Part shown: in pieces, positions 1 to 64,000 of the stretch
Layout: each line of letters opens with the position of its first letter
Numbering within the stretch: position 1 is the stretch's first letter
NCBI RefSeq assembly: GCF_004331995.1
Contig: NZ_SJDT01000003.1
Coordinates: 1 to 64,000 of the forward strand
Length of the DNA stretch: 64,000 nt
From: Arcanobacterium bovis
GTDB taxonomy: Bacteria > Actinomycetota > Actinomycetes > Actinomycetales > Actinomycetaceae
Reading direction: 5' to 3'
Notes under the pieces: generated by a model
What the model saw: only the letters and a program-made list of their open reading frames with translations
What the model was told of the DNA's origin: nothing
Database searches by the model: none
Program-made: the position numbers and the translations under genes

Positions 1-359
1 CAGCAGCCCCAGCCAGCCAGACAACAAAACATATCATAAAAAGCTGACACACTATTGAGATCCCAAACAACAAACCCACACCCAACAAACAACCCCAAGG
101 AGGGATCCTCTGCCGAAGAGGTAATGACCAATTTAAGGCCGATCACCAGCGAATGTCAAGACCTAACAAGCGCAGATTTCTCCACACAAATTAACTCATG
201 GACATTCAAGATTTGTAAGAAAGCAACAAACTTCCAAATTCCATTCGGATTAGTTTGTCTCAATCGCTTCTCACTCGCTCTTGGCGACGGATAAAACTTT
301 ACAAACTATTGCGAACTTAGGTCAAACTATTACGCGGTGTCGCTACTCACACGGCCAAA
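1..359. other. Intergenic region without a supported gene
   Basis: No convincing gene lies here. A short open frame starting at an ATG at 124 and ending at 294 would give 56 residues, but the only purine-rich site (AAGGAGGG, 97-104) lies about 19 nt upstream of that ATG, too far for a normal ribosome binding site. The translation also has no recognisable character. A small hairpin (CCTCT/AGAGG, 107-121) sits between them. The first ~100 bases are rich in C and A on the plus strand. A direct repeat at 302-334 is listed separately. It could be the upstream region of a gene outside the window. Confidence 0.5.
302..334. repeat. Direct repeat, 12 bp, period 21
   Basis: CAAACTATTGCG at 302-313 recurs as CAAACTATTACG at 323-334. 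One mismatch and a 21-bp period place both copies on the same face of the helix, as in direct-repeat binding sites for regulators. There is no gene close enough to assign a target. Confidence 0.4.
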
Positions 360-402
360 ACACGAGGGGTTTCGCCTTTATTTTCGGCGAAACCCCTCGT
401 GT
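360..402 (-). terminator. Intrinsic terminator downstream of tyrS
   Basis: A perfect 17-bp inverted repeat (360-376 with 386-402) encloses a 9-nt loop. Read on the minus strand it is followed by TTTTGG, so it can stop transcription leaving tyrS, whose stop codon lies about 130 nt upstream. It marks the end of the arg-tyrS transcription block. Confidence 0.8.
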
Positions 403-534
403 CCAATCAAAGATCACACGAATCTAATTTGACCGCTAACTAAGCATCACTTAAGCACCAAAACCAGCTCAAATTCAGCTCCGATAGCCCTTCATCTTAC
501 TGTTGCTGAAAAGCATTTCGGTGCGGCAGCCCAT

Positions 535-1797
535 TCAGCTCTGCACTCGTAACACGTTGAGGTTCTTACGCCCCTTGCGCACGAGCACCACACCACCAGC
601 AAGAACATCCGATTCGTCGATCACTCGCTCTTCATCTGCAACTTTCTCATTGTTGATGTAGACGCCACCTGAAGAAATAGTGCGCCTAGCTGCACCCTTT
701 CCCTTTTCAAGGCCCAGATCAACCAACGCATCTGTAAGGGCAGTTCCTAATGCCACATCTGCACAAGGTAACTCAGCCACAGCATCAGCGAGAGTCTGCT
801 CATCAAGAATTGCTGGGTTAGCTTGACCAAACAAAACCGCCGAAGCCTGCTTCACCCGTTCAGTTGCCTCTGCACCATGCACCCAAGTCGTGACATCCTC
901 AGCCAAGGCCTTTTGCGCCTCACGTGCAAAAGCGCGCTCCTGCACCGCCGTCGTAAGCTCCTCGATCTCCTCGCGACTGCGGAAAGTAAACACTTTGAGC
1001 ATCGTAACCACGTCGTCGTCGGAGGTGTTGAGCCAGAACTGATAGAACTTGTACGGACTCAACATCTGCGGATTGAGCCAGACCGCTCCCCCCTCAGTCT
1101 TTCCAAACTTCGTGCCGTCACTCTTTGTAATCAGCGGATTCGTGAGCACATGCACCGAAGCACCCTCGACTTTATGAATAAGATCCATTCCGCCAACAAG
1201 GTTGCCCCACTGGTCATTTCCACCAATTTCGAGTGTACAACCGTAACGACGGTACAGCTCAAGGTAGTCGTTTGCCTGCAAAATTTGGTAGGAAAACTCG
1301 GTGTACGAAATGCCCTCATCGGAATTGAGACGCCGCGCCACAATGTCCTTCGAAAGCATCGTTCCCATTCGGAAATGCTTGCCGAGGTCACGCAAGAAGT
1401 CAATGGCCGACATCTCCTCGGTCCAATCGAAATTATTTACCGTGCGAGCAGCATTATCTCCGTCAAAATCAAGCAGTGATTCCAGCTGTGCACGGAGCGA
1501 TTCCACCCACTGCGCGACCGTCTCGCGCTCATTGAGCGTGCGCTCACCCTTCGCCCGCGGATCACCAACAAGGCCAGTAGCACCACCGACCAGTACTAAC
1601 GGCTTGTGTCCAGCCATCTGCAAATGGCGCATTACCTTTACTGCCACCAAATGCCCGTGGTGCAAAGATGGCCCGGTTGGATCAAAACCACAATAGAAGG
1701 TGATCGGTCCAGAGTTTAACGCCTCCGAGAGTGCGTCAATATCGGTATGTTGGGCAATCAGCCCACGCCAACGAAGCTCCTCAAGAACATCCGTCAC
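535..1797 (-). CDS. tyrS: Tyrosyl-tRNA synthetase
   Basis: This cytoplasmic class I aminoacyl-tRNA synthetase charges tRNA-Tyr with tyrosine. The 420-residue length is normal for bacterial TyrRS. The HIGH motif appears as HHGH at residues 46-49 inside CGFDPTGPSLHHGH, and the KMSKS loop appears as KFGKT at 230-234, the usual bacterial TyrRS variants. The last ~70 residues form an S4-type RNA-binding domain. The start is a GTG with a GGAAAGGG site just upstream. It lies 174 nt after argH, the last gene of the arginine cluster, and is followed by the terminator at 360-402. I saw no T-box leader in the gap. Confidence 0.97.
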   Translation of the reverse strand: MTDVLEELRWRGLIAQHTDIDALSEALNSGPITFYCGFDPTGPSLHHGHLVAVKVMRHLQMAGHKPLVLVGGATGLVGDPRAKGERTLNERETVAQWVESLRAQLESLLDFDGDNAARTVNNFDWTEEMSAIDFLRDLGKHFRMGTMLSKDIVARRLNSDEGISYTEFSYQILQANDYLELYRRYGCTLEIGGNDQWGNLVGGMDLIHKVEGASVHVLTNPLITKSDGTKFGKTEGGAVWLNPQMLSPYKFYQFWLNTSDDDVVTMLKVFTFRSREEIEELTTAVQERAFAREAQKALAEDVTTWVHGAEATERVKQASAVLFGQANPAILDEQTLADAVAELPCADVALGTALTDALVDLGLEKGKGAARRTISSGGVYINNEKVADEERVIDESDVLAGGVVLVRKGRKNLNVLRVQS

Positions 1798-1971
1798 TTT
1801 GAACCCTTTCCATTGTAGTTATTCATACGTAAAGCTATTTTGCCTTACGAAACGCAATAACACGAATTTCTTTTCGACGACGCCGCAGCCTTGCCTAAGC
1901 CCGACGCAGTCGCCTCACGCGAGCTACTTGCCCACTTTTCGAGGTCACTCGCCCCGAGCTCAACCGTAGCA

Positions 1972-3402
<1,431 letters not shown>

Positions 3403-3422
3403 TCATCCTTTGTTGAGAGCAA

Positions 3423-4175
3423 CTAGGCGATTGCCGTGCGAAACCCCTGCGCTGCGATGTCGTTCAAAATTTGTGCACGTTTCATCCGCACGCCGGACAA
3501 AGCGCGCGACACCTGATCGGTAAAAGAGTCGACGTGCCGACTAGCGTCACGCAAGTCGTAGTAGGTTTGAAGCTCTAGATCGTAATCAGCCAGCGCCTCG
3601 ATCCACGACTCGCGATGCTCGTAGCCGTTTTCCATAAAGCGGAAATCACTACTCATGCGCGGTTTCAATTGTGGACTTTGATTTGGCACACCGAACGTCA
3701 AGCCAACCACTGGGAATGTATATAGTGGCAGATCAAGAGCATTCACCACCGCCATCGGATCATTGAGCACATTGCCGAGTAAATTCGCACCCAAACCAAA
3801 TGATTCGACTGCATTGACCACATTCTGCGCCATTAAGCAGGCATCAGTAAAAGCCTCGACGAACACGTCCATGGTACTAGCGCCGTCAATAGGCTCTTTT
3901 CGCTCCTGCAAGATTTGAATATTACGGTGCACGTCTACGATGAAAAGCCAATACTCGGGAGCGCGTGCCACATAAGGCTGTTGGCCAATCTGGGCTAATT
4001 CTGCTCGAATTTGTGCATCAGTAACCCGAATAACCGACGCTTGTTGCAGGCCACGTGAGGTAGCAGTGCGAATTGCAACGCTTTTCAACTCTGCGAGGGT
4101 GTCTGAGCTGATCGCCTCATCAGTAAATTCACGAATCGTGCGATGTCCCAATTGAGTATTGATTGTATGGTTCAC
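3423..4175 (-). CDS. NfsA-type nitroreductase/FMN oxidoreductase
   Basis: This is an FMN-dependent oxidoreductase of the nitroreductase superfamily, most like the NfsA/Frp (flavin reductase, oxygen-insensitive nitroreductase) branch. Evidence is the N-terminal HRTIREFTDE motif, which binds FMN phosphate in the family, the YVARAPEYWLFIVD strand around residue 88, and the characteristic TFPVVGLTFGVPNQ segment around residue 180 followed by KPR. The 250-residue length is typical. The physiological substrate is unknown. It sits between argG and argH, and from memory a gene of unknown role lies there in bifidobacterial arg operons too. A direct role in arginine synthesis is not implied by the family. 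Confidence 0.88.
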   Translation of the reverse strand: MNHTINTQLGHRTIREFTDEAISSDTLAELKSVAIRTATSRGLQQASVIRVTDAQIRAELAQIGQQPYVARAPEYWLFIVDVHRNIQILQERKEPIDGASTMDVFVEAFTDACLMAQNVVNAVESFGLGANLLGNVLNDPMAVVNALDLPLYTFPVVGLTFGVPNQSPQLKPRMSSDFRFMENGYEHRESWIEALADYDLELQTYYDLRDASRHVDSFTDQVSRALSGVRMKRAQILNDIAAQGFRTAIA

Positions 4176-4211
4176 AGCAAATATTCTTTCACGTCTGCGA
4201 GAGCAAATGTA

Positions 4212-4256
4212 GATCTAAAGCGACAGCAAAATTGTTATCTGCTGAAGCTTTAGATC
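4212..4256 (-). other. Stem-loop between argG and the nitroreductase gene
   Basis: GATCTAAAGC (4212-4221) pairs with GCTTTAGATC (4247-4256), and a second CAGCA/TGCTG pairing lies inside it (4224-4228 with 4240-4244). No T-run follows on the minus strand, so it may be a processing or attenuating element within the operon rather than a full terminator. Confidence 0.45.
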
Positions 4257-4314
4257 ACATTGCGCTCACCTTGCTTTAACAGCTCCTATAGCCTGATCAA
4301 CTCGCCTTGATTAA

Positions 4315-5553
4315 TTAAGACAGGTTGAGCTTCGGCATAGCCTCGCCCTTGCCAAATTTCACGTCACGAGCGGCAGCGAGCTTAGATGTTAGGCCAGTAA
4401 TCTCGATGAAGCCTTTTGCATAACTTTGATCGAAGGAATCGCCCTCGTCATAGGTTGCCAAATTGAAATCATAAAGCGAAGTTTCAGACTTACGTCCAGT
4501 CACAACGGCACGACCACCATGCAAAACCATGCGAATATCGCCCGTCACATACTCTTGCGTATCTCGAATAAACGCATCCAAAGAACGCTTGAGCGGTGAG
4601 AACCACTGCCCCTCATAGACCAGCTCAGACCACCGCAGCGCAATACGCTGCTTATAACGAGCCTGTTCACGATCCATTGTGACTCGTTCGAGCTCTTTAT
4701 GTGCTTCGATCAAAGCCATCGCTCCAGGAGCTTCATAGATCTCACGCGACTTGATGCCCACCATACGATCTTCGACGATATCGATTCGACCAATTCCCTG
4801 TGCACCTGCGCGGCGATTCATCTCAACGATGGCTTCCAAAGGCGTGACCTTAACTCCGTCTATTGCCACAGGAATGCCTTTCTCGAAAGAAATCACGACT
4901 TCATCTGGCAAAGGTGGGTATGTAGGATCATCGGTGTAGTTATAAACATCCTTAGTTGGCGCATTCCAAAGGTCTTCCAAGAAACCAGTTTCAATTGCAC
5001 GACCCCACACATTTTGGTCAATCGAGAAGGGATTGTGGTGTGTGGTTTCAATCGGAAGATTGTGCTTATTGGCGTAGTTAATCGCAAATTCGCGCGTTAA
5101 TGCAAGATCGCGAACTGGCGAAAGACATGCCACATCAGGAGCCAAGGACGTAATACCGTTTTCAAATCGAACTTGATCGTTACCTTTACCGGTGCAACCG
5201 TGTGCCACAACACTCGCATCAAATTGGCGCGCTGCCGTCACCAAATGCTTGACGATCAACGGACGAGACAACGCCGAAACCAGCGGGTATGCATCCATAT
5301 ACAAGCCGTTTGCCTGTAGATCCAGCATGCAGTATTCCTCGGCAAATTCATCTTTCGCATCAGCGATATATGCTTCTACCGCGCCGCAATCGATCGCACG
5401 CTGACGGATTACCTCGAGATCTTCACCTCCCTGACCACAGTCAACCGACACGGTCACAACTTCTGCGCCAGTTTGTTCGGCGATCCATCCAATCGCCACG
5501 GACGTATCGAGACCACCAGAGTAGGCAAGAACTACACGATTATTAGCAGACAT
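4315..5553 (-). CDS. argG: Argininosuccinate synthase
   Basis: Condenses citrulline with aspartate using ATP to form argininosuccinate. The N-terminal ATP-pyrophosphatase loop AYSGGLDTS is at residues 10-18, and [11 protein letters not shown] and [15 protein letters not shown], further family landmarks, follow. Length 412 is normal for the type I enzyme. The ATG is preceded by GAAGGAGAG at good spacing. Together with argH it gives a citrulline-to-arginine module even though the upstream steps are not encoded here. A 111-nt gap separates it from argR. Confidence 0.98.
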
Positions 5554-5664
5554 TTTCTCTCCTTCGAAAATTATTTGAGCAATTTAAGAGCCAATCATTT
5601 GACGCGGCAAGCAGACGTTTCCATTATCTATGCACTCCACACAGATGCTCGCAACGCCGATTTA

Positions 5665-6168
5665 TTAGTCATTTCGAGAACTTCGCGACAAATCCATAAT
5701 TTCTGCTACGAAGTTCTTCGCTATGTCTTCCGACGCCGTAACCACAAGCACTGTATCGTCACCTGCGATACAGCCCAAGACACCGTCAAACACCGCACGA
5801 TCGATTGCCGAAGCGAGCAACTGAGCAGCTCCTGGGGGCGTTCTCACAATCACTTGATTCAATACGCTCTGCGCGCTCGTAACCACCTCGCGTGCCCATC
5901 GCTCTAGCTGAGCGCGTGCCCCATATTCAGATTCAGCGAGTTCAACGATGTCTGGAATCCGATATACTCGTTTGCCGTCAGCTGCATATTCTTTGAATGC
6001 ATGGAGTTCTTCAAGGTCACGCGAGAGTGTAGCTTGAGTTACGCGGATACCCTCCTTTGCAAGGAGATCACGCAACTCACTTTGAGATGAAATTCCGTAC
6101 TGCTCAACGAGCGTCACGATCTTCGCGTGCCGCGCTGCACGAGTTGTTGGGATATTTACGCTCGCCAT
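5665..6168 (-). CDS. argR: Arginine repressor
   Basis: Transcriptional regulator of arginine genes, a DNA-binding hexamer with arginine as corepressor in the family. The N-terminal winged helix is recognised by SSQSELRDLLAKEGI and the recognition segment TQATLSRDLEEL. The C-terminal oligomerisation and arginine-binding domain contains the GDDTVLVV segment with the paired acidic residues that bind arginine. The same frame opens with a TTG four codons further upstream at 6180, inside the end of the argD-like gene, but the ATG at 6168 places the start 2 nt after that gene's stop and is preferred. It presumably represses its own cluster. Confidence 0.95.
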   Translation of the reverse strand: MASVNIPTTRAARHAKIVTLVEQYGISSQSELRDLLAKEGIRVTQATLSRDLEELHAFKEYAADGKRVYRIPDIVELAESEYGARAQLERWAREVVTSAQSVLNQVIVRTPPGAAQLLASAIDRAVFDGVLGCIAGDDTVLVVTASEDIAKNFVAEIMDLSRSSRND

Positions 6169-6169
6169 A

Positions 6170-7342
6170 TTAGTTTGCAAGTCCCTTCATGTGGTCGATA
6201 AACAGTTGTAAATGGTCAATAGAAATGTTGAGCGGCGGCGATAATTCGATCCGATCCTGCGCACCGACGTGCACAATAATCCCGCGCTCTTGCAATTGTT
6301 GTTGGACGAATTCAGCATCTTGAGTCCGAATACCAAGTAGCAAACCCTTACCCGAAACCTCATACCCACATTCGGAAAGCTCATCCCTTAGCCATTGACC
6401 CACCGAATTGATCTGACCGAATATCTTCCGAATCTCGTCAATTACGAGCATGGAAATATCGAACGAGAACGGATTACCAGCAGGAATGAGCCCCGAGAGC
6501 CTATCTGAATCCTGTTTAGCTCTCCGCGAGAGTAACAATGTGGCACCGAGGGGAACCCCACCGCCAAGGCCACGACCCACAGTGATTATGTCCGCCTTGA
6601 CGTAGGGAGCATGCACAAACCAGTCTCCAGTACGTCCCATACCAATATGCGTTTCATCCATAATCAGTAGCGCTTTGAACCGCTCGCAAAGAGCGCTCGC
6701 ACGTTGAAAAATTTCCTCATCCACAACGCCGGTGGCAGAGCGTAGATCCATCGGACTGAAAATGATGGTCGCAGTATCGTCGTCTACCACATTTTCCAGG
6801 GCTTTCGCAGTGGGTTCTACCGCAATGATGCGGGTTTGCGTTGATGCCGCAGACACCGAGCTCACAGGCCTTTCTGATGCGACGTTCGCTCCGCCGTCGT
6901 ACACTGGCGCGACGACGCCATACAGCTCGGAATCCGAGTGCACTGGCAAGAACGTAACGATATTTCCGCGCGGCTTGAACTGGAGCGCAATTTCAAGGGC
7001 GGCGCGATTTGCTTCGTGACCTGATCTGGTAAAACGTACCCGGGAGCTGGCACCCACGTAGCCTGATTCGGTCAAGCAACTCTGAATTGCCGTGGCTAGG
7101 CCAATCTGTTCTTCGGTGGCAAAATGATGTGTTGCCTCGAAAAGCTTATGCGTATTAGCTGCCGCATAGTTTGCAATAATAGGATTGTTATATCCCAGTG
7201 CGTTTGCTCCGCCACCAGCGGTCAGATCGAGAAAAGTATCGCCCTCATTATTCGTAAGAACTGAGCCGTCCGCTCGCTCAATGAGCATGCGAGGCGCGTG
7301 TATTGACTGACACAGCGCATGTTCATATCTACCACGCCACAT
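6170..7342 (-). CDS. ArgD-like aminotransferase homologue lacking the PLP-binding lysine
   Basis: The protein aligns along its 390 residues with acetylornithine aminotransferase (class III PLP enzymes): FLDLTAGGGANALGY near residue 37, TRSGHEAN at 105-112, MDETHIGMGRTG at 228-239 and a C-terminal RIELSPPL. Key active-site positions differ. The usual AKGLGGG segment reads GRGLGGG, so the Schiff-base lysine is Arg257 (codon CGT). The usual F-H-G-R-T segment is VHSDSELYG near 134, the E-P-x-Q-G-E-G segment is SPMDLRSATG at 196-205, and the STFGGNP stretch is reduced to PAGNP. The frame is intact. Position at the head of the arg cluster supports descent from argD. I infer loss of aminotransferase activity and perhaps a new, non-catalytic role; a specialised enzyme cannot be excluded. 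Confidence 0.85.
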   Translation of the reverse strand: MWRGRYEHALCQSIHAPRMLIERADGSVLTNNEGDTFLDLTAGGGANALGYNNPIIANYAAANTHKLFEATHHFATEEQIGLATAIQSCLTESGYVGASSRVRFTRSGHEANRAALEIALQFKPRGNIVTFLPVHSDSELYGVVAPVYDGGANVASERPVSSVSAASTQTRIIAVEPTAKALENVVDDDTATIIFSPMDLRSATGVVDEEIFQRASALCERFKALLIMDETHIGMGRTGDWFVHAPYVKADIITVGRGLGGGVPLGATLLLSRRAKQDSDRLSGLIPAGNPFSFDISMLVIDEIRKIFGQINSVGQWLRDELSECGYEVSGKGLLLGIRTQDAEFVQQQLQERGIIVHVGAQDRIELSPPLNISIDHLQLFIDHMKGLAN

Positions 7343-7434
7343 GTATTACCAGCTCCGACCTAAATTGCGTATATAGCACGAGTTGGCTGCAAGCGCGCCA
7401 AGCAAAAGCGTTCCACACCAACCCACAAAGCATA

Positions 7435-7463
7435 ACTATACTCTCTAATGTATGATATTGCAT
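7435..7463 (-). promoter_or_regulatory. Candidate promoter and ArgR-type operator of the arginine cluster
   Basis: On the minus strand a -10-like TATAGT (7440-7435) is overlapped just upstream by the imperfect palindrome ATGCAATATCATACAT (7463-7448). Its ATG/CAT ends and AT-rich centre resemble actinobacterial ARG boxes. It lies about 95-120 nt ahead of the argD-like start. No convincing -35 hexamer accompanies it. Assignment to ArgR rests on position and symmetry only. Confidence 0.35.
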
Positions 7464-7525
7464 TGCTTTGCAGCGTGCGCTCAAACACGTTTGGCATCAC
7501 TCACAACCAACTGTGATAAGGCATT

Positions 7526-8992
7526 TCACAGCATAAGCTGACGCAATTGCGGTGAAATTGGACGTGGAAGTTTCGACGTGCCACTCAAGAACTGATCCAC
7601 TCCATGCGCACACGAACGTCCCTCGGCAATCGCCCACACGATCAGTGACTGTCCGCGACCGGCGTCACCACAGGCAAAAACGCCAGGAACACTCGTCACA
7701 TATTCCTCATTGCGCACGATGTTTCCGCGTGCATCGAGTTCAAGACCAAGCTCATCAATAATTCCCGATTTTTGCGGTCCCACAAAACCCATTGCCAGCA
7801 GCACAAGTTCAGCGTCAATATGACGCTCAGTTCCCGGAACTGGCACAAATTGACCGGCATCAAACTTGACTTCAACAATATCCAGACCAGAAACCGCACC
7901 TGAGCCGTCATCAGTAAAAGCAACAGTATTCACTGCATAAACACGATCGCCGCCTTCTTCATGAGCCGAAGCAACCTTGAAAGTCATTGGGTATGTGGGC
8001 CACGGCTGATTTACCGGGCGCTCAGCACTCGGCATTGGCATTATCTCAAGCTGGGTAATTGATGCTGCTCCTTGGCGAATCGCTGTACCTAGGCAATCCG
8101 CACCAGTGTCGCCGCCACCAATAATCACCACATTCTTACCGGTAGCAGTGATCTGATCTGGTACTTCTACTCCCCTCGCCACTTTATTGGCCTGCGGCAA
8201 GTACTCCATTGCCTGATAGATTCCACGCAGATCTGCGCCCGGAACATTGATTCCACGCGGCACAGTTGCGCCAATAGCGAGCACCACGGCTTCATACATG
8301 TCACGCAATTCTTCGATGGTGATATCGACGCCGATCTCAACATTTGTCTTGAACTGCGTTCCTTCCAACACCATCTGCTTCAGACGCCGGTCAAGCACCG
8401 CCTTCTCAAGCTTAAACTCGGGAATTCCATAGCGAAGCAATCCGCCGATTTCATCCGCTCGTTCATAGACGACGACGGTGTGCCCCGCGCGCGTAAGCTG
8501 CTGCGCTACCGCAAGGCCTGCCGGACCCGAACCAACCACAGCCACCGTCTTTGAGGTGTGCCACTCTGGTTGTTGCGGCACAACGCGCAGATCATCCCAA
8601 GCCTTATCGATAATCGCGACTTCGACATTCTTGATGGTTACCGGATCGCGACTTATTCCCACCACACAGGACGTCTCACATGGAGCTGGGCACAATCTAC
8701 CTGTCAATTCTGGGAAGTTATTCGTCGCGTGCAGGCGCTCTAATGCTTCTTGCCATTTATCGCGCCAAACCAAGTCATTCCACTCTGGAATGAGATTTCC
8801 TAACGGACAACCGTTGTTACAGAACGGGATACCACAATCCATGCATCGGCTCGCCTGCTTCGTGATAATTGGAAGCACTGCTCGACCCACTGTTCCTGGG
8901 TAAACCTCATTCCAATCCTTGACACGCTCGTCAATCGCTCTGCGCTGCGGCACTTCCCGTGCCGTCGTAATAAATCCACGCGGATCAGCCAC
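7526..8992 (-). CDS. gltD: Glutamate synthase (NADPH) small subunit
   Basis: Feeds electrons from NADPH through FAD and iron-sulphur clusters to the large subunit GltB for glutamate formation from glutamine and 2-oxoglutarate. Cysteines for the 4Fe-4S centres are at residues 50, 53, 58, 62 and again at 101, 105, 109. The FAD-binding GSGPAGLA is at 154-161 and the NADPH-binding GGGDTGAD is near 288. Length 488 is standard. The start lies 8 nt inside gltB, implying translational coupling. No strong terminator separates it from the arg promoter region downstream. Confidence 0.97.
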
Positions 8993-11900
8993 GAGCCACC
9001 TCCATCATCAGGTCAGTTGTTTCACGTTCTGTCAGATTACGTTCTTTTGCTTCTTGGGCAGCAGCCATTATTTTGGCGTATGTGCGCGGAGAAATCTTCT
9101 TGAAACGCTGCGCGAGCTCGGCATCCGTTGTGCCAAGCAATTCCTTGGCGATATCAGATCCGGTCTGCGCACTATGCTGCTCAAGTAGCTCTCGAATCCG
9201 GTCAATATCTACGGCTTCGAGGTCCACAACATCTACTAATTCTGTGTTGACGCGCGCCGCATCAAGATCAAGAACCCATGCCACGCCACCGCTCATTCCG
9301 GCCGCAAAATTGCGTCCCACCGAACCGAGCACAAGTACTTCGCCTCCGGTCATGTATTCACATCCATGATCGCCTACGCCCTCTACCACCGCAGTTGCGC
9401 CGGAATTGCGCACGCAGAAGCGTTCGCCCACGGTACCACGCAGGAAGATTTCACCCGACGTCGCACCATAACCAATCACGTTACCGGCGATTATTTCCTT
9501 TCGTGGATCGAAACGAACACCAGACGGCGGCGTCACGATAATGCGTCCGCCCGAAAGGCCTTTACCTACGTAGTCATTGGAATCGCCGATCAACCGCAAC
9601 GTGACTCCGCGTGGTAAGAATGCGCCAAAACTCTGACCTCCAGTACCACTCATAGTGAACTCGATGGTTCCGTCAGGCAATCCTCTGCCCTCAGTTGCCC
9701 GCGTCACCGCATTACCGAGCTGTGTTCCCACAGTGCGATTGACATTGCGAACCTCGACTGATTCACGCACACGCGTACCATTTTCCAGCGCAGGGCGAGC
9801 CAGTTCAATCAGCTTTTGATCCAAAGCCTCGTCCAAGCCGTGATCCTGAGTACTCGTGCAGCGCCTAGCGACATCTACCGGAATATCACTTCCAGCAAGC
9901 ACTGCAGAGAGATCGATTCCTTGTGTCTTCCAGTGCCCGACTGCGGCATCCGTGCGCAACAGATCAACTCTGCCAACCGCTTCGTCGATACTGCGTAAAC
10001 CGAGGCTAGCCAAAAGTTCGCGCACCTCTTGAGCGATAAACGTAAAGAAATTGATCACATGCTGCGGATCACCCGTGAATTTCTCACGTAGCTGCGGATT
10101 TTGGGTTGCGATACCAACCGGGCACGTATCTTTGTGGCACACACGCATCATTACACAACCAGTGACGACGAGCGGAGCGGTTGCGAAACCGTATTCCTCG
10201 GCGCCTAGAAGTGCAGCAATGACGACGTCGCGTCCAGTTTTCATCTGACCGTCAGCTTGCACTACGATGCGGTCGCGTAGCCCGTTGAGCAAAAGCGTCT
10301 GTTGCGTTTCTGCCAAGCCGAGCTCCCACGGAGCTCCTGCGTGCTTAACGGAAGTCAACGGCGCAGCACCGGTACCGCCGTCGCGCCCCGAAATGAGCAC
10401 CACATCAGCTTTCGCTTTCGAAACACCTGTAGCAATCGTGCCAACGCCAACCTCGGATACGAGCTTGACGTGTACGCGCGCCCGCGGATTTGCCGACTTG
10501 AGATCGTGAATCAGCTGTTTTAGATCTTCGATTGAATAGATATCGTGATGTGGAGGCGGAGAAATGAGTCCTACACCTGTCGTTGAATGGCGAGTCTTTG
10601 CCACCCACGGGTACACCTTCGGTCCAGGCAATTGACCGCCTTCACCGGGCTTTGCTCCCTGGGCCATCTTGATTTGGATATCATCGGCGTAAGTCAGATA
10701 CTCCGAGGTCACGCCAAAACGACCAGAAGCCACCTGCTTAATTGCAGACCGACGAGCTGGATCGTGCAAACGCTCCGAGTCTTCGCCACCTTCACCAGTA
10801 TTGGATTTACCACCCAAACGGTTCATGGCGATAGCAAGGGTCTGGTGTGCTTCTTCAGAAATTGAGCCGTAGCTCATCGCGCCGGTTGAGAACCGCTTAA
10901 CAATCGATTCCACTGGCTCGACTTCCGAGATATCGATGGGCTGCACATCCTTGAATTTGAGCATCGAACGCAGGGTCATTACCCGTTCCGAATTGCTATT
11001 GACAAGCGCCGTATAGCGCTTAAACTGCTCGTAATCACCGCTCTTCGTCGACTGTTGAAGCCGGAACACGGTTTCAGGATCGAGCAGGTGATGTTCGCCT
11101 TCCCTGCGCCATTGATATTCACCACCAGTGCGCAGGTCACGGTGTGCAAGTGGAATACCATCAGCAGGATATGCAACCAAGTGACGCATATGAACTTCTT
11201 TGGCAATTTCATCAAGCGCCACCCCGCCGATTCGGGCAGCTGTGCCCGTGAAATAGGTATCGACAAAGTTCGAATCAAGACCGATTGCTTCAAAGAGCTG
11301 CGCTCCTGTGTACGAAGCAACAGTGGATACGCCCATCTTGCTCATAATCTTCAAAACGCCTTTCGAGAGCGCCTTGGCGATATTCGCGATGGCCTTATTG
11401 GGATCAACATCTACATAAAGTTCACGGCGGGCGAGATCTTCGGCAGTTTCAAAAACCAAATAAGGATTAACTGCCGCGGCACCGTAAGCAAGCAAGAGCG
11501 CAATATGGTGAACTTCGCGCACATCTCCAGCCTCTACCACGAGACCAACCTGAGTACGAGTCTTCTCCCGTACCAGATGGTGGTGAATTGCCGAGGTGAG
11601 CAGCAATGATGGGATCGGTGCAAACTCTGCGTTCGAATGGCGATCGGATACCACGATTACTCGTGCTCCCCCACGAATTGCTGCCGATACCTCTTGGCAA
11701 ATCTCATCGATCTTCGCTTCGAGCGCACGCCGACCACCAGCGACCCGATACACACCTTTGACCACATGCGACGAAAATCCAACTACGTTACCCTCGCGCA
11801 AGCGCACAATTTTTGCGAGTTGCTCAGAGTCGAGAATCGGATTGCGCATCACAATTTGGCGTGCTGATTCCGGCGTTGGGGTAAGAAGATTTCGTTCCGA

Positions 11901-13505
11901 ACCAATTTTCGTCGTGAGTGAGGTGACGAGTTCTTCGCGAATCGCATCCAATGGCGGGTTCGTGACTTGCGCGAAGATTTGAGTAAAGTAATCGAAAATC
12001 AAACGAGGACGCTCTGACAACACAGCGATAGGAGTGTCGGTTCCCATTGATCCGATTGCTTCGGCACCTGTATTCGCCATCGGTGCAATAATTAAGCGCA
12101 GTTCTTCTTCGGTATAACCAAATACTTGCTGGCGGCGCGTCACTGACGAATGCGAATGCACAATATGTGCTCGAGTGGGCAGCTTATCTAATTCGATTTT
12201 GTTCTTATCGAGCCACTCACCATAGGGGTGTTCAGCTGCCAAAGAATTCTTCACTTCTTCATCCGAGAGCACCTTGTGCGAATCGAGATCCACCAAGAAC
12301 ATACGGCCTGGTTGCAGGCGACCTTTCTTGACAATCGTCGTCTGATCGATGTCGAGCACACCAGCTTCCGAAGCGAAAACCACTAAGCCTTCGTCAGTCA
12401 CCCAATAGCGCCCCGGACGCAAGCCGTTACGGTCGAGCGTGCCGCCAATGATCGATCCATCAGTGAAAGTGATAGACGCCGGACCGTCCCAAGGTTCCAT
12501 AATAAGTGAATGGTACTCATAGAAGTTCCGTCGCAAGGCATCCATATCTTGGTTGCCTTCCCATGCCTCAGGAACCATCATCATCACTGCGTGCGGAAGT
12601 GATCGACCGCCCAGATGCAGTAGCTCAAGTACTTCGTCAAAGGACGCCGAGTCTGATCCGTCTGGCGTGCAGATTGGGAAGAGCTTGTCCATATTGCCTG
12701 GGAATTTATCGGATGTGAGCATCGCTTCGCGGGCACGCATCCAATTTCGGTTGCCCATGACGGTATTAATTTCTCCGTTATGGGCGATCAAACGGAATGG
12801 ATGTGCAAGCTCCCAAGACGGGAAAGTATTGGTCGAAAAACGGGAGTGCACGAGCGCCAAGGCCGAAGCCATCTTCGGGTCATGTAGCTCTGGGAACACT
12901 TCTTCCAGTTGGCTTGTGGTGAGCATACCTTTGTAAACCAAAGTACGCGCCGACAGCGAAGCAAAATAAACATCCGTATCGTTTTGGATGCGCTTCCTGA
13001 GCACAAATGCGTATCGATCGAGGTCAATTTCGCTTTGACCAGCACGTCCAGTAACAAAAAGAAACTCAAAATGTGGCATTGCCTCAACTGAGATTGGCGA
13101 TAATGTGTCGGTTCGTACCTCAATATTGCGCCATCCAAGCAGCTCAAGGTCAGTTTCTTCAACAAGCTCTGCGATGTGCTGTTTAATTTCTGCACGCTCG
13201 CCGTCATCTGTTGGCAAGAATGCCATGCCGACGGCGTATTCCCCCTTTTCCGGTAGGCGGAAGTCCACAGTAGAACGGAAATATTCGTCCGGCACCTGAA
13301 TGAGGATACCCGCACCGTCACCTGCGGCTTCGTCTGCTCCGGTAGCACCGCGATGATCCAGATTTCGAAGCGCTTCCAGCGCCTTCTCGACGATATCGTG
13401 TCGAGGTTTTCCATCTAGGTGCGCAACAAAGGCTACGCCACAAGCATCATGTTCAAAATTCGGCTGATACAACCCCATTTGAGCACGGCGTTTGAATACG
13501 GACAT
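8985..13505 (-). CDS. gltB: Glutamate synthase (NADPH) large subunit
   Basis: Large subunit of GOGAT, which with glutamine synthetase assimilates ammonia. A short propeptide ends before Cys22 in HDACGVAF, the amidotransferase nucleophile that becomes the N-terminus after cleavage. The class II glutaminase domain takes the first ~430 residues, followed by the linker domain and the FMN-binding synthase barrel with [11 protein letters not shown]. The 3Fe-4S cysteines are in [15 protein letters not shown]-terminal beta-helix rich in glycine ([10 protein letters not shown]) ends the protein. At 1506 residues it is full length. AGGGGAGG-type purines precede the ATG. It is the first gene of gltBD and about 230 nt from pheT, which is transcribed toward it and ends in its own terminator. 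Confidence 0.98.
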
Positions 13506-13678
13506 GTGCGGCCTCCCCTTACATTATTGGTTGGTCTTATAAGTCAAAAGTATTTGTTCACTAGATAACGTGGGAAAACGTCTCAAGATTTGGTCATTAA
13601 TTCGTAAAGAAAACACACTATTTTAACTGTGAGCAAATTCTGCATCTTAAAGATAGCCCAAATTGGATAGACACCAAA

Positions 13679-13714
13679 ATGGGTGGGAGCCGATCAATGT
13701 CAGCTCCCACCCAT
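13679..13714 (-). terminator. Terminator of the pheST operon
   Basis: A 12-bp perfect inverted repeat (13679-13690 with 13703-13714) with a 12-nt loop lies 17 nt after the pheT stop codon. On the minus strand the stem is followed by TTTGGTG. This fits an intrinsic terminator separating pheT from gltB. Confidence 0.75.
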
Positions 13715-13731
13715 CAAGGGTTCAAAGCAAA

Positions 13732-16344
13732 TTAGGCCCGAAGATCAGCGTCGAAGGTTTTCTTCAGTTGCTTCACGATCCGCTTGCGCAGCGCAGCAGT
13801 TTCTTCGGCAGTAAGCGTATGATCAAGGCCACGCAATCTCAGCGCGAAAGCCAATGATTTCTTACCATCACCGATCTGTTCCCCTCGATAGACGTCAAAG
13901 AGGCGCACGTCTTCAAGAATCTCGCCGCCCACGTTCCGTATTACTGCCTCAACTTCATACGAAGGCAAATCGGCATCTACCACTACCGCGATGTCTTCTT
14001 TTGCCATCGGGAAAGTAGATACTCCTGCTACCTGGATCGGCGAACTACCGCGGGCAGCGAATAGTTGATCGAGGTCGGCTTCGAAGGCAATTGAACGCTT
14101 CGGTAGCTCAAAGGTCTTGCATACCTGTGGAGCCAACTCACCCGCATATCCAATTACGTGCTCACCAACGCAAATTTGCGCACAACGACCTGGGTGGAAC
14201 GGAGCATACTGTTCTTGCTTAACGCGCATGTCCAAGCCAATAGTTCTACCGAGTGTTTTCACCGCTTCGATAGCATCGCGCCAATCCCAGGTGACACCAT
14301 CGAGATCAGCAGCGGCTTCAGCAGCCCGAGCCGTCGCCACACCTGCGATGTGTCGCGGTTGAGCCGGAATTGCCCGTTCCAAAGCGTCCAATTCCTCATT
14401 AGTGGGGCGGCGTCCCACACCAGGATTCTCAGCCGGAACAACGCCCTGCGGACGAGTCACAACACCGGTTTCGAACAATGCCACAGTGCTGTGCCCACGC
14501 GAGACGTTGAGTCGCGCCGTTTCCAACAGCGAGTCAAGAATCGACGTACGCATATACGGTGCGGACTCTTGGAGCGGATTTTGCAAGCGAATGGCGAGCC
14601 GGCGCGCGTCGTCGTCATCAATACCTTGGTGATCGAAAACTTGACCTGCAACGAAAGGATAGCTCAACACCTGCACCCAGCCTTGCTCAGCAAGCGCACG
14701 CGCTACGTCACGAGCCTGGCGCTGTTCGATGCTCAGCCCATGTCCAGCCGGTGCGTAAGGCACCACAGAAGCAATCTCATCGAATCCCACCAAGCGCGCA
14801 ATTTCCTCTACAAAATGTGCGCTGCCAATCAAATCTGGACGCCATGACGGCGCCGTGACCGAGAGTTCACGATTATCATCGCTAGCTGCGTCAGAAATCG
14901 AAGGAATTTCCTCAACCTCACAGCCAATCGCATGTAGCAAGGAAATCTGTTTTTCGGCGCTGAGCTCAAGGCCTGTGAGCCGGCGAGTTTCACCCGTATT
15001 AAATGCCAACGCAGGAGTCGCATCAACGTGATTTACTTCGAAATTGGCTTGATCAGCAGTACCACCGCCGTATTCTACCAGCAAATCCACTACTGCTTGA
15101 GCAGCAATAGGTGGCAGTTGTGGGTCAACACCACGTTCAAAACGCTTTGAAGCTTCCGACGGAAGCCGATGATTGCGTGCCATACGAGCCACAGACACCG
15201 AATCAAAATGCGCCGCTTCGATAAGAACATCAGTAGTTGCGTCCGAGATTTCAGTGCTCGCGCCGCCCATAGTGCCAGCGAGGCCAACAGCACGTTCACC
15301 ACGTCCGCCCTGAGAATCGGCGATCACCAAATCTTCGCCACCCAAAGTGCGCTCAACGTCGTCGAGTGTGCGTAAAGTTTCCCCAGCTTTCGCGCGGCGA
15401 ACAATCAGCGGTGCCACTGTTTTATTGAGATCGTAGGCGTGTAGCGGTTGCCCCAAATCGAGCATTACATAGTTTGTTGCGTCAACCACCAGCGAAATTG
15501 GACGCATTCCTGCTGCCTTGAGCCGGTCATGCATCCACTTTGGCGACTGCGCACAAGCATCAACGCCCCGAACAATGCGTGTCACAAACCGAGAACAGCC
15601 TGGCACACCGTGGATAGGAGCATCGTCAGCAATCTCAACTGCGAAACCTTCGTTATTTACTGCTGGCACATTCTTTGCAGCATTCGATTCATAGGCAGGA
15701 TCGGTAAACTTCGCACCCGTCGAATGGGAATACTCGCGTGCCACGCCACGCATCGAAAAGCAATAGCCACGATCTGGAGTGACGTTGATTTCCAAAACTT
15801 CCCCGGCAAGCCCGAGGAAACCGAGCACATCGTGCCCGATTGCTGGAATGCCACGTTCGCGCGCTTCGTCGTCATTATGGGCAAGCACGATAATTCCATC
15901 GTGATCGTCGCCCAAGCCGAGCTCGCGCTGCGAGCAGATCATACCGTCAGAAATGTGACCATACGTCTTTCGAGCTGCGATTTTGAAGTCGCCTGGTAGC
16001 ACAGCACCAGGCAGCGAGACTACGACGTAATCTCCCTCCACGAAGTTATGCGCACCGCAAATAATTCCGCGCGACGGCAGTTCAGAAGGCTCTTTCCCCT
16101 CACCAGGAGCGTCGTTATGTTCGCCGACGTCGACGCGACAGTAATTGATGAGCTTTCCGTTGGATTGCTCATTCTTTTCGAGCGTCAATACCTTGCCGAC
16201 GACGATCGGCCCAGTTACCTCCGAGCGGTGGATCGTCTCTTCTTCCAAACCGACTTTCACCAGCGCAGCAGCTAATTCTTCAGCACTGAGATCAGGTGAT
16301 ATGTCGACATGCTGACGCAGCCAATCAAGTGGAATACGTGGCAT
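13732..16344 (-). CDS. pheT: Phenylalanyl-tRNA synthetase beta subunit
   Basis: Beta chain of the heterotetrameric PheRS. Domains in order: an N-terminal coiled start (PRIPLDWLRQHVD), the EMAP/tRNA-binding domain beginning TGPIVVGKVLTLEKN near residue 45, the B3/4 editing domain, the B5 domain with RRLTGLELS, the catalytic-like core with KRFERGVDPQLPP, and a C-terminal ferredoxin-fold anticodon-binding domain (FDVYRGEQIGDGKKSLAFALR). Its 870 residues are slightly longer than most, as in other actinobacteria. Its ATG overlaps the pheS stop codon by one base (TGATG), so the pair is coupled. Confidence 0.97.
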   Translation of the reverse strand: MPRIPLDWLRQHVDISPDLSAEELAAALVKVGLEEETIHRSEVTGPIVVGKVLTLEKNEQSNGKLINYCRVDVGEHNDAPGEGKEPSELPSRGIICGAHNFVEGDYVVVSLPGAVLPGDFKIAARKTYGHISDGMICSQRELGLGDDHDGIIVLAHNDDEARERGIPAIGHDVLGFLGLAGEVLEINVTPDRGYCFSMRGVAREYSHSTGAKFTDPAYESNAAKNVPAVNNEGFAVEIADDAPIHGVPGCSRFVTRIVRGVDACAQSPKWMHDRLKAAGMRPISLVVDATNYVMLDLGQPLHAYDLNKTVAPLIVRRAKAGETLRTLDDVERTLGGEDLVIADSQGGRGERAVGLAGTMGGASTEISDATTDVLIEAAHFDSVSVARMARNHRLPSEASKRFERGVDPQLPPIAAQAVVDLLVEYGGGTADQANFEVNHVDATPALAFNTGETRRLTGLELSAEKQISLLHAIGCEVEEIPSISDAASDDNRELSVTAPSWRPDLIGSAHFVEEIARLVGFDEIASVVPYAPAGHGLSIEQRQARDVARALAEQGWVQVLSYPFVAGQVFDHQGIDDDDARRLAIRLQNPLQESAPYMRTSILDSLLETARLNVSRGHSTVALFETGVVTRPQGVVPAENPGVGRRPTNEELDALERAIPAQPRHIAGVATARAAEAAADLDGVTWDWRDAIEAVKTLGRTIGLDMRVKQEQYAPFHPGRCAQICVGEHVIGYAGELAPQVCKTFELPKRSIAFEADLDQLFAARGSSPIQVAGVSTFPMAKEDIAVVVDADLPSYEVEAVIRNVGGEILEDVRLFDVYRGEQIGDGKKSLAFALRLRGLDHTLTAEETAALRKRIVKQLKKTFDADLRA

Positions 16345-17435
16345 CAGTTTCCCCTTCCAGTGGTGCTGAATTGCAACGAGAACCGGATATCGCCCTCAAC
16401 CATATCGCGCATATCTGCGATGCCGTGGCGCAGCATGAGTGTACGTTCGATTCCCATGCCGAATGCAAAACCGGTGTATTCATCAGGGTCAATTCCCGCA
16501 TTGCGCAGAACTTCAGGATTTACCATCCCGCAGCCGCCCCATTCGATCCAGCCAGGTCCACCCTTTTTCAGTGGGAACCACAGATCCATTTCTGCTGACG
16601 GCTCGGTAAATGGGAAGAATGACGGGCGCAAGCGCGTCTTTGCTTCTGGGCCGAACATCGCTTTCGCAAAATGATCAAGGGTGCCTTTGAGGTGCTCCAT
16701 CGTGAGACCCTTATCAACGGCAAGACCTTCGATCTGGTGGAATACTGGCGTATGTGTAGCATCGAGCGCATCGGTGCGGTAAACCTTACCTGGGCAGGCA
16801 ATATACACAGGAGCACCACGCGAAAGTAAGGTGTGCGATTGAACCGGAGAAGTGTGCGTGCGCAAAACGAGTCCAGGTTGTGCCGAGATTTGTGGTTCAG
16901 AGCCTGATCCAGCACTTACCTTCTCCACTCCTGCCACATAGAACGTATCTTGCATTTGGCGCGCCGGGTGATCGGGGCCAAAATTGAGCGCATCGAAGTT
17001 AAACCATTCATGTTCGACTTCAGGGCCTTCAACCACATCCCAGCCCATGCCGATAAAGAAATCCGACACGTCCTCGAGGAGCACATTGAGCGGATGCCGG
17101 GCGCCAATTGGTGCTCTACGCGTTGGCACCGTTACATCAACCGTCTCTTCTGCGAGCATACGCGCCTCATTAAGGGCTTCGATTCGCTCAGTTGCTTGCG
17201 CAAGCGCCGCGGAAATCTCTTTGCGTGCTGCTCCCATCAACTTTCCCGCAGTGGGTTTGAGTTCCTTGTCCAAACCCTTGATCGCCATATTGGCAACCGT
17301 GATTGGGGCTGAATCCCCCATATGGCACAGACGTGCTTCCTTGAGTTCATCGAGAGTGCTAGCCGATTCGAACGCAGCACATGCCGAACGCACCGCCGCG
17401 GCAATTCCCGTTTCATCTAATGGACTGAGATCCAT
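16344..17435 (-). CDS. pheS: Phenylalanyl-tRNA synthetase alpha subunit
   Basis: Catalytic class II subunit of PheRS. An N-terminal coiled-coil (residues 1-90) is followed by motif 1 ([19 protein letters not shown]), motif 2 ([35 protein letters not shown] in part) and motif 3 at the end ([15 protein letters not shown]). Length 363 is normal. The ATG is preceded by GAAAGGTAA. A TAGAAT -10 candidate lies about 60-70 nt upstream. I found no Phe-rich leader peptide. Confidence 0.97.
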
Positions 17436-17590
17436 GATTACCTTTCACATAAACGTGACATTTCGGAGTAATAAATTAATCCATACCTGAACTATTCTAC
17501 CGAGCGATCGCCAAACACGCGAAGTGCGTTCATTTCGTGATTGTTCTTTCCCTTTCTGATACACAGATGCACAGATACGCTACAAAACCG

Positions 17591-17603
17591 TACGATTAGA
17601 AAT
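17591..17603 (+). promoter_or_regulatory. Leaderless-type -10 element of the PfkB kinase gene
   Basis: TACGAT at 17591-17596 lies 7 nt before the ATG at 17604 and there is no purine-rich ribosome binding site. This geometry puts the transcription start at or next to the A of the ATG. Confidence 0.5.
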
Positions 17604-18455
17604 ATGAGCACTGCACTGTTTTGTGGACTAACCACCATCGACGTAACCCAGCACGTGACGGAAGTTCCACAAGCTAACCAAAAGATTGTTTCGCATCAGA
17701 CCCTGCTCGATGTGGGCGGACCAGCTGCAAATGCTGCTCGTACTGCCGCAGCTCTGGGCGTTCCTGCTCGTTTAGTGACGCTGCTGGGCGATACTCCCCT
17801 CGCGCGTCTCGCGCTCGAGAAGCTTTTCGCTGAGGGTATCGAGGTGATTGATCTCGCTGCAGACTCAGAGTTCCCGGTATCCACCGTTTTTGTGGACGAC
17901 GCCGGAATGCGCACCGTCGTCTCACGCAATAATCCGAACCGAAAATTCCGCAATCCAGACGTTTCGATCCTTGACGACGTCGCTATTCTCGAAATAGATG
18001 GACACCTGCCACAACTGCAAAAACTATTCGCTGAACGGTGTAAAGACGCAGGAATTCCAGTTATTTTTGACGGCGGTTCTTGGAAAGCTGGCACAGACGA
18101 ACTGCTACCGTTGTCCACGCATGTGATTATCTCTCAAGATTTCGTGCGTACAGATTCTACTGCCGAGCGCACATTCGATTATTTACGCGGCTTTGATTTC
18201 CAGCTTCTAGCGCAGTCGGCCGGCGAAGAACCAGTTCATGCGGTTGCTGGTCAGCAGGAAGTGAAGATCCAAGTGCCGCACGTGGCGGTGAAAGACACAC
18301 TCGGCGCGGGCGACGTTTTGCACGGATCTTTTACTGCCTTCCTGCCGCAGGCCTCAAATCCACTCACTGCGCTGCGAGAGGCCATTGCCTTCGCAAGCAA
18401 ATCGACGAAATATAGTGGCATTTTGGGCTGGCTAGAAGCCGATTCTGAGATCTGA
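17604..18455 (+). CDS. PfkB/ribokinase-family carbohydrate kinase
   Basis: A cytoplasmic ATP-dependent kinase of the ribokinase superfamily; the sugar or nucleoside substrate cannot be named from sequence. The N-terminal family motif appears as DVGGPAANAARTAAALG and the C-terminal signature with the catalytic Asp as DTLGAGDVLHGSF. The open frame extends 21 codons further upstream, but homology begins at MSTALFCGLTTID, so the ATG at 17604 is chosen, giving 283 residues. It stands alone on the plus strand, divergent from pheS and convergent with the RNA methyltransferase gene, with only about 50 nt to the latter. Confidence 0.88.
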   Translation: MSTALFCGLTTIDVTQHVTEVPQANQKIVSHQTLLDVGGPAANAARTAAALGVPARLVTLLGDTPLARLALEKLFAEGIEVIDLAADSEFPVSTVFVDDAGMRTVVSRNNPNRKFRNPDVSILDDVAILEIDGHLPQLQKLFAERCKDAGIPVIFDGGSWKAGTDELLPLSTHVIISQDFVRTDSTAERTFDYLRGFDFQLLAQSAGEEPVHAVAGQQEVKIQVPHVAVKDTLGAGDVLHGSFTAFLPQASNPLTALREAIAFASKSTKYSGILGWLEADSEI

Positions 18456-18481
18456 TTCGGAAATCTAAGTATTTTTTCCTG

Positions 18482-18520
18482 CTACCGATTCTGTCTACCG
18501 ACGCTGCCTACCGATTCTGC
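18482..18520. repeat. Three tandem 13-bp repeats across a gene end
   Basis: CTACCGATTCTGT (18482-18494), CTACCGACGCTGC (18495-18507) and CTACCGATTCTGC (18508-18520) lie head to tail. The last copy contains the stop codon and final codons of the RNA methyltransferase gene on the minus strand; the first two lie in the gap between two convergent genes. Confidence 0.75.
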
Positions 18521-19353
18521 GCCTGCGCAGAAGCATACACACACAGAGTGGTAGCCATAGCCACATTGAGCGACTCGGTGTGCCCCCACATCGGCACCGA
18601 CACGATGTAATCTGCCAATTCACGCTGCTCAGCCGTAAACCCGTGTGCCTCGTTACCAACGAGCCACAAAGTTTTTGCACGCAAATCGAGCCCCTCTATC
18701 ACGCGACCTTCAAAATGAGCCCGCGATGCGGCGTCGGCTAGATCGTTGAGGTTATATTGCCCGCCGCCGTCGGCGAGTAGCACCGTGAAACCATGAGCAC
18801 GAGCACGCGACACAACGTCGGCAAGGTGTTCATCTTCAATAATGGGAAGGTGGAACACAGAGCCCACTGACGAGCGAATCACCTTGGGATTCATGGCATC
18901 TACCGAACCGCTACCGAGGATGACGGCGTTCGCTCCCGCTGCGTCGGCAGAACGAATAATCGTTCCCACATTGCCCGGATCGGCACCGCTCACTGCCATC
19001 ACGGCAAGACGCGAAGAAGCAAGTACATCGTCGAAATTCGGTTCGTCTGCAATATTGATGACGGCGAGCACTCCCTGAGCGTCAGAGCTCAGCCTGTTGC
19101 ACAGCTCGTCGGTAAGTATATGCGTATATGGATCATGTTGATTAAGCAGCCGGTCAATATCGGGATGCGCGTTTAGTGCAGTTTCCGTTGCATAGACGTC
19201 CCTGATGAGCTCCGGTGAGAATTGCAATAACTCACGCACAGCTTGCGGACCTTCAACCACAGCTTGCCAATATCGATAACGGTTAGAACGACGAAACAGC
19301 CCAAGAACTTTCTTGAGCTGTCCCGTCATTTCGTCTGTATATTTACGAGGCAT
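18508..19353 (-). CDS. TrmH/SpoU-family RNA 2'-O-methyltransferase
   Basis: An S-adenosylmethionine-dependent ribose methyltransferase acting on rRNA or tRNA; the exact nucleotide cannot be told. The N-terminal substrate-binding domain is followed by the SPOUT knot: motif 1 in GADPGNVGTIIRSADAAGA, motif 2 in LWLVGNEAHG and motif 3 in SLNVAMATT near the end. Length 281 fits the TsnR-like group commonly found beside pheS in actinobacteria. Its start overlaps the end of the cupin gene by 11 nt. The C-terminal codons lie within a 13-bp tandem repeat. Confidence 0.92.
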   Translation of the reverse strand: MPRKYTDEMTGQLKKVLGLFRRSNRYRYWQAVVEGPQAVRELLQFSPELIRDVYATETALNAHPDIDRLLNQHDPYTHILTDELCNRLSSDAQGVLAVINIADEPNFDDVLASSRLAVMAVSGADPGNVGTIIRSADAAGANAVILGSGSVDAMNPKVIRSSVGSVFHLPIIEDEHLADVVSRARAHGFTVLLADGGGQYNLNDLADAASRAHFEGRVIEGLDLRAKTLWLVGNEAHGFTAEQRELADYIVSVPMWGHTESLNVAMATTLCVYASAQAQNR

Positions 19354-19915
19354 GTGCAGCTTTGAATTGTGCCAACGTCGGAGCGTTGAGATCCTTCTCA
19401 GAAATCTGTGAGCGATCGTTTACATCAATCGGCACTGGCCACTCGATACCGAGTTCAGGATCGAGCGGTGTGAGCGCAGATCCTGGCATGCCTGGCTTCC
19501 ACTCTTTGTCGAAGAAGTAGATGTATTCCGAGTCAGCAGTCTCACCGGCTGCTTGGAAACCGTTACACACTCCGTTTGGAACGAGCACCATCACGCCCGG
19601 CTTAATCTGTACGGTTTCAACTGCGCCAAAAGTAGGCGAATCTGGACGAATATCAACATACGCTCCAAAGACTTCGCCGGAAGCCACCGTAACGAGCTTG
19701 GTCATTGCTTCGGCGTGGAGACCACGCACTGCACCACGATGAGTCAATGTGTTATTGCACTGCTCAAACGAGGAGACGATGCCGTTTTCTTTCAGCCACG
19801 AAAAACGGAATAGCTCGCGGATTGTGCCGCGCTCGTCCGTGATTTGCTTCGGTGTGATGATCTTTAGACCATCAATCTTGCTGTCTTTGATGCTGGCATC
19901 AATAATCTCAACCAC
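19343..19915 (-). CDS. RmlC-like dTDP-sugar epimerase (cupin)
   Basis: A small cupin related to dTDP-4-dehydrorhamnose 3,5-epimerase. Landmarks are ITDERGTIRELF near residue 25, RGAVRGLH near 60 containing the family's catalytic histidine, KLVTVASGEVFGAYVDIRPDSPTFG, and VLVPNGVCNGFQ, which matches the PPGFAHGF segment of RmlC. A tyrosine pair follows (YIYFF). No other dTDP-rhamnose gene is in the window, so the pathway is unknown. Start: a GTG after AAGGAG at correct spacing. It overlaps the downstream RNA methyltransferase gene by 11 nt. A sugar-ketoisomerase role is an alternative. Confidence 0.78.
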   Translation of the reverse strand: MVEIIDASIKDSKIDGLKIITPKQITDERGTIRELFRFSWLKENGIVSSFEQCNNTLTHRGAVRGLHAEAMTKLVTVASGEVFGAYVDIRPDSPTFGAVETVQIKPGVMVLVPNGVCNGFQAAGETADSEYIYFFDKEWKPGMPGSALTPLDPELGIEWPVPIDVNDRSQISEKDLNAPTLAQFKAAHAS

Positions 19916-20053
19916 GTTTTCTCCTTGAGTCTCGTTGTTCGCCTACAATTCTCGCACATCTAGCGGTGAGTTCCCAATGGCACACACGCGCCGTTTCAAA
20001 GGCACGCGCTCAGCTCACCGCCGGTGTACGCTCAACGTTATGCATGTACACGC

Positions 20054-21346
20054 TCAGCGTTCGCGATATTTTTTCTCGATTTCCGCAGTGATTGCTCCGG
20101 CTTTGATGAGATCACGAAGCATATAAGCCGAGGGTTTCGGTTTGCGTTCAAGATTAGTGCGATCAAGATAGACGACGCCGAAACGCGGTTCCATTCCGTC
20201 CGACCACTCCCAGTTATCTACGAAACACCAGTGATAGTAGCGTTCAATTGGCAAATCGCTTGCCACAATTTCTTTCAAATGATCGAGGATGAAGGAGCAC
20301 CGGAACTTTTCTAGACGGGAGGAATCGCCGTTGTCTGCCGTGCCATTCTCGGTGATCCAAATGGGAAGGCGGTAGCGCTGATAAAGCTCACGCGCTGCGA
20401 TCACTACCCCTTGTGGGTATATTTCCCATCCTAGATCAGTTGTGGGGACGTCGGGGAATACGCCGTCGTCAAGTCCGCTAACGGCCGTACGGGAATAGTA
20501 GTTGATCCCAATGACGTCGCAGTAGCGGCCAAGCTTCACTCCCACTGGTTTGCCTAAAAATCGGCCAAATTTTCCGCTGAAAAAAGCTTCTTCAATTTCG
20601 CGATGGAACAGTTGCTCATTCACCCGCGTAAAAATTCGATGCAAAGGATTCTTCGGATTGAGCGGTGCGAAAACACGGCGATGGTGAGCAAAACCTACCC
20701 GTGCAACGCGTTCCCCGGCGTCGATCCGTTCGTGAATCAGCTGATATGCCTGAATGTGGGCAACCGCGAGATTGCGCAGTGTGGAGCGTAAATTCTTCCA
20801 ACTCTTACCGTTAACGATCGGGCCATAATCGAATAAATACGCTTGGGTAGCGTACACATTTGGCTCGTTAATAGTGATCCAATCGCTTACCACAGGTCCG
20901 AGGTATTCGAGCACGCGCTCAACAAACTCGATGAAATAACGGATATTTTCCTGCTTGTTAAAGGCGCCAAGTTCCTCGAACCACAATGGGTGTCCAAAAT
21001 GGTGGAGTGTTACCAATGGATGAATGCCTTTGGCAATGAGGTCGTCAATTTCTTCCCGATAACGTGCCAATGCGGCGGCGTCGAACACCCTAAACTCGGG
21101 CTCAATGCGTGCCCAATCCACGCCAATACGTGCGGTTTGGAAGTTGAGATCAGCCATAAGCTGGTTATCTTCGCGCCATCTGTTCCAATGGTCTGTGGTG
21201 GGATTTGGGCTGGTGCCGTCGGCTACCTTGCCTGGTGTTTCAGCCCAAACATGCCATGTTGAACGCGGCAAAGAGCCTTCAATTTGCAATGCAGCGGAAC
21301 CAGTACCGATCATCAGTTTTCCAAGTGGATACGTGTGTTTTCCCAC
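20054..21346 (-). CDS. Beta-glucosidase, glycoside hydrolase family 1
   Basis: A cytoplasmic retaining beta-glycosidase (no signal peptide seen). The acid/base Glu is E161 in TINEPNV and the nucleophile is E333 in WITENGTAD, both in GH1 context. HHFGHPLWF near 115 is another sugar-binding landmark. Length 430 is slightly short of the ~450-470 usual for the family but complete at both ends. The true sugar, probably a plant or host beta-glucoside or galactoside, is not readable. The GTG start follows GAGGAAATATC. No PTS or transporter gene is adjacent. Confidence 0.92.
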   Translation of the reverse strand: MGKHTYPLGKLMIGTGSAALQIEGSLPRSTWHVWAETPGKVADGTSPNPTTDHWNRWREDNQLMADLNFQTARIGVDWARIEPEFRVFDAAALARYREEIDDLIAKGIHPLVTLHHFGHPLWFEELGAFNKQENIRYFIEFVERVLEYLGPVVSDWITINEPNVYATQAYLFDYGPIVNGKSWKNLRSTLRNLAVAHIQAYQLIHERIDAGERVARVGFAHHRRVFAPLNPKNPLHRIFTRVNEQLFHREIEEAFFSGKFGRFLGKPVGVKLGRYCDVIGINYYSRTAVSGLDDGVFPDVPTTDLGWEIYPQGVVIAARELYQRYRLPIWITENGTADNGDSSRLEKFRCSFILDHLKEIVASDLPIERYYHWCFVDNWEWSDGMEPRFGVVYLDRTNLERKPKPSAYMLRDLIKAGAITAEIEKKYRER

Positions 21347-21514
21347 GATATTTCCTCACCTATAATTCACCTAAAAGCGCGCCTTTGCGCATGTGCCATG
21401 TTCCAATGAACTTCGTTATATTGTAGCAGCTCCGAAGACGTACCGCTCGATTTTCATGGTGCATTTCGTGCGTATATGTGCACTCGCTATCGTAGATCGT
21501 TGGCCTTCGCTTTC

Positions 21515-22345
21515 CTACGACTGCGCGCGCTCAACCGCCTCACGCGTACTGCGGATCATGTCGAAACGTTTTCCGAATTCCTCTGCTATAGCAGCCGAAA
21601 CAAAGCTGATGAGTGGTTCGTAATCACCGTCTATTTGTGCACGTGCAAGTGTATCGAGATAAGTTCGCCGATCTTGATATTTGAGTGCAACTGGAGCATA
21701 TTTATCAGCTACCAACATTGCGTTCATGATTGTACGTCCCGTTCGTCCGTTTCCATCGACGAAGGGATGAATTCGTTCAAATAAAGCATGAAAAATGCAG
21801 GCTTTTACAACGCTCGGCAGTAACGATTGCTTATAGGCAAAGAGAAGATCCGCCATCTGTTCACGTATCTGAAGTGGGCTGGAAGGAACAACTTGAGATC
21901 CAGCGATCAGTGCAGCCGAGAGGCGATATGAACCCCGACTCCTCGGCTGGCAATCAAGCGCAGTTCGTTCATGAATGTCCTTTATGAATTCTTCGTCTAA
22001 TTCACGGCCTTGAGCGAAATCACGCATCGCATAATCGTATCCCTCAGCTACACCGCGAACAGCAAACATATCTGAAAGTTCTCTATCGTCTTTTGGCAAA
22101 AACTCACCCTGTAATACGAGTTGGGTTTCTTGCGGTGAAAGCGTCGATCCTTCAATGGCGGCAGAATTGCAGGTAAACCGATTAATAAAATCTTTTTCAA
22201 ACGACTTATTCGCTTCGATTTCATGCTCATTACGCGCGTTAAAACACGTTGATTGTAGCTCACGTAGGGAATCTAGTTCGTCCAGAAGCTCTCGAATATT
22301 CGAAGACATCTCAAACTGGAATGCGCCAAAGATCATTTCCTTCAT
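21515..22345 (-). CDS. Fic-domain protein, probable AMPylase with inhibitory helix
   Basis: A Fic/DOC-family protein expected to transfer AMP (or another nucleotide moiety) to a target hydroxyl. The complete catalytic motif HPFVDGNGRTGR spans residues 193-204. An N-terminal inhibitory motif of the S/T-x3-E-G/N type reads SAAIEG at 61-66, so it looks like a class II, self-inhibited Fic. An RLSAALIAGS segment near 141-150 lies where the target-clamping flap is expected. A frame extends 47 codons further upstream, but the ATG at 22345 has a strong AGGAGGGGAG site 6-7 nt upstream and is chosen (276 residues). It stands alone after the rplT terminator with no antitoxin gene beside it. Confidence 0.9.
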   Translation of the reverse strand: MKEMIFGAFQFEMSSNIRELLDELDSLRELQSTCFNARNEHEIEANKSFEKDFINRFTCNSAAIEGSTLSPQETQLVLQGEFLPKDDRELSDMFAVRGVAEGYDYAMRDFAQGRELDEEFIKDIHERTALDCQPRSRGSYRLSAALIAGSQVVPSSPLQIREQMADLLFAYKQSLLPSVVKACIFHALFERIHPFVDGNGRTGRTIMNAMLVADKYAPVALKYQDRRTYLDTLARAQIDGDYEPLISFVSAAIAEEFGKRFDMIRSTREAVERAQS

Positions 22346-22443
22346 GTCTTCTCCCCTCCTGAGCGTAAAAGTCCTTTTGCCGTACAGTCTACACTGCGTA
22401 GACACGAAATTTCCCTGTTCAAATGTAAATGCCCAAATACGAA

Positions 22444-22475
22444 AGTGGCTCGGAATCTTAAGATTCCGAGCCACT
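22444..22475 (-). terminator. Terminator of infC-rpmI-rplT
   Basis: A perfect 32-bp palindrome (16-bp arms, 22444-22459 and 22460-22475) lies 20 nt after the rplT stop codon. On the minus strand it is followed by TTCGTATTTG. It separates the ribosomal operon from the Fic gene. Confidence 0.75.
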
Positions 22476-22494
22476 GTTAAAATCAAGTAACCGT

Positions 22495-22875
22495 TCAGGC
22501 TACAGGCGCATTGACGTCCTCTGGCAGAGCCTTGCGAGCCATCTCAACGATCGCAGCGAATGCTGGAGCGTCGTTCACCGCAAGCTCAGCGAGCATCCGG
22601 CGATCAACTTCAATGCCTGCAAGCTTGAGACCTTGCATGAAGCGATTGTAGGTCATGCCATTTGCGCGCGATGCAGCATTGATACGAGCAATCCAAAGCT
22701 TGCGGAACTCGTTCTTACGCACCTTGCGATCGCGGTAGTTGTACACCATTGAGTGTGTAACTTGTTCCTTTGCCTTGCGGTAAAGGCGCGAACGCTGACC
22801 ACGGTAGCCTGATGCGCGCTCAAGCGTAGTGCGACGCTTCTTCTTGGAATTTACGGCGTTCTTTACGCGTGCCAT
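22495..22875 (-). CDS. rplT: Large ribosomal subunit protein bL20
   Basis: Essential early-assembly protein of the 50S subunit. The start [19 protein letters not shown] and the central [22 protein letters not shown], rich in Lys/Arg, are diagnostic. The 126 residues are normal, with a slightly acidic tail. Third gene of the infC-rpmI-rplT operon, 30 nt after rpmI, followed by a perfect palindromic terminator. Confidence 0.98.
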
Positions 22876-22905
22876 CTTCTATTTCTCCTTGTTCCTAAAG
22901 CTTCT

Positions 22906-23106
22906 TCAGCGACCCAGCAGCTTCTTGACCTGCTTCACATCTGCACGTGCTACCGGCTGGTCCGAGGACAGACGGCGAGTGCGACGCGATGACTTGTGCT
23001 CAAGAAGGTGGCGCTTACCCGCCTGCTCACGCATGAGCTTTCCCTTGCCGGTCACGCGGAAGCGCTTCTTAGCTCCGGAGTGTGTCTTCATCTTTGGCAT
23101 TTTCAT
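22906..23106 (-). CDS. rpmI: Large ribosomal subunit protein bL35
   Basis: Small basic 50S protein of 66 residues. The opening [20 protein letters not shown], allowing for two extra residues at the N-terminus (MK), and the later [13 protein letters not shown] are typical. The ATG at 23106 has a good AGAGGGAG site, but the next ATG (MPKMKT) would give the classical bL35 start, so the N-terminus is ambiguous by two codons. It lies between infC and rplT, as in most bacteria. Confidence 0.97.
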
Positions 23107-23178
23107 GCTCCCTCTAGCTGCTCAACGCAGCAATAAGTACTCCACATGGGAGTGTGTTCGTGTTTGCTTTACCCGAAA

Positions 23179-23847
23179 TTACTCAGCATTAGCGTCGTTA
23201 GCAGGCTCTTCTTCGACGTGCTCAGACTTACCTGCGACGCGCTCGTTATTCTTTTGAGCACGACGGGCTTCGTTCGCACGGCGGTTTTCCCGCTCTGCTT
23301 CACGACGACGGCGCTGATCCGATTTAGCTTCAGACTTACGTCGAATCGGGGCAAGTACCATAACCATCGCGCGTCCATCCACTCGTGGAGCCGATTCCAC
23401 AATGCCGTTTTCTGAAGCATCTTGTGAAATTCTCTCCATCAAGCGCAGACCTTGCTCAGGTCGTGACTGCTCACGCCCACGGAAGCGCAATTGAATCTTG
23501 ACTTTGTCGCCGCCATCAAGGAATTTAAGGATTCGCTTGAGCTTGGTTTCGTAGTCGTGCTGGTCGATCTTCAACCCAATACGAATCTCTTTTAGCTGCG
23601 TATTAGCCTGATTACGACGCGCATCTCGTGCCTTCTGGGCTGCCTCATACTTGAATTTGCCGTAGTCCATCAGCTTTGCGACTGGTGGTTTGGCATCTGG
23701 GGCAACCTCTACAAGATCGAGATTAGCTTCCTGAGCGAGACGCAGCGCATTTTCAATACGAACTACTCCGACTTGCTCGCCACCTGGACCAACAAGACGC
23801 ACTTCAGGTACGTTAATTCGATCGTTGACTCTTGGCTCGTTGATAAT
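23179..23847 (-). CDS. infC: Translation initiation factor IF-3
   Basis: IF-3 binds the 30S subunit and polices start-codon choice. The N-domain begins [22 protein letters not shown], the linker follows [21 protein letters not shown], and the C-domain contains [23 protein letters not shown] Lys/Arg/Glu-rich tail of ~50 residues extends beyond the usual end. No ATG lies at the homology start. The frame continues to a GTG at 23877, but the only good ribosome binding site, AGAGGAG (23856-23850), stands 2 nt before an ATT (23847) and 5 nt before an ATC (23844). I infer a non-canonical ATT or ATC start, as known for infC autoregulation in other bacteria. Confidence 0.93.
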
Positions 23848-23994
23848 TGCTCCTCTAACTTCGAGTGCGACGCGCACGGAGTCCAGAGGGCATACGGGGC
23901 TAACCGTATTTCCAAAACCCGGTTCCTAATCGAGTGGAACCCAGGTGGGATTTCTCCGCTTGCGTTCCGGCAATCTGCCGGTCGGTCGGATATA

Positions 23995-24023
23995 ACACTA
24001 CCAGCACCCGCCAGATTCACCAA
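23995..24023 (-). promoter_or_regulatory. infC: Promoter of infC-rpmI-rplT
   Basis: On the minus strand TTGGTG (24023-24018) and TAGTGT (24000-23995) are separated by exactly 17 nt. The predicted message would have a leader of roughly 140 nt before infC, containing a CCGGCA/TGCCGG hairpin at 23967-23981, room for the autogenous control usual in this operon. Confidence 0.6.
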
Positions 24024-24115
24024 GAATTCCTCTGGTTTGAGCCGCTATTTTGCCGTGAGTTTCCCCACTACCGCACAGTAAACGGCGCTACCATGAACTA
24101 CCTCAAAGCCGAAAA

Positions 24116-24841
24116 TCACTCGGCAGAGCGAATCGGAACAACTTCGAGCACATCAAGCCGCGAACGTACGTAATCTATCGTCTCGATACCTTGAAGCAAT
24201 ACTGCGATGGCGCTTTTCACCTGCTCAGCACCAACACCAGCTGGAACGTGTAAGCGCACTTGTGCAATATTCCCCTGCTGCGCTTTTACACTCAGATTCC
24301 ACGCAAAACCTGCATGCGCAATATGCTTCTCCAAATGTTCCACGATTTTTGGATCATGCCACGGGGCTATCCATTCCATCCCCGCAGCTAACGAGATCAC
24401 TGCACTGCGTCCCAAGTACATTTCGTGCTCACTCCCAGGGTCAAGCACAATCAGACCCCCTGAACGCCGCACGGCAAGTTGCGCCAATTCCGAGCCGTAC
24501 AATGGAGCCGGCCGAGCCGCAGGCGCGAACTCAGCCAATGCTTGTGCGCTGGTAAACAGTGGCGTTGCTTGCCGGCCGCCAGGAAAATCTACGAGCACGA
24601 AATCTTGAGAGTCAACACTGCGTGGATCTGGTCTTTTCTCGTGCGGCATCACCGAGCCATCGCTTGTTCGCCCTGGATGCTCGTGCGGGAAAACCGCCAT
24701 AAACACCCGATCGAGACACGAGATCACTTGCTCAGCTCGAAACTCGCGATCAACACGCAAAGCTGATGCCACAGTCTCAGCGCACGCACCGTCGTCGCCC
24801 GCGAAAGGATTGGGAGCTAATAAACGATCGATATCAGGCAA
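24116..24841 (-). CDS. SseB-family protein of unknown function
   Basis: Resembles the SseB protein N-terminal domain group that actinobacteria commonly encode beside infC and the his genes. Visible landmarks are FVLVDFPGGRQATPLFTSAQALAEFAP near the middle, where the family reads a phrase about values and test data in the same fold, and a second segment GGLIVLDPGSEHEMYLGRSAVISLA. No catalytic motif, signal peptide or membrane helix is seen. The start is a TTG six nt after the priA stop, so it probably belongs to the his message and is transcribed last. Confidence 0.72.
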   Translation of the reverse strand: MPDIDRLLAPNPFAGDDGACAETVASALRVDREFRAEQVISCLDRVFMAVFPHEHPGRTSDGSVMPHEKRPDPRSVDSQDFVLVDFPGGRQATPLFTSAQALAEFAPAARPAPLYGSELAQLAVRRSGGLIVLDPGSEHEMYLGRSAVISLAAGMEWIAPWHDPKIVEHLEKHIAHAGFAWNLSVKAQQGNIAQVRLHVPAGVGAEQVKSAIAVLLQGIETIDYVRSRLDVLEVVPIRSAE

Positions 24842-24846
24842 GAATA

Positions 24847-25575
24847 CTATCCTTCTGCAACAACGAGAGCTTGCTCTAACGTCATTTTCCCAGCATATAG
24901 GGCTTTTCCAACGATAGCGCCCTCCACACCCGCTTCGGTCAGTGCTCGCAAAGCGCGTAAATCATCCAAATCTGACACTCCTCCAGATGCAATCACAGGG
25001 CGATCCGTAGCCTCACAAACTCGCCGCAGTAACTCCACATTTGGCCCGCGCAACGTGCCATCTTTCTCAACGTCAGTGACGACGTAACGCGCACAGCCGG
25101 CGTCGTTGAGACGTTTGAGCACCTCCCACAGATTACCACCCTCGGACGTCCATCCGCGCGCAGCTAGCGTCTCACCACGCACATCAAGGCCGACGGCGAT
25201 CTGCTCGCCATATCGCGCAATAGCGCAAGCCGTCCACTGCGGGTCTTCGAGTGCCGCGGTACCAAGATTGACGCGCGCCGCACCGGCGTCGATAGCACGC
25301 GCAAGCGAATCGTCGTCACGGATACCACCAGATAGCTCGATATTCACTCCCTGCACATCCCGCACAATTCGTGCCAATAACTCGTGATTTGATCCACGCC
25401 CGAAAGCGGCATCGAGGTCAACCAGGTGGATCCAAGACGCTCCTGCAGCTACGAAATTTGCTACTGCTTGCGCCGGATCGCCATAGGACTCTTCCGTGCC
25501 AGCTTCCCCCTGGAGCAACCGCACAGCCTGGCCATTCACTACGTCAACGGCCGGCAGCAATTGAAGTTTTTTCAT
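24847..25575 (-). CDS. priA: Phosphoribosyl isomerase A (HisA/TrpF)
   Basis: A TIM-barrel isomerase converting ProFAR to PRFAR in histidine synthesis. In actinobacteria this protein often also does the TrpF reaction. Landmarks are [15 protein letters not shown] with the first catalytic Asp, [37 protein letters not shown] with the second catalytic Asp, and the phosphate site ASGGVS. Family homology starts at [12 protein letters not shown], hence 25575. The frame also opens at a GTG at 25626, overlapping the hisH stop, which would add 17 residues not seen in homologues. Confidence 0.95.
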
Positions 25576-25622
25576 GAGATTCTCACTTAGTAGTAGCCGA
25601 GTTAGTCTTTCCCAATGCCTTG

Positions 25623-26258
25623 TCACAAGGTCTTAAGCCAGTTTTCGAGCAGGTGCAAGCCAGCATCAGCGGATTTTTCCGGATGGAATTGGGTGGCGCA
25701 CAATGCACCGTTTTCCACAGCGGCCACAAAATCCCCGTAATGATTGGCATAAGACACGATCGGCGGTGCAAAAACCTCCGCTTCGTCAGCCATCTGTACT
25801 GCGGGATCGCTTTGCACCGCATAGGAATGTACGAAATAGAAGCGTTCATTCTCAATGCCAGAAAATAAGGCAGAACCATTGCCAGGACGCACCTGCGACC
25901 AGCCCATATGAGGAACCACCGGCGCGTCAAGTTTATCGACCGAACCGCGCCACTGAGCCAATCCCTCATGCACCCCAAATTCCGTGCCGCGATCAAACAT
26001 GATTTGCAAGCCCACGCAGATACCAAATACTGCCTGGCCACCGGCCAGCCGGCGCTCAATCATCCGATCAGCACGCACAGCACGAATTTTGTTCATCACT
26101 GCCGCAAATGCACCCACACCTGGCACTACCAGCCCGTCGGCGTTCATGACCAGCTCTGGTTGAGCGGTTAGTTCAACGCTGGCACCTACATGTTCCAGTG
26201 CGCGCACCACCGAGCGCACGTTGCCAGTATCAGCATCCAACACCACAACTTTATGCAT
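25623..26258 (-). CDS. hisH: Imidazole glycerol phosphate synthase glutaminase subunit
   Basis: Class I glutamine amidotransferase that supplies ammonia to HisF. The nucleophile is Cys81 in GICVGLQ, the oxyanion region is PGVGAF, and the catalytic His and Glu are in ATQFHPEKS near the C-terminus. Length 211 is normal. HisF is not in this window, so its partner gene must lie elsewhere. The start overlaps the preceding hypothetical gene by one base. Confidence 0.97.
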
Positions 26259-26884
26259 CAGTTGTCGCCTCCAGTGCGGCCAGTCCCTGCGTGGTCGTCC
26301 CCTGCGCCGTCGTTACCAGTGCGGTCGTTCCCGAAAAATTGATTTTGTAGCTCGGACGGTAGCTCGCTGGTGTGGAGAGCTCCTTTGAGTTCAGCAACTG
26401 GCGCAGCTCCCAAGATTATCTGTTCAATGATTGGATCGAGTGAATTGAGCAGTAATCCAGGTGCGATTTCGTCTCCCAGTTTTTGATCAATCACTCTCCG
26501 TGCCGTAACCAGGCCAGATACGCCCGGTTCCCCACCGACGTCGTCGCCCAACTCTGCACTGATAAGCACCACTCCGTAGCCTGGCGCCATTCGAGACAGT
26601 TGCGCCGCAATCGCGGTGGGCTCGTTCGGATCTTGAGCAGCGTCCTGAGATTGCACTCCCGCAGCGTGTTCTGAGGCTACGTCAGCTCCGAGTTCAGGTT
26701 CGCCGCCCAGAAGTTCTGCGATATCCCAGTCATCAAAAGTTGGAACCGGAACGTCACGAGTGACGATTACTCCCGAACGAGTTTGCAATACGTGTGCGTC
26801 CACCTTGTGTAACGCCAAAATTGCCGCCACAACCTCTGGCTTATCAAAAGGCGTGAGCACCACAATACGTTTACGTGAGCTCAC
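26258..26884 (-). CDS. Conserved his-operon protein of unknown function
   Basis: I do not recognise a named family. The N-terminal ~60 residues ([25 protein letters not shown]) look like a small alpha/beta domain, followed by an acidic, Ala/Glu-rich linker and a second folded stretch ([16 protein letters not shown], then an ITARRVIDQ-like helix). The last ~24 residues are low complexity, built from G, N, D, T and A in repeats like GNDRTGNDG and HAGTGRTGG. Actinobacterial his operons often carry an extra gene at this place between hisB and hisH. It overlaps hisB by 4 nt and hisH by 1 nt, so it is translationally coupled to histidine synthesis. Confidence 0.7.
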
Positions 26885-27483
26885 AGTGCACCTTTCGTTG
26901 ACGGAACGCCCTCAACGCGATCATCGCGGGCAACAGCAGCGCGCAGAGCTCGCGCAAGTGATTTGAACTGCGCTTCTACAATATGGTGTGGATCGCGCCC
27001 ATAGAGAAGTTCAATGTGCAAGCATATCCCGGCGTTGTAGGCCAAAGACTCGAAAAAGTGGCGCGTCATAGAACCAGTGAAATGCCCACCGATCAGGTGA
27101 TACTCCTGCCCAGCTGGCTCCCCACGATGTACTACATAAGGCCGCCCCGCCACATCTACGACGGCGCGTGCCAGAGCTTCGTCGAGAGGAACGAGAGCAT
27201 CGCCAAAACGGGCAATTCCCGTTTTATCGCCAAGTGCTGTTTGGAGAGCTTGTCCAAAGCAAATTGCCGTATCTTCAACAGTGTGGTGCACGTCGATATG
27301 AACATCGCCCTTAGCCTGAACGCGCAAGTCGATCAGGGAATGTTTACCCAGCGCAGTGAGCATATGGTCGAAGAATGGCACGCCGGTATCAACATCGGTG
27401 CGCCCGTGCCCATCGAGATTAATTTCTACCGAAATCGCCGACTCGGATGTTTCTCGGGCAAAACTCGCAATCCGCTCACTCAT
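26881..27483 (-). CDS. hisB: Imidazoleglycerol-phosphate dehydratase
   Basis: Mn-dependent dehydratase, the sixth step of histidine synthesis. Metal-binding histidine clusters are visible in [18 protein letters not shown] and [17 protein letters not shown]. The 200 residues match the monofunctional enzyme, with no phosphatase domain. The ATG has a GAGGAAGG site upstream and lies 58 nt after hisC. Confidence 0.98.
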
Positions 27484-27541
27484 GGTTGCGCCTTCCTCAG
27501 AATTCCTTGCTTTTGTATAGTGCTAGGTTAGCGTTTTCAGT

Positions 27542-28765
27542 TTACATGTGGTCGACATACGCCTTGTGCAGCGCCGAGAGGAAACGTTCCTTTTCGGCTG
27601 GCGTACCAACGCTCACTCGTAACCAGCCGTCCGGCCCAACTTCCCTAATCAGCACGCCTTCGTTAAGTAAATCTTGCCATGTTTGGTGACGATTAGCGAT
27701 TTTGCCAAAAAACACAAAATTCGCATCTGACGGCGCAATCTCAAAGCCCATTTCTTGCAATGAGCAAGCTAACGAGTCGCGGTCGGCACGGATTTGTGCC
27801 ACTTGCTCCATCAACGCTGATCGATTTGTCAGGGCTGCTGAGGCGGCGGCCTGAGTGATGGCGGAAAGATGATACGGCAAGCGCACGAGCATAATCTGCT
27901 CAATGATCGATTTTGCCGCAGCCATATAACCCAATCGCAATCCAGCAGCACCGAAGGCCTTCGACATAGTCCTCGTAACAATGAGGTGCTCGTAGCGATC
28001 AAGCAGCTCTAAAGCACTGGGAACGCCCTCACGTCGAAATTCTGCATAGGCTTCGTCTACCACGACGATCGTCGCGGTGCGGCGTGCAGGAACGCCGTCG
28101 TCGTCAGTAACACAGACGTCGGTATCGCGCGTCACCGCATTGTCTCGCGTTGCGCCGTCGCTCGCAAGCGGACCAGACTCGCGTGTGAGCTCGAGAATTT
28201 CACGCAACTCAGCTTCGCTTAACGCGGTACCGGTTGGATTGTTTGGTGAGGCAAGAAAGACGACGCTCGGGTGGTGAACGTCAAGCACTCGCCGTATTTC
28301 GTCAAAATCAAGTGAGAAGTCCGGTTTGCGCGTGCCAGCAACCCACGTGCTGAATGAATCGCGTGTATATTCGGGATACATCGAATAACTGGGCAAAAAA
28401 CTTGCCACCACACGCTGCGGTCCAGCAAAGGCCTGCAAAATATGCATCATGATCTCGTTGGAACCATTAGCAGCCCAGATCAAATCGGGGGCAATTCGCA
28501 CGCCAGACTCCTCCGCAAGGTAATCAGAGAGGTCGCACCGAAGCTTTGAAAAATCGCGGTCTGGGTAGCGGTTGAGATCTTTTATGGCCGCGGTAACGGA
28601 AGCACTGATCGCCTCGCACAGATCGCTTGAGGGCGAATATGGGTTTTCGTTCACATTAAGACGCACGGGTACGTCGAGTTGTGGAGCGCCATACGGTGAT
28701 TGCCCACGTAGATCGGCACGGAAGGGCAAAAATACGTCCCGAGTTGGGTTTGTTTCTTGCTCCAA
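27542..28765 (-). CDS. hisC: Histidinol-phosphate aminotransferase
   Basis: PLP-dependent class II fold aminotransferase. The PLP lysine is K269 in TRTMSKAFG, with NENPYSPS near 39, ANGSNEI near 99, SPNNPTGT at 173-180 and VVDEAYAEF at 235-243. The 407 residues exceed the usual ~360 because of an insertion of about 33 residues (197-229) rich in Asp, Thr and Arg just before the VVDEAYAEF strand. The start codon is TTG, preceded by AGGGGAGG at good spacing. It heads a hisC-hisB-x-hisH-priA run. Confidence 0.96.
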   Translation of the reverse strand: MEQETNPTRDVFLPFRADLRGQSPYGAPQLDVPVRLNVNENPYSPSSDLCEAISASVTAAIKDLNRYPDRDFSKLRCDLSDYLAEESGVRIAPDLIWAANGSNEIMMHILQAFAGPQRVVASFLPSYSMYPEYTRDSFSTWVAGTRKPDFSLDFDEIRRVLDVHHPSVVFLASPNNPTGTALSEAELREILELTRESGPLASDGATRDNAVTRDTDVCVTDDDGVPARRTATIVVVDEAYAEFRREGVPSALELLDRYEHLIVTRTMSKAFGAAGLRLGYMAAAKSIIEQIMLVRLPYHLSAITQAAASAALTNRSALMEQVAQIRADRDSLACSLQEMGFEIAPSDANFVFFGKIANRHQTWQDLLNEGVLIREVGPDGWLRVSVGTPAEKERFLSALHKAYVDHM

Positions 28766-28805
28766 GGTAAGCCTCCCCTTGCTGGTATTAATTGAAAAAA
28801 CTCAA

Positions 28806-28817
28806 TATTTTCGAACT
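28806..28817 (+). promoter_or_regulatory. Leaderless-type -10 element of the VIT gene
   Basis: TATTTT (28806-28811) lies 6 nt before the ATG at 28818, with no ribosome binding site. It shares a 52-nt gap with the divergent hisC start. Confidence 0.45.
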
Positions 28818-29585
28818 ATGAACAATGTTAGCGCGTGTAATAATTGCGTGGAGGACAATACAGATGTTGAGACTTTGGAAGTCATTGAGGCTCAAGACGG
28901 CGCGATGAATTCGCGGCTCAACTGGTTGCGTGCCGGAGTGCTCGGTGCCAACGACGGTATTGTGTCGACCGCTGGTCTGGTAGTTGGCGTTGCTGGTGCA
29001 GCCGTTAATTCCCACGCCCTTTTCGTATCTGGCGTGGCGGGTCTTGTTGCAGGCGCGCTATCAATGGCTGCCGGTGAGTTTGTGTCTGTTTCTACACAGC
29101 GCGATTCGGAACGGGCAGCGCTTGTGCGGCAACGTAAAGCTATTGCGAAAGATCCGGTTGGTTCACAGCGCAGACTGGCTGGAATTATTGCCGGGCATGG
29201 AGTGTCAAAGTTTTTAGCAACTCGCATGGCAAGCGAATTGAGCCGAACAGATCAAGACGCTGAAGCTGCACATGCTCGCTTTGAATTGGGCATCGATCCC
29301 GCTGAGCTCACAAATCCGTGGCACGCTGCGCTTGCCTCGATGGCAGCCTTTGCGCTTGGCGCGATTATCCCGCTGCTTGCTATTTTGCTTAGCCCTACGC
29401 AGTGGGCGGTGACTATCACGGTGATTGCTGTGAGCGTTTCTTTAACGATCACTGGAGCGGTATCGGCAAAACTCGGCGAAGCCCCAGTGATACCCGCAAC
29501 GATTAGGAATATTGTGTGGGGCAATATCGCCATGATCGTCACATACGGTATTGGTTCTTTGGTGGGCGGTTTGGGGCCAGCATAA
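28818..29585 (+). CDS. VIT1/CCC1-family metal transporter
   Basis: Membrane protein of the VIT family, which moves Fe2+ or Mn2+. The N-terminal half has the typical GANDGIVSTAGLVVGVAGA and AGLVAGALSMAAGEFVSVSTQRD segments containing the metal-site Glu, with three more hydrophobic helices in the second half (MAAFALGAIIPLLAILL, VTITVIAVSVSLTITGAV and MIVTYGIGSLVGG). The open frame runs further upstream into the hisC gene, but homology begins near the ATG at 28818, giving 255 residues. It is on the opposite strand to the his genes and splits hisC from hisD, suggesting later insertion. Confidence 0.9.
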   Translation: MNNVSACNNCVEDNTDVETLEVIEAQDGAMNSRLNWLRAGVLGANDGIVSTAGLVVGVAGAAVNSHALFVSGVAGLVAGALSMAAGEFVSVSTQRDSERAALVRQRKAIAKDPVGSQRRLAGIIAGHGVSKFLATRMASELSRTDQDAEAAHARFELGIDPAELTNPWHAALASMAAFALGAIIPLLAILLSPTQWAVTITVIAVSVSLTITGAVSAKLGEAPVIPATIRNIVWGNIAMIVTYGIGSLVGGLGPA

Positions 29586-29623
29586 AGAACTCAACCAACG
29601 CTGCTATGACGAACTACACTCGA

Positions 29624-29653
29624 CCGATTTGCCGCTTTATTGCGCCAAATCGG
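29624..29653. terminator. Probable bidirectional terminator between VIT and hisD
   Basis: CCGATTTG (29624-29631) pairs with CAAATCGG (29646-29653), and CGC/GCG extends the stem after one mismatch. It lies between two convergent genes. No long T-run follows, so strength is uncertain. Confidence 0.5.
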
Positions 29654-29668
29654 CCGAATGGTATTCAT

Positions 29669-31006
29669 CTAAAGCTGATCGTTGATCCGCACTTCCAACG
29701 AATGTGCATGCGCCGGTAAATCCTCGTCCACGGCAATCGCAGCCAAAGCCGGATACAAACCACTCATCGCTTCGCGCGTGTATTCAATCTCCTGCACTGG
29801 CTTAATAAAAGCCATCACGTTGAGCCCCGCAGCAAAGCGAGCAGTGCCACCCGTAGGCAACACATGGTTCGATCCTGCCATATAGTCACCCAATGGAACC
29901 GGCGAAAATGCGCCAACGAAAATCGCACCTGCATTATGAATCTTCTGCGCCACGTCGCGCGCCTGCGCGGTGTGAATCTCTAAGTGTTCAGCGCCATAAG
30001 CATTAGCAACCTGCACAGACTGCCCCAAATCACTTGTGATAACCACACCAGACTGCGGCCCACTCAAAGCCGTACGCACGCGCTGAGAATGCTTCGTCTG
30101 CACAATTTGCTGCTCTAATGCTTCTTCTACCCTGGATACCAAATCGAGTGAATGAGTAATCAGTACCGACGCAGCGCAAGGATCGTGCTCAGCTTGCGAC
30201 ACCAAATCAGCCGCCACATACTCAGGGCGTGCCGTTTCATCAGCAATAATGGCAATCTCAGTGGTTCCTGCTTCGGCGTCAATCCCCACGATGCCATGTA
30301 CCGCTCGCTTCGCCGCAGCCACATAAATATTGCCTGGTCCGGTCACCACATCTACAGGCTCGCACAGCACTTCGCCGTCGCGCTGAATATCTTCACCACG
30401 CGCACCATAGGCGAACATAGCAATCGCTTGCGCGCCGCCCACCGCATACACTTCCGTGATTCCCAACAGCTTACAAGCTGCCAAAATCGTGGGATGTGGG
30501 AGCCCGCCATGTTCCTTTTGCGGAGGTGACGCCAAAGCAATCGTCTCTACACCCGCCACCTGTGCCGCCACCGCATTATGTATCACCGACGACGGATACA
30601 CAGCCAAGCCCCCAGGCACATACAATCCAACGCGCTTAACCGGAATCCACCGCTGACGCACCACGCCACCCGGAACGATCTGCGTCTCTTTCGGCTGCGG
30701 CAACTGTGCCTCATGGCCACGGCGATTGTGGTCAATCGACATCAGCAAACCCTCACGCAGATCAGCGCTGAGCTCTGCCTCGGCTTGGTCAAGCGCAGCT
30801 TGGGGCACCCGCAAATACTCGGGCCGCACGCCGTCGAAACGCTCAGCCAAATCGCGCAACGCAACTGCACCGGCGTCGCGAACTGCATTAATAATCGGCA
30901 GCACGGCGTCGAGAGCGCGTTCAATATTCAACTCTGCGCGCGGCAGCGCCTTCGCAAGCTCTGTCTGCGTTAAGTCACGTCCACGAAGATCTACCTGATT
31001 GAGCAT
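29669..31006 (-). CDS. hisD: Histidinol dehydrogenase
   Basis: Zn- and NAD-dependent enzyme oxidising histidinol to histidine in two steps. Recognisable blocks are VYVPGGLAVYPSSV, YAVGGAQAIAMFAYG, DVVTGPGNIYVAAAKR, DAEAGTTEIAIIAD, AEHLEIHT and SNHVLPTGGTARFAAGL. Length 445 is normal. The ATG has AGGGTAGG upstream and lies just 6 nt after the uppS stop, so here hisD is co-transcribed with recO and uppS rather than with hisC. Confidence 0.98.
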   Translation of the reverse strand: MLNQVDLRGRDLTQTELAKALPRAELNIERALDAVLPIINAVRDAGAVALRDLAERFDGVRPEYLRVPQAALDQAEAELSADLREGLLMSIDHNRRGHEAQLPQPKETQIVPGGVVRQRWIPVKRVGLYVPGGLAVYPSSVIHNAVAAQVAGVETIALASPPQKEHGGLPHPTILAACKLLGITEVYAVGGAQAIAMFAYGARGEDIQRDGEVLCEPVDVVTGPGNIYVAAAKRAVHGIVGIDAEAGTTEIAIIADETARPEYVAADLVSQAEHDPCAASVLITHSLDLVSRVEEALEQQIVQTKHSQRVRTALSGPQSGVVITSDLGQSVQVANAYGAEHLEIHTAQARDVAQKIHNAGAIFVGAFSPVPLGDYMAGSNHVLPTGGTARFAAGLNVMAFIKPVQEIEYTREAMSGLYPALAAIAVDEDLPAHAHSLEVRINDQL

Positions 31007-31012
31007 CTGCGC

Positions 31013-31798
31013 CTACCCTTCCGTCACGGTATCGACCGCTGTACCAAATCTGCGATCACGGTTAGCGTACCTGCAAATACAGTCCCACAGGTGCCGACGA
31101 TCAAAATCTGGCCACGCCTCATCCACAAACATGAACTCAGCATAGCTTGACTGCCACAACATGAAATTAGAAATGCGCTGCTCACCACCAGTGCGAATGA
31201 ACAAATCTACCGGTGGCAAATGCGGATGATAGAGGTTGCGCGAAATCGTTTCTGGGGTGATGCGCTCAGCTTTCAAGTCACCGCGCGCAACCCGAGCAGC
31301 AATATTGCGCACCGCGTCCGTCACCTCGGCCTGGCCTCCATAGTTCACACAAAAATTCACGGTGATGACGTCGTTCCCCCGGGTGAGTTCCTCAGCTTCT
31401 TTCAGCTCTTTTATTACAGACTTCCACAGGCGTGGCTGCCTGCCTGACCACAGGATTTTCACGCCCCACGAGTTGAGTTCATCTCGACGCCGGTGGATCA
31501 CGTCGCGTGAATACCCCATAAGGAACGCAACTTCTTGCGGTGAACGCCGCCAGTTCTCGGTGGAAAAAGCGTAAACGGACACCACGCGCACGCCCATTTC
31601 GATCGCTCCAGCAATAACATCCATCAATGAAAGCTCGCCGGCTTTGTGTCCCTCGGTTCTAGGCAGATTCCGTGCATTTGCCCATCGACCGTTGCCATCC
31701 ATCACAATTGCAATATGTGCGGGCACTTTATTGGCATCGCACGCAGGTGCAATAGCTCCAGAGGCGTGTTTGGGAGGAACACGGTACTTGTCAGTCAT
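31013..31798 (-). CDS. uppS: Isoprenyl (undecaprenyl) diphosphate synthase
   Basis: Cis-prenyltransferase that makes the lipid carrier for cell-wall synthesis, acting at the membrane face. The pyrophosphate-binding loop with catalytic Asp is IAIVMDGNGRWA, and later signatures are VSVYAFSTENWRR and IRTGGEQRISNFMLWQSSYAE. Length 261 is normal. Its ATG overlaps the recO stop (ATGA), so the two are coupled. Confidence 0.97.
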   Translation of the reverse strand: MTDKYRVPPKHASGAIAPACDANKVPAHIAIVMDGNGRWANARNLPRTEGHKAGELSLMDVIAGAIEMGVRVVSVYAFSTENWRRSPQEVAFLMGYSRDVIHRRRDELNSWGVKILWSGRQPRLWKSVIKELKEAEELTRGNDVITVNFCVNYGGQAEVTDAVRNIAARVARGDLKAERITPETISRNLYHPHLPPVDLFIRTGGEQRISNFMLWQSSYAEFMFVDEAWPDFDRRHLWDCICRYANRDRRFGTAVDTVTEG

Positions 31799-32538
31799 GA
31801 AATCAACCTACTATCCACATATTTCAAGGAACGCACCTGCTTTTCCATATGCCATTGCAAATACGCTCCGATAATAGCACCAGCACTCTTTCGGGTGGGC
31901 TCATCAGCAAGGGCGGCAATCTTCCAATCTCCTGAGATCAGCGCGCCCAATAGCTGCCAGGTTTCCACACTCGGAATCGCACAACCCGCCGGACGGCAAT
32001 CGGCGCATACCGCGCCACCAATATGCACATTCAATGCCTCGTGCGGCCCTTCAACTCCACACCGTGCGCACTCAAATACTGCAAATTCCCAACCGGAATA
32101 TTTCATCGCGCGCAAAATATAGGAGTACAAGATAAGGTCTTGGTGGTGTGCGCCAGTAGCCATTGCGTGTAGCGCCCCGTGTAGAAGGAGAAACTGAGCT
32201 AAATCAGGTTCGCCCTCGGTAGACATCAGCTGATCGGCTGTCTCGAGTAAAGCACTCGCAGCCGTATAGAGATCATAGTGCGTGATGATCGAGCGATGAT
32301 ACTCATTAATCGTCTCTACCTGGGTAATCACGTCAAGCGTTCGCCCATAATATAGTTGAACGTCCACATGAGAAAATGGTTCAAGTCTTGCACCGAAGCG
32401 CGACTTCGTTTTGCGCACGCCCTTTGCAATACCCCGAATTTTCCCATGCTCGCGCGAAAACATCGTGATAATACGATCTGCTTCACCCAAATCGTGGGTG
32501 CGAAGCACAATCGCTTGGTCACGATAGGTTTTGTTCAT
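31795..32538 (-). CDS. recO: DNA repair protein RecO
   Basis: Recombination mediator that helps load RecA on single-stranded DNA. The N-terminal OB fold contains QAIVLRTHDLGEADRIITMFSREHGKIRGIAKGVRKTKS-type residues, cited here in part. The C-terminal part has a zinc-binding set, CARCG ... CADCR. Length 247 is normal. A leaderless-type -10 sits 6 nt before its ATG. First gene of recO-uppS-hisD. Confidence 0.95.
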   Translation of the reverse strand: MNKTYRDQAIVLRTHDLGEADRIITMFSREHGKIRGIAKGVRKTKSRFGARLEPFSHVDVQLYYGRTLDVITQVETINEYHRSIITHYDLYTAASALLETADQLMSTEGEPDLAQFLLLHGALHAMATGAHHQDLILYSYILRAMKYSGWEFAVFECARCGVEGPHEALNVHIGGAVCADCRPAGCAIPSVETWQLLGALISGDWKIAALADEPTRKSAGAIIGAYLQWHMEKQVRSLKYVDSRLIS

Positions 32539-32544
32539 TTTTCT

Positions 32545-32550
32545 AGAATA
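32545..32550 (-). promoter_or_regulatory. recO: Leaderless-type -10 element of recO
   Basis: TATTCT (32550-32545 on the minus strand) is followed by AGAAAA and then the recO ATG at 32538. No ribosome binding site is present. Transcription would begin at or very near the start codon. Confidence 0.5.
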
Positions 32551-32663
32551 TCCCTAAATTGGCCAAAACACGGTATTTGAAATACCTTTTTGCGATGTTT
32601 CAATGCGGATTCGCTTAACTTTTCATCACCGTGTCACTCACGTGCCGCGCGCATCGCCACTCC

Positions 32664-34451
32664 TTAGCGCAGCGCTCGATTCACCGCCGACACAATCGCG
32701 TTAAATGCAGCGCGAATCGTAGAAGAATCTACGCCTACGCCCCACAAGATTTGCCCGCCAATATTACATTCCACATACGAAGCTGCCCGGGCGTCCCCAC
32801 CGGCAGACATCGCGTGTTCCACGTAATCCAAAATCTCAATCTCAATGCCGAGTTGAGCAATGGCACGCACGAATGCATCAATCGGGCCATTTCCAGCCGC
32901 TTCAACCGTCCGATCTTCGCGCGCTGACTCATCTCCATCATTTAGCGCAACTGGCTGGGAAATCGTGACGGTCAAAACGGTCCGTGCGCCGTCGTCGTCA
33001 GCCCAAATATTGGTACCACGCAGCGCATACTTACCCCACGGCTGCAAATCAGGTGCCAGAATGTACGGCAAGAACTCATCAGCAAAAATACGCCACAACT
33101 GATCTGCGGTAATCTCGCCGCCAAAGCGATCCGTGTATCGTTGCACGATTCGCGCCAACTCGATTTGCAAGCGACGCGGAAGATCCATGCCGTGCACAGC
33201 GGACATCAAATATGCAATGCCGCCCTTGCCAGACTGCGAGTTTACCCGCACCACAGCTTCGTAGGTGCGTCCCACGTCTTTGGGATCAATAGGCAGATAC
33301 GGCACATTCCAGACAACTGCGTTTTCGTCTCCTCCGGCTTGGGCAACCGCTTTTGCCCGCGCCGCGAATCCCTTTTTGATCGCGTCTTGATGCGATCCCG
33401 AAAACGAGGTGTACACCAAATCGCCTGCGTAAGGGGTGCGCGGCGGCACGTCCATATTCGTACAGTGCTCCACAATGCGCCGAATCTCATCAATATTGGA
33501 CACGTCCAGCTGCGGATCCACACCACTAGAAAACAGGTTCAAAGCCACCGTAATAAGATCGACGTTTCCGGTGCGCTCGCCGTGCCCAAACAGGCATCCC
33601 TCCACTCGATCCACACCTGCCAACAGTGCAAGCTCGGTGGTTGCAACGCCGGTTCCCCGATCATTGTGATTGTGAGCCGAAAGCGCCACAAATTCGCGCC
33701 GCGAGAGATTGCGGCTCATCCACTCAATCTGATCCGCGTACACATTCGGTGTGCATCTCTCCACTGTAGTGGGCAGATTCAAAATGATTTCACGATCCGC
33801 GTCAGGCTGCCACACGTCCATCACAGCTTCGCAAACTTCTAAAGCAAAATCGAGTTCAGTATCGACAAATATTTCGGGCGAATACTCAAATCCCGCAATT
33901 GTGGTGTCGTCCAGCGTCTTTTCCATATAGGCGAGCACTTCCTGAGTGCCCGAAACTGCCAAGTGTTTCGTCTGCTCGCGGTCGTTATTGAAGACGACGG
34001 AGCGGAAAGTTGGCGACGTCGCATTGTACAGATGCACTGTAGCGCGCGGCAGACCCTGCAATGCGTCGATCGTGCGGTGGATGATCTCTGGGCGCGACTG
34101 CGTGAGCACTGAAATTGTTACGTCCTCAGGAACCAAATCTTCCTCAACCAAGGAACGTACAAAATCCCAATCGGTTTGTGATGCAGCCGGAAAACCGACT
34201 TCGATTTCCTTAACGCCAATATTGACCAGCAACTCAAAAATCTTGCGTTTCTGATCAGGATTCATCGGCTCAATCAACGATTGATTGCCATCGCGCAAAT
34301 CAGTTGAAAGCCACCGTGGCGCCCGGGTAATTCTATTATTTGGCCAGGTGCGATCTGGTAAAGCTATCGGGTTCGCATCGAGAAAATGCTGGTATTTTGC
34401 CGTTGGCATCGACGAATTGCTCTGTGCCCGATTGTATCCTTGGGTTTTCAT
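32664..34451 (-). CDS. leuA: 2-isopropylmalate synthase
   Basis: First committed enzyme of leucine synthesis, condensing acetyl-CoA with 2-oxoisovalerate. The catalytic barrel starts LSTDLRDGNQSL with the metal-binding Asp, and continues with SVLTQSRPEII and HNHNDRGTGVA; the regulatory domain occupies the last ~130 residues, where leucine inhibits the family. The 595 residues fit the long actinobacterial class. The ATG has AAAGGAGAG at good spacing. It is preceded by a leader peptide and alternative hairpins at 34472-34563. Confidence 0.98.
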   Translation of the reverse strand: MKTQGYNRAQSNSSMPTAKYQHFLDANPIALPDRTWPNNRITRAPRWLSTDLRDGNQSLIEPMNPDQKRKIFELLVNIGVKEIEVGFPAASQTDWDFVRSLVEEDLVPEDVTISVLTQSRPEIIHRTIDALQGLPRATVHLYNATSPTFRSVVFNNDREQTKHLAVSGTQEVLAYMEKTLDDTTIAGFEYSPEIFVDTELDFALEVCEAVMDVWQPDADREIILNLPTTVERCTPNVYADQIEWMSRNLSRREFVALSAHNHNDRGTGVATTELALLAGVDRVEGCLFGHGERTGNVDLITVALNLFSSGVDPQLDVSNIDEIRRIVEHCTNMDVPPRTPYAGDLVYTSFSGSHQDAIKKGFAARAKAVAQAGGDENAVVWNVPYLPIDPKDVGRTYEAVVRVNSQSGKGGIAYLMSAVHGMDLPRRLQIELARIVQRYTDRFGGEITADQLWRIFADEFLPYILAPDLQPWGKYALRGTNIWADDDGARTVLTVTISQPVALNDGDESAREDRTVEAAGNGPIDAFVRAIAQLGIEIEILDYVEHAMSAGGDARAASYVECNIGGQILWGVGVDSSTIRAAFNAIVSAVNRALR

Positions 34452-34471
34452 AACTCTCCTTTATGTAGCTA

Positions 34472-34531
34472 GTTCGTGGATCGACACCAGTTACCCGCGG
34501 AGAGGAGTCGATCTAGCGAACCTCGCCGCGG
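34472..34531 (-). promoter_or_regulatory. leuA attenuator: two mutually exclusive hairpins
   Basis: Hairpin 1 (34531-34495 on the minus strand) pairs CCGCGG-C-GAGG with CCTC-T-CCGCGG. Hairpin 2 (34521-34472) pairs GTTCG and GATCGAC with GTCGATC and CGAAC. The loop of hairpin 1 is the 5' arm of hairpin 2, and the 3' arm of hairpin 1 is the loop of hairpin 2, so only one can form. Hairpin 1 begins just after the Leu codons of the leader peptide, where a stalled ribosome would block it. There is no U-run, but CTCTCC at 34504-34499 could pair with the leuA Shine-Dalgarno GGAGAG at 34459-34454. Confidence 0.65.
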
Positions 34532-34551
34532 CCATTTAGAAGAAGAAACAT
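34513..34551 (-). CDS. Leucine-codon leader peptide of leuA
   Basis: A 12-codon frame reads MFLLLNGRGEVR and ends in TAG, with three consecutive Leu codons (CTT CTT CTA) at positions 3-5. It lies 61 nt before the leuA start and overlaps the alternative hairpins. A TACAAT hexamer sits exactly 6 nt before its ATG and no ribosome binding site exists, so translation would be leaderless. An overlapping frame from an ATG at 34559 (MLGCFFF) is less fitting. Runs of Leu codons before leuA are a known attenuation sign in actinobacteria. Confidence 0.65.
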   Translation of the reverse strand: MFLLLNGRGEVR

Positions 34552-34557
34552 CCCAAC

Positions 34558-34563
34558 ATTGTA
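34558..34563 (-). promoter_or_regulatory. -10 element of the leu leader
   Basis: TACAAT on the minus strand, followed by GTTGGG and the leader ATG at 34551. The -35 region is weak (TTTATC about 16 nt upstream). Confidence 0.5.
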
Positions 34564-34611
34564 CATATCTTCACTTTAAGATAAACGGCACTCGCACGCA
34601 TATTGGCTCAA

Positions 34612-34630
34612 ATTGTGGAATATCCACAAT
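34612..34630 (-). terminator. Small stem-loop after era
   Basis: ATTGTGGA (34612-34619) pairs perfectly with TCCACAAT (34623-34630) around a 3-nt loop, followed on the minus strand by TTTGAG. It may end the hrcA-era operon just before the leu promoter. Confidence 0.4.
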
Positions 34631-34689
34631 AAGAGCTCGGACGATAGTCAGCACTTGGATGAGATTGGGGATTCGTGTATTGAGAATAA

Positions 34690-35610
34690 TTAGAAACCGA
34701 GCCGACCCAGTAGCTTCGGATTACGCTGCCAGTCTTTCGCCACTTTGACACGGATATCAAGATAAACCGGCCGGCCAAGCAGACGCTCGATATTATGACG
34801 TGCTTCTTGCCCGACTTTCTTGAGCCGCGCTCCCCCAGTACCGATCACAATTCCTTTTTGAGAATCGCGTTCCACAAACACAGAAGCGTGAATCGCCAAA
34901 ATCGGTTCACCCTTTCCGCCAGCGCGTTCGCGTTCTTCCATTTCTTCAATGACGACGGCGATCGAGTGCGGAAGTTCGTGACGCACGTCCGAGAGCGATG
35001 CTTCTCGAATCATCTCAGCGATCAGATCTTCTTCAGTTTCATCGGTGACTGCATCACGCGGATAAAGCGGCGGCGAAAGCGGCATTCGTTCCAGCAGCAA
35101 GGAAATCAGGAGTTCAGTTTGCTCACCTTGAATAGCTGAAATCGGCACAATTTCGGCAAAATCTGCATAGAACTCATTAACAGCAATGAGTTTGGTAGCC
35201 AAGGCTTCTCGTGAAATCTTGTCGCATTTGGTAATAACGGCGATGATGGGCGCTTTCGTTTGCTTGACCAAATTCAATAAGAACCGATCCCCCGGACCGA
35301 TCTTTTCATCCGCAGGTAAACACAACGCCACGCAATCTACGTCCGCCAAGGATTCGTGCACCATGTCATTCAAGCGCTCGCCCAACAGAGTACGTGGGCG
35401 GTGCAAACCCGGCGTATCAACCAAAATAAGCTGCCCGACGTCGCGATTTACGATACCGCGGATAACGCGCCTCGTGGTTTCTGGCTGATTCGCAGTGATA
35501 GCGATCTTCTGCCCTACCAGCGCATTCGTAAGGGTAGACTTCCCCGCGTTTGGGCGTCCCACAATAGCGGTAAAGCCTGCCCGAAAATCGTCTGGCCAAG
35601 AATTATTCAT
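34690..35610 (-). CDS. era: GTPase Era
   Basis: Ribosome-assembly GTPase that binds 16S rRNA near its 3' end. G1 is GRPNAGKST, G3 is DTPG, G4 is TKCD and the effector region is PETTRR. The KH domain at the C-terminus contains GIVIGTGGARLKKVGQEAR. About 306 residues from the ATG at 35610; a TTG one codon earlier is an alternative start. It overlaps the CNNM gene by 8 nt. Confidence 0.97.
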   Translation of the reverse strand: MNNSWPDDFRAGFTAIVGRPNAGKSTLTNALVGQKIAITANQPETTRRVIRGIVNRDVGQLILVDTPGLHRPRTLLGERLNDMVHESLADVDCVALCLPADEKIGPGDRFLLNLVKQTKAPIIAVITKCDKISREALATKLIAVNEFYADFAEIVPISAIQGEQTELLISLLLERMPLSPPLYPRDAVTDETEEDLIAEMIREASLSDVRHELPHSIAVVIEEMEERERAGGKGEPILAIHASVFVERDSQKGIVIGTGGARLKKVGQEARHNIERLLGRPVYLDIRVKVAKDWQRNPKLLGRLGF

Positions 35611-36868
35611 CAATATTTTCCTCTGGTGCTAATGAAGCAATGATTGTGGCAAGGCGCTTACGCCTGCCTTCAAAACGATCTGCCGCCAATTCTAAACCTT
35701 GAACTACCGTATGAGAGCCGGTGATAGGCACTCGACCGAGAGCTTTCGCAAGCAAACCACCGGCAGTATCGACGTCGTCATCCTCGATACTTAAACCGAA
35801 CAGTTCGCCAAGATCGTCTATCGGCAAACGTGCAGGTACTCGGAATGTACCATCGTCCAGCGCTTCAACTTCTGGATGAGCAACGTCGTGCTCATCAACC
35901 ATCTCACCCACAAGTTCTTCAAGCAAATCCTCAATGGTAACCAACCCGGCAATGCCACCATATTCATCTACAACGAGGGCGATATGCACTGTATTTGCCT
36001 GCATTTCGTGTAGCAGGGCATCTACCATCTTGGTTTCAGGCACAAACACCGGTTTGCGCATAACATCGGCTACCGTGATCTCTTTAGGATTGACGCGGTG
36101 ATGAACACGCCGAATGGCATCTTTTAGATAAAGCACGCCACGCAGATCATCTACCGAATCACCAATCACCGGAACACGAGAGAATCCAGACCTCGCAAAC
36201 AGCGAGAATGCACGATCTACAGATTCGTCGCCGCCGATAGAAATCATGTCTGTGCGGGGCACCATCACTTCGCGCACTCGTGTGCGAGAAAGCTCGAACA
36301 CCGAATGGAGAAGCGAGCGCTCGTCGTCTTCAATCGCTTCGGATTCCGAAACGCGTTCTACCATCAAGGCGAGCTGATCTTCATGCTCGGTTTCGCGCTC
36401 GTCGTCGTCCGCTGTGTCACGACGTCCGGCGAACAACGCTGTAAGTTTCGTAAAAACCCACAAAACGTAATTGACGCTACGAATCACTCCCAAGGGATGT
36501 TTGCGCCCAAACGACCCCGGGAAAACGAAAGACACAATCGCACTGCCACCCGCAATTACTGCAAGCGAGAGCACGAGCAGGAGCCAAAAATTCTGCACAA
36601 AATGATTGAGTGCCGCAGCGGTAGAAATAGCGAAGATCGCCGCAAACACTACCCGCGCACCGTGCGTTGCTGTGATTGCACTGGCACGCTCATTGACAAT
36701 GTTCGCAATGTATTTTCCGCCCGCATCATGAGCTGCAGCTTCGGCAGCCTCAGACCGAGTCACGCGATTTACCGCAGTTGCGATCACTCCGGTATAGGAC
36801 ATCGCACACAGCGACAACACAGCAATAATAATCTCCACGCTCAGCGGGATCGAAGCAAAATCACTCAC
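35603..36868 (-). CDS. CNNM/CorC-family transporter-associated protein
   Basis: Membrane protein of the hemolysin C/CorC/CNNM family, linked to Mg2+ or Co2+ homeostasis. The N-terminal ~130 residues hold hydrophobic helices (VEIIIAVLSLCAMSYTGVIA, LLLVLSLAVIAGGSAIVSFV); two CBS domains follow (VMVPRTDMISIGGDESVDR, then VMRKPVFVPETKM with VVDEYGGIAGLVTIEDLLEE), and the C-terminal CorC_HlyC domain ends the protein. Length 421 is normal. Start GTG. It sits between ybeY and era, the usual actinobacterial order. Confidence 0.93.
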   Translation of the reverse strand: MSDFASIPLSVEIIIAVLSLCAMSYTGVIATAVNRVTRSEAAEAAAHDAGGKYIANIVNERASAITATHGARVVFAAIFAISTAAALNHFVQNFWLLLVLSLAVIAGGSAIVSFVFPGSFGRKHPLGVIRSVNYVLWVFTKLTALFAGRRDTADDDERETEHEDQLALMVERVSESEAIEDDERSLLHSVFELSRTRVREVMVPRTDMISIGGDESVDRAFSLFARSGFSRVPVIGDSVDDLRGVLYLKDAIRRVHHRVNPKEITVADVMRKPVFVPETKMVDALLHEMQANTVHIALVVDEYGGIAGLVTIEDLLEELVGEMVDEHDVAHPEVEALDDGTFRVPARLPIDDLGELFGLSIEDDDVDTAGGLLAKALGRVPITGSHTVVQGLELAADRFEGRRKRLATIIASLAPEENIDE

Positions 36869-36878
36869 AGTACGTCAC

Positions 36879-37400
36879 CTAATCGATGGTTGGCGCAATA
36901 TCGTCGATATCCCCAAAATCGCGAATAGGCTCGTTCGGATTTTGCGGTTTACGAGCTAGAAAGCTCAAAAGCAAGCGGCGCTGCAAATCAAACATTTCCT
37001 TCCGCTCGTCTTCTTCCTCGTGATCGTAGCCGAGAAGATGGAGCACTCCATGGGTAGTGAGCAACAGAATTTCTTCCATCGTGGCGTGTCCAGAACGCAG
37101 CGCTTGCCGTGCAGCAACTTGAGGGCAAATCGCGATATCGCCCAAAATACCCTCAATCGGTTCTTGACCTGGAGGCGTTGGGCGCAACTCATCCATCGGG
37201 AAGGACATCACATCGGTAGGTCCTTCCAAATCCATCCACTCAACGTGCAGTTGTGCCATAGCAGATTCATCAAGTAACACAATGTTGAGGTCTGCCTGCG
37301 GATGCACTCGCATCTGGTCGAAAAGCCAGGTTCCTAATTCGGAAATCTCCTCCAAATTCGGAGCTGGCGAAAACGAAGATTCATCATTAACTTCAATCAT
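36879..37400 (-). CDS. ybeY: Endoribonuclease YbeY
   Basis: Zn-dependent RNase for 16S rRNA maturation and ribosome quality control. The metal motif H-x3-H-x5-H appears in THGVLHLLGYDH. TDVMSFPMDE is a second family landmark. Length 173 includes a C-terminal tail. It overlaps phoH by 4 nt. Confidence 0.96.
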   Translation of the reverse strand: MIEVNDESSFSPAPNLEEISELGTWLFDQMRVHPQADLNIVLLDESAMAQLHVEWMDLEGPTDVMSFPMDELRPTPPGQEPIEGILGDIAICPQVAARQALRSGHATMEEILLLTTHGVLHLLGYDHEEEDERKEMFDLQRRLLLSFLARKPQNPNEPIRDFGDIDDIAPTID

Positions 37401-38368
37401 TGTTCATCATTCCATCGTGCGTAAGCGTCAATAATATCTGCCACAAGGCGGTGGCGTACAACGTCTGCTGAACCGAGCTCCGAGAACTTAATTCCATCCA
37501 CTTCTCGCAAAATTCTGCGCACCAAAAGCAGACCCGATTGTACTTTGCCGGGCAAATCAATTTGCGTGATATCGCCGGTCACAACCATTTTTGAGCCGAA
37601 ACCCAAGCGCGTGAGGAACATCTTCATCTGCTCAGGAGTGGTGTTTTGTGCCTCGTCCAAGATAATGAAAGCATCGTTAAGCGTACGCCCGCGCATGTAG
37701 GCCAGGGGAGCGACTTCAATAGTTCCCGCTGCCATCAGCTTTGGAATAGCATCCGGATCCACCATATCGTGTAGCGCATCGTAGAGTGGGCGCACATAGG
37801 GATCAATTTTGTCGTTGAGTGAACCTGGCAAGAAACCGAGTGACTCCCCTGCCTCAACCGCAGGACGAGTCAAAATAATGCGCGAGACTTCTTTCTTCTG
37901 TAAAGCCACCACTGCTTTTGCCATCGCCAGATACGTTTTACCCGTACCAGCAGGGCCGATGCCAAAAATCACGGTATTTTCGTCAATCGCGTCTACATAG
38001 GCCTTCTGACCGAGCGTTTTCGGGCGTATCGTCTTCCCACGTGCCGTCAATATATCGGCGTTGAGTAGCTCAGTTGGGCGAGCCATACCCGATTTCGTCA
38101 TGGAAATTGCGCGCTCCACCGCATCAACTGTCAGGTGCTCTCCCAAGGAGACGACGGCGATCAACTCCGAAATCAATTCAATGGCCAAATCCACGTCTGC
38201 GGCATCGCCGGTTATTGAAATGGAGTGTCCACGCACGTGCAAAGTTGCGGGCGCAAGGCCTTTTTCAAGAACTCGCAAAACGCCGTCGCTATGACCAAGC
38301 AAGCTGATCATGGGGATTCTGTCGGGAACGGTAACTGTTCGCTGTATTTGTGCGTCGTTCGTCATCAA
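37397..38368 (-). CDS. phoH: PhoH-like ATPase
   Basis: P-loop ATPase of the PhoH family, thought to act in RNA metabolism with YbeY. Walker A is GPAGTGKTYLA, followed by TRPAVEAGESLGFLPG, and Walker B lies in DAFIILDEAQNTTPEQMKMFLTRLG. Length 323 is normal. It overlaps rsmE and ybeY by 4 nt each. Confidence 0.96.
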   Translation of the reverse strand: MMTNDAQIQRTVTVPDRIPMISLLGHSDGVLRVLEKGLAPATLHVRGHSISITGDAADVDLAIELISELIAVVSLGEHLTVDAVERAISMTKSGMARPTELLNADILTARGKTIRPKTLGQKAYVDAIDENTVIFGIGPAGTGKTYLAMAKAVVALQKKEVSRIILTRPAVEAGESLGFLPGSLNDKIDPYVRPLYDALHDMVDPDAIPKLMAAGTIEVAPLAYMRGRTLNDAFIILDEAQNTTPEQMKMFLTRLGFGSKMVVTGDITQIDLPGKVQSGLLLVRRILREVDGIKFSELGSADVVRHRLVADIIDAYARWNDEQ

Positions 38369-39216
38369 TTCGATTCTACCTTAGATCGCCACATCTGAGC
38401 GTCAGTGAAAGCTCGCAAAACTGCAATTGCCCACGAGCCAGCCGTCGCTGATCGCAAAACGTGCTCACCGAGTAAAACCGGTTGTGCTCCCGCGCCTGTG
38501 AACAGTTCAATTTCCTCAGGTGCGATGCCGCCCTCTGGACCAACGATCACCACGATTTGCGCAGGTAGCGAAGCCATTGTTGCACTAATTTCCGGCGAAT
38601 CGTCCGACGCCGATCCCTCACCTTGGCAAAATACCAAAGTGCGTAAGTGTTGCACCAAAGAATCACGTGCTTCTTCATGGCAGACCAACACCCAGCAATC
38701 ATTGGCTACCCACTGCCCGATTTTGGCTGCTAACTCGCGCGATTTTACGACGTCGTGCACCACCGGCACGTACGAACGGCGCGACTGCTTGGCAGCAGCA
38801 TCAGCTGTGAGCTGCCATTTTGCAGTTCCTTTGCTCGCTTTTCCCGGCTGACTCCACGTGACGATTGCCCGCTGCGACTCCCATGGAACTACCTCATCTA
38901 CGCCAAATTCGGTAGACGTTTCCACTGCTTGCTCATCGCGCCCACCCTTCGCCAAGGCTTGCACTAGGATAATTCGCACATCAGGAGCCTTTTCATTCTT
39001 CACTTCAAGCGCTGTGCCGCTGAGCTGGTTTTTTGCCACGTCGTCCACTTCCACAGTAACGCGCAAGCCACGACCATCAACGATGTCGATACGCTCGGCG
39101 CAACGAGTGCGACGTACCGTTGCGGCGTGGCGAGCTTCGTCTCCACTAAGCACGACGACGTCGCCCACACGCGGCTGCTGCAGGTTACGATCAATATAAA
39201 CAGGGAGCGTCACCAA
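38365..39216 (-). CDS. rsmE: 16S rRNA (uracil-1498-N3)-methyltransferase
   Basis: SPOUT-fold methyltransferase that modifies U1498 of 16S rRNA. The signature VIVGPEGGIAPEEIELF and the knot segment LLGEHVLRSATAGSWAIAVL are clear; the N-terminal PUA-like part includes VVLSGDEARHAATVRR. Length 283 is slightly long because of a short inserted stretch before the GPEGG motif. It follows dnaJ by 47 nt. Confidence 0.95.
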   Translation of the reverse strand: MVTLPVYIDRNLQQPRVGDVVVLSGDEARHAATVRRTRCAERIDIVDGRGLRVTVEVDDVAKNQLSGTALEVKNEKAPDVRIILVQALAKGGRDEQAVETSTEFGVDEVVPWESQRAIVTWSQPGKASKGTAKWQLTADAAAKQSRRSYVPVVHDVVKSRELAAKIGQWVANDCWVLVCHEEARDSLVQHLRTLVFCQGEGSASDDSPEISATMASLPAQIVVIVGPEGGIAPEEIELFTGAGAQPVLLGEHVLRSATAGSWAIAVLRAFTDAQMWRSKVESN

Positions 39217-39263
39217 ACACCGCCAATCGAAGAAACGAACTGCGAAAATGCGCCATCATGACA

Positions 39264-40382
39264 TCAGTGTCCCATGAACTTATCTTTAAGACGCGAGAAT
39301 ACCGAGCTTAAATCTGAAATCATCCGAGCTGCTGGGGATTCTTCGCCGCGCAACTTGGCAAGTTCTTCAATCAATGCACGCTGAGCATCATCAAGCTTGG
39401 TAGGAGTCTTCACCTGGACGGTAATTTTTAGATCTCCACGGCCGCGGCGATGCAAACGCCCAACTCCCATGCCTTCCAATTTCACTTCGGCACCAGACTG
39501 TGTGCCAGGAGCAATATAGACCTTCTGTTCACCATCAAAAGTGTCGATAGCTAGTTCGGTGCCAAGCACAGCGCTCGTCATCGGCACTTCGAGCGTGGCA
39601 TGGAGATGGTCTCCTTGACGTACAAAAATCGGATCTTTTTCTACATAGACCTCGGCGAAAAGGTCACCTGGCATGCCACCGGCCACTCCGGCGTCGCCCT
39701 GCCCCGTGAGCCGGATCCGCATGCCGTTCTCAACACCCGCAGGAACTTTGACAGTTACGGATTTCTTCGAGCGCACACGCCCCTCACCAGAGCATTCGCC
39801 ACATGGTGTGACAATCTGTGTGCCGTAACCTTGGCACGCACCGCAAGCGGACGTCGTCATCATCTGGCCGAATAGGGAGTTAGTTACCCGTTGGATCGAA
39901 CCCGAACCGCCACATTGAGCACATGTCACCGGCTGCGTGCCAGGAGCCGTCATCATGCCGTGACATTCGGGGCATTCAGCAGCAATATCAACAGTTATTG
40001 GCTTGTCTACGCCAAACACAACTTCATCCAAGCTGAGGTTCATTTGCACAAGCGAATCAGAACCCCGCTGCGTGCGGGAAATTGGACCACGCTGAGCAGC
40101 TCCGCCGCCAAAGAATGTAGAGAAAATATCTTCGAAACCAAATCCACCAGCGGCGCCTGCACCGCCACCGCGGAGAGCATCCTCGCCACCCATATCGTAC
40201 ATGCGGCGCTTTTCTTCATTGGAGAGCACGTCATAAGCGCTAGTTACGTCCTTGAAGCGCTCAGCACCGTCAGGACCAGCCACATCGGGATGTAATTTGC
40301 GCGCCAACTTTCGATACGCTTTTTTGATATCGTCTTGCGAGGCATCTCTCGACACACCAAGGATTTCGTAATAGTCAGCCAC
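39264..40382 (-). CDS. dnaJ: Chaperone protein DnaJ
   Basis: Hsp40 partner of DnaK. J domain with HPD in RKLHPDVAG, a Gly/Phe-rich stretch (GGGAGAAGGFGFEDIFSTFFGG), four zinc-finger repeats (CPECHG, CAQCGGSG, CGACQGYG, CGECSGEG) and the C-terminal substrate domains. Length 372 fits DnaJ2 of actinobacteria that is paired with hrcA. The start is a GTG after AGGTAAAG. It is downstream of hrcA, and so under CIRCE control. Confidence 0.97.
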   Translation of the reverse strand: MADYYEILGVSRDASQDDIKKAYRKLARKLHPDVAGPDGAERFKDVTSAYDVLSNEEKRRMYDMGGEDALRGGGAGAAGGFGFEDIFSTFFGGGAAQRGPISRTQRGSDSLVQMNLSLDEVVFGVDKPITVDIAAECPECHGMMTAPGTQPVTCAQCGGSGSIQRVTNSLFGQMMTTSACGACQGYGTQIVTPCGECSGEGRVRSKKSVTVKVPAGVENGMRIRLTGQGDAGVAGGMPGDLFAEVYVEKDPIFVRQGDHLHATLEVPMTSAVLGTELAIDTFDGEQKVYIAPGTQSGAEVKLEGMGVGRLHRRGRGDLKITVQVKTPTKLDDAQRALIEELAKLRGEESPAARMISDLSSVFSRLKDKFMGH

Positions 40383-40435
40383 TGAATGCTTTACCTATCT
40401 TTTATATTCGGGTTAATTTATCTGATTTCGTGCAA

Positions 40436-41458
40436 CTAGTTCTGCCGCAAAATTTCCGACAAATACGTTGCAATTGCATGGACACTTGATATTGCGCCTG
40501 GGTAGTCCATTCGAGTTGGGCCGATAATGCCCAAACTTGCGATGGTCTGATCTGATGTATTGCCGTAGCCAGATGACACTATCGATGTTTCCACCAGTTC
40601 TTCAGTATCATTTTCGCGGCCAATTCGAACGTGGAGTCCCTCACCCTGCTTAGCCAACAATTTCATCAGAACTACTTGTTCTTCGAGCACATCAAGGATC
40701 GGCGCGATCGAATTGTGAAATTCCACGTTGTAGCGGCTCAAATTGCCAGTACCAGCCACAACTACACGCTCTTCAACTTCATTGAGCAAGGTTTGACGCA
40801 AAACATCGAGAATATTGCGCGCGAAAGTTTGGAGATGTGCAGGGCAATTTTCCAAGAGCTGCGCAGATGCCGAACCAAGCACTTTCAGCTGCAATCCAGT
40901 GAGATGCTCGTTGATGGCAAGGCGTAGATCGTCAAGATTTGCTTCTTTGATTTGCTGGCTATGCTCGATAGTGCGTTGCTCAACTCGACCGGCGTCGGTA
41001 ATCATGACGATGAGAATGAGCTGCTCACTGAGTCGTACTAATTCGACGTGACGCAAGGTTGTGCGCCGCAACGACGGATATTGCACCACCGCAACTTGTT
41101 GAGTGATCTGCGCCAATAGTCGCACGGTACGATCCAAAACGTCGTCTAAATCCACTGCTTCGCGCAAAATACGTTCGATTGCAAGGCGTTCGCCAGCTGA
41201 AAGAGGTTTAATCTCAGCGAGCGAATCAACAAAAGCGCGATATCCAGCATCGGTCGGAATTCGCCCAGCAGAGGTATGCGGCTGCACAATCAGCCCAGCT
41301 TCCTCCAACTGAGCCATATCGTTGCGAATAGTAGCAGGAGAAACATGGAAGCCATGACGTTCCACAACGGCTTTTGAGCCTACAGGTTCCCTCGTAGACA
41401 CGTAGTCTTCAACGATAGCGTTGAGCACGATCCGTCGTCGTTCATCTGGTGTTCCCAC
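40436..41458 (-). CDS. hrcA: Heat-inducible transcription repressor HrcA
   Basis: Repressor of class I heat-shock genes through the CIRCE operator. Winged-helix region: RREIVL-type start with VSTREPVGSKAVVERHGFHVSPATIRNDMAQLEEAGLI, cited in part, then GRIPTDAGYRAFVDSL and a long GAF-like domain. The frame opens at 41512, inside the CIRCE promoter region. A GGAAAGGGGG site 6 nt before the GTG at 41458 makes that the likely start (340 residues, beginning VGTPDERRR). First gene of a long operon running to era. Confidence 0.95.
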   Translation of the reverse strand: MGTPDERRRIVLNAIVEDYVSTREPVGSKAVVERHGFHVSPATIRNDMAQLEEAGLIVQPHTSAGRIPTDAGYRAFVDSLAEIKPLSAGERLAIERILREAVDLDDVLDRTVRLLAQITQQVAVVQYPSLRRTTLRHVELVRLSEQLILIVMITDAGRVEQRTIEHSQQIKEANLDDLRLAINEHLTGLQLKVLGSASAQLLENCPAHLQTFARNILDVLRQTLLNEVEERVVVAGTGNLSRYNVEFHNSIAPILDVLEEQVVLMKLLAKQGEGLHVRIGRENDTEELVETSIVSSGYGNTSDQTIASLGIIGPTRMDYPGAISSVHAIATYLSEILRQN

Positions 41459-41501
41459 CAAGTTCCCCCTTTCCACATGTTGCAACAGTTTCAGCGTGAG
41501 T

Positions 41502-41533
41502 GTTGCACTCAAAGTATCCGAGTGCTAATTCTA
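41502..41533 (-). promoter_or_regulatory. CIRCE operator with overlapping -10 of hrcA
   Basis: GTTGCACTC (41502-41510), a 9-nt spacer, and GAGTGCTAA (41520-41528) match the CIRCE consensus with about two mismatches in the left arm. On the minus strand a TAGAAT -10 (41533-41528) abuts it, so bound HrcA would cover the start site. Confidence 0.9.
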
Positions 41534-41602
41534 CGCTTTTCTTACCTCAACACGCATCTGCGCAACGTCCGATTGGTCACCCCTTTTTCGCCTCCGGTGA
41601 TT

Positions 41603-41614
41603 TAACCTAGTGAG
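41603..41614 (+). promoter_or_regulatory. Leaderless-type -10 element of the DUF3097 gene
   Basis: TAACCT (41603-41608) and then AGTGAG precede the GTG at 41615; no ribosome binding site is present. Confidence 0.45.
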
Positions 41615-42565
41615 GTGAACTCAAGATTTACCAACCGACATCCTTCCGGCCGTGAGATTCATCGGTTCAAAGAGGCCGACGCCGCCACACCAGTTTTTCG
41701 AAATGCCAACGATCGTTATGGCGACGACGTTCTGCGCGCCGATCCACTGCGCAAACCCAAAGCACGCGAGATACCTGCCGAAGTAGGCCTACTGCTTGAA
41801 GATGTGCAAACAGGGTATGTAGGCGAGGTGGTGCGAGTTTCCAAAGTTGCTGGTCAATGGCAGATGGTACTTGAAGATGGGGATTTCAAACAGCGCTCAT
41901 TTCCACTCGGTCCTGGATTCTGGGTTGAAGGTGAACCGGTAGTGATTGTGGAACCAAAGGTAACGCCACAGCGTAACGATACGCAACCGCGCGTCGTCGC
42001 CGGAAAATTCGTTACCGCATCGGGCTCTCTTCACGTGGATCACAAAGCTCGGGTAGCGCGACCATCGCGTATCTGGGTAGAAGGTAAACACGATGCACAG
42101 CTCATCTCGAAAATTTGGGGTGAGGACCTCGCTTACGAAGGAATTATGATCGAGGAGCTTTACGGTGCCGATCACCTTATTGACGTGCTCAAAGTTTTTG
42201 GCCCGTCCAACGATCACCGCGCTGGCGTACTTCTTGATCATCTCGTGCCGGGTTCAAAAGAATGGCGAATCGCCCAAGAGGCAATGAAGTACCCGGGTGT
42301 TTTGGTGCTTGGACATCCGTATATTGACGTGTGGCAAGCGATTAAACCTCGTACTATCGGCATTGCTAGCTGGCCAAATGTTCCGCGCGGCGAAGATATT
42401 AAATCTGGAACGCTCGCACGACTCGGCTGGCCACACGCGAATGCTGAGGATATCGGCATAGGCTGGCAAAGGATGCTGGATTCGGTGCATTCCTACACCG
42501 ATCTTGAGCCTGCGTTGCTCGGCAGGATGGAAGAGCTCATCGATTTTGTGAGCGCTGGGTTATAA
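41615..42565 (+). CDS. DUF3097-family protein
   Basis: Matches the actinobacterial DUF3097 group, usually encoded near hrcA and hemW; its function is not established. The middle section has a TOPRIM-like phrase, RIWVEGKHDAQLISKIWG, followed by YEGIMIEELYGADHLID and VLLDHLVPGSKEW, and later PGVLVLGHPYIDVW, a run of acidic residues suited to a metal site. An N-terminal ~130-residue domain (VGLLLEDVQTGYVGEVVRVSK) looks like a beta-rich domain. I infer a nucleic-acid-linked role. Start is a GTG; no other start fits. Confidence 0.75.
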   Translation: MNSRFTNRHPSGREIHRFKEADAATPVFRNANDRYGDDVLRADPLRKPKAREIPAEVGLLLEDVQTGYVGEVVRVSKVAGQWQMVLEDGDFKQRSFPLGPGFWVEGEPVVIVEPKVTPQRNDTQPRVVAGKFVTASGSLHVDHKARVARPSRIWVEGKHDAQLISKIWGEDLAYEGIMIEELYGADHLIDVLKVFGPSNDHRAGVLLDHLVPGSKEWRIAQEAMKYPGVLVLGHPYIDVWQAIKPRTIGIASWPNVPRGEDIKSGTLARLGWPHANAEDIGIGWQRMLDSVHSYTDLEPALLGRMEELIDFVSAGL

Positions 42566-42580
42566 GCTATCGCAGCGTCA

Positions 42581-42621
42581 GCGTTACAACCTCACAAAAG
42601 GACTGCGTTACAACCTCACAA
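42581..42621. repeat. 17-bp direct repeat across a gene end, period 24
   Basis: GCGTTACAACCTCACAA occurs at 42581-42597 and again at 42605-42621. The second copy carries the last codons and stop (LVRL-stop on the minus strand) of the gene at 42608; the first is an in-phase copy just beyond it. It looks like a 24-bp duplication of the gene end. Confidence 0.8.
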
Positions 42622-43282
42622 GCTGCCCCAGCGCACTTTTAATCGCTTTAATCTCCGCAACCAATTCTGAATCAAACTCATGAGCTGCAATAATGACACT
42701 TGCAGTATTGCCGTTGGTGTAGATCGCCACCACATTTGGCTGGGAATTTGCCCACTCTAGCAAGGCAGAATCTTCTTGCAGCTCCGCCGAACTTGCCGTG
42801 GCGTAGAACGTCCAACGCCTTTGTGACGGTTCGAGAAACGACGGCGCCGTCACCGGCGTCGATGCAAAACCTACTGGAAGCTTGAATGAATCAGTAACAC
42901 CAAGCATTTGTGGAAAAGTTTTCTCACTACCATCTGCAAGGAATGGCGAATCAACTGTAATGACTTGGTATGCATCGCTTTCGCCCACAAGGATTCGAGC
43001 GCTGCGCCACGTTTGAGTACCACTGCCACTCAACGCATCATGAGCTGCGGCATTAGCTAAAAATGGCCACAAAGACGTATTGCTCTGCTCGCCGATGAGA
43101 AAAGTGCGAGCATCTTTGACGATGTCCTTATGCGAAATCTTTTCTTTGCGCAAAAGCGCGATGAGTCGAGTGCGCTCATCCCATGAGCCTTTCGTTTTAG
43201 GCGACAGCCCTACAAAAAGTGCCCATCCGAGCGAACCAGCAAATAGCACAATCAACAGCGTCTTAATGTAGATATCGCCCAT
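42608..43282 (-). CDS. Membrane-anchored protein of unknown function
   Basis: I do not recognise a family. From the ATG at 43282, with AGGTAGAGGG upstream, it has 224 residues: one N-terminal hydrophobic helix (IKTLLIVLFAGSLGWALFVGL) and then an extracytoplasmic-looking domain with Ser/Thr/Ala-rich segments and no cysteine motif. An upstream extension of 20 codons exists but lacks a better ribosome binding site and would overlap hemW. It lies 28 nt after hemW and probably belongs to the lepA-trmB-hemW message. Confidence 0.6.
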   Translation of the reverse strand: MGDIYIKTLLIVLFAGSLGWALFVGLSPKTKGSWDERTRLIALLRKEKISHKDIVKDARTFLIGEQSNTSLWPFLANAAAHDALSGSGTQTWRSARILVGESDAYQVITVDSPFLADGSEKTFPQMLGVTDSFKLPVGFASTPVTAPSFLEPSQRRWTFYATASSAELQEDSALLEWANSQPNVVAIYTNGNTASVIIAAHEFDSELVAEIKAIKSALGQLVRL

Positions 43283-43310
43283 AATCCCTCTACCTCTCGG
43301 AAAGCTACAC

Positions 43311-44561
43311 TTACCAAAGTTCACGAATAACAGTATCGGCAAGCAACCGACCTTTTCGCGTAAGCACGATTTTTCCGCTCAAAGCGTGATGCGGATCAAT
43401 AAGCTCGTCGCTAACAAGATTAGCCACCACATGTGCAGGTGTGCCGGAAGGTACTTTAATGCCGCTTGAGAGCCGAACTCCCATCATGATGTGCTCTTCG
43501 CGTCGCTCAACCTCAGTGAGTACCTCACGTCCAGCTGCAGGACTCGCAGGTAGATTACCGTCGATAGCGTTCAAACGCTGGGCATATGCGATTGGGTGTT
43601 TCACATTCCAAAAACGTGTACCGTTAATATGCGAATGAGCCCCTGGCCCATATCCCCACCAATTTGCGTTGCGCCAGTAGTGCATATTGTGCTGGCATTC
43701 TTCTCCCGATTTCGCCCAATTCGAAATCTCATACCACTGTAATCCAGCAGCAGAAAAGCGCTCATCAGCCAATACATACTTATCTGCGAGCTCCTCAGGA
43801 TCTGGCTCGCGGATTTCTCCTCGGCGCAACTGTGCACCCATTTTCGTGGCCGGCTCAACAGTGAGAGCATACGCAGAGATATGCGCAGGTTCGAGTTCAA
43901 GAGCTGCCTCAATCGAGCGTTCCCACTGCTCCATCGACTCTCCCGGCGCCCCATAGATCAAATCAATCGAATAACGCAGACCAAGCTCTTGGGCCCACGT
44001 TGCAACCTTTTCAACCTGTCCTTGGGTATGGGCACGATCAAGTGTGGCTAAAACTTGAGGATCAGCCGATTGCATACCGCAGGATATTCGGGTAAATCCG
44101 GCATCTTTGAGCTGCGCCAAATAATCTTTGGTCAACGTTTCTGGGTTTGCTTCGGTGGTGACCTCAGCACCTTCTTCAAGACCAAAAGCGGCAGTCAAAT
44201 CAGCAAAGATACCCAACAGTTGCTTGGCAGCAAGCATCGTTGGTGTACCACCGCCAAAAAATACTGTGCGGAGTGCTCCGTGCTCGCCTGTGTCCAGCAC
44301 CCGCCGCGATAATTCAATTTCACGCCGCACAGTATGGCGAAAATCTTCAACGGATGCGCCTGGGCCAAAATCGAGATTTGTATAGGTATTGAAATCACAA
44401 TATCCACAGCGTACGCGGCAAAAAGGGACGTGAATGTACGCCGAAAAACCTCCGCCGACGTGCGGCTCAGGCAATGTGCCATCGGCGGGCGCGGGATCGC
44501 CTAGCGGCAGTTCAGCCAAGTTGTGCCAATCCTCGACGCGAGCTCGCCGGACGCTCTCCAC
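43311..44561 (-). CDS. hemW: Heme chaperone HemW (coproporphyrinogen-III-oxidase-like radical SAM)
   Basis: Radical-SAM protein related to HemN. The 4Fe-4S motif C-x3-C-x2-C is CRVRCGYC (Cys48, 52, 55), followed by DFNTYTN and GGGTPTMLA. A HemN C-terminal domain follows. Family members bind haem and deliver it to proteins; they do not oxidise coproporphyrinogen. The frame from the ATG at 44561 overlaps trmB by 50 nt; a TTG at 44519, with GAGGA about 11 nt upstream, would cut the overlap to 8 nt and matches where homologues begin (around DPAPADGTLP). Confidence 0.92.
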   Translation of the reverse strand: MESVRRARVEDWHNLAELPLGDPAPADGTLPEPHVGGGFSAYIHVPFCRVRCGYCDFNTYTNLDFGPGASVEDFRHTVRREIELSRRVLDTGEHGALRTVFFGGGTPTMLAAKQLLGIFADLTAAFGLEEGAEVTTEANPETLTKDYLAQLKDAGFTRISCGMQSADPQVLATLDRAHTQGQVEKVATWAQELGLRYSIDLIYGAPGESMEQWERSIEAALELEPAHISAYALTVEPATKMGAQLRRGEIREPDPEELADKYVLADERFSAAGLQWYEISNWAKSGEECQHNMHYWRNANWWGYGPGAHSHINGTRFWNVKHPIAYAQRLNAIDGNLPASPAAGREVLTEVERREEHIMMGVRLSSGIKVPSGTPAHVVANLVSDELIDPHHALSGKIVLTRKGRLLADTVIRELW

Positions 44562-45537
44562 CGCGATCCGCGAGCACAGTTTCCCCGCGGGCGACGGCGC
44601 TCACCCACGGATCCTCGGGCACCTCGGCGTCGTCAATCCCCAGGTTGTTGCGCACAGCGACGACGTCGTGAACCTTCCGTTGTGCTTCAAGACCACGTTC
44701 TTCAAAACGCGTCATAACGCGTTCTTCGAAACGAGGCGCAAAACCTCCTTGGTAGATACCCTCGTCAGTAAAATCAATGTTCTGACCAGCATAAGGATTT
44801 CTAAACCACGGAGATTCGGCGATCACGTCTCGCATCTGCCAGGCGTAGTTGTCCCAATCGGTGGCCATGCGCCATACGCCGTCGGGCTGCAAAATTGCAG
44901 CTACTGTATGCGCAAAAGACGGCGAAACGATTCTGCGTTTGCGGTGTTTTTTCTTGCGCCACGGATCAGGAAAGAAAGTCCATACTTGGGAGGCATACTG
45001 ACGCTGACCAGCGTTTTGAACGACGTCGTGTGCGCCGTCGCGCTCAATGGCGTGCGCCAGAGCTTGCTCAGCAACGTGCGCAGTAACCTGCTCAGCAGCG
45101 TGCGTCGCGGACGATTCACTACCAAGGTGGGCGCCAAAAATGATCGGCAATGCCTGAGCCGCATCCAGTTCAGCGATCTTAACGTTGTCGAGTTCAGCGC
45201 GTGACACTGCGTTTACACAGCGTGCAACCCCTGGCGCCCAAGCTTCAAAGGCCAAAAAATCCCATTCGGGGTGAAGGGTGGCAGCATGAACTAGCTGCTC
45301 TCCAGAGCCAGGCCCGACTTCCACCACAATTGGCGCTTCCCTGCCAAACACGGCAGCCAAATCAATATGAGAGCCGGCCGCAATGGTTGCTTGTCCGACA
45401 CCTTTTTCAAAAGGGAGCAGGTATTTTTCGGAGTGCTCTTCCATGACTTTTTCATACTTATCGCCAAGACGCTTCCCACGCAAGGAAAACGACATAATAC
45501 GCCCGTAATTTACCGGCTGCTGTCCACTATCGACCAC
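44512..45537 (-). CDS. trmB: tRNA (guanine-N7-)-methyltransferase
   Basis: SAM-dependent enzyme making m7G46 in tRNA. The SAM-binding motif is EVGPGSGEQL and the TrmB signature is FFPDPWRKKKHRKRR. At 341 residues it is about 100 longer than most. Residues 137-183 hold an inserted Ala/His/Glu-rich segment built from an 8-residue (24-nt) repeat, and there is a long C-terminal tail. Start is a GTG directly after the lepA stop; ATG at 45495 (MSFSLRGKRLG) is an alternative. Confidence 0.93.
   Translation of the reverse strand: MVDSGQQPVNYGRIMSFSLRGKRLGDKYEKVMEEHSEKYLLPFEKGVGQATIAAGSHIDLAAVFGREAPIVVEVGPGSGEQLVHAATLHPEWDFLAFEAWAPGVARCVNAVSRAELDNVKIAELDAAQALPIIFGAHLGSESSATHAAEQVTAHVAEQALAHAIERDGAHDVVQNAGQRQYASQVWTFFPDPWRKKKHRKRRIVSPSFAHTVAAILQPDGVWRMATDWDNYAWQMRDVIAESPWFRNPYAGQNIDFTDEGIYQGGFAPRFEERVMTRFEERGLEAQRKVHDVVAVRNNLGIDDAEVPEDPWVSAVARGETVLADRGGERPASSRRGLAQLG
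45041..45104. repeat. 24-bp tandem repeat within trmB
   Basis: CGCTCAATGGCGTGCG (45041-45056), TGCTCAGCAACGTGCG (45065-45080) and TGCTCAGCAGCGTGCG (45089-45104) recur with an exact 24-nt period. On the minus strand they encode the repeating A-H-x-A/I-E-x phrase of the TrmB insertion. Confidence 0.7.
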
Positions 45538-47397
45538 TTATTTCTTCTTACTCTCTGGCATTTCAGAGCTGAGCGCTGCCACAAAGGCCTCTTGCGGCAC
45601 ATCGATTCGACCAATCGACTTCATGCGCTTCTTGCCCTCTTTTTGCTTCTCAAGAAGCTTGCGCTTACGGCTAACGTCGCCACCATAGCACTTGGCCAAC
45701 ACATCTTTGCGCAGTGCACGAATAGTTTCACGCGCAATAACTCGTGAGCCAACCGCAGCCTGAATTGGGATCTCGAACTGCTGGCGCGGGATGAGAGTCT
45801 TGAGTTTTGCCGCCATCTCCACGCCGTATGAATATGCACTATCTCGGTGAACAATCGCAGAGAATGCGTCCACGGTTTCGTGGTTGAGCAAAATATTGAC
45901 TTTCACCAAATCCGCAGCTTGTTCTCCTTCTTCCTTGTAATCCAGAGAAGCGTAGCCCTTGGTGCGCGATTTGAGTTGATCGAAAAAATCCGTCACGATT
46001 TCCGCTAGTGGAAGTTCATAACGCAGTTCAACGCGGTCTTCCGAAAGGTAATCCATCCCCTTCATGTTTCCGCGGCGCTGCTGACTCAGTTCCATAACCG
46101 TTCCCACGTACTCCTTCGGAGTCAAAATTGTGGCATCAACCAGCGGTTCGATAACTTCCTTAATCTTTCCTTCTGGGAATTCCGAAGGATTCGATACCTT
46201 CACTTCTTCCCCAGCGTCTGTGATTACTCGGTAATTTACTGACGGCGCGGTAGCAATCAAATCCAGATCAAATTCGCGTGCAAGGCGCTCGGTAATAATT
46301 TCTAAGTGGAGCAGGCCTAAAAAGCCACAGCGATAACCAAACCCCAAAGCTACAGAAGTCTCCGGCTCGTAGGTGAGTGCGGCATCATTGAGCTTCAATT
46401 TGTCTAACGCATCGCGCAAAGCTGGATAGTCAGATCCGTCAATTGGATACAAACCAGAGAACACCATCGGCTTTGGGTCTTGGTAACCAGAAAGCGCTTG
46501 AGCAGCTGGCTTGTTCAAATCGGTGATGGTATCACCCACGCGCGATTGACGCACGTCTTTCACACCGGTAATGAGGTACCCTACCTCACCCACGCCCAGG
46601 CCTTTCGATGGCATTGGCTCAGGTGAAATCACACCAATTTCCAAAAGTTCGTGTGTCTGCTTGGTAGACATCATCTGAATGCGCTGGCGCGGACGCAGAT
46701 TTCCATCCACCACACGCACGTAGGTCACAACTCCACGGTAGGTGTCGTATACGGAATCGAAGATCATAGCGCGAGTTTCGGCATCGGCGTCGCCAACTGG
46801 AGGCGGCACCTCACCCACAATCCGGTCAAGCAGCACGTCCACGCCCTCGCCCGTCTTACCTGAAACGCGAATACAATCTTCTGGTTCACAACCGATGAGC
46901 GAAGCGAGCTCCACAGCGTATTTATCCGGGTTAGCTGCGGGAAGATCAATTTTATTGAGCACTGGAATGATGGCGAGATCATTTTCGATCGCCATATACA
47001 AATTGGCAAGAGTCTGAGCTTCGATTCCTTGCGCCGCGTCCACCAGCAGAATTGCTCCCTCACAAGCCGCAAGCGACCGTGAAACTTCATAAGAGAAATC
47101 GACGTGCCCCGGCGTATCGATCATATTAAGGGCATAGGCCGAACCATCAACAGTCCAGGGCATGCGCACCGCTTGCGACTTAATCGTAATTCCGCGTTCG
47201 CGCTCAATATCCATTCGATCCAGATACTGCGCGCGCATATCCCGCTCTGAAAGTACTCCAGTAAGTTGGAGCATACGGTCCGCCAGGGTAGATTTCCCGT
47301 GGTCAATATGGGCAATAATGCAGAAATTACGGATACGATCTGCGGCAGTGGCTGCCGGTTCGATCTGTTTGATCTGCTCTGACGTACTTACAGGCAC
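45538..47397 (-). CDS. lepA: Elongation factor 4 (LepA)
   Basis: Translational GTPase that remodels stalled ribosomes. G1 [11 protein letters not shown]3 [12 protein letters not shown] and G4 NKIDLP are present, as are domains II, III, V and the LepA-specific C-terminal domain ending [16 protein letters not shown]. The frame opens 17 codons further up, but AAGGAG lies 4 nt before a GTG at 47397, giving 619 residues. It is followed immediately by trmB. Confidence 0.96.
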
Positions 47398-47611
47398 GGA
47401 ACTCCTTAACTCATGTTTCTCAGGTATAAGGCTACCAGCGCGCGGCATGTGCCCAAGATCTTGTCGTATGTGATTTTAACATCGGCACAAAAGCTCACCG
47501 CAAGATATTGTAGCTTTTGGCACTAAGAGCTGTATAAATGCTAGAATTTCTTTTGGTTTACACATGTTGCCTGTGCAACATAACGTACACAATACGGCAA
47601 AGGAGCACGTT

Positions 47612-48769
47612 GTGGCAGTATTCAAGGACTCTTGGTCCAACCAAGAAGGTTCTAATCGGGTGAGCAAACTTTTTGCAGATCAATTCGGACACGAGCCTGA
47701 GCAAGTCTGGGCAGCTCCGGGCCGGGTAAACATCATCGGCGAGCACACTGATTACAACGAGGGGTTGTGCTTGCCAATCGCCCTCAACCACCGCACATTT
47801 GCTGCGGTCTCTTTTCGGAACGACGACGTCGTACGCGTCGTCTCACGCCTCGATTCTGTACACGTGTGGGAAGGCAAATTGAGCGATATCGGCCCCAACT
47901 CCCCCGATTCTTGGGCTTCCTATGCTGTTGGACCAGCTTGGGCTTTAGGAGTAACTCACGGTTTCGATGCCGCCATCGATTCGTGCGTTCCAACGGGTGC
48001 TGGGCTATCGTCGTCGGCGGCAATTGAATGTGCAGTCGGTGCCGCTTTCGTGCCAACCGAAACGCAAGCAGAACGCAAAGAACTTGCAAGCGCCTGCGTC
48101 ACCTCGGAAAATATCGTGTCTGGTGCAGCCACAGGAGGTTTGGATCAATCTGCATCCATGCTGTGCACGGAAGGAAATGCGCTCTATTTGGACTGCCAGT
48201 CGTGGGAAACGCGAAGTATTCCTTTCGACATGTCGAGATTTGACCTCTCACTTTTGGTGATCGATACGCGAGCCACCCATTCACTCAACGACGGCCAGTA
48301 CGAAAAGCGCCGCAGATCGTGTGAAGAAGCAGCTCAATTGCTTGGTGTGAACTCATTGCGCGAAGCTACGCTGGAAGACTTAGACAAGCTCGACGGCGTG
48401 TTACTGCAGCGTGCACGCCACGTGGTGACCGAAATTCAGCGCGTGCGCGACGTCGTCGCACTTCTTGAAGATCAGCGCCCTCACGAGATCGGTTCGCTTC
48501 TCAACGCTTCCCATGCCTCGCTTCGTGACGATTACGAAGTCTCGTGCGCTGAGCTGGACGTCGCTGTTGAAAGCGCAACCGCCGCGGGCGCTTTGGGCGC
48601 GCGAATGACTGGAGGCGGTTTCGGCGGCTCAGCCATCGCTCTTGTCCCTAATGCCGCTTTCGATGCTGTTACGCAAGCCGTTGAAACAGCTTTTGCTGAT
48701 CATGGGTTCACACCACCACATTTCTTACGCACTATTGCAGCGCAAGGAGCAGAAAGGGTTGAGGCATGA
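47612..48769 (+). CDS. galK: Galactokinase
   Basis: GHMP-family kinase making galactose-1-phosphate with ATP. N-terminal GRVNIIGEHTDYNEG, the ATP loop VPTGAGLSSSAAIE and C-terminal GARMTGGGFGGS are all present. The frame opens at 47564, but AAAGGAG lies 6 nt before the GTG at 47612, the likely start (385 residues, normal for GalK). It overlaps the UGPase gene by 4 nt (ATGA), indicating coupling. Divergent from lepA. Confidence 0.97.
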   Translation: MAVFKDSWSNQEGSNRVSKLFADQFGHEPEQVWAAPGRVNIIGEHTDYNEGLCLPIALNHRTFAAVSFRNDDVVRVVSRLDSVHVWEGKLSDIGPNSPDSWASYAVGPAWALGVTHGFDAAIDSCVPTGAGLSSSAAIECAVGAAFVPTETQAERKELASACVTSENIVSGAATGGLDQSASMLCTEGNALYLDCQSWETRSIPFDMSRFDLSLLVIDTRATHSLNDGQYEKRRRSCEEAAQLLGVNSLREATLEDLDKLDGVLLQRARHVVTEIQRVRDVVALLEDQRPHEIGSLLNASHASLRDDYEVSCAELDVAVESATAAGALGARMTGGGFGGSAIALVPNAAFDAVTQAVETAFADHGFTPPHFLRTIAAQGAERVEA

Positions 48770-50088
48770 GCGCGCTCGAACACGCCCGCCAAAAGATGAT
48801 TGACGACGGCGCCGGGAAAATCGCAATCAGAGTTTTTGAGGAGTACTTTTACCAGCTTGAACAAGGTAGTACTGGTTTAATTCCTGAATCGACCATTGAG
48901 CCACTCACGTCAGTTGATGATCTGACTGCGGTGGACATTGATCCGGAAGTTGCCAAGAAAGCTCTCGGACAAACCGTGTTCTTGAAGCTCAATGGTGGTT
49001 TGGGTACGTCGATGGGCTTGGCTAAAGCAAAGTCCTTGCTACCAGTTCGCGACGGCATGACGTTCCTCGATATCATCTTTGCCCAGATTCGCGATGCACG
49101 ACGCTGTAGCGGCAAAGAAGTTCCTCTCATGCTCATGAACTCTTTCCGCACTCATACCGACACCGTAAGCTTGTTCCCAGACGATCTCAAAGTGGATGGA
49201 ATACCCGTTGACTTTGTGCAGGGACGCGAGCCGAAGCTGTTAGTTGATTCATTTGAGCCGGTTGAGTGGCCGCGCGATCCTGAACTCGAATGGTGTCCGC
49301 CCGGGCATGGCGATCTCTTCACATCGCTTGCCGAATCGGATCTGCTTACATCGCTCCTAGATCGAGGTTTGCGATACTTCACTACCTCGAATGCGGATAA
49401 CCTCGGTGCATTTCCGTCTGCTCAGATTGCCGGTTGGTTTAGCGAAAGCGGAGCATCATACGCCCCTGAGCTATGCACTCGTACTTTGACCGATCTTAAA
49501 GGTGGCCATTTGGCACGGCGTAAATCCGATGGTCAGATTATTTTGCGTGACACGGCGCAAACCCCACCGGAGGATATGCATTTCTTCACTGACCAATACC
49601 GTCATCCGTATTTCCACACCAATAACCTGTGGTTCAACATCGAGGCGCTTCGCGATCTTTTGCGTCGTACTGAGGGCGTGGTCAATCTCCCACTGATTCG
49701 CAATAAAAAGAATGTGGATCCTACCGATAAGACTTCCCCTCAGGTGTATCAGATTGAATGTGCAAGCGGAGCGATTGTGAGTTCGTTTTCTGATTCGCGT
49801 CCAATATTGGTGGGGCGTGAGAGATTCCTGCCGGTCAAAACCACGAATGATCTTTTTGCGATCCGCTCAGATAGTTACGATTTCGGTGCGGATGCACGGC
49901 TTCGACTCAACCGCGAGCAAGCGCCGATAGCCAAGCTTGATCCGCAATATTTCGCTATGATTTCAGATTTCGAACTTCGAACCAAGAATCTGCCATCCAC
50001 GGCAAAGCTCGACACAATCGAAGTGACCGGCAACTATTTCTTCGACGGAACCGAGAAATTGGTGGGTGACGTGCACATCAGTGCTTAA
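48766..50088 (+). CDS. UTP-glucose-1-phosphate uridylyltransferase, UGP2 type
   Basis: Nucleotidyltransferase of the eukaryotic-like UDP-glucose pyrophosphorylase group. The UTP-binding loop is LKLNGGLGTSMGL near residue 75, and NNLWFNIEAL and NLPLIRNKKNVDP are further family landmarks. Length 440 is normal. Coupled to galK. Family members mainly make UDP-glucose, and some accept galactose-1-phosphate, which would let this pair convert galactose without GalT; that is inference. Confidence 0.9.
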   Translation: MSALEHARQKMIDDGAGKIAIRVFEEYFYQLEQGSTGLIPESTIEPLTSVDDLTAVDIDPEVAKKALGQTVFLKLNGGLGTSMGLAKAKSLLPVRDGMTFLDIIFAQIRDARRCSGKEVPLMLMNSFRTHTDTVSLFPDDLKVDGIPVDFVQGREPKLLVDSFEPVEWPRDPELEWCPPGHGDLFTSLAESDLLTSLLDRGLRYFTTSNADNLGAFPSAQIAGWFSESGASYAPELCTRTLTDLKGGHLARRKSDGQIILRDTAQTPPEDMHFFTDQYRHPYFHTNNLWFNIEALRDLLRRTEGVVNLPLIRNKKNVDPTDKTSPQVYQIECASGAIVSSFSDSRPILVGRERFLPVKTTNDLFAIRSDSYDFGADARLRLNREQAPIAKLDPQYFAMISDFELRTKNLPSTAKLDTIEVTGNYFFDGTEKLVGDVHISA

Positions 50089-50106
50089 TCGTGGGATTAT
50101 AGGAAT

Positions 50107-50622
50107 ATGGCTATTCCACAGAAAATCCTCGGCGCAGATGAAACAGTCGTGTTTCATCTGCGCGAGCACGTCAAAGCAATATTGCTCAATATTATCGGTG
50201 CGATTGCCGTATTGATACTTGCCATTGCCGGCACCTATTTCTTGCCAGAATCTCGCCCTACTTGGATTGTGTGGTTAATCTGGGCAATAGCCTTGGTATT
50301 TATAGCAGTTGTATTTCTGGTGCCATGGCTCAAATGGTTTACAACCACGTACACGATTACAACACGGCGAATCATCACACGCAGCGGCATCTTTGCCAAA
50401 ACCGGCCACGACATTCCGCTCTCACGTATCTCAAACGTCAATTACGACCTCGATTTCATTGACCGTATTTTTGGCTGCGGTACGTTGATCTTTGAAACAT
50501 CCGCGGGAAATCCACTCGAATTGAAGGACATTCCCCATGTTGAGGACGTGCATGTGCGCCTAACTGAGATGCTTTTCGATTCTCCAGACAACACCAACTA
50601 CCGAACAATTGAGGACGAATGA
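50107..50622 (+). CDS. Membrane-anchored bacterial PH-domain protein
   Basis: 171 residues. Two hydrophobic helices (residues ~25-47 ILLNIIGAIAVLILAIAG and ~55-78 IVWLIWAIALVFIAVVFLVPW) precede a YdbS-like bacterial PH domain with TTTYTITTRRIITRSGIF, IPLSRISNVNYDLDFIDRIFGCGTL and ETSAGNPLEL. No function is established for this family. It lies 18 nt after the UGPase gene, and its stop overlaps the next gene's start by 4 nt. Confidence 0.85.
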   Translation: MAIPQKILGADETVVFHLREHVKAILLNIIGAIAVLILAIAGTYFLPESRPTWIVWLIWAIALVFIAVVFLVPWLKWFTTTYTITTRRIITRSGIFAKTGHDIPLSRISNVNYDLDFIDRIFGCGTLIFETSAGNPLELKDIPHVEDVHVRLTEMLFDSPDNTNYRTIEDE

Positions 50623-51212
50623 ATCTCCAACCTTTCTTAAAGCGCCTCATAGTTAATGTAGGTAAAAGTCTCGTACGTGAGCTAACGCGGAAACGTCCCG
50701 ATGATAGAACTGCTCGCTCCCCACAGACGACGCGCGGTTCTCAGCCTACGCCACACGCACCGACGTCGTCATCACCTACGAACTCATCTGCGCAATCACG
50801 CAGCAAACGTTGGGATATTGCAAAGAACGGCTTGCCAGATTTTGGCTATCGTCCGGACGACGACGGAATTCCTGATCCAGGCGAAGTTGTGTGGACATGG
50901 ATTCCTTATGAAGAGAACAACGGCGAGGGCAAAGATCGGCCAGTTTTGGTGGTAGCTTGCGTTGGAGACACTGCAATATGTGCCCAGATGACGTCCAAAG
51001 ATCACGCACAGAGCTCGCTATACCAAGACGAATATCATCGGTGGTGGCTCGATATTGGAAATGGAAACTGGGATCGAGCTAATCGGCCTTCAGAAGTGCG
51101 CCTCGACATCCTTTGGCAAGTTCCGTTTACCGAAGTACGTAGAATCGGCGGATTCCTCGAGAAAAATCGCTATTTGCGAGTAATTGCTGCGCTCAAAGAG
51201 ATCCACAAATAA
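50619..51212 (+). CDS. PemK/MazF-like protein with N-terminal extension
   Basis: The C-terminal ~110 residues (from DPGEVVWTWIPYEEN) match the PemK/MazF endoribonuclease fold: KDRPVLVV has the conserved Arg-Pro, and QMTSKDH fits the Ser/Thr position. The N-terminal ~75 residues are an amphipathic basic helix (LQPFLKRLIVNVGKSLVRELTRKR) and a Ser/Thr/Pro-rich linker. No antitoxin gene is adjacent. It overlaps the PH-domain gene by 4 nt. Orphan PemK-like genes near rpsT are common in actinobacteria; a toxin role is not shown. Confidence 0.75.
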   Translation: MNLQPFLKRLIVNVGKSLVRELTRKRPDDRTARSPQTTRGSQPTPHAPTSSSPTNSSAQSRSKRWDIAKNGLPDFGYRPDDDGIPDPGEVVWTWIPYEENNGEGKDRPVLVVACVGDTAICAQMTSKDHAQSSLYQDEYHRWWLDIGNGNWDRANRPSEVRLDILWQVPFTEVRRIGGFLEKNRYLRVIAALKEIHK

Positions 51213-51263
51213 TGATGTGAGAGCGCACGTGACGCGTAGCACCGCCATTTGGGCTACTTATCG

Positions 51264-51292
51264 TTGGAACTGCACGAAAAAACTGGTAGAGT
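51264..51292 (+). promoter_or_regulatory. rpsT: Promoter of rpsT
   Basis: TTGGAA (51264-51269) and TAGAGT (51287-51292) are separated by exactly 17 nt. It gives a leader of about 140 nt before rpsT, long for a 90-codon gene and of unknown role. Confidence 0.6.
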
Positions 51293-51436
51293 GTTCCAAT
51301 GGACTTTGCACCTGGTCGGGTCGCGAGTCCGGCCTGATCCATAACCACGGGTGTCCCCACGCCTGGCAGTCCGGAGATGGCAACCTCTCACCGACCGTAT
51401 CCGTTCGCATAAGCGAAAAATCGAAAGAGTTAAACA

Positions 51437-51709
51437 GTGGCAAATATTAAGTCCCAGAAGAAGCGCATCAAGACCAACGAGAAGCGTCGTATCCGCAATA
51501 AGGCATACAAGTCTGAGCTCAAGACCCTCGTTCGCAAGACGCGTGAAGCTATTGCTGCCGGCGATGCTGAGACCGCTACCGCGGAACTTCGTATTGCAAG
51601 CCGCAAGCTGGACAAAGCTGTATCTAAGGGTATTATCCACAAGAACCAAGCTGCTAACCGCAAGTCGAAGCTTGCCAAGCAGGTTGCTGCTCTTGGAGAG
51701 AAAGCCTGA
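51437..51709 (+). CDS. rpsT: Small ribosomal subunit protein bS20
   Basis: Basic 30S protein of 90 residues binding 16S rRNA. The start [18 protein letters not shown] and the later [26 protein letters not shown] are diagnostic. A GTG start follows AAAGAG. It is on the plus strand with its own promoter, and ends in a strong terminator. Confidence 0.98.
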
Positions 51710-51758
51710 TTCGATAACTTTCCGTTGGTAGAGTTTTAAGCTCTCCTAACGCGAACTC

Positions 51759-51798
51759 TTTTGAGGGTGGTGCGGAATGTTCCGCACCACCCTCAAAA
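51759..51798. terminator. Bidirectional terminator after rpsT
   Basis: A perfect 19-bp inverted repeat (51759-51777 and 51780-51798) lies about 50 nt after the rpsT stop. T-rich flanks occur on both strands, so it may serve rpsT and the convergent galE. Confidence 0.8.
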
Positions 51799-51818
51799 GT
51801 ATCTATCAAAAGTATCTA
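51793..51818. repeat. 13-bp tandem duplication
   Basis: TCAAAAGTATCTA occurs twice head to tail (51793-51805 and 51806-51818), starting inside the right arm of the terminator. Confidence 0.7.
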
Positions 51819-51851
51819 TACAAGTGTTTCGCTTGCCCCAAATTAGATGCT

Positions 51852-51918
51852 CTAACTTAGGCGATCATTCATTCATCGCGCTATATAATGCCGATGTCTA
51901 AAGCATCGCCTAAGTTAG
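51852..51918. repeat. 14-bp inverted repeat flanking a TATAAT
   Basis: CTAACTTAGGCGAT (51852-51865) pairs perfectly with ATCGCCTAAGTTAG (51905-51918). The 39-nt interval contains CATC/GATG (51874-51877 and 51892-51895) around TATAAT at 51884-51889. It ends 33 nt from the galE stop. No gene or T-run is seen; it could be a second terminator, a small RNA or a protein-binding site. Confidence 0.6.
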
Positions 51919-51950
51919 GAAAAACTTCGCGCAAACTCTTCCAAGGCAGG

Positions 51951-52910
51951 CTATTGCGCCTGACGAGCCTCCCAGGCAGAACGCACCATATCAGCTAGGC
52001 TGTGGCGCATCTTCCAATTGATGTCCCGTGCCGCTGCGTGACCATCAGCCACAATGCGAGCTGGATCGCCAGGGCGCCGAGGGGCAATGATCGGGTCAAA
52101 TTCGATTCCGGTGACTGTAGCAATTTCATGCATAATTTCGGCCACAGACGAGCCCTCCCCTGAACCGAGATTGTAGGCAGGAAGAAGATCTTTCCCAGAT
52201 TCTAGTGCCTGAGCTGCCGCTACATGAGACACCGCTAAATCGGCAACATGAATATAATCGCGTACGCAGGTTCCATCGGGAGTCGGATAGTCGTTTCCAT
52301 TAATCTGCGGTGTTTTGCCCGCCAATAAGCGATCAAACACAATTGGGAACAGATTATGCGGGCTACGATCATAAACGTCTGTGCCGGCGGACCCGACCAC
52401 ATTGAAATAACGCAAATTTGTATAGCGCCACTGTGGATCAATGGCTTTCATGTCTGCAGCGAGCCATTCGCCAATAAACTTGGTTTGCCCGTAGGGAGAT
52501 TCAGGTGAAAGCGGACAATCTTCGGTAACAATATCTACCTGCGGGGTGCCATACACAGATGCCGAAGATGAGAAAACGTAATTGTGCACACCGGCATCGT
52601 GCATCGCGGACAGCAGCGAAACGAGACCTGTGACGTTCTGATTGTAGGTGTGTAGCGGCCGTTTAACGGATTCACCAGCATATTTATATCCTGCAATAGA
52701 CATGACGCCAGTGATTTCGTATGTTTCGAACACCTTCGCCAGGAGATCTTCGTCGAGAATTGATCCCTCAACGAACGCAGTGCCGTCAGGCACGAACTGG
52801 CGTAGACCAGTGGAAAGATCGTCGTACACCACCGTATCTATTCCGGCATCATGAAATGCTCGCACAACATGGGCGCCGATGTATCCAGCTCCTCCAGTAA
52901 CTAGCCATGC
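51951..52910 (-). CDS. galE: UDP-glucose 4-epimerase
   Basis: NAD-dependent short-chain dehydrogenase-type enzyme interconverting UDP-galactose and UDP-glucose. GGAGYIGAHV binds NAD, SSSASVYG carries the catalytic Ser, and YGQTKFIGE gives the Tyr-x3-Lys pair. From the ATG at 52910, with AAAGGTGA upstream, it has 319 residues, where homologues begin (MAWLVTGG). It complements galK and UGPase on the other strand. Confidence 0.96.
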   Translation of the reverse strand, partial: AWLVTGGAGYIGAHVVRAFHDAGIDTVVYDDLSTGLRQFVPDGTAFVEGSILDEDLLAKVFETYEITGVMSIAGYKYAGESVKRPLHTYNQNVTGLVSLLSAMHDAGVHNYVFSSSASVYGTPQVDIVTEDCPLSPESPYGQTKFIGEWLAADMKAIDPQWRYTNLRYFNVVGSAGTDVYDRSPHNLFPIVFDRLLAGKTPQINGNDYPTPDGTCVRDYIHVADLAVSHVAAAQALESGKDLLPAYNLGSGEGSSVAEIMHEIATVTGIEFDPIIAPRRPGDPARIVADGHAAARDINWKMRHSLADMVRSAWEARQAQ

Positions 52911-52988
52911 CATATTCTTCACCTTTCGCATCATTGCAGTCTCTTGGCACAACGCGCTTCTAGCGCGTCCTTTATCTATTGAATCAAA

Positions 52989-53029
52989 AATATGGGAGCT
53001 TCGAAATTACGTATCGAAACTCCCATATT
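52989..53029 (-). terminator. Terminator of pntAB
   Basis: AATATGGGAG (52989-52998) pairs with CTCCCATATT (53020-53029), with inner TTCGA/TCGAA pairing. On the minus strand it is followed by TTTGATTC. It lies 26 nt after the pntB stop. Confidence 0.75.
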
Positions 53030-53054
53030 CTCAACCAGCTCTCGGGTTTGTGTT

Positions 53055-54488
53055 CTACAGTGCAGCGATGATCTGCTCTACCGTAGCCTTCGCGTCGCCA
53101 AGCAACATCTGCGAATTTTCATTGAAGAACAGCGGGTTTTGCACACCAGCGTAGCCTGCATTGCCCATCGATCGCTTGAATACCACCACGTTCTTCGCTT
53201 CCCAGACCTTCAGAACAGGCATTCCTGCAATCGGCGAACCAGGCTCTTCAGCAGCTGGATTAACGGTATCGTTTGCGCCGATCACCAGCACTACGTCAAT
53301 ATCGGCGAAATCGTCGTTAACTTCGTCCATTTCAAGCACGATATCGTACGGCACTTTGGCTTCCGCCAAAAGAACGTTCATATGCCCAGGCAAACGGCCA
53401 GCAACAGGGTGAATACCGAAGGTTACATCAACACCCTGTGCGCGCAAACGCGAGGTCAAATCCGCTACAGGATACTGCGCTTGGGCAACAGCCATGCCAT
53501 ATCCAGGGGTAATCATAACTTTACGAGCATCCTTGAGCATTTGCGCGACGTCTGCCGCCGTCGTCTCCCGATGCTCGCCGTAATCGCGATCATCCGCCCC
53601 GGCAGCGCCGCCGTCTGTACCGAATCCACCCAAAATCACCGAAACAAACGAACGGTTCATCGCTTTACACATGATGTAGCTCAAATACGCACCTGAGGAG
53701 CCCACGAGAGCGCCAGTAATAATAAGCAAATCATTGTTCAGCGTAAAGCCAGCCATTGCTGCCGCCCAGCCCGAATATGAGTTGAGCATCGAGACTACAA
53801 CCGGCATATCGCCACCGCCAATTGCTGCCACCAAATGCAGGCCAAGGGCCAACGCAATGATGGTGAGAAGAATGAGCGGAATGAGGCCCACGCCGACCGA
53901 ACGAGTATTGGCGAACCAAATAATGAGGCCAATGCTCACCACAATCGCACCGAGGTTGAGCCAGTTACGACCAGGCAATGTCAGCGGCGATCCCTTGATA
54001 CGCGCTGAGAGCTTCAAGAATGCCACGATGGATCCGGTGAGTGTCACCGCGCCAATGAATACCGCAAGTCCCACTTCGCCCATGTGGAATGCATTCTCTG
54101 GGCTGTCAGAGCCTGGTGTGATGAAAAATGAGTTGTAGCCAACGAGCACCGCTGCAAGGCCAACAAAGGAATGGAGCAAGGCAATAAGCTCTGGCATTCC
54201 CGTCATTTCCACGTGCTTCGCCTTGTAGATACCTACCGCAGCACCGATACCCATTGCCAACGCAATGAGGAAGAAGGACATCGCAGGTTCATTATCGAAT
54301 GCCAGCACGATGAGAATAGTCGCCAACAGCGCAGTTCCCATTCCGACGATGCCGAAAAGGTTTCCGCGCCGCGCCGTCTCCTGTTTCGAAAGACCAGCTA
54401 GAGCGAGAATAAACAGCAGAGCCGCACAAACGTACGCCAGGGATTGAAATTGAACCGAGAATTCTTGGAAAAACGAAGGGGCACCCAT
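53055..54488 (-). CDS. pntB: NAD(P) transhydrogenase beta subunit
   Basis: Membrane subunit of the proton-translocating transhydrogenase, carrying the NADP-binding domain III. Nine or so hydrophobic helices occupy residues ~10-290, followed by a domain with [30 protein letters not shown] and [14 protein letters not shown], which bind NADP(H). Length 477 is normal. It follows pntA by 2 nt. Confidence 0.97.
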
Positions 54489-54490
54489 GC

Positions 54491-56020
54491 TTAGCTCCTC
54501 TGGAACATCTTGAGCATCCGATGGGTCACTGTGAAGCCACCGAATACGTTAATTGAAGCAACTACGATCGCGAAGAAAGTCAATACTTTGACTGCCACTG
54601 AGTCCGCCGGAACTTGCAGCAGTGCTCCTACCACAATGATTCCCGAGATGGCATTCGTGACCGACATCAACGGAGTGTGCAGCGAGTGGGTAACCGACGT
54701 AATAACGTAGAATCCAACTACCACTGCCAGCGCAAAGACGATGAAATGGCTCGTCATTCCCGGCGGAGCTGTCATGATTAAGGCCGCAAATACGGCACCA
54801 GCAACCAGCATCCACCAGTTCTTAGCTATCCAGCTCTTTTCTGGTTCAGGTTCCGCTTGCGCAACAGGCTCTGCCTTCTTGGCAGCAGGAGCTGCTGAGA
54901 CCTGCACCGGCGGAGGCGGGAACAAAATATCGTTATTGAGGGTCACAGCCATTTGCCGGACGACGACATCGTCAAGGTCCAAGTGGAGCAAACCGTCTTT
55001 GTTGGGTGTTGTCAGTTTGAAGAAATTGACAAGATTTTGGCCGTACAGCTGCGATGCCTGGGCAGGAAGCCGACCCGCCAAATCTGTGTAGCCCACAATT
55101 TTTACGCCATTTTCAGTGGTCACAACCTCACCTGGAACGGTGAGCTCACAGTTGCCACCATTTGCTGCCGCCATGTCCACAACCACTGATCCTGGTTTCA
55201 TGTTAGCGATGGCTTGAGCGTCAAGCAGGATCGGCGACTTACGTCCGGGAATATTTGCGGTCGTGATGACGACGTCGGAGAGCGCTGCTTGCTCTGCGTA
55301 CAGTTTGGCAGCCGCAGCGGCTTGGTCTGCCGTCATTTCTTTGGCGTAACCGTCCGATGATTCTTGAGCAGGAGCTGGAATCGCGACGAAGTTTGCGCCC
55401 ATAGATTCGACCTGCTCAGCCGTCTCCTGGCGAACATCGGTTGCATTGACGATGGCTCCCATTGAATTTGCAGTTCCAATCGCCGCAAGACCTGCCACGC
55501 CAGCACCGATTACATAAACCGTTGCCGGAGGCATCTTTCCCGCAGCAGTTACTTGACCGGTAAAGAGCCGTCCAAATTGGGTTGCAGCTTCAATAACTGC
55601 GCGATAACCAGCAATATTTGCCATTGAGGAAAGCACGTCCATCGACTGTGCACGCGAAATTCGCGGAACCATGTCCATTGCCAAACCGGTAATCCCACGC
55701 TGCGCTAAGGCTTGCAGGGTTTGTTCGTTTCGCCCAGGAGCCATCCGTGCAACAAGCGTGGCGCCATTCCTCATTTTATCTAAGTACTCGGTTGGCGGAG
55801 TATCGAGGGCGAATACGATATCCGCGCCCCAAGCGTCGTCCGTCTCAACAACCTTTGCACCAGCTTCTTCGTACAGATGATCTGGAAAACTCGCGCGATC
55901 ACCAGCGCCGCGCTCAACTAACAATTCGTAGCCGAGCTTGATGAGTTTTCCAACCGTATCTGGAGTGGCGGCCACTAACGCTTGAGAAGCATCTGGCTCG
56001 CGCGGTACACCAATTTGCAC
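54491..56020 (-). CDS. pntA: NAD(P) transhydrogenase alpha subunit
   Basis: NAD-binding domain I with alanine-dehydrogenase-like fold ([24 protein letters not shown] start, [18 protein letters not shown] Rossmann motif), a Pro/Ala/Glu-rich linker near 385-410 and four C-terminal hydrophobic helices. At 509 residues it is the single-chain form. The start is a GTG with TTAGGAG upstream. First gene of pntAB; it balances NADPH and NADH with the proton gradient. Confidence 0.97.
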
Positions 56021-56171
56021 AGTGTCTCCTAACCATGGATTGTGTGAAGCACAATAAAATTTGCTTCATTTTCGCCACTTCTAAGGTTAGCCCAGATTTG
56101 TCTCTTTATCGAGATATTTTATGCTTCAGGTCTCGCTTGTTGACGAAACTAGCGAATAGTTGCCGTCTAAG

Positions 56172-57137
56172 TTAGCGAATGCGCCGGGCACGCCCAACTG
56201 CCAAAATGGCACGCTCAAGCGCATAGCCCGCATCGCGCGACCCTCCCTTGACATCGACATCTGCTCGTGCAATTTCGCATATTGCCTGTGCCAAGCCTTC
56301 CGCACTCCAATATCGCAATTCACGCTTGGCACGGTCACGTTGCCATTGCTGCATGGTATCTTTTACGCCCAGTTTAGACGAACGTTGCCCCAATACCAGC
56401 GCCATTGAGCGAAATTTCAAGGCGAGCGACGACACTATGCTCACTGGCGAGGCTCCCGTTGCCATCGCATGACGGGCCAATTCGATGGCGCGGCCTACGT
56501 CGCCCGTCACTAATGCATCGGCAACTCGGTAGCCATTTGCTTCGATACGTCCCGAGAAATACTTGTGTACGTCGTCATCGCCAATATTTCCAGGGATGTC
56601 ATTGAGGAGCTGGTTTGTTGCGGATAATAGCTCGCGTAAGTCTGAACCCAAGGCGTCGATAAGCGCTTCAACTGCGGGTTTCGACATCGTTCTGCCTTGT
56701 GCCGAAACGTCAGCCATCACAGCATTGATTTTCTCAGCCTGCTGTTTCACCGCATTGATAGTGATCGTGGGAACCCGCTCAGCTACCAGCTTGTCAAGCA
56801 ATTTCTTGCCGCGCACGCCGCCGTTGTGCCGAAACAACACCACAACATCTTGTTCTGGCATCTCGACGTATTCCAAGGCATCGTTCAAAAACGCGTCAGT
56901 AGCCTGCTCGACATTGGGGATAATAACAGCTCGTGGCTCGCCAAACAGCGTAGGAGTAGTGAGCATCTGCAACTGTCCATTTTGATAATCAGCAGCATCA
57001 ATCGTGGTCACATCAGTATTCGGATCGCGAGCGCGCAACTGTTGCTTGACGTGGTCTGTTGCGCGGTCACCATATACTGGTTCACCAGACTTAATCAGGA
57101 TCAGAGGTCTGAGTTCGAGAGATTCCCATACTGCCAT
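56172..57137 (-). CDS. holA: DNA polymerase III delta subunit
   Basis: Clamp-loader subunit that opens the beta ring. Signs are the LILIKSGEPVYGDRA start, LFRHNGGVRGKKLLDKL in the middle and the C-terminal collar-like segment with VSIVSSLALKFRSM. No Walker motif, as expected. 321 residues. It lies 21 nt after comEC, completing comEA-comEC-holA. Confidence 0.93.
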   Translation of the reverse strand: MAVWESLELRPLILIKSGEPVYGDRATDHVKQQLRARDPNTDVTTIDAADYQNGQLQMLTTPTLFGEPRAVIIPNVEQATDAFLNDALEYVEMPEQDVVVLFRHNGGVRGKKLLDKLVAERVPTITINAVKQQAEKINAVMADVSAQGRTMSKPAVEALIDALGSDLRELLSATNQLLNDIPGNIGDDDVHKYFSGRIEANGYRVADALVTGDVGRAIELARHAMATGASPVSIVSSLALKFRSMALVLGQRSSKLGVKDTMQQWQRDRAKRELRYWSAEGLAQAICEIARADVDVKGGSRDAGYALERAILAVGRARRIR

Positions 57138-57158
57138 AGGTTTATTATTCCACGGTAT

Positions 57159-59582
57159 CTATTCTGCGTCTAAGCACGACGTTTCTATTTTGCCGTGGCC
57201 GATCCTGATCATTTCACAATCAGCAGTAGTGAGGTACATAGGCGCAGCCCAGATCCGGCGTGCCTGAGCCGTTGGATGTCCGTAGTTGTTTTCACCCACA
57301 GACACCAGGCTTATTTTTGGTCGATAGGCTTGCGCCAAACGCGGTGACTGATCTTTCGAGCCATGGTGTGATACTACGACGACGTCCACCTCCTTCGCGT
57401 GGACGCTCAGCTGGTCTTGTATCTCTTGTGGAACATCGCTTAGCACCACCGTATGCAAGGTTGACGTTGCTGCATCGATAACTAGCGAATCTCGGTTGGA
57501 ATCACCTTCGTCTCCGTTCACCTGAGATGGATGAAGAATGCGTAGCCAATCGTGAAAAGATTGCCCCGCTTTCACTCGCTTATAGGCAATACCGTGTTTG
57601 GCAATATTGTTCATGAGCGGTCGTGAATTGTAGAGCGGAAACGGATTCGGGCTTATCCAGATTTCCTCAACGTCAACTTTCCCGATTACTGCTGACGCTC
57701 CCCCAATGTGGTCGAGATCGAAATGGCTCAATATGAGCAGACTTAATTTGGTAACCGAATTGTCGTTCAGACATTTCGATATTTTCGTCTCGTCGGGTCC
57801 CACGTCAACGAGTACCGTATCGGTACCAAACCGCAGTAACAACGCAGATCCTTGCCCGACGTCGCACTGCACAACTTCCCAATCGCTCAAGACAGTTTGT
57901 TTATCTGGAACAACAAGCTTGTTCACCGGCAACGCGCACATGATTGCCAGTGATGCAGCAAGTATTGTGGACGCGGAAATATACCTGCGCCTACTGACAG
58001 TGGTGGTCATATGCGTATGCCGCGAACGCAGGGAGAGAAAAGCGAAGCTCAGTGATCTCAGTTTCTTCCTCGCTCGCTTCCGTATATAAAAGGCCAGCTT
58101 AGGCAATAAGCGTGGCATGCTGATTAACGCCGCGAGCAGCAACAAGTTCAGAACAAATACAATAGCTGGGTGAACGTGAGAAGCGGGAAAATCACGGATC
58201 ACCCCAACCATGAGCACGATCCATTTACAGCATGTCCATGCACCCCAGACAAAAAGGCGTGCAATGACCGGAGCAATGTTTATAGTGAGCAGCGCACTTA
58301 AACCGCATACGGTAATCGGCGCAACCACCGGCGCTACCACTATATTCGCCGCGACACCCCAGATGGAGACGTCGGATTGCACCGTTGCGATCGCGGGAAA
58401 AGTCCAAAGCGAGGCGACGAGCGGAATCGCCACTAATTCGGCACACCACTTGGGCATAATCTGCGCAATATGTTTCGATAACAAGCCTCCGCAGCTTACG
58501 ATCCCGAAAGCGGCGAGAACCGAGAGAATAAAGCCAAGTTCTGCGCTGAGCTTTGGATCGACGAAACACACTAATATAACTGTGGTGGCAAGGAGTGCAA
58601 CAGCATCGCGTGGCCGTTTTGCGCCTATCCCAAGTACAACGAAAAGCCCCATATATACCGCTCGTACCACTGACGGACTTGGCCCAACGATAAGGGTAAG
58701 TAGCGCTATCGTAAACGTAGCCAAAATTGCCGATATCCACGGACGGTGCCACCCAAGAACTGCACAGACAGCAAGGAGCAGAATCGAAATATGGGAACCG
58801 GACACAGCTGTTAAATGTGACAAACTCTGATTCTTCATATCGCTTCGTAGCGAATGAGATAGGTTGGCATCGTTTCCCAAGACGATTCCTTGGACAAGGG
58901 CCTTTGCATCCGATTCGTTCGATTCGACCTGTGTGAGCACAGCAGAAAAATCCCGGTGAACTCGATTGACAAATGCATGCATCAGGGTTTGTTCACCAAT
59001 GATTTTTATTGCCTCAGCCTCGATCATCAGCTCGCAATTTTGTTTATCTGTGTGAATCGATGCATGCCCACGAAATTGGACTGGATCGCCATATTCAAGG
59101 GTGTTACTAGAATTTCGAGGAATCTGTACACACGCATTTTCCCGTGATTCGAGCCCGTTGACAGACATATATGCGATGTTATAGGTGGTGTATCCACGCA
59201 TTTCTTGCGCCCTACCAACAATCACCGCGCGCACATCAACATCGTGATGTTGTACAGCTACCTGTACAAATGGATCAGTTTTGTAGAGATAGGCATGCAC
59301 AGAGTTGTTGATTATGGCAATGCTAGACACGCAGATAGAAAGTAGAACTACCGCGCCAATTTTTGTTCTGACTGCGGCGCGCTTCTGGTTATTATTTCCA
59401 GAGCGCCCTGTCAAAGCGATAACCGCTCCGCGCATGCAGAGCACTGCGAGTACAACGAGTACGAGTGCTACGACGGTACCGTCAGATATACCGCCACAGC
59501 GTCGGAAATCTTCTGCATCCACTCCTATCACGGTGAGCGCCCACAGTATTGCAGCCGGAAGCACTAAGCGATAATCATGCAT
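57159..59582 (-). CDS. comEC: ComEC/Rec2-family DNA-uptake channel
   Basis: Inner-membrane protein forming the DNA-uptake channel in competent bacteria. Features in order: N-terminal hydrophobic helices, a soluble OB-like part, the Competence domain (LTAVSGSHISILLLAVCAVLG with further helices), and a C-terminal metallo-beta-lactamase-like domain (CDVGQGSALLLRFG, LSHFDLDHIGG, VVVSHHGSKDQS). 807 residues is full length, with no interruption. Confidence 0.94.
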   Translation of the reverse strand: MHDYRLVLPAAILWALTVIGVDAEDFRRCGGISDGTVVALVLVVLAVLCMRGAVIALTGRSGNNNQKRAAVRTKIGAVVLLSICVSSIAIINNSVHAYLYKTDPFVQVAVQHHDVDVRAVIVGRAQEMRGYTTYNIAYMSVNGLESRENACVQIPRNSSNTLEYGDPVQFRGHASIHTDKQNCELMIEAEAIKIIGEQTLMHAFVNRVHRDFSAVLTQVESNESDAKALVQGIVLGNDANLSHSLRSDMKNQSLSHLTAVSGSHISILLLAVCAVLGWHRPWISAILATFTIALLTLIVGPSPSVVRAVYMGLFVVLGIGAKRPRDAVALLATTVILVCFVDPKLSAELGFILSVLAAFGIVSCGGLLSKHIAQIMPKWCAELVAIPLVASLWTFPAIATVQSDVSIWGVAANIVVAPVVAPITVCGLSALLTINIAPVIARLFVWGAWTCCKWIVLMVGVIRDFPASHVHPAIVFVLNLLLLAALISMPRLLPKLAFYIRKRARKKLRSLSFAFLSLRSRHTHMTTTVSRRRYISASTILAASLAIMCALPVNKLVVPDKQTVLSDWEVVQCDVGQGSALLLRFGTDTVLVDVGPDETKISKCLNDNSVTKLSLLILSHFDLDHIGGASAVIGKVDVEEIWISPNPFPLYNSRPLMNNIAKHGIAYKRVKAGQSFHDWLRILHPSQVNGDEGDSNRDSLVIDAATSTLHTVVLSDVPQEIQDQLSVHAKEVDVVVVSHHGSKDQSPRLAQAYRPKISLVSVGENNYGHPTAQARRIWAAPMYLTTADCEMIRIGHGKIETSCLDAE

Positions 59583-59662
59583 ATCAGCACTTCAATCTCG
59601 TCAAGCCAAACACTAAATTATCGCAAGAGCTGGAAAGGCATCCACACGTACAGAATCGTGCA

Positions 59663-60595
59663 TCATAAGCTCAGATAGGGACGCAGTTTTTCTATAGTTT
59701 TTGCTCCTATTCCGCTAATTTGTCCAAGTTGGTCAATACTAGAAAACTTCCCATGTTGTTGGCGCCATTGCACGATTTGTTGCGCCGTCACTGGACCAAC
59801 TCCAGGCAAAGCATCTAATTCGTCCACTGATGCTGAATTGAGCGATACTTTTTTCGTCGTTGTCGACGGCGGATCGTTATTATTCCCTTTCGCTAAACTA
59901 CTATTCGCAGTATTGCTTGCAGGCATTTCTTGTTCACCTTGAACAGGAATGTGGATATGTTCGCCATCATTGATCTGCGCCGCAAGGTTGACCTCCTTCG
60001 TATCGGCATTCTGGCTCAATCCACCCGCAGCTTCCACAGCATCATTCATCCGGGCTGACTCATTGAGCGTCACCAAACCCGGCTTATTCACTGCTCCGGT
60101 TACATAAACAACTATTTTGTTCGCTTCTACCTGCTTTTCCGCAATGTCTGCTCTGTAACCTGTTCCTGGTTTCTCGTTCGTAGCACCGCCGCGAGCAGAT
60201 TCATCGGTATTATTTGGCGTGGACGGAATTTCATGCACTGCATTTCCGCTCACTGCAACTGCCCGCATAATCGTTATCGCCATGGCAATGACCAGCACCG
60301 CCAAAAACACTTTGAGCGATGACCCCGACATAACAAAGCGAGATTTCGGAGCTGACTGCATCAATAAAGCAGCTTCGTCGCCCAAAGAAGCACTAAAAGC
60401 TGCACGTTTGTACGAACCAACGAGCTTTTGCTGCGTTGTTGCAGAACCGTCAGAAATACGCCGTGGGGCAACAACAGAGCAATCCTCGATGCCAGTTACG
60501 CTGCTCGAAAGCCCGTGTTCACGAGCGTTCGAAGTTCTTATTATTCTAGGAGGCGGCTGATTCATAGGCTCATTTTGCCCAATGGGGAAATTCAT
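59663..60595 (-). CDS. comEA: ComEA-family helix-hairpin-helix protein
   Basis: DNA-binding receptor of the competence machinery. A single hydrophobic anchor (VFLAVLVIAMAITIMRAV) near residues 93-110 follows a ~90-residue cytoplasmic part. A SLBB domain (VYVTGAVNKPGLVTL near 170) and two helix-hairpin-helix motifs (SASVDELDALPGVGPVTAQQIV and GISGIG-type QISGIGAKTIEKLRPYL) end the protein. It precedes comEC. Confidence 0.93.
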   Translation of the reverse strand: MNFPIGQNEPMNQPPPRIIRTSNAREHGLSSSVTGIEDCSVVAPRRISDGSATTQQKLVGSYKRAAFSASLGDEAALLMQSAPKSRFVMSGSSLKVFLAVLVIAMAITIMRAVAVSGNAVHEIPSTPNNTDESARGGATNEKPGTGYRADIAEKQVEANKIVVYVTGAVNKPGLVTLNESARMNDAVEAAGGLSQNADTKEVNLAAQINDGEHIHIPVQGEQEMPASNTANSSLAKGNNNDPPSTTTKKVSLNSASVDELDALPGVGPVTAQQIVQWRQQHGKFSSIDQLGQISGIGAKTIEKLRPYLSL

Positions 60596-60711
60596 TTTAA
60601 GAAGACAGTCGAAACTTGTGGATCAACAACACGTTTCGCGATGTTGTGGACATCGGTAAAATCCCGCTTGCGAACATTCTTTTTCTCTCGCTGAATACCC
60701 ATGCACGCCGG

Positions 60712-60723
60712 TAGGATAGCATT
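60712..60723 (+). promoter_or_regulatory. Leaderless-type -10 element of the HerA-like gene
   Basis: TAGGAT (60712-60717) and then AGCATT precede the ATG at 60724. No ribosome binding site is present. Confidence 0.5.
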
Positions 60724-62541
60724 ATGACCAACCCAGAAAATGCCGAATTAGCCCGCTTAAAAGCCGAGGCGCTCGCCGCGCAAGCTGCAGCTGCCGCAGC
60801 GCGTGCCGCTGCCGCGCAGGCAGAACTTGAAGCCGCAATGGCTAGCGCATCCGCACAGCCATCTGAAACAACGACGACGGCCACGGATACGCCGTCGTCA
60901 TCTGCGTCCGATAAGCAGGAAGTTCCTAATAAGCAGGCTACTGCTGAACCAACTCCATCAGAATCGCCAAAAGCCGAGGATGAATACGCCCAGTTGATCG
61001 CGCAGGGTTACACCTTCCCCACGTCTGCGATGACGATTGGAAGCTACTTGAGCAACGGCACGGTGAACCCGGACGTGCGCGTATCCTTGCCATTGGCGAT
61101 GCTCAACCGCCACGGCGTCGTCGCTGGTGCTACAGGTACCGGAAAGACTCGCACGCTACAGCTGCTAGCGGAAGGTCTTTCGACGAATGGAGTACCGGTA
61201 TTCATCACAGATATTAAAGGTGATCTGACCGGACTCATGGAGCCGGGCACGGCAAGCGATAAACTCCTCGCGCGAGTCTCAGAGCTCGGTCAAGACTGGC
61301 AAGCTGCTGCGCATCCCGTAGAATTTTTCAGTCTCGGTGGTCAAGGCACCGGCATTCCAATTCGCACGAGCGTCACCGATTTTGGCCCTATTTTGCTCGC
61401 AAAAGTTTTAGGGCTCAACGACACCCAAGAATCCGCACTTTCGCTCATTTTCCATTGGGCTGACACAAATAAACTGGCGCTAATTGATTTGGGCGACCTC
61501 AAATCAGTGGTGAGCTATTTGAGCTCGGATGAAGGAAAGGCGGAGCTCAGCTCGATTGGCGGCATTGCTCCGGCAACTGCTGGCGTAATCTTGCGTGAAA
61601 TAGCTGAGCTCCAATCCCAAGGTGGAGACACTTTCTTTGGCGAACCTGCTTTCGAGGTGAGCCACTTCTTGCGCACCACGAGCGAAGGGCACGGCGTTAT
61701 TTCCTCGCTAGAATTGCCAGATATCCAAGGTCAATCTGCGCTTTTCTCGACATTCATTATGTGGTTGTTGGCTGAACTTTTCCACGAGCTGCCTGAAGTT
61801 GGCGATCTTGACAAGCCAAAACTTGTGTTCTTCTTTGACGAAGCGCATTTACTTTTCACCGATGCAACCAAAGAATTCCTTAAACAGGTTATACAAACAG
61901 TGCGCCTGATTCGCTCTAAAGGCGTGGGAATTTTCTTTGTTACCCAAACTCCAAAAGACATTCCCGACGACGTTTTGGCTCAGTTGGGTGCGAAAGTTCA
62001 GCATGCTCTGCGCGCCCACACACCCAACGACGCAAAAGCGCTACGTGAGACTGTCAAAACTTTCCCCACCTCGCCGCTTGATTTGGAACAGTTACTTCCT
62101 TCACTCGGAACTGGCGAAGCCGTCGTCACTTTGCTCGATCCGAAGGGGCGTCCGACGCCGGTGGCACCGATCCGCCTCTGGGCTCCCAGTGCCAATATGG
62201 GAACGGCAAATCCGGAGTCAGTTCAAGCTAAAGTGACTGCCTCCGAGCTGTATGTGAAATACAAAGATGCCGTTGACCCTGAATCTGCGACTGAACTTCT
62301 TGAATCGCGTATGCAAAAACAAGCTGAACAAAAAGCCCAGCTAGAAGAACTCGAAGCACAGATTGCGGCAGAGAAGAAAGCTGCTGAAGCTGAACTAAAA
62401 CAGGCCCAGCGCGAAGAAGCGGCCGAAGAAAAGCGGGCAGCACGACGTCGTGATTCCTTGATCGACTCAATTGTAAGAACAGCTGCTCGCACAATCACGC
62501 GCGAAATCACTCGCTCGCTCTTTGGAACTCGACGTCGATAA
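60724..62541 (+). CDS. HerA-like ATPase, DUF853 family
   Basis: P-loop ATPase of the HerA/FtsK type (DUF853). Walker A is GATGTGKT at residues 135-142, preceded by LNRHGVVA; Walker B is in LVFFFDEAHLLF near 372; and later FFVTQTPKDIPDDVLAQLGAKVQHALRAHTPND is typical of the family, cited in part. An Ala-rich helix (residues 8-42) and a low-complexity Ser/Thr/Pro stretch precede the core. A coiled coil rich in Glu, Ala and Lys (~515-580) follows it. Exact function unknown. Divergent from comEA. Confidence 0.88.
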   Translation: MTNPENAELARLKAEALAAQAAAAAARAAAAQAELEAAMASASAQPSETTTTATDTPSSSASDKQEVPNKQATAEPTPSESPKAEDEYAQLIAQGYTFPTSAMTIGSYLSNGTVNPDVRVSLPLAMLNRHGVVAGATGTGKTRTLQLLAEGLSTNGVPVFITDIKGDLTGLMEPGTASDKLLARVSELGQDWQAAAHPVEFFSLGGQGTGIPIRTSVTDFGPILLAKVLGLNDTQESALSLIFHWADTNKLALIDLGDLKSVVSYLSSDEGKAELSSIGGIAPATAGVILREIAELQSQGGDTFFGEPAFEVSHFLRTTSEGHGVISSLELPDIQGQSALFSTFIMWLLAELFHELPEVGDLDKPKLVFFFDEAHLLFTDATKEFLKQVIQTVRLIRSKGVGIFFVTQTPKDIPDDVLAQLGAKVQHALRAHTPNDAKALRETVKTFPTSPLDLEQLLPSLGTGEAVVTLLDPKGRPTPVAPIRLWAPSANMGTANPESVQAKVTASELYVKYKDAVDPESATELLESRMQKQAEQKAQLEELEAQIAAEKKAAEAELKQAQREEAAEEKRAARRRDSLIDSIVRTAARTITREITRSLFGTRRR

Positions 62542-62576
62542 TTTTGTAAGACTTCGAGCCTTGGCGTAGAAGTTAG

Positions 62577-62627
62577 TTGTGGTGTGGGGCTTCCAGATCA
62601 AAGAGATCTGGAAGCCCCACACCACAA
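62577..62627. terminator. Bidirectional terminator
   Basis: A 23-bp perfect inverted repeat (62577-62599 with 62605-62627) around AAAGA lies between the convergent HerA-like and aldose epimerase genes. Confidence 0.8.
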
Positions 62628-62648
62628 GCAGGCACTTAGCTTTTGCGT

Positions 62649-63626
62649 TTATACTCCGTACGTAAGCGTCGCTGTAAGCTGCCGAGAAGCTCCAGGTGCA
62701 AGACGCACACTAGCTTTAGAATCCGCACGGTTAAACGCATCGGGAACATGCGAGAGCGGTTCCAAGGCAATTGACGCACGTGAATCGCGTACCAATCCAT
62801 CAGCAGTAAACACGTGCACAACCGGCGCATCAGCAGGCTCCTGAGTGAGAGAAACCCATCCTTGACCTGATAAGTCACGCACAGTGGTAGCTACTACGCC
62901 GTCGTCATCGGGAATCAAACCACGGAACGAGGTATCAAGCTTGGTCGATCCCATATAGTCGATAATTACCGGCGCTTTGACACCAGCATAAGCAGCTTCA
63001 CCTGCCCGCGGAATTAAAGCGGAGTCCACTAAAATCTTTGTGCGTGCAGGAATTTCCAAAGACGTGTTAGAGATAGTCTTATTTCCTGGGAGTTTGAGAT
63101 ATGGATGCCATCCGACCGCCAATGGAATGTCGGTGTCAGAGGTGTTCTTCGCAGTGATTGTCACCGACAAATGCTCTTCGCCATCTGCACCTGATTCGAG
63201 CGAGAAAGTAACTTCTAAAGCGAAACTGAATGGGTAACCATCCGCACCAGGAAATTCATATCCAAGGGTGAGTGTATTACTAGCGTTGATGACCGAGAAA
63301 TCTTTGTCACCCACGAGTCCATGTAAGGCTTCACCGTCGTTGTTCAGCGCAAGCTCATAGGTATTCTCGTCGAAACTGTAACGACCATCTTTGATTCGCC
63401 CACACCACGGTGCCTGGATTCGACTGCGCGAAGACACCACGTCAGTTAATTCTTGGCTCGACTGATAACCGTCGATAATTTCAACTCCTGCACGCGGCTG
63501 CCATGAAATGAGCGTAGCCCCACGCTCTGCCACGATGGCACGAGCACCCGAGCTAGCCTCAATGCGCCATGCCGGCATCCCGTCAAAATCAGTTTGCTCA
63601 ATATGCGCAATATGCGAACTAGCCAT
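62649..63626 (-). CDS. Aldose 1-epimerase family protein
   Basis: Mutarotase-like beta-sandwich protein. RIQAPWCGRIKDGRYSF, ALHGLVGDKDF with the conserved His, and AVGWHPYLKLPG with a second conserved His pair are family landmarks; EPADAPVVHVF carries the likely catalytic Glu region. 325 residues. The ATG follows AGGAGGTAACCGGAT. It could supply alpha-galactose to GalK, or act on hexose phosphates; the sequence does not settle which. Confidence 0.85.
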   Translation of the reverse strand: MASSHIAHIEQTDFDGMPAWRIEASSGARAIVAERGATLISWQPRAGVEIIDGYQSSQELTDVVSSRSRIQAPWCGRIKDGRYSFDENTYELALNNDGEALHGLVGDKDFSVINASNTLTLGYEFPGADGYPFSFALEVTFSLESGADGEEHLSVTITAKNTSDTDIPLAVGWHPYLKLPGNKTISNTSLEIPARTKILVDSALIPRAGEAAYAGVKAPVIIDYMGSTKLDTSFRGLIPDDDGVVATTVRDLSGQGWVSLTQEPADAPVVHVFTADGLVRDSRASIALEPLSHVPDAFNRADSKASVRLAPGASRQLTATLTYGV

Positions 63627-63701
63627 ATCCGGTTACCTCCTCTTATATATCTTTAAGTGAACTCATTCTAGCTTACTGCATACTTTTGAAACAGGGCGTA
63701 T

Positions 63702-63740
63702 AACGGTGGTTGAGTCCAATAGATGGACTGAACCACCGTT
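63702..63740. terminator. Stem-loop downstream of leuS
   Basis: AACGGTGGTT (63702-63711) and AGTCCA pair with TGGACT and AACCACCGTT (63731-63740), with G/G mismatches between. It lies about 90 nt after leuS and about 75 nt upstream of the epimerase start. T-richness is better on the plus strand. Confidence 0.55.
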
Positions 63741-63832
63741 TCGCTTTGAAACACACGGATAGAAGTGCGAGATGCCGTTAGGAACGCGGCGAAAACGGAA
63801 AAGTCTCTCACCGACGCACTATCAGACCGATT

Positions 63833-64000
63833 TTACGGAACGATATTCACAAGCTTTGGCGCGCGAACAATAACCTTGCGCGGCTCACCTGGAACAAAAG
63901 CGCGCACGCGCTCAGATTCTAATGCCAGTTTTACCAACGAGTCCTCGTCAATATCCGCAGGCACTTCAAGCCGGTCACGAACCTTACCTTGCACCTGGAC
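63833..64000 (-). CDS. leuS: Leucyl-tRNA synthetase, C-terminal end (partial)
   Basis: The last 55 codons read [20 protein letters not shown] and end ...APKLVNIVP-stop, the diagnostic C-terminus of bacterial LeuRS. The gene enters from beyond the right edge of the window. No start or catalytic domain is visible here. It is on the same strand as the aldose epimerase gene, with a stem-loop between. Confidence 0.93.

Follow-up and report, generated by a model that had tools for sequence, protein, structure and literature searches.

Homologues of PLP enzymes that lack the PLP lysine are already known. LCB1/SPTLC1, a subunit of serine palmitoyltransferase, has no such lysine and retains a cellular role according to the available part of PMC3794620, and Rv3778c of Mycobacterium tuberculosis is a further lysine-less homologue, which is expressed and thought to be non-catalytic (available part of PMC12910592). 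For the acetylornithine aminotransferase ArgD (models TIGR00707 and NF002874; solved structures 2eh6 and 7nn1), we found no report of a lysine-less form among the literature matches listed. For Mobiluncus mulieris, the accessible text of PMC9294530 gives argDRGH as present and argCJB as absent.

Here, we describe an ArgD homologue of Arcanobacterium bovis in which the Schiff-base lysine is replaced by arginine, and which is very probably a selectively maintained pseudoenzyme. The loss of the PLP lysine from a PLP-enzyme homologue is shared with LCB1 and Rv3778c, as far as the accessible parts of the two sources show. LCB1, however, belongs to another PLP-enzyme family and pairs with its active homologue LCB2, whereas no such ArgD paralogue was found in A. 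bovis. Rv3778c is a relative of the cysteine desulfurases, and the available text of PMC12910592 describes neither a repeated loss nor a link to ArgR. Compared with ArgD itself, the protein shows full-length homology, its best PDB matches are ArgDs, and its gene stands before argR, where argD is also found in relatives whose pathway is complete; it differs in the missing Schiff-base lysine, in most PLP and substrate contacts, in its low score and in the absence of argC.

The arg locus of A. bovis and its ArgD homologue

The window, i.e. the whole stretch of 64,000 nucleotides that was analysed, stems from the A. bovis genome (G000; 2.02 Mb, estimated to be 100% complete). The gene order at the locus is pheT, gltB, gltD, lysine-less argD, argR, argG, nitroreductase, argH and tyrS, with the following features:

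7430..7441, minus strand: candidate ArgR box GTATAGTTATGC, 87 bases before the start codon of the lysine-less ArgD
6170..7342, minus strand: lysine-less ArgD homologue, an open frame with ATG start, 390 codons plus stop, matching Aminotran_3
6572..6574, minus strand (read 6574-6572): codon CGT of Arg257, which aligns with AstC Lys252, the Schiff-base lysine
5665..6168, minus strand: argR, with both arginine-repressor Pfam domains; the ORF list has an upstream TTG at 6180
4315..5553, minus strand: argG, TIGR00032 above cut-off
3423..4175, minus strand: nitroreductase gene of the operon, Pfam Nitroreductase
1972..3396, minus strand: argH, TIGR00838 above cut-off

A sequence-only reading of this DNA had noticed an arginine (CGT) in place of the PLP lysine of an ArgD-like protein with an uninterrupted frame of 390 codons, and both observations were borne out. 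Pfam Aminotran_3 (PF00202) matches residues 18-386 with 143 bits (cut-off 30.5), and the class III aminotransferase domain spans the whole protein. Homology to the ArgD models covers residues 2-387, but the acetylornithine transaminase models match far below their cut-offs (184.9 vs 457 bits and 171.5 vs 410 bits).

The protein was aligned with E. coli AstC, using the cofactor and substrate contacts given in the available part of PMC3590144. The Schiff-base residue Lys252 of AstC corresponds to Arg257. Asp223, the N1 aspartate, is retained as D229, an aspartate present in 142/142 aligned family rows, whereas Gln226 (O3' contact) is replaced by H232, Ala106 by H109, the substrate-binding Arg141 by S138, and Thr281, which contacts the phosphate from the neighbouring subunit, by I286. 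R366, present in 139/142 family rows, is Glu in the window protein, and both R366 and R138 are altered in two Arcanobacterium genomes (G000 and G002). We take the conserved R366 to be a substrate-binding arginine. The claim that several active-site parts had been lost thus held up, most of the other cofactor and substrate contacts being changed relative to AstC. From these replacements we infer that the protein would be unable to transaminate, and the Arcanobacterium form is probably unable to hold PLP tightly because residues that touch phosphate, O3' and substrate have been replaced. Clear homology combined with a lost catalytic residue is in keeping with a pseudoenzyme of a PLP fold-type I family.

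A displaced lysine was considered as a substitute for the Schiff base and rejected: the three Arcanobacterium copies share just K123 and K249, columns that hold lysine in 29 and 14 of 132 canonical rows, respectively, and none takes over the position in the alignment. Chance or an assembly error is an unlikely source of the replacement because two further Arcanobacterium genomes carry the protein with the same arginine, at 73% and 56% identity. The copy of A. pluranimalium DSM 13483 (a named RefSeq record, L007), which shares its genus group with G002, is 73% identical.

As for a second, complete argD, none was found in the A. bovis genome, where the P0001 search returned two weak extra matches. 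The argD-model search gave five matches, of which the four listed are the lysine-less ArgD, the same two weak ones and a third; the three others (L200-L202) are different class III enzymes, one of them HemL-like by reading. Neither search revealed a close active ArgD paralogue in this genome, and there were no relatives of the lysine-less ArgD in viral contigs.

The related genome G198 shows the order pheS, pheT, SDR, argC, argJ, argB, argD, argR, argG, nitroreductase, argH and tyrS, in comparison with which the A. bovis locus lacks argC, argJ and argB. In the whole A. bovis genome, the best argC match reached an E value of 2.5e-5, under the cut-off, and arcA gave no match. The sole match to the OTC family is PyrB (aspartate carbamoyltransferase), hence no ornithine carbamoyltransferase was found. 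A catabolic use of the lysine-less ArgD was considered and rejected, as neither arcA nor an ornithine carbamoyltransferase was found in the genome. Its gene content would allow the cell, at best, to make arginine from imported citrulline via argG and argH. In G000, G001 and G002, gltD and gltB (window 7526-13505) separate pheT from the arg genes, at the place where G198 has the SDR gene and argCJB; G001 retains the SDR gene, too.

Lysine loss in the Actinomycetaceae

P0001 matches at 1e-30 or better were obtained in 138/213 family genomes at 139 places, which together with three argD-model matches formed an alignment of 142 proteins (seven duplicate loci omitted). The lysine column holds Lys in 132 and Arg in 10 of these proteins. 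Arginine occurs in G000, G001 and G002 (Arcanobacterium), in G069 and G071-G075 (g7) and in G196 (g32). An argC above cut-off is present in 0/10 genomes with Arg vs 125/128 genomes with Lys, and three genomes with Lys (G026, G122, G188) show partial argC matches under the cut-off.

The ArgD tree (45 rows; 15 of 60 omitted, seven as duplicates and eight lying in long open frames) places G196 inside canonical g32; Arcanobacterium and g7 stand together on long branches, and only two changes are forced. In the marker tree, based on PheT, PheS and TyrS from 20 genomes (including 4/6 g7 genomes; G001 and G004 by TyrS only), the Arg label needs three changes; the starred branches force three, and the deepest fork is weak. 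A single origin of the replacement was rejected on the basis of the three separate changes in the marker tree. Consistent with separate origins of the lysine loss, Arcanobacterium G006 still has, next to pheT, argC, argJ, argB and an ArgD with the lysine.

Across the family, 68 genomes lack an argC above cut-off, and 55 of them were searched, omitting the ten with Arg and the three with Lys and partial argC. Ten of the 55 contain a class III match at 1e-40, at twelve places, with Lys in eleven and Gly in one. The Gly-bearing gene of G131 (L245, 8588-9799, minus strand) represents a fourth lineage. It immediately precedes argR, which is followed by argG, argH and tyrS, whereas pheS and pheT are situated on the other side; there was no match to argC, argJ or argB within 19 kb at this locus, and the genome-wide search for argC reached just 1.1e-5. 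Because its gene content fits argDRGH without argCJB, G131 is probably Mobiluncus mulieris, and it matches the gene order and the argCJB loss given for that species in the accessible text of PMC9294530. That text lists argD in the arginine operon and mentions no missing lysine, and the residue in G131 is Gly, not Arg.

In all four lineages, argD lies directly before argR, and argJ and argB are absent from the locus. Alignment and marker tree together indicate that the lysine was lost separately in four lineages, being replaced by Arg three times and by Gly once. At the order level, the profile of the lysine-less ArgD matches 360/396 sampled genomes, and the lysine column is known for the 29 loci read alone, of which 24 carry Lys and five are the already known genes with Arg.

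Some further gene arrangements were observed. Four genomes (G004, G005, G007, G076; L235-L238) encode second, divergent ArgD-like proteins with Lys and show divergent argC matches (1e-37 to 1e-45); in G076, the divergent gene adjoins relatives of argJ and argB. In G196 (L079, 7496-9132), no arg genes remain between pheT and tyrS except the lysine-less argD and argR, and an arcA match adjoins an OTC-family gene elsewhere in the genome.

Selection and parallel change

The sequence-only reading had offered two explanations for the altered protein, selection for a role other than transamination or very recent decay, and had named a dN/dS ratio near 1 as the sign of the latter. The ratios are 0.10 for the Arcanobacterium pair G000-G002 (dN 0.204, dS 2.03, with dS near saturation) and 0.107 (0.0283/0.265) for the close, unsaturated g7 pair G072-G073, both far from 1. 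For G000-G002, the corresponding values are 0.044 for argR, 0.049 for the nitroreductase, 0.032 for tyrS, 0.025 for gltD, 0.022 for argH and 0.004 for argG, so that among the genes compared in this pair the lysine-less ArgD evolves fastest. Among four g7 genomes, it is 79-85% identical, ArgR 77-89% and the nitroreductase 69-72%.

Over residues 91-120, the proteins of the three Arcanobacterium species show 97-100% identity, and the four-fold sites of this block differ at 11/20, 13/18 and 13/18 positions. The blocks from 211 to 300 are well kept (67-93% identity), and residues 273-291 are well conserved in altered form, whereas 151-180 and 301-330 show only 25-43%. Conservation acts on the protein rather than on the DNA, the altered former active-site segments included. 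The frame is intact in all eleven lysine-less copies. These ratios and patterns indicate that the lysine-less ArgD of Arcanobacterium and g7 is under purifying selection.

For G196, dN/dS against the lysine-bearing G192 and G195 is 0.11 and 0.19, compared with 0.19 for the lysine-bearing pair G195-G192. For G131, the values against lysine-bearing relatives are 0.089 and 0.104, and those of lysine-bearing pairs 0.062 and 0.034. As the G196 and G131 pairs share a past as active enzymes, these ratios do not isolate the time after lysine loss.

Canonical ArgD has 115 columns with a conservation of 90% or more. Changes affect 48 of them in Arcanobacterium, 31 in g7, 22 in G131 and 14 in G196, against 1-4 in eight lysine-bearing rows. 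All 14 changes of G196 fall within the 59 columns altered in Arcanobacterium or g7 (hypergeometric 4e-5, uncorrected for mutational bias). In G131, 16/22 changes fall within columns of the other three lineages (0.02, likewise uncorrected for mutational bias), so that six are its own.

Three of the 115 columns (41, 45 and 257) carry a change in every one of the lineages. The canonical rows have Ala in column 45 (share 1.00 when rounded), and 11/11 lysine-less proteins have Gly there. A control with random triples gave 0/20,000, which is a weak test since the canonical rows barely vary there by construction; the count across the four lineages is more informative. We take columns 41-46 to be the GIAV loop that lines the pocket in this family. 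Replacement of Ala45 by Gly might create space for Arg257, which leaves the Gly-bearing G131 unexplained.

Position next to argR and possible functions

The expectation that the gene heads an operon with argR proved correct, and an ArgR-box-like site lies upstream. The GTATAGTTATGC site was spotted by eye in the upstream regions, and the exact pattern RTATANTTATRC has a single match in the A. bovis genome. The 12-bp site precedes the lysine-less argD in the eight genomes examined (G000, G001, G002, G069, G071, G072, G074 and G196), and in G193, which has a complete operon, the genome's only RTATANTTATRC match lies just before argC. At the G131 locus, the strict pattern was not found. The reversed control pattern has five matches in the A. 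bovis genome, and the sequence alone is therefore not significant; across whole genomes, the control yields 1 to 5 matches, equal to or above the RTATANTTATRC counts in several, i.e. there is no enrichment. The shared position fits a putative ArgR box. The E. coli-type ARG-box consensus gave weak matches only, and an upstream scan for sigma-70 promoters gave none.

The ATG of argR lies one base past the stop of the lysine-less ArgD, with a possible ribosome site within the latter gene; in G071 and G196, and likewise in the lysine-bearing G193 and G195, argD and argR share four bases. The argD-argR neighbourhood, too, already exists in relatives with lysine-bearing ArgD, which tells against the regulatory or scaffolding role that the sequence-only reading had deemed conceivable. 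The nitroreductase gene also adjoins ArgR in the four annotated g7 loci bearing lysine-less ArgD. Between pheT and tyrS, only argR adjoins the lysine-less gene in every one of the four lineages. On this ground, a role with ArgR is the most plausible single proposal; we put it forward tentatively, at somewhat less than an even chance. ArgR was found in each of the six Arcanobacterium and three g7 genomes that gave no match to the lysine-less ArgD, hence ArgR can do without it. In several Arcanobacterium and g7 genomes (L071, L073-L078), argR is still present between pheT and either tyrS or argG, and argD has been lost.

We take the protein to descend in place from an acetylornithine aminotransferase and to have become a pseudoenzyme after its pathway was lost. 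The sequences show that, in four Actinomycetaceae lineages lacking argC, argD remained immediately ahead of argR with an open frame and lost the Schiff-base lysine. The product may be a non-catalytic partner co-made with ArgR from an ArgR-controlled promoter, which is the less certain part of the proposal. Most likely it would be dimeric, with some other ligand or partner bound in what used to be the cofactor pocket, and it might modulate how ArgR controls the arginine genes that are left. We consider the account as a whole, a maintained pseudoenzyme with ArgR as its likeliest partner, moderately probable. A bolder version, which appears rather doubtful, holds that Actinomycetaceae ArgD has from the outset had a further, non-catalytic function connected with ArgR, that loss of the early steps unmasks it, and that the enzyme half is shed in a similar way each time (loss of Lys257, Ala45 to Gly), leaving an ArgR co-regulator or ligand sensor.

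New chemistry without the lysine comes next after the ArgR role, although we regard it as unlikely. Such a repurposed enzyme would hold PLP or PMP non-covalently in g7, G196 and G131 or work without cofactor in Arcanobacterium. The Asp229 retained in all aligned family rows, the conservation of altered pocket segments in Arcanobacterium and the larger number of cofactor and substrate contacts kept by g7, G196 and G131 than by Arcanobacterium would suit an enzyme, but the lysine is gone in each lineage, R366 and R138 are changed in G000 and G002, and the neighbouring genes suggest no common substrate. A non-catalytic subunit or ligand-binding protein serving a partner other than ArgR, e.g. the nitroreductase or another enzyme, has a precedent in the lysine-less subunit LCB1 (accessible part of PMC3794620), and the conserved, altered segment 273-291 includes the counterpart of an AstC loop that enters the neighbouring protomer (available part of PMC3590144). 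The absence of a close active ArgD paralogue in A. bovis and the position of argR as the only gene adjoining argD in all four lineages speak against it, and we give it very little weight.

Lower still, we rate a cis-acting relic whose frame is kept only through translational coupling to argR. The one-base spacing with its possible ribosome site and the four-base overlap in G071 and G196 would allow for coupling, yet this needs an open frame and not conserved residues, whereas dN/dS is about 0.1 and the altered segments are conserved; moreover, G070 and G077 have ArgR without a preceding ArgD. Least probable of all is a pseudogene on its way out after pathway loss. The loss of argC, the 48/115 changed columns in Arcanobacterium and the fastest rate among the operon genes compared could be read as decay, but eleven frames are intact, dN/dS is about 0.1 and the altered motifs are fixed across species. 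Of the two explanations initially offered, selection for a non-aminotransferase role thus gained support from the dN/dS of about 0.1, the conserved altered pocket segments and the four separate lysine losses; very recent decay is not supported for Arcanobacterium and g7 and is less firmly excluded for G196 and G131, each known from a single genome.

Several stages in the repeated conversion of one enzyme into a retained pseudoenzyme can rarely be seen side by side. Here, the number of changed columns rises stepwise from G196 (14) through G131 (22) and g7 (31) to Arcanobacterium (48), and the lysine-bearing sisters serve as controls. An argD without argCJB may be misread as a working part of arginine synthesis. 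If the protein acts on ArgR, a metabolic enzyme would have a hidden regulatory role in a textbook regulon, and this is directly testable.

Some box matches lie away from the arg locus. In G069 and G074 (L093, L095), extra matches are located ahead of a gene that resembles argG but is of another type, and that in G074 is followed by an argH-like gene (by reading), and one match in each of the two genomes lies beside a lipoprotein gene that reads as substrate-binding-like. Further matches in G071 and G074 are situated near unrelated genes.
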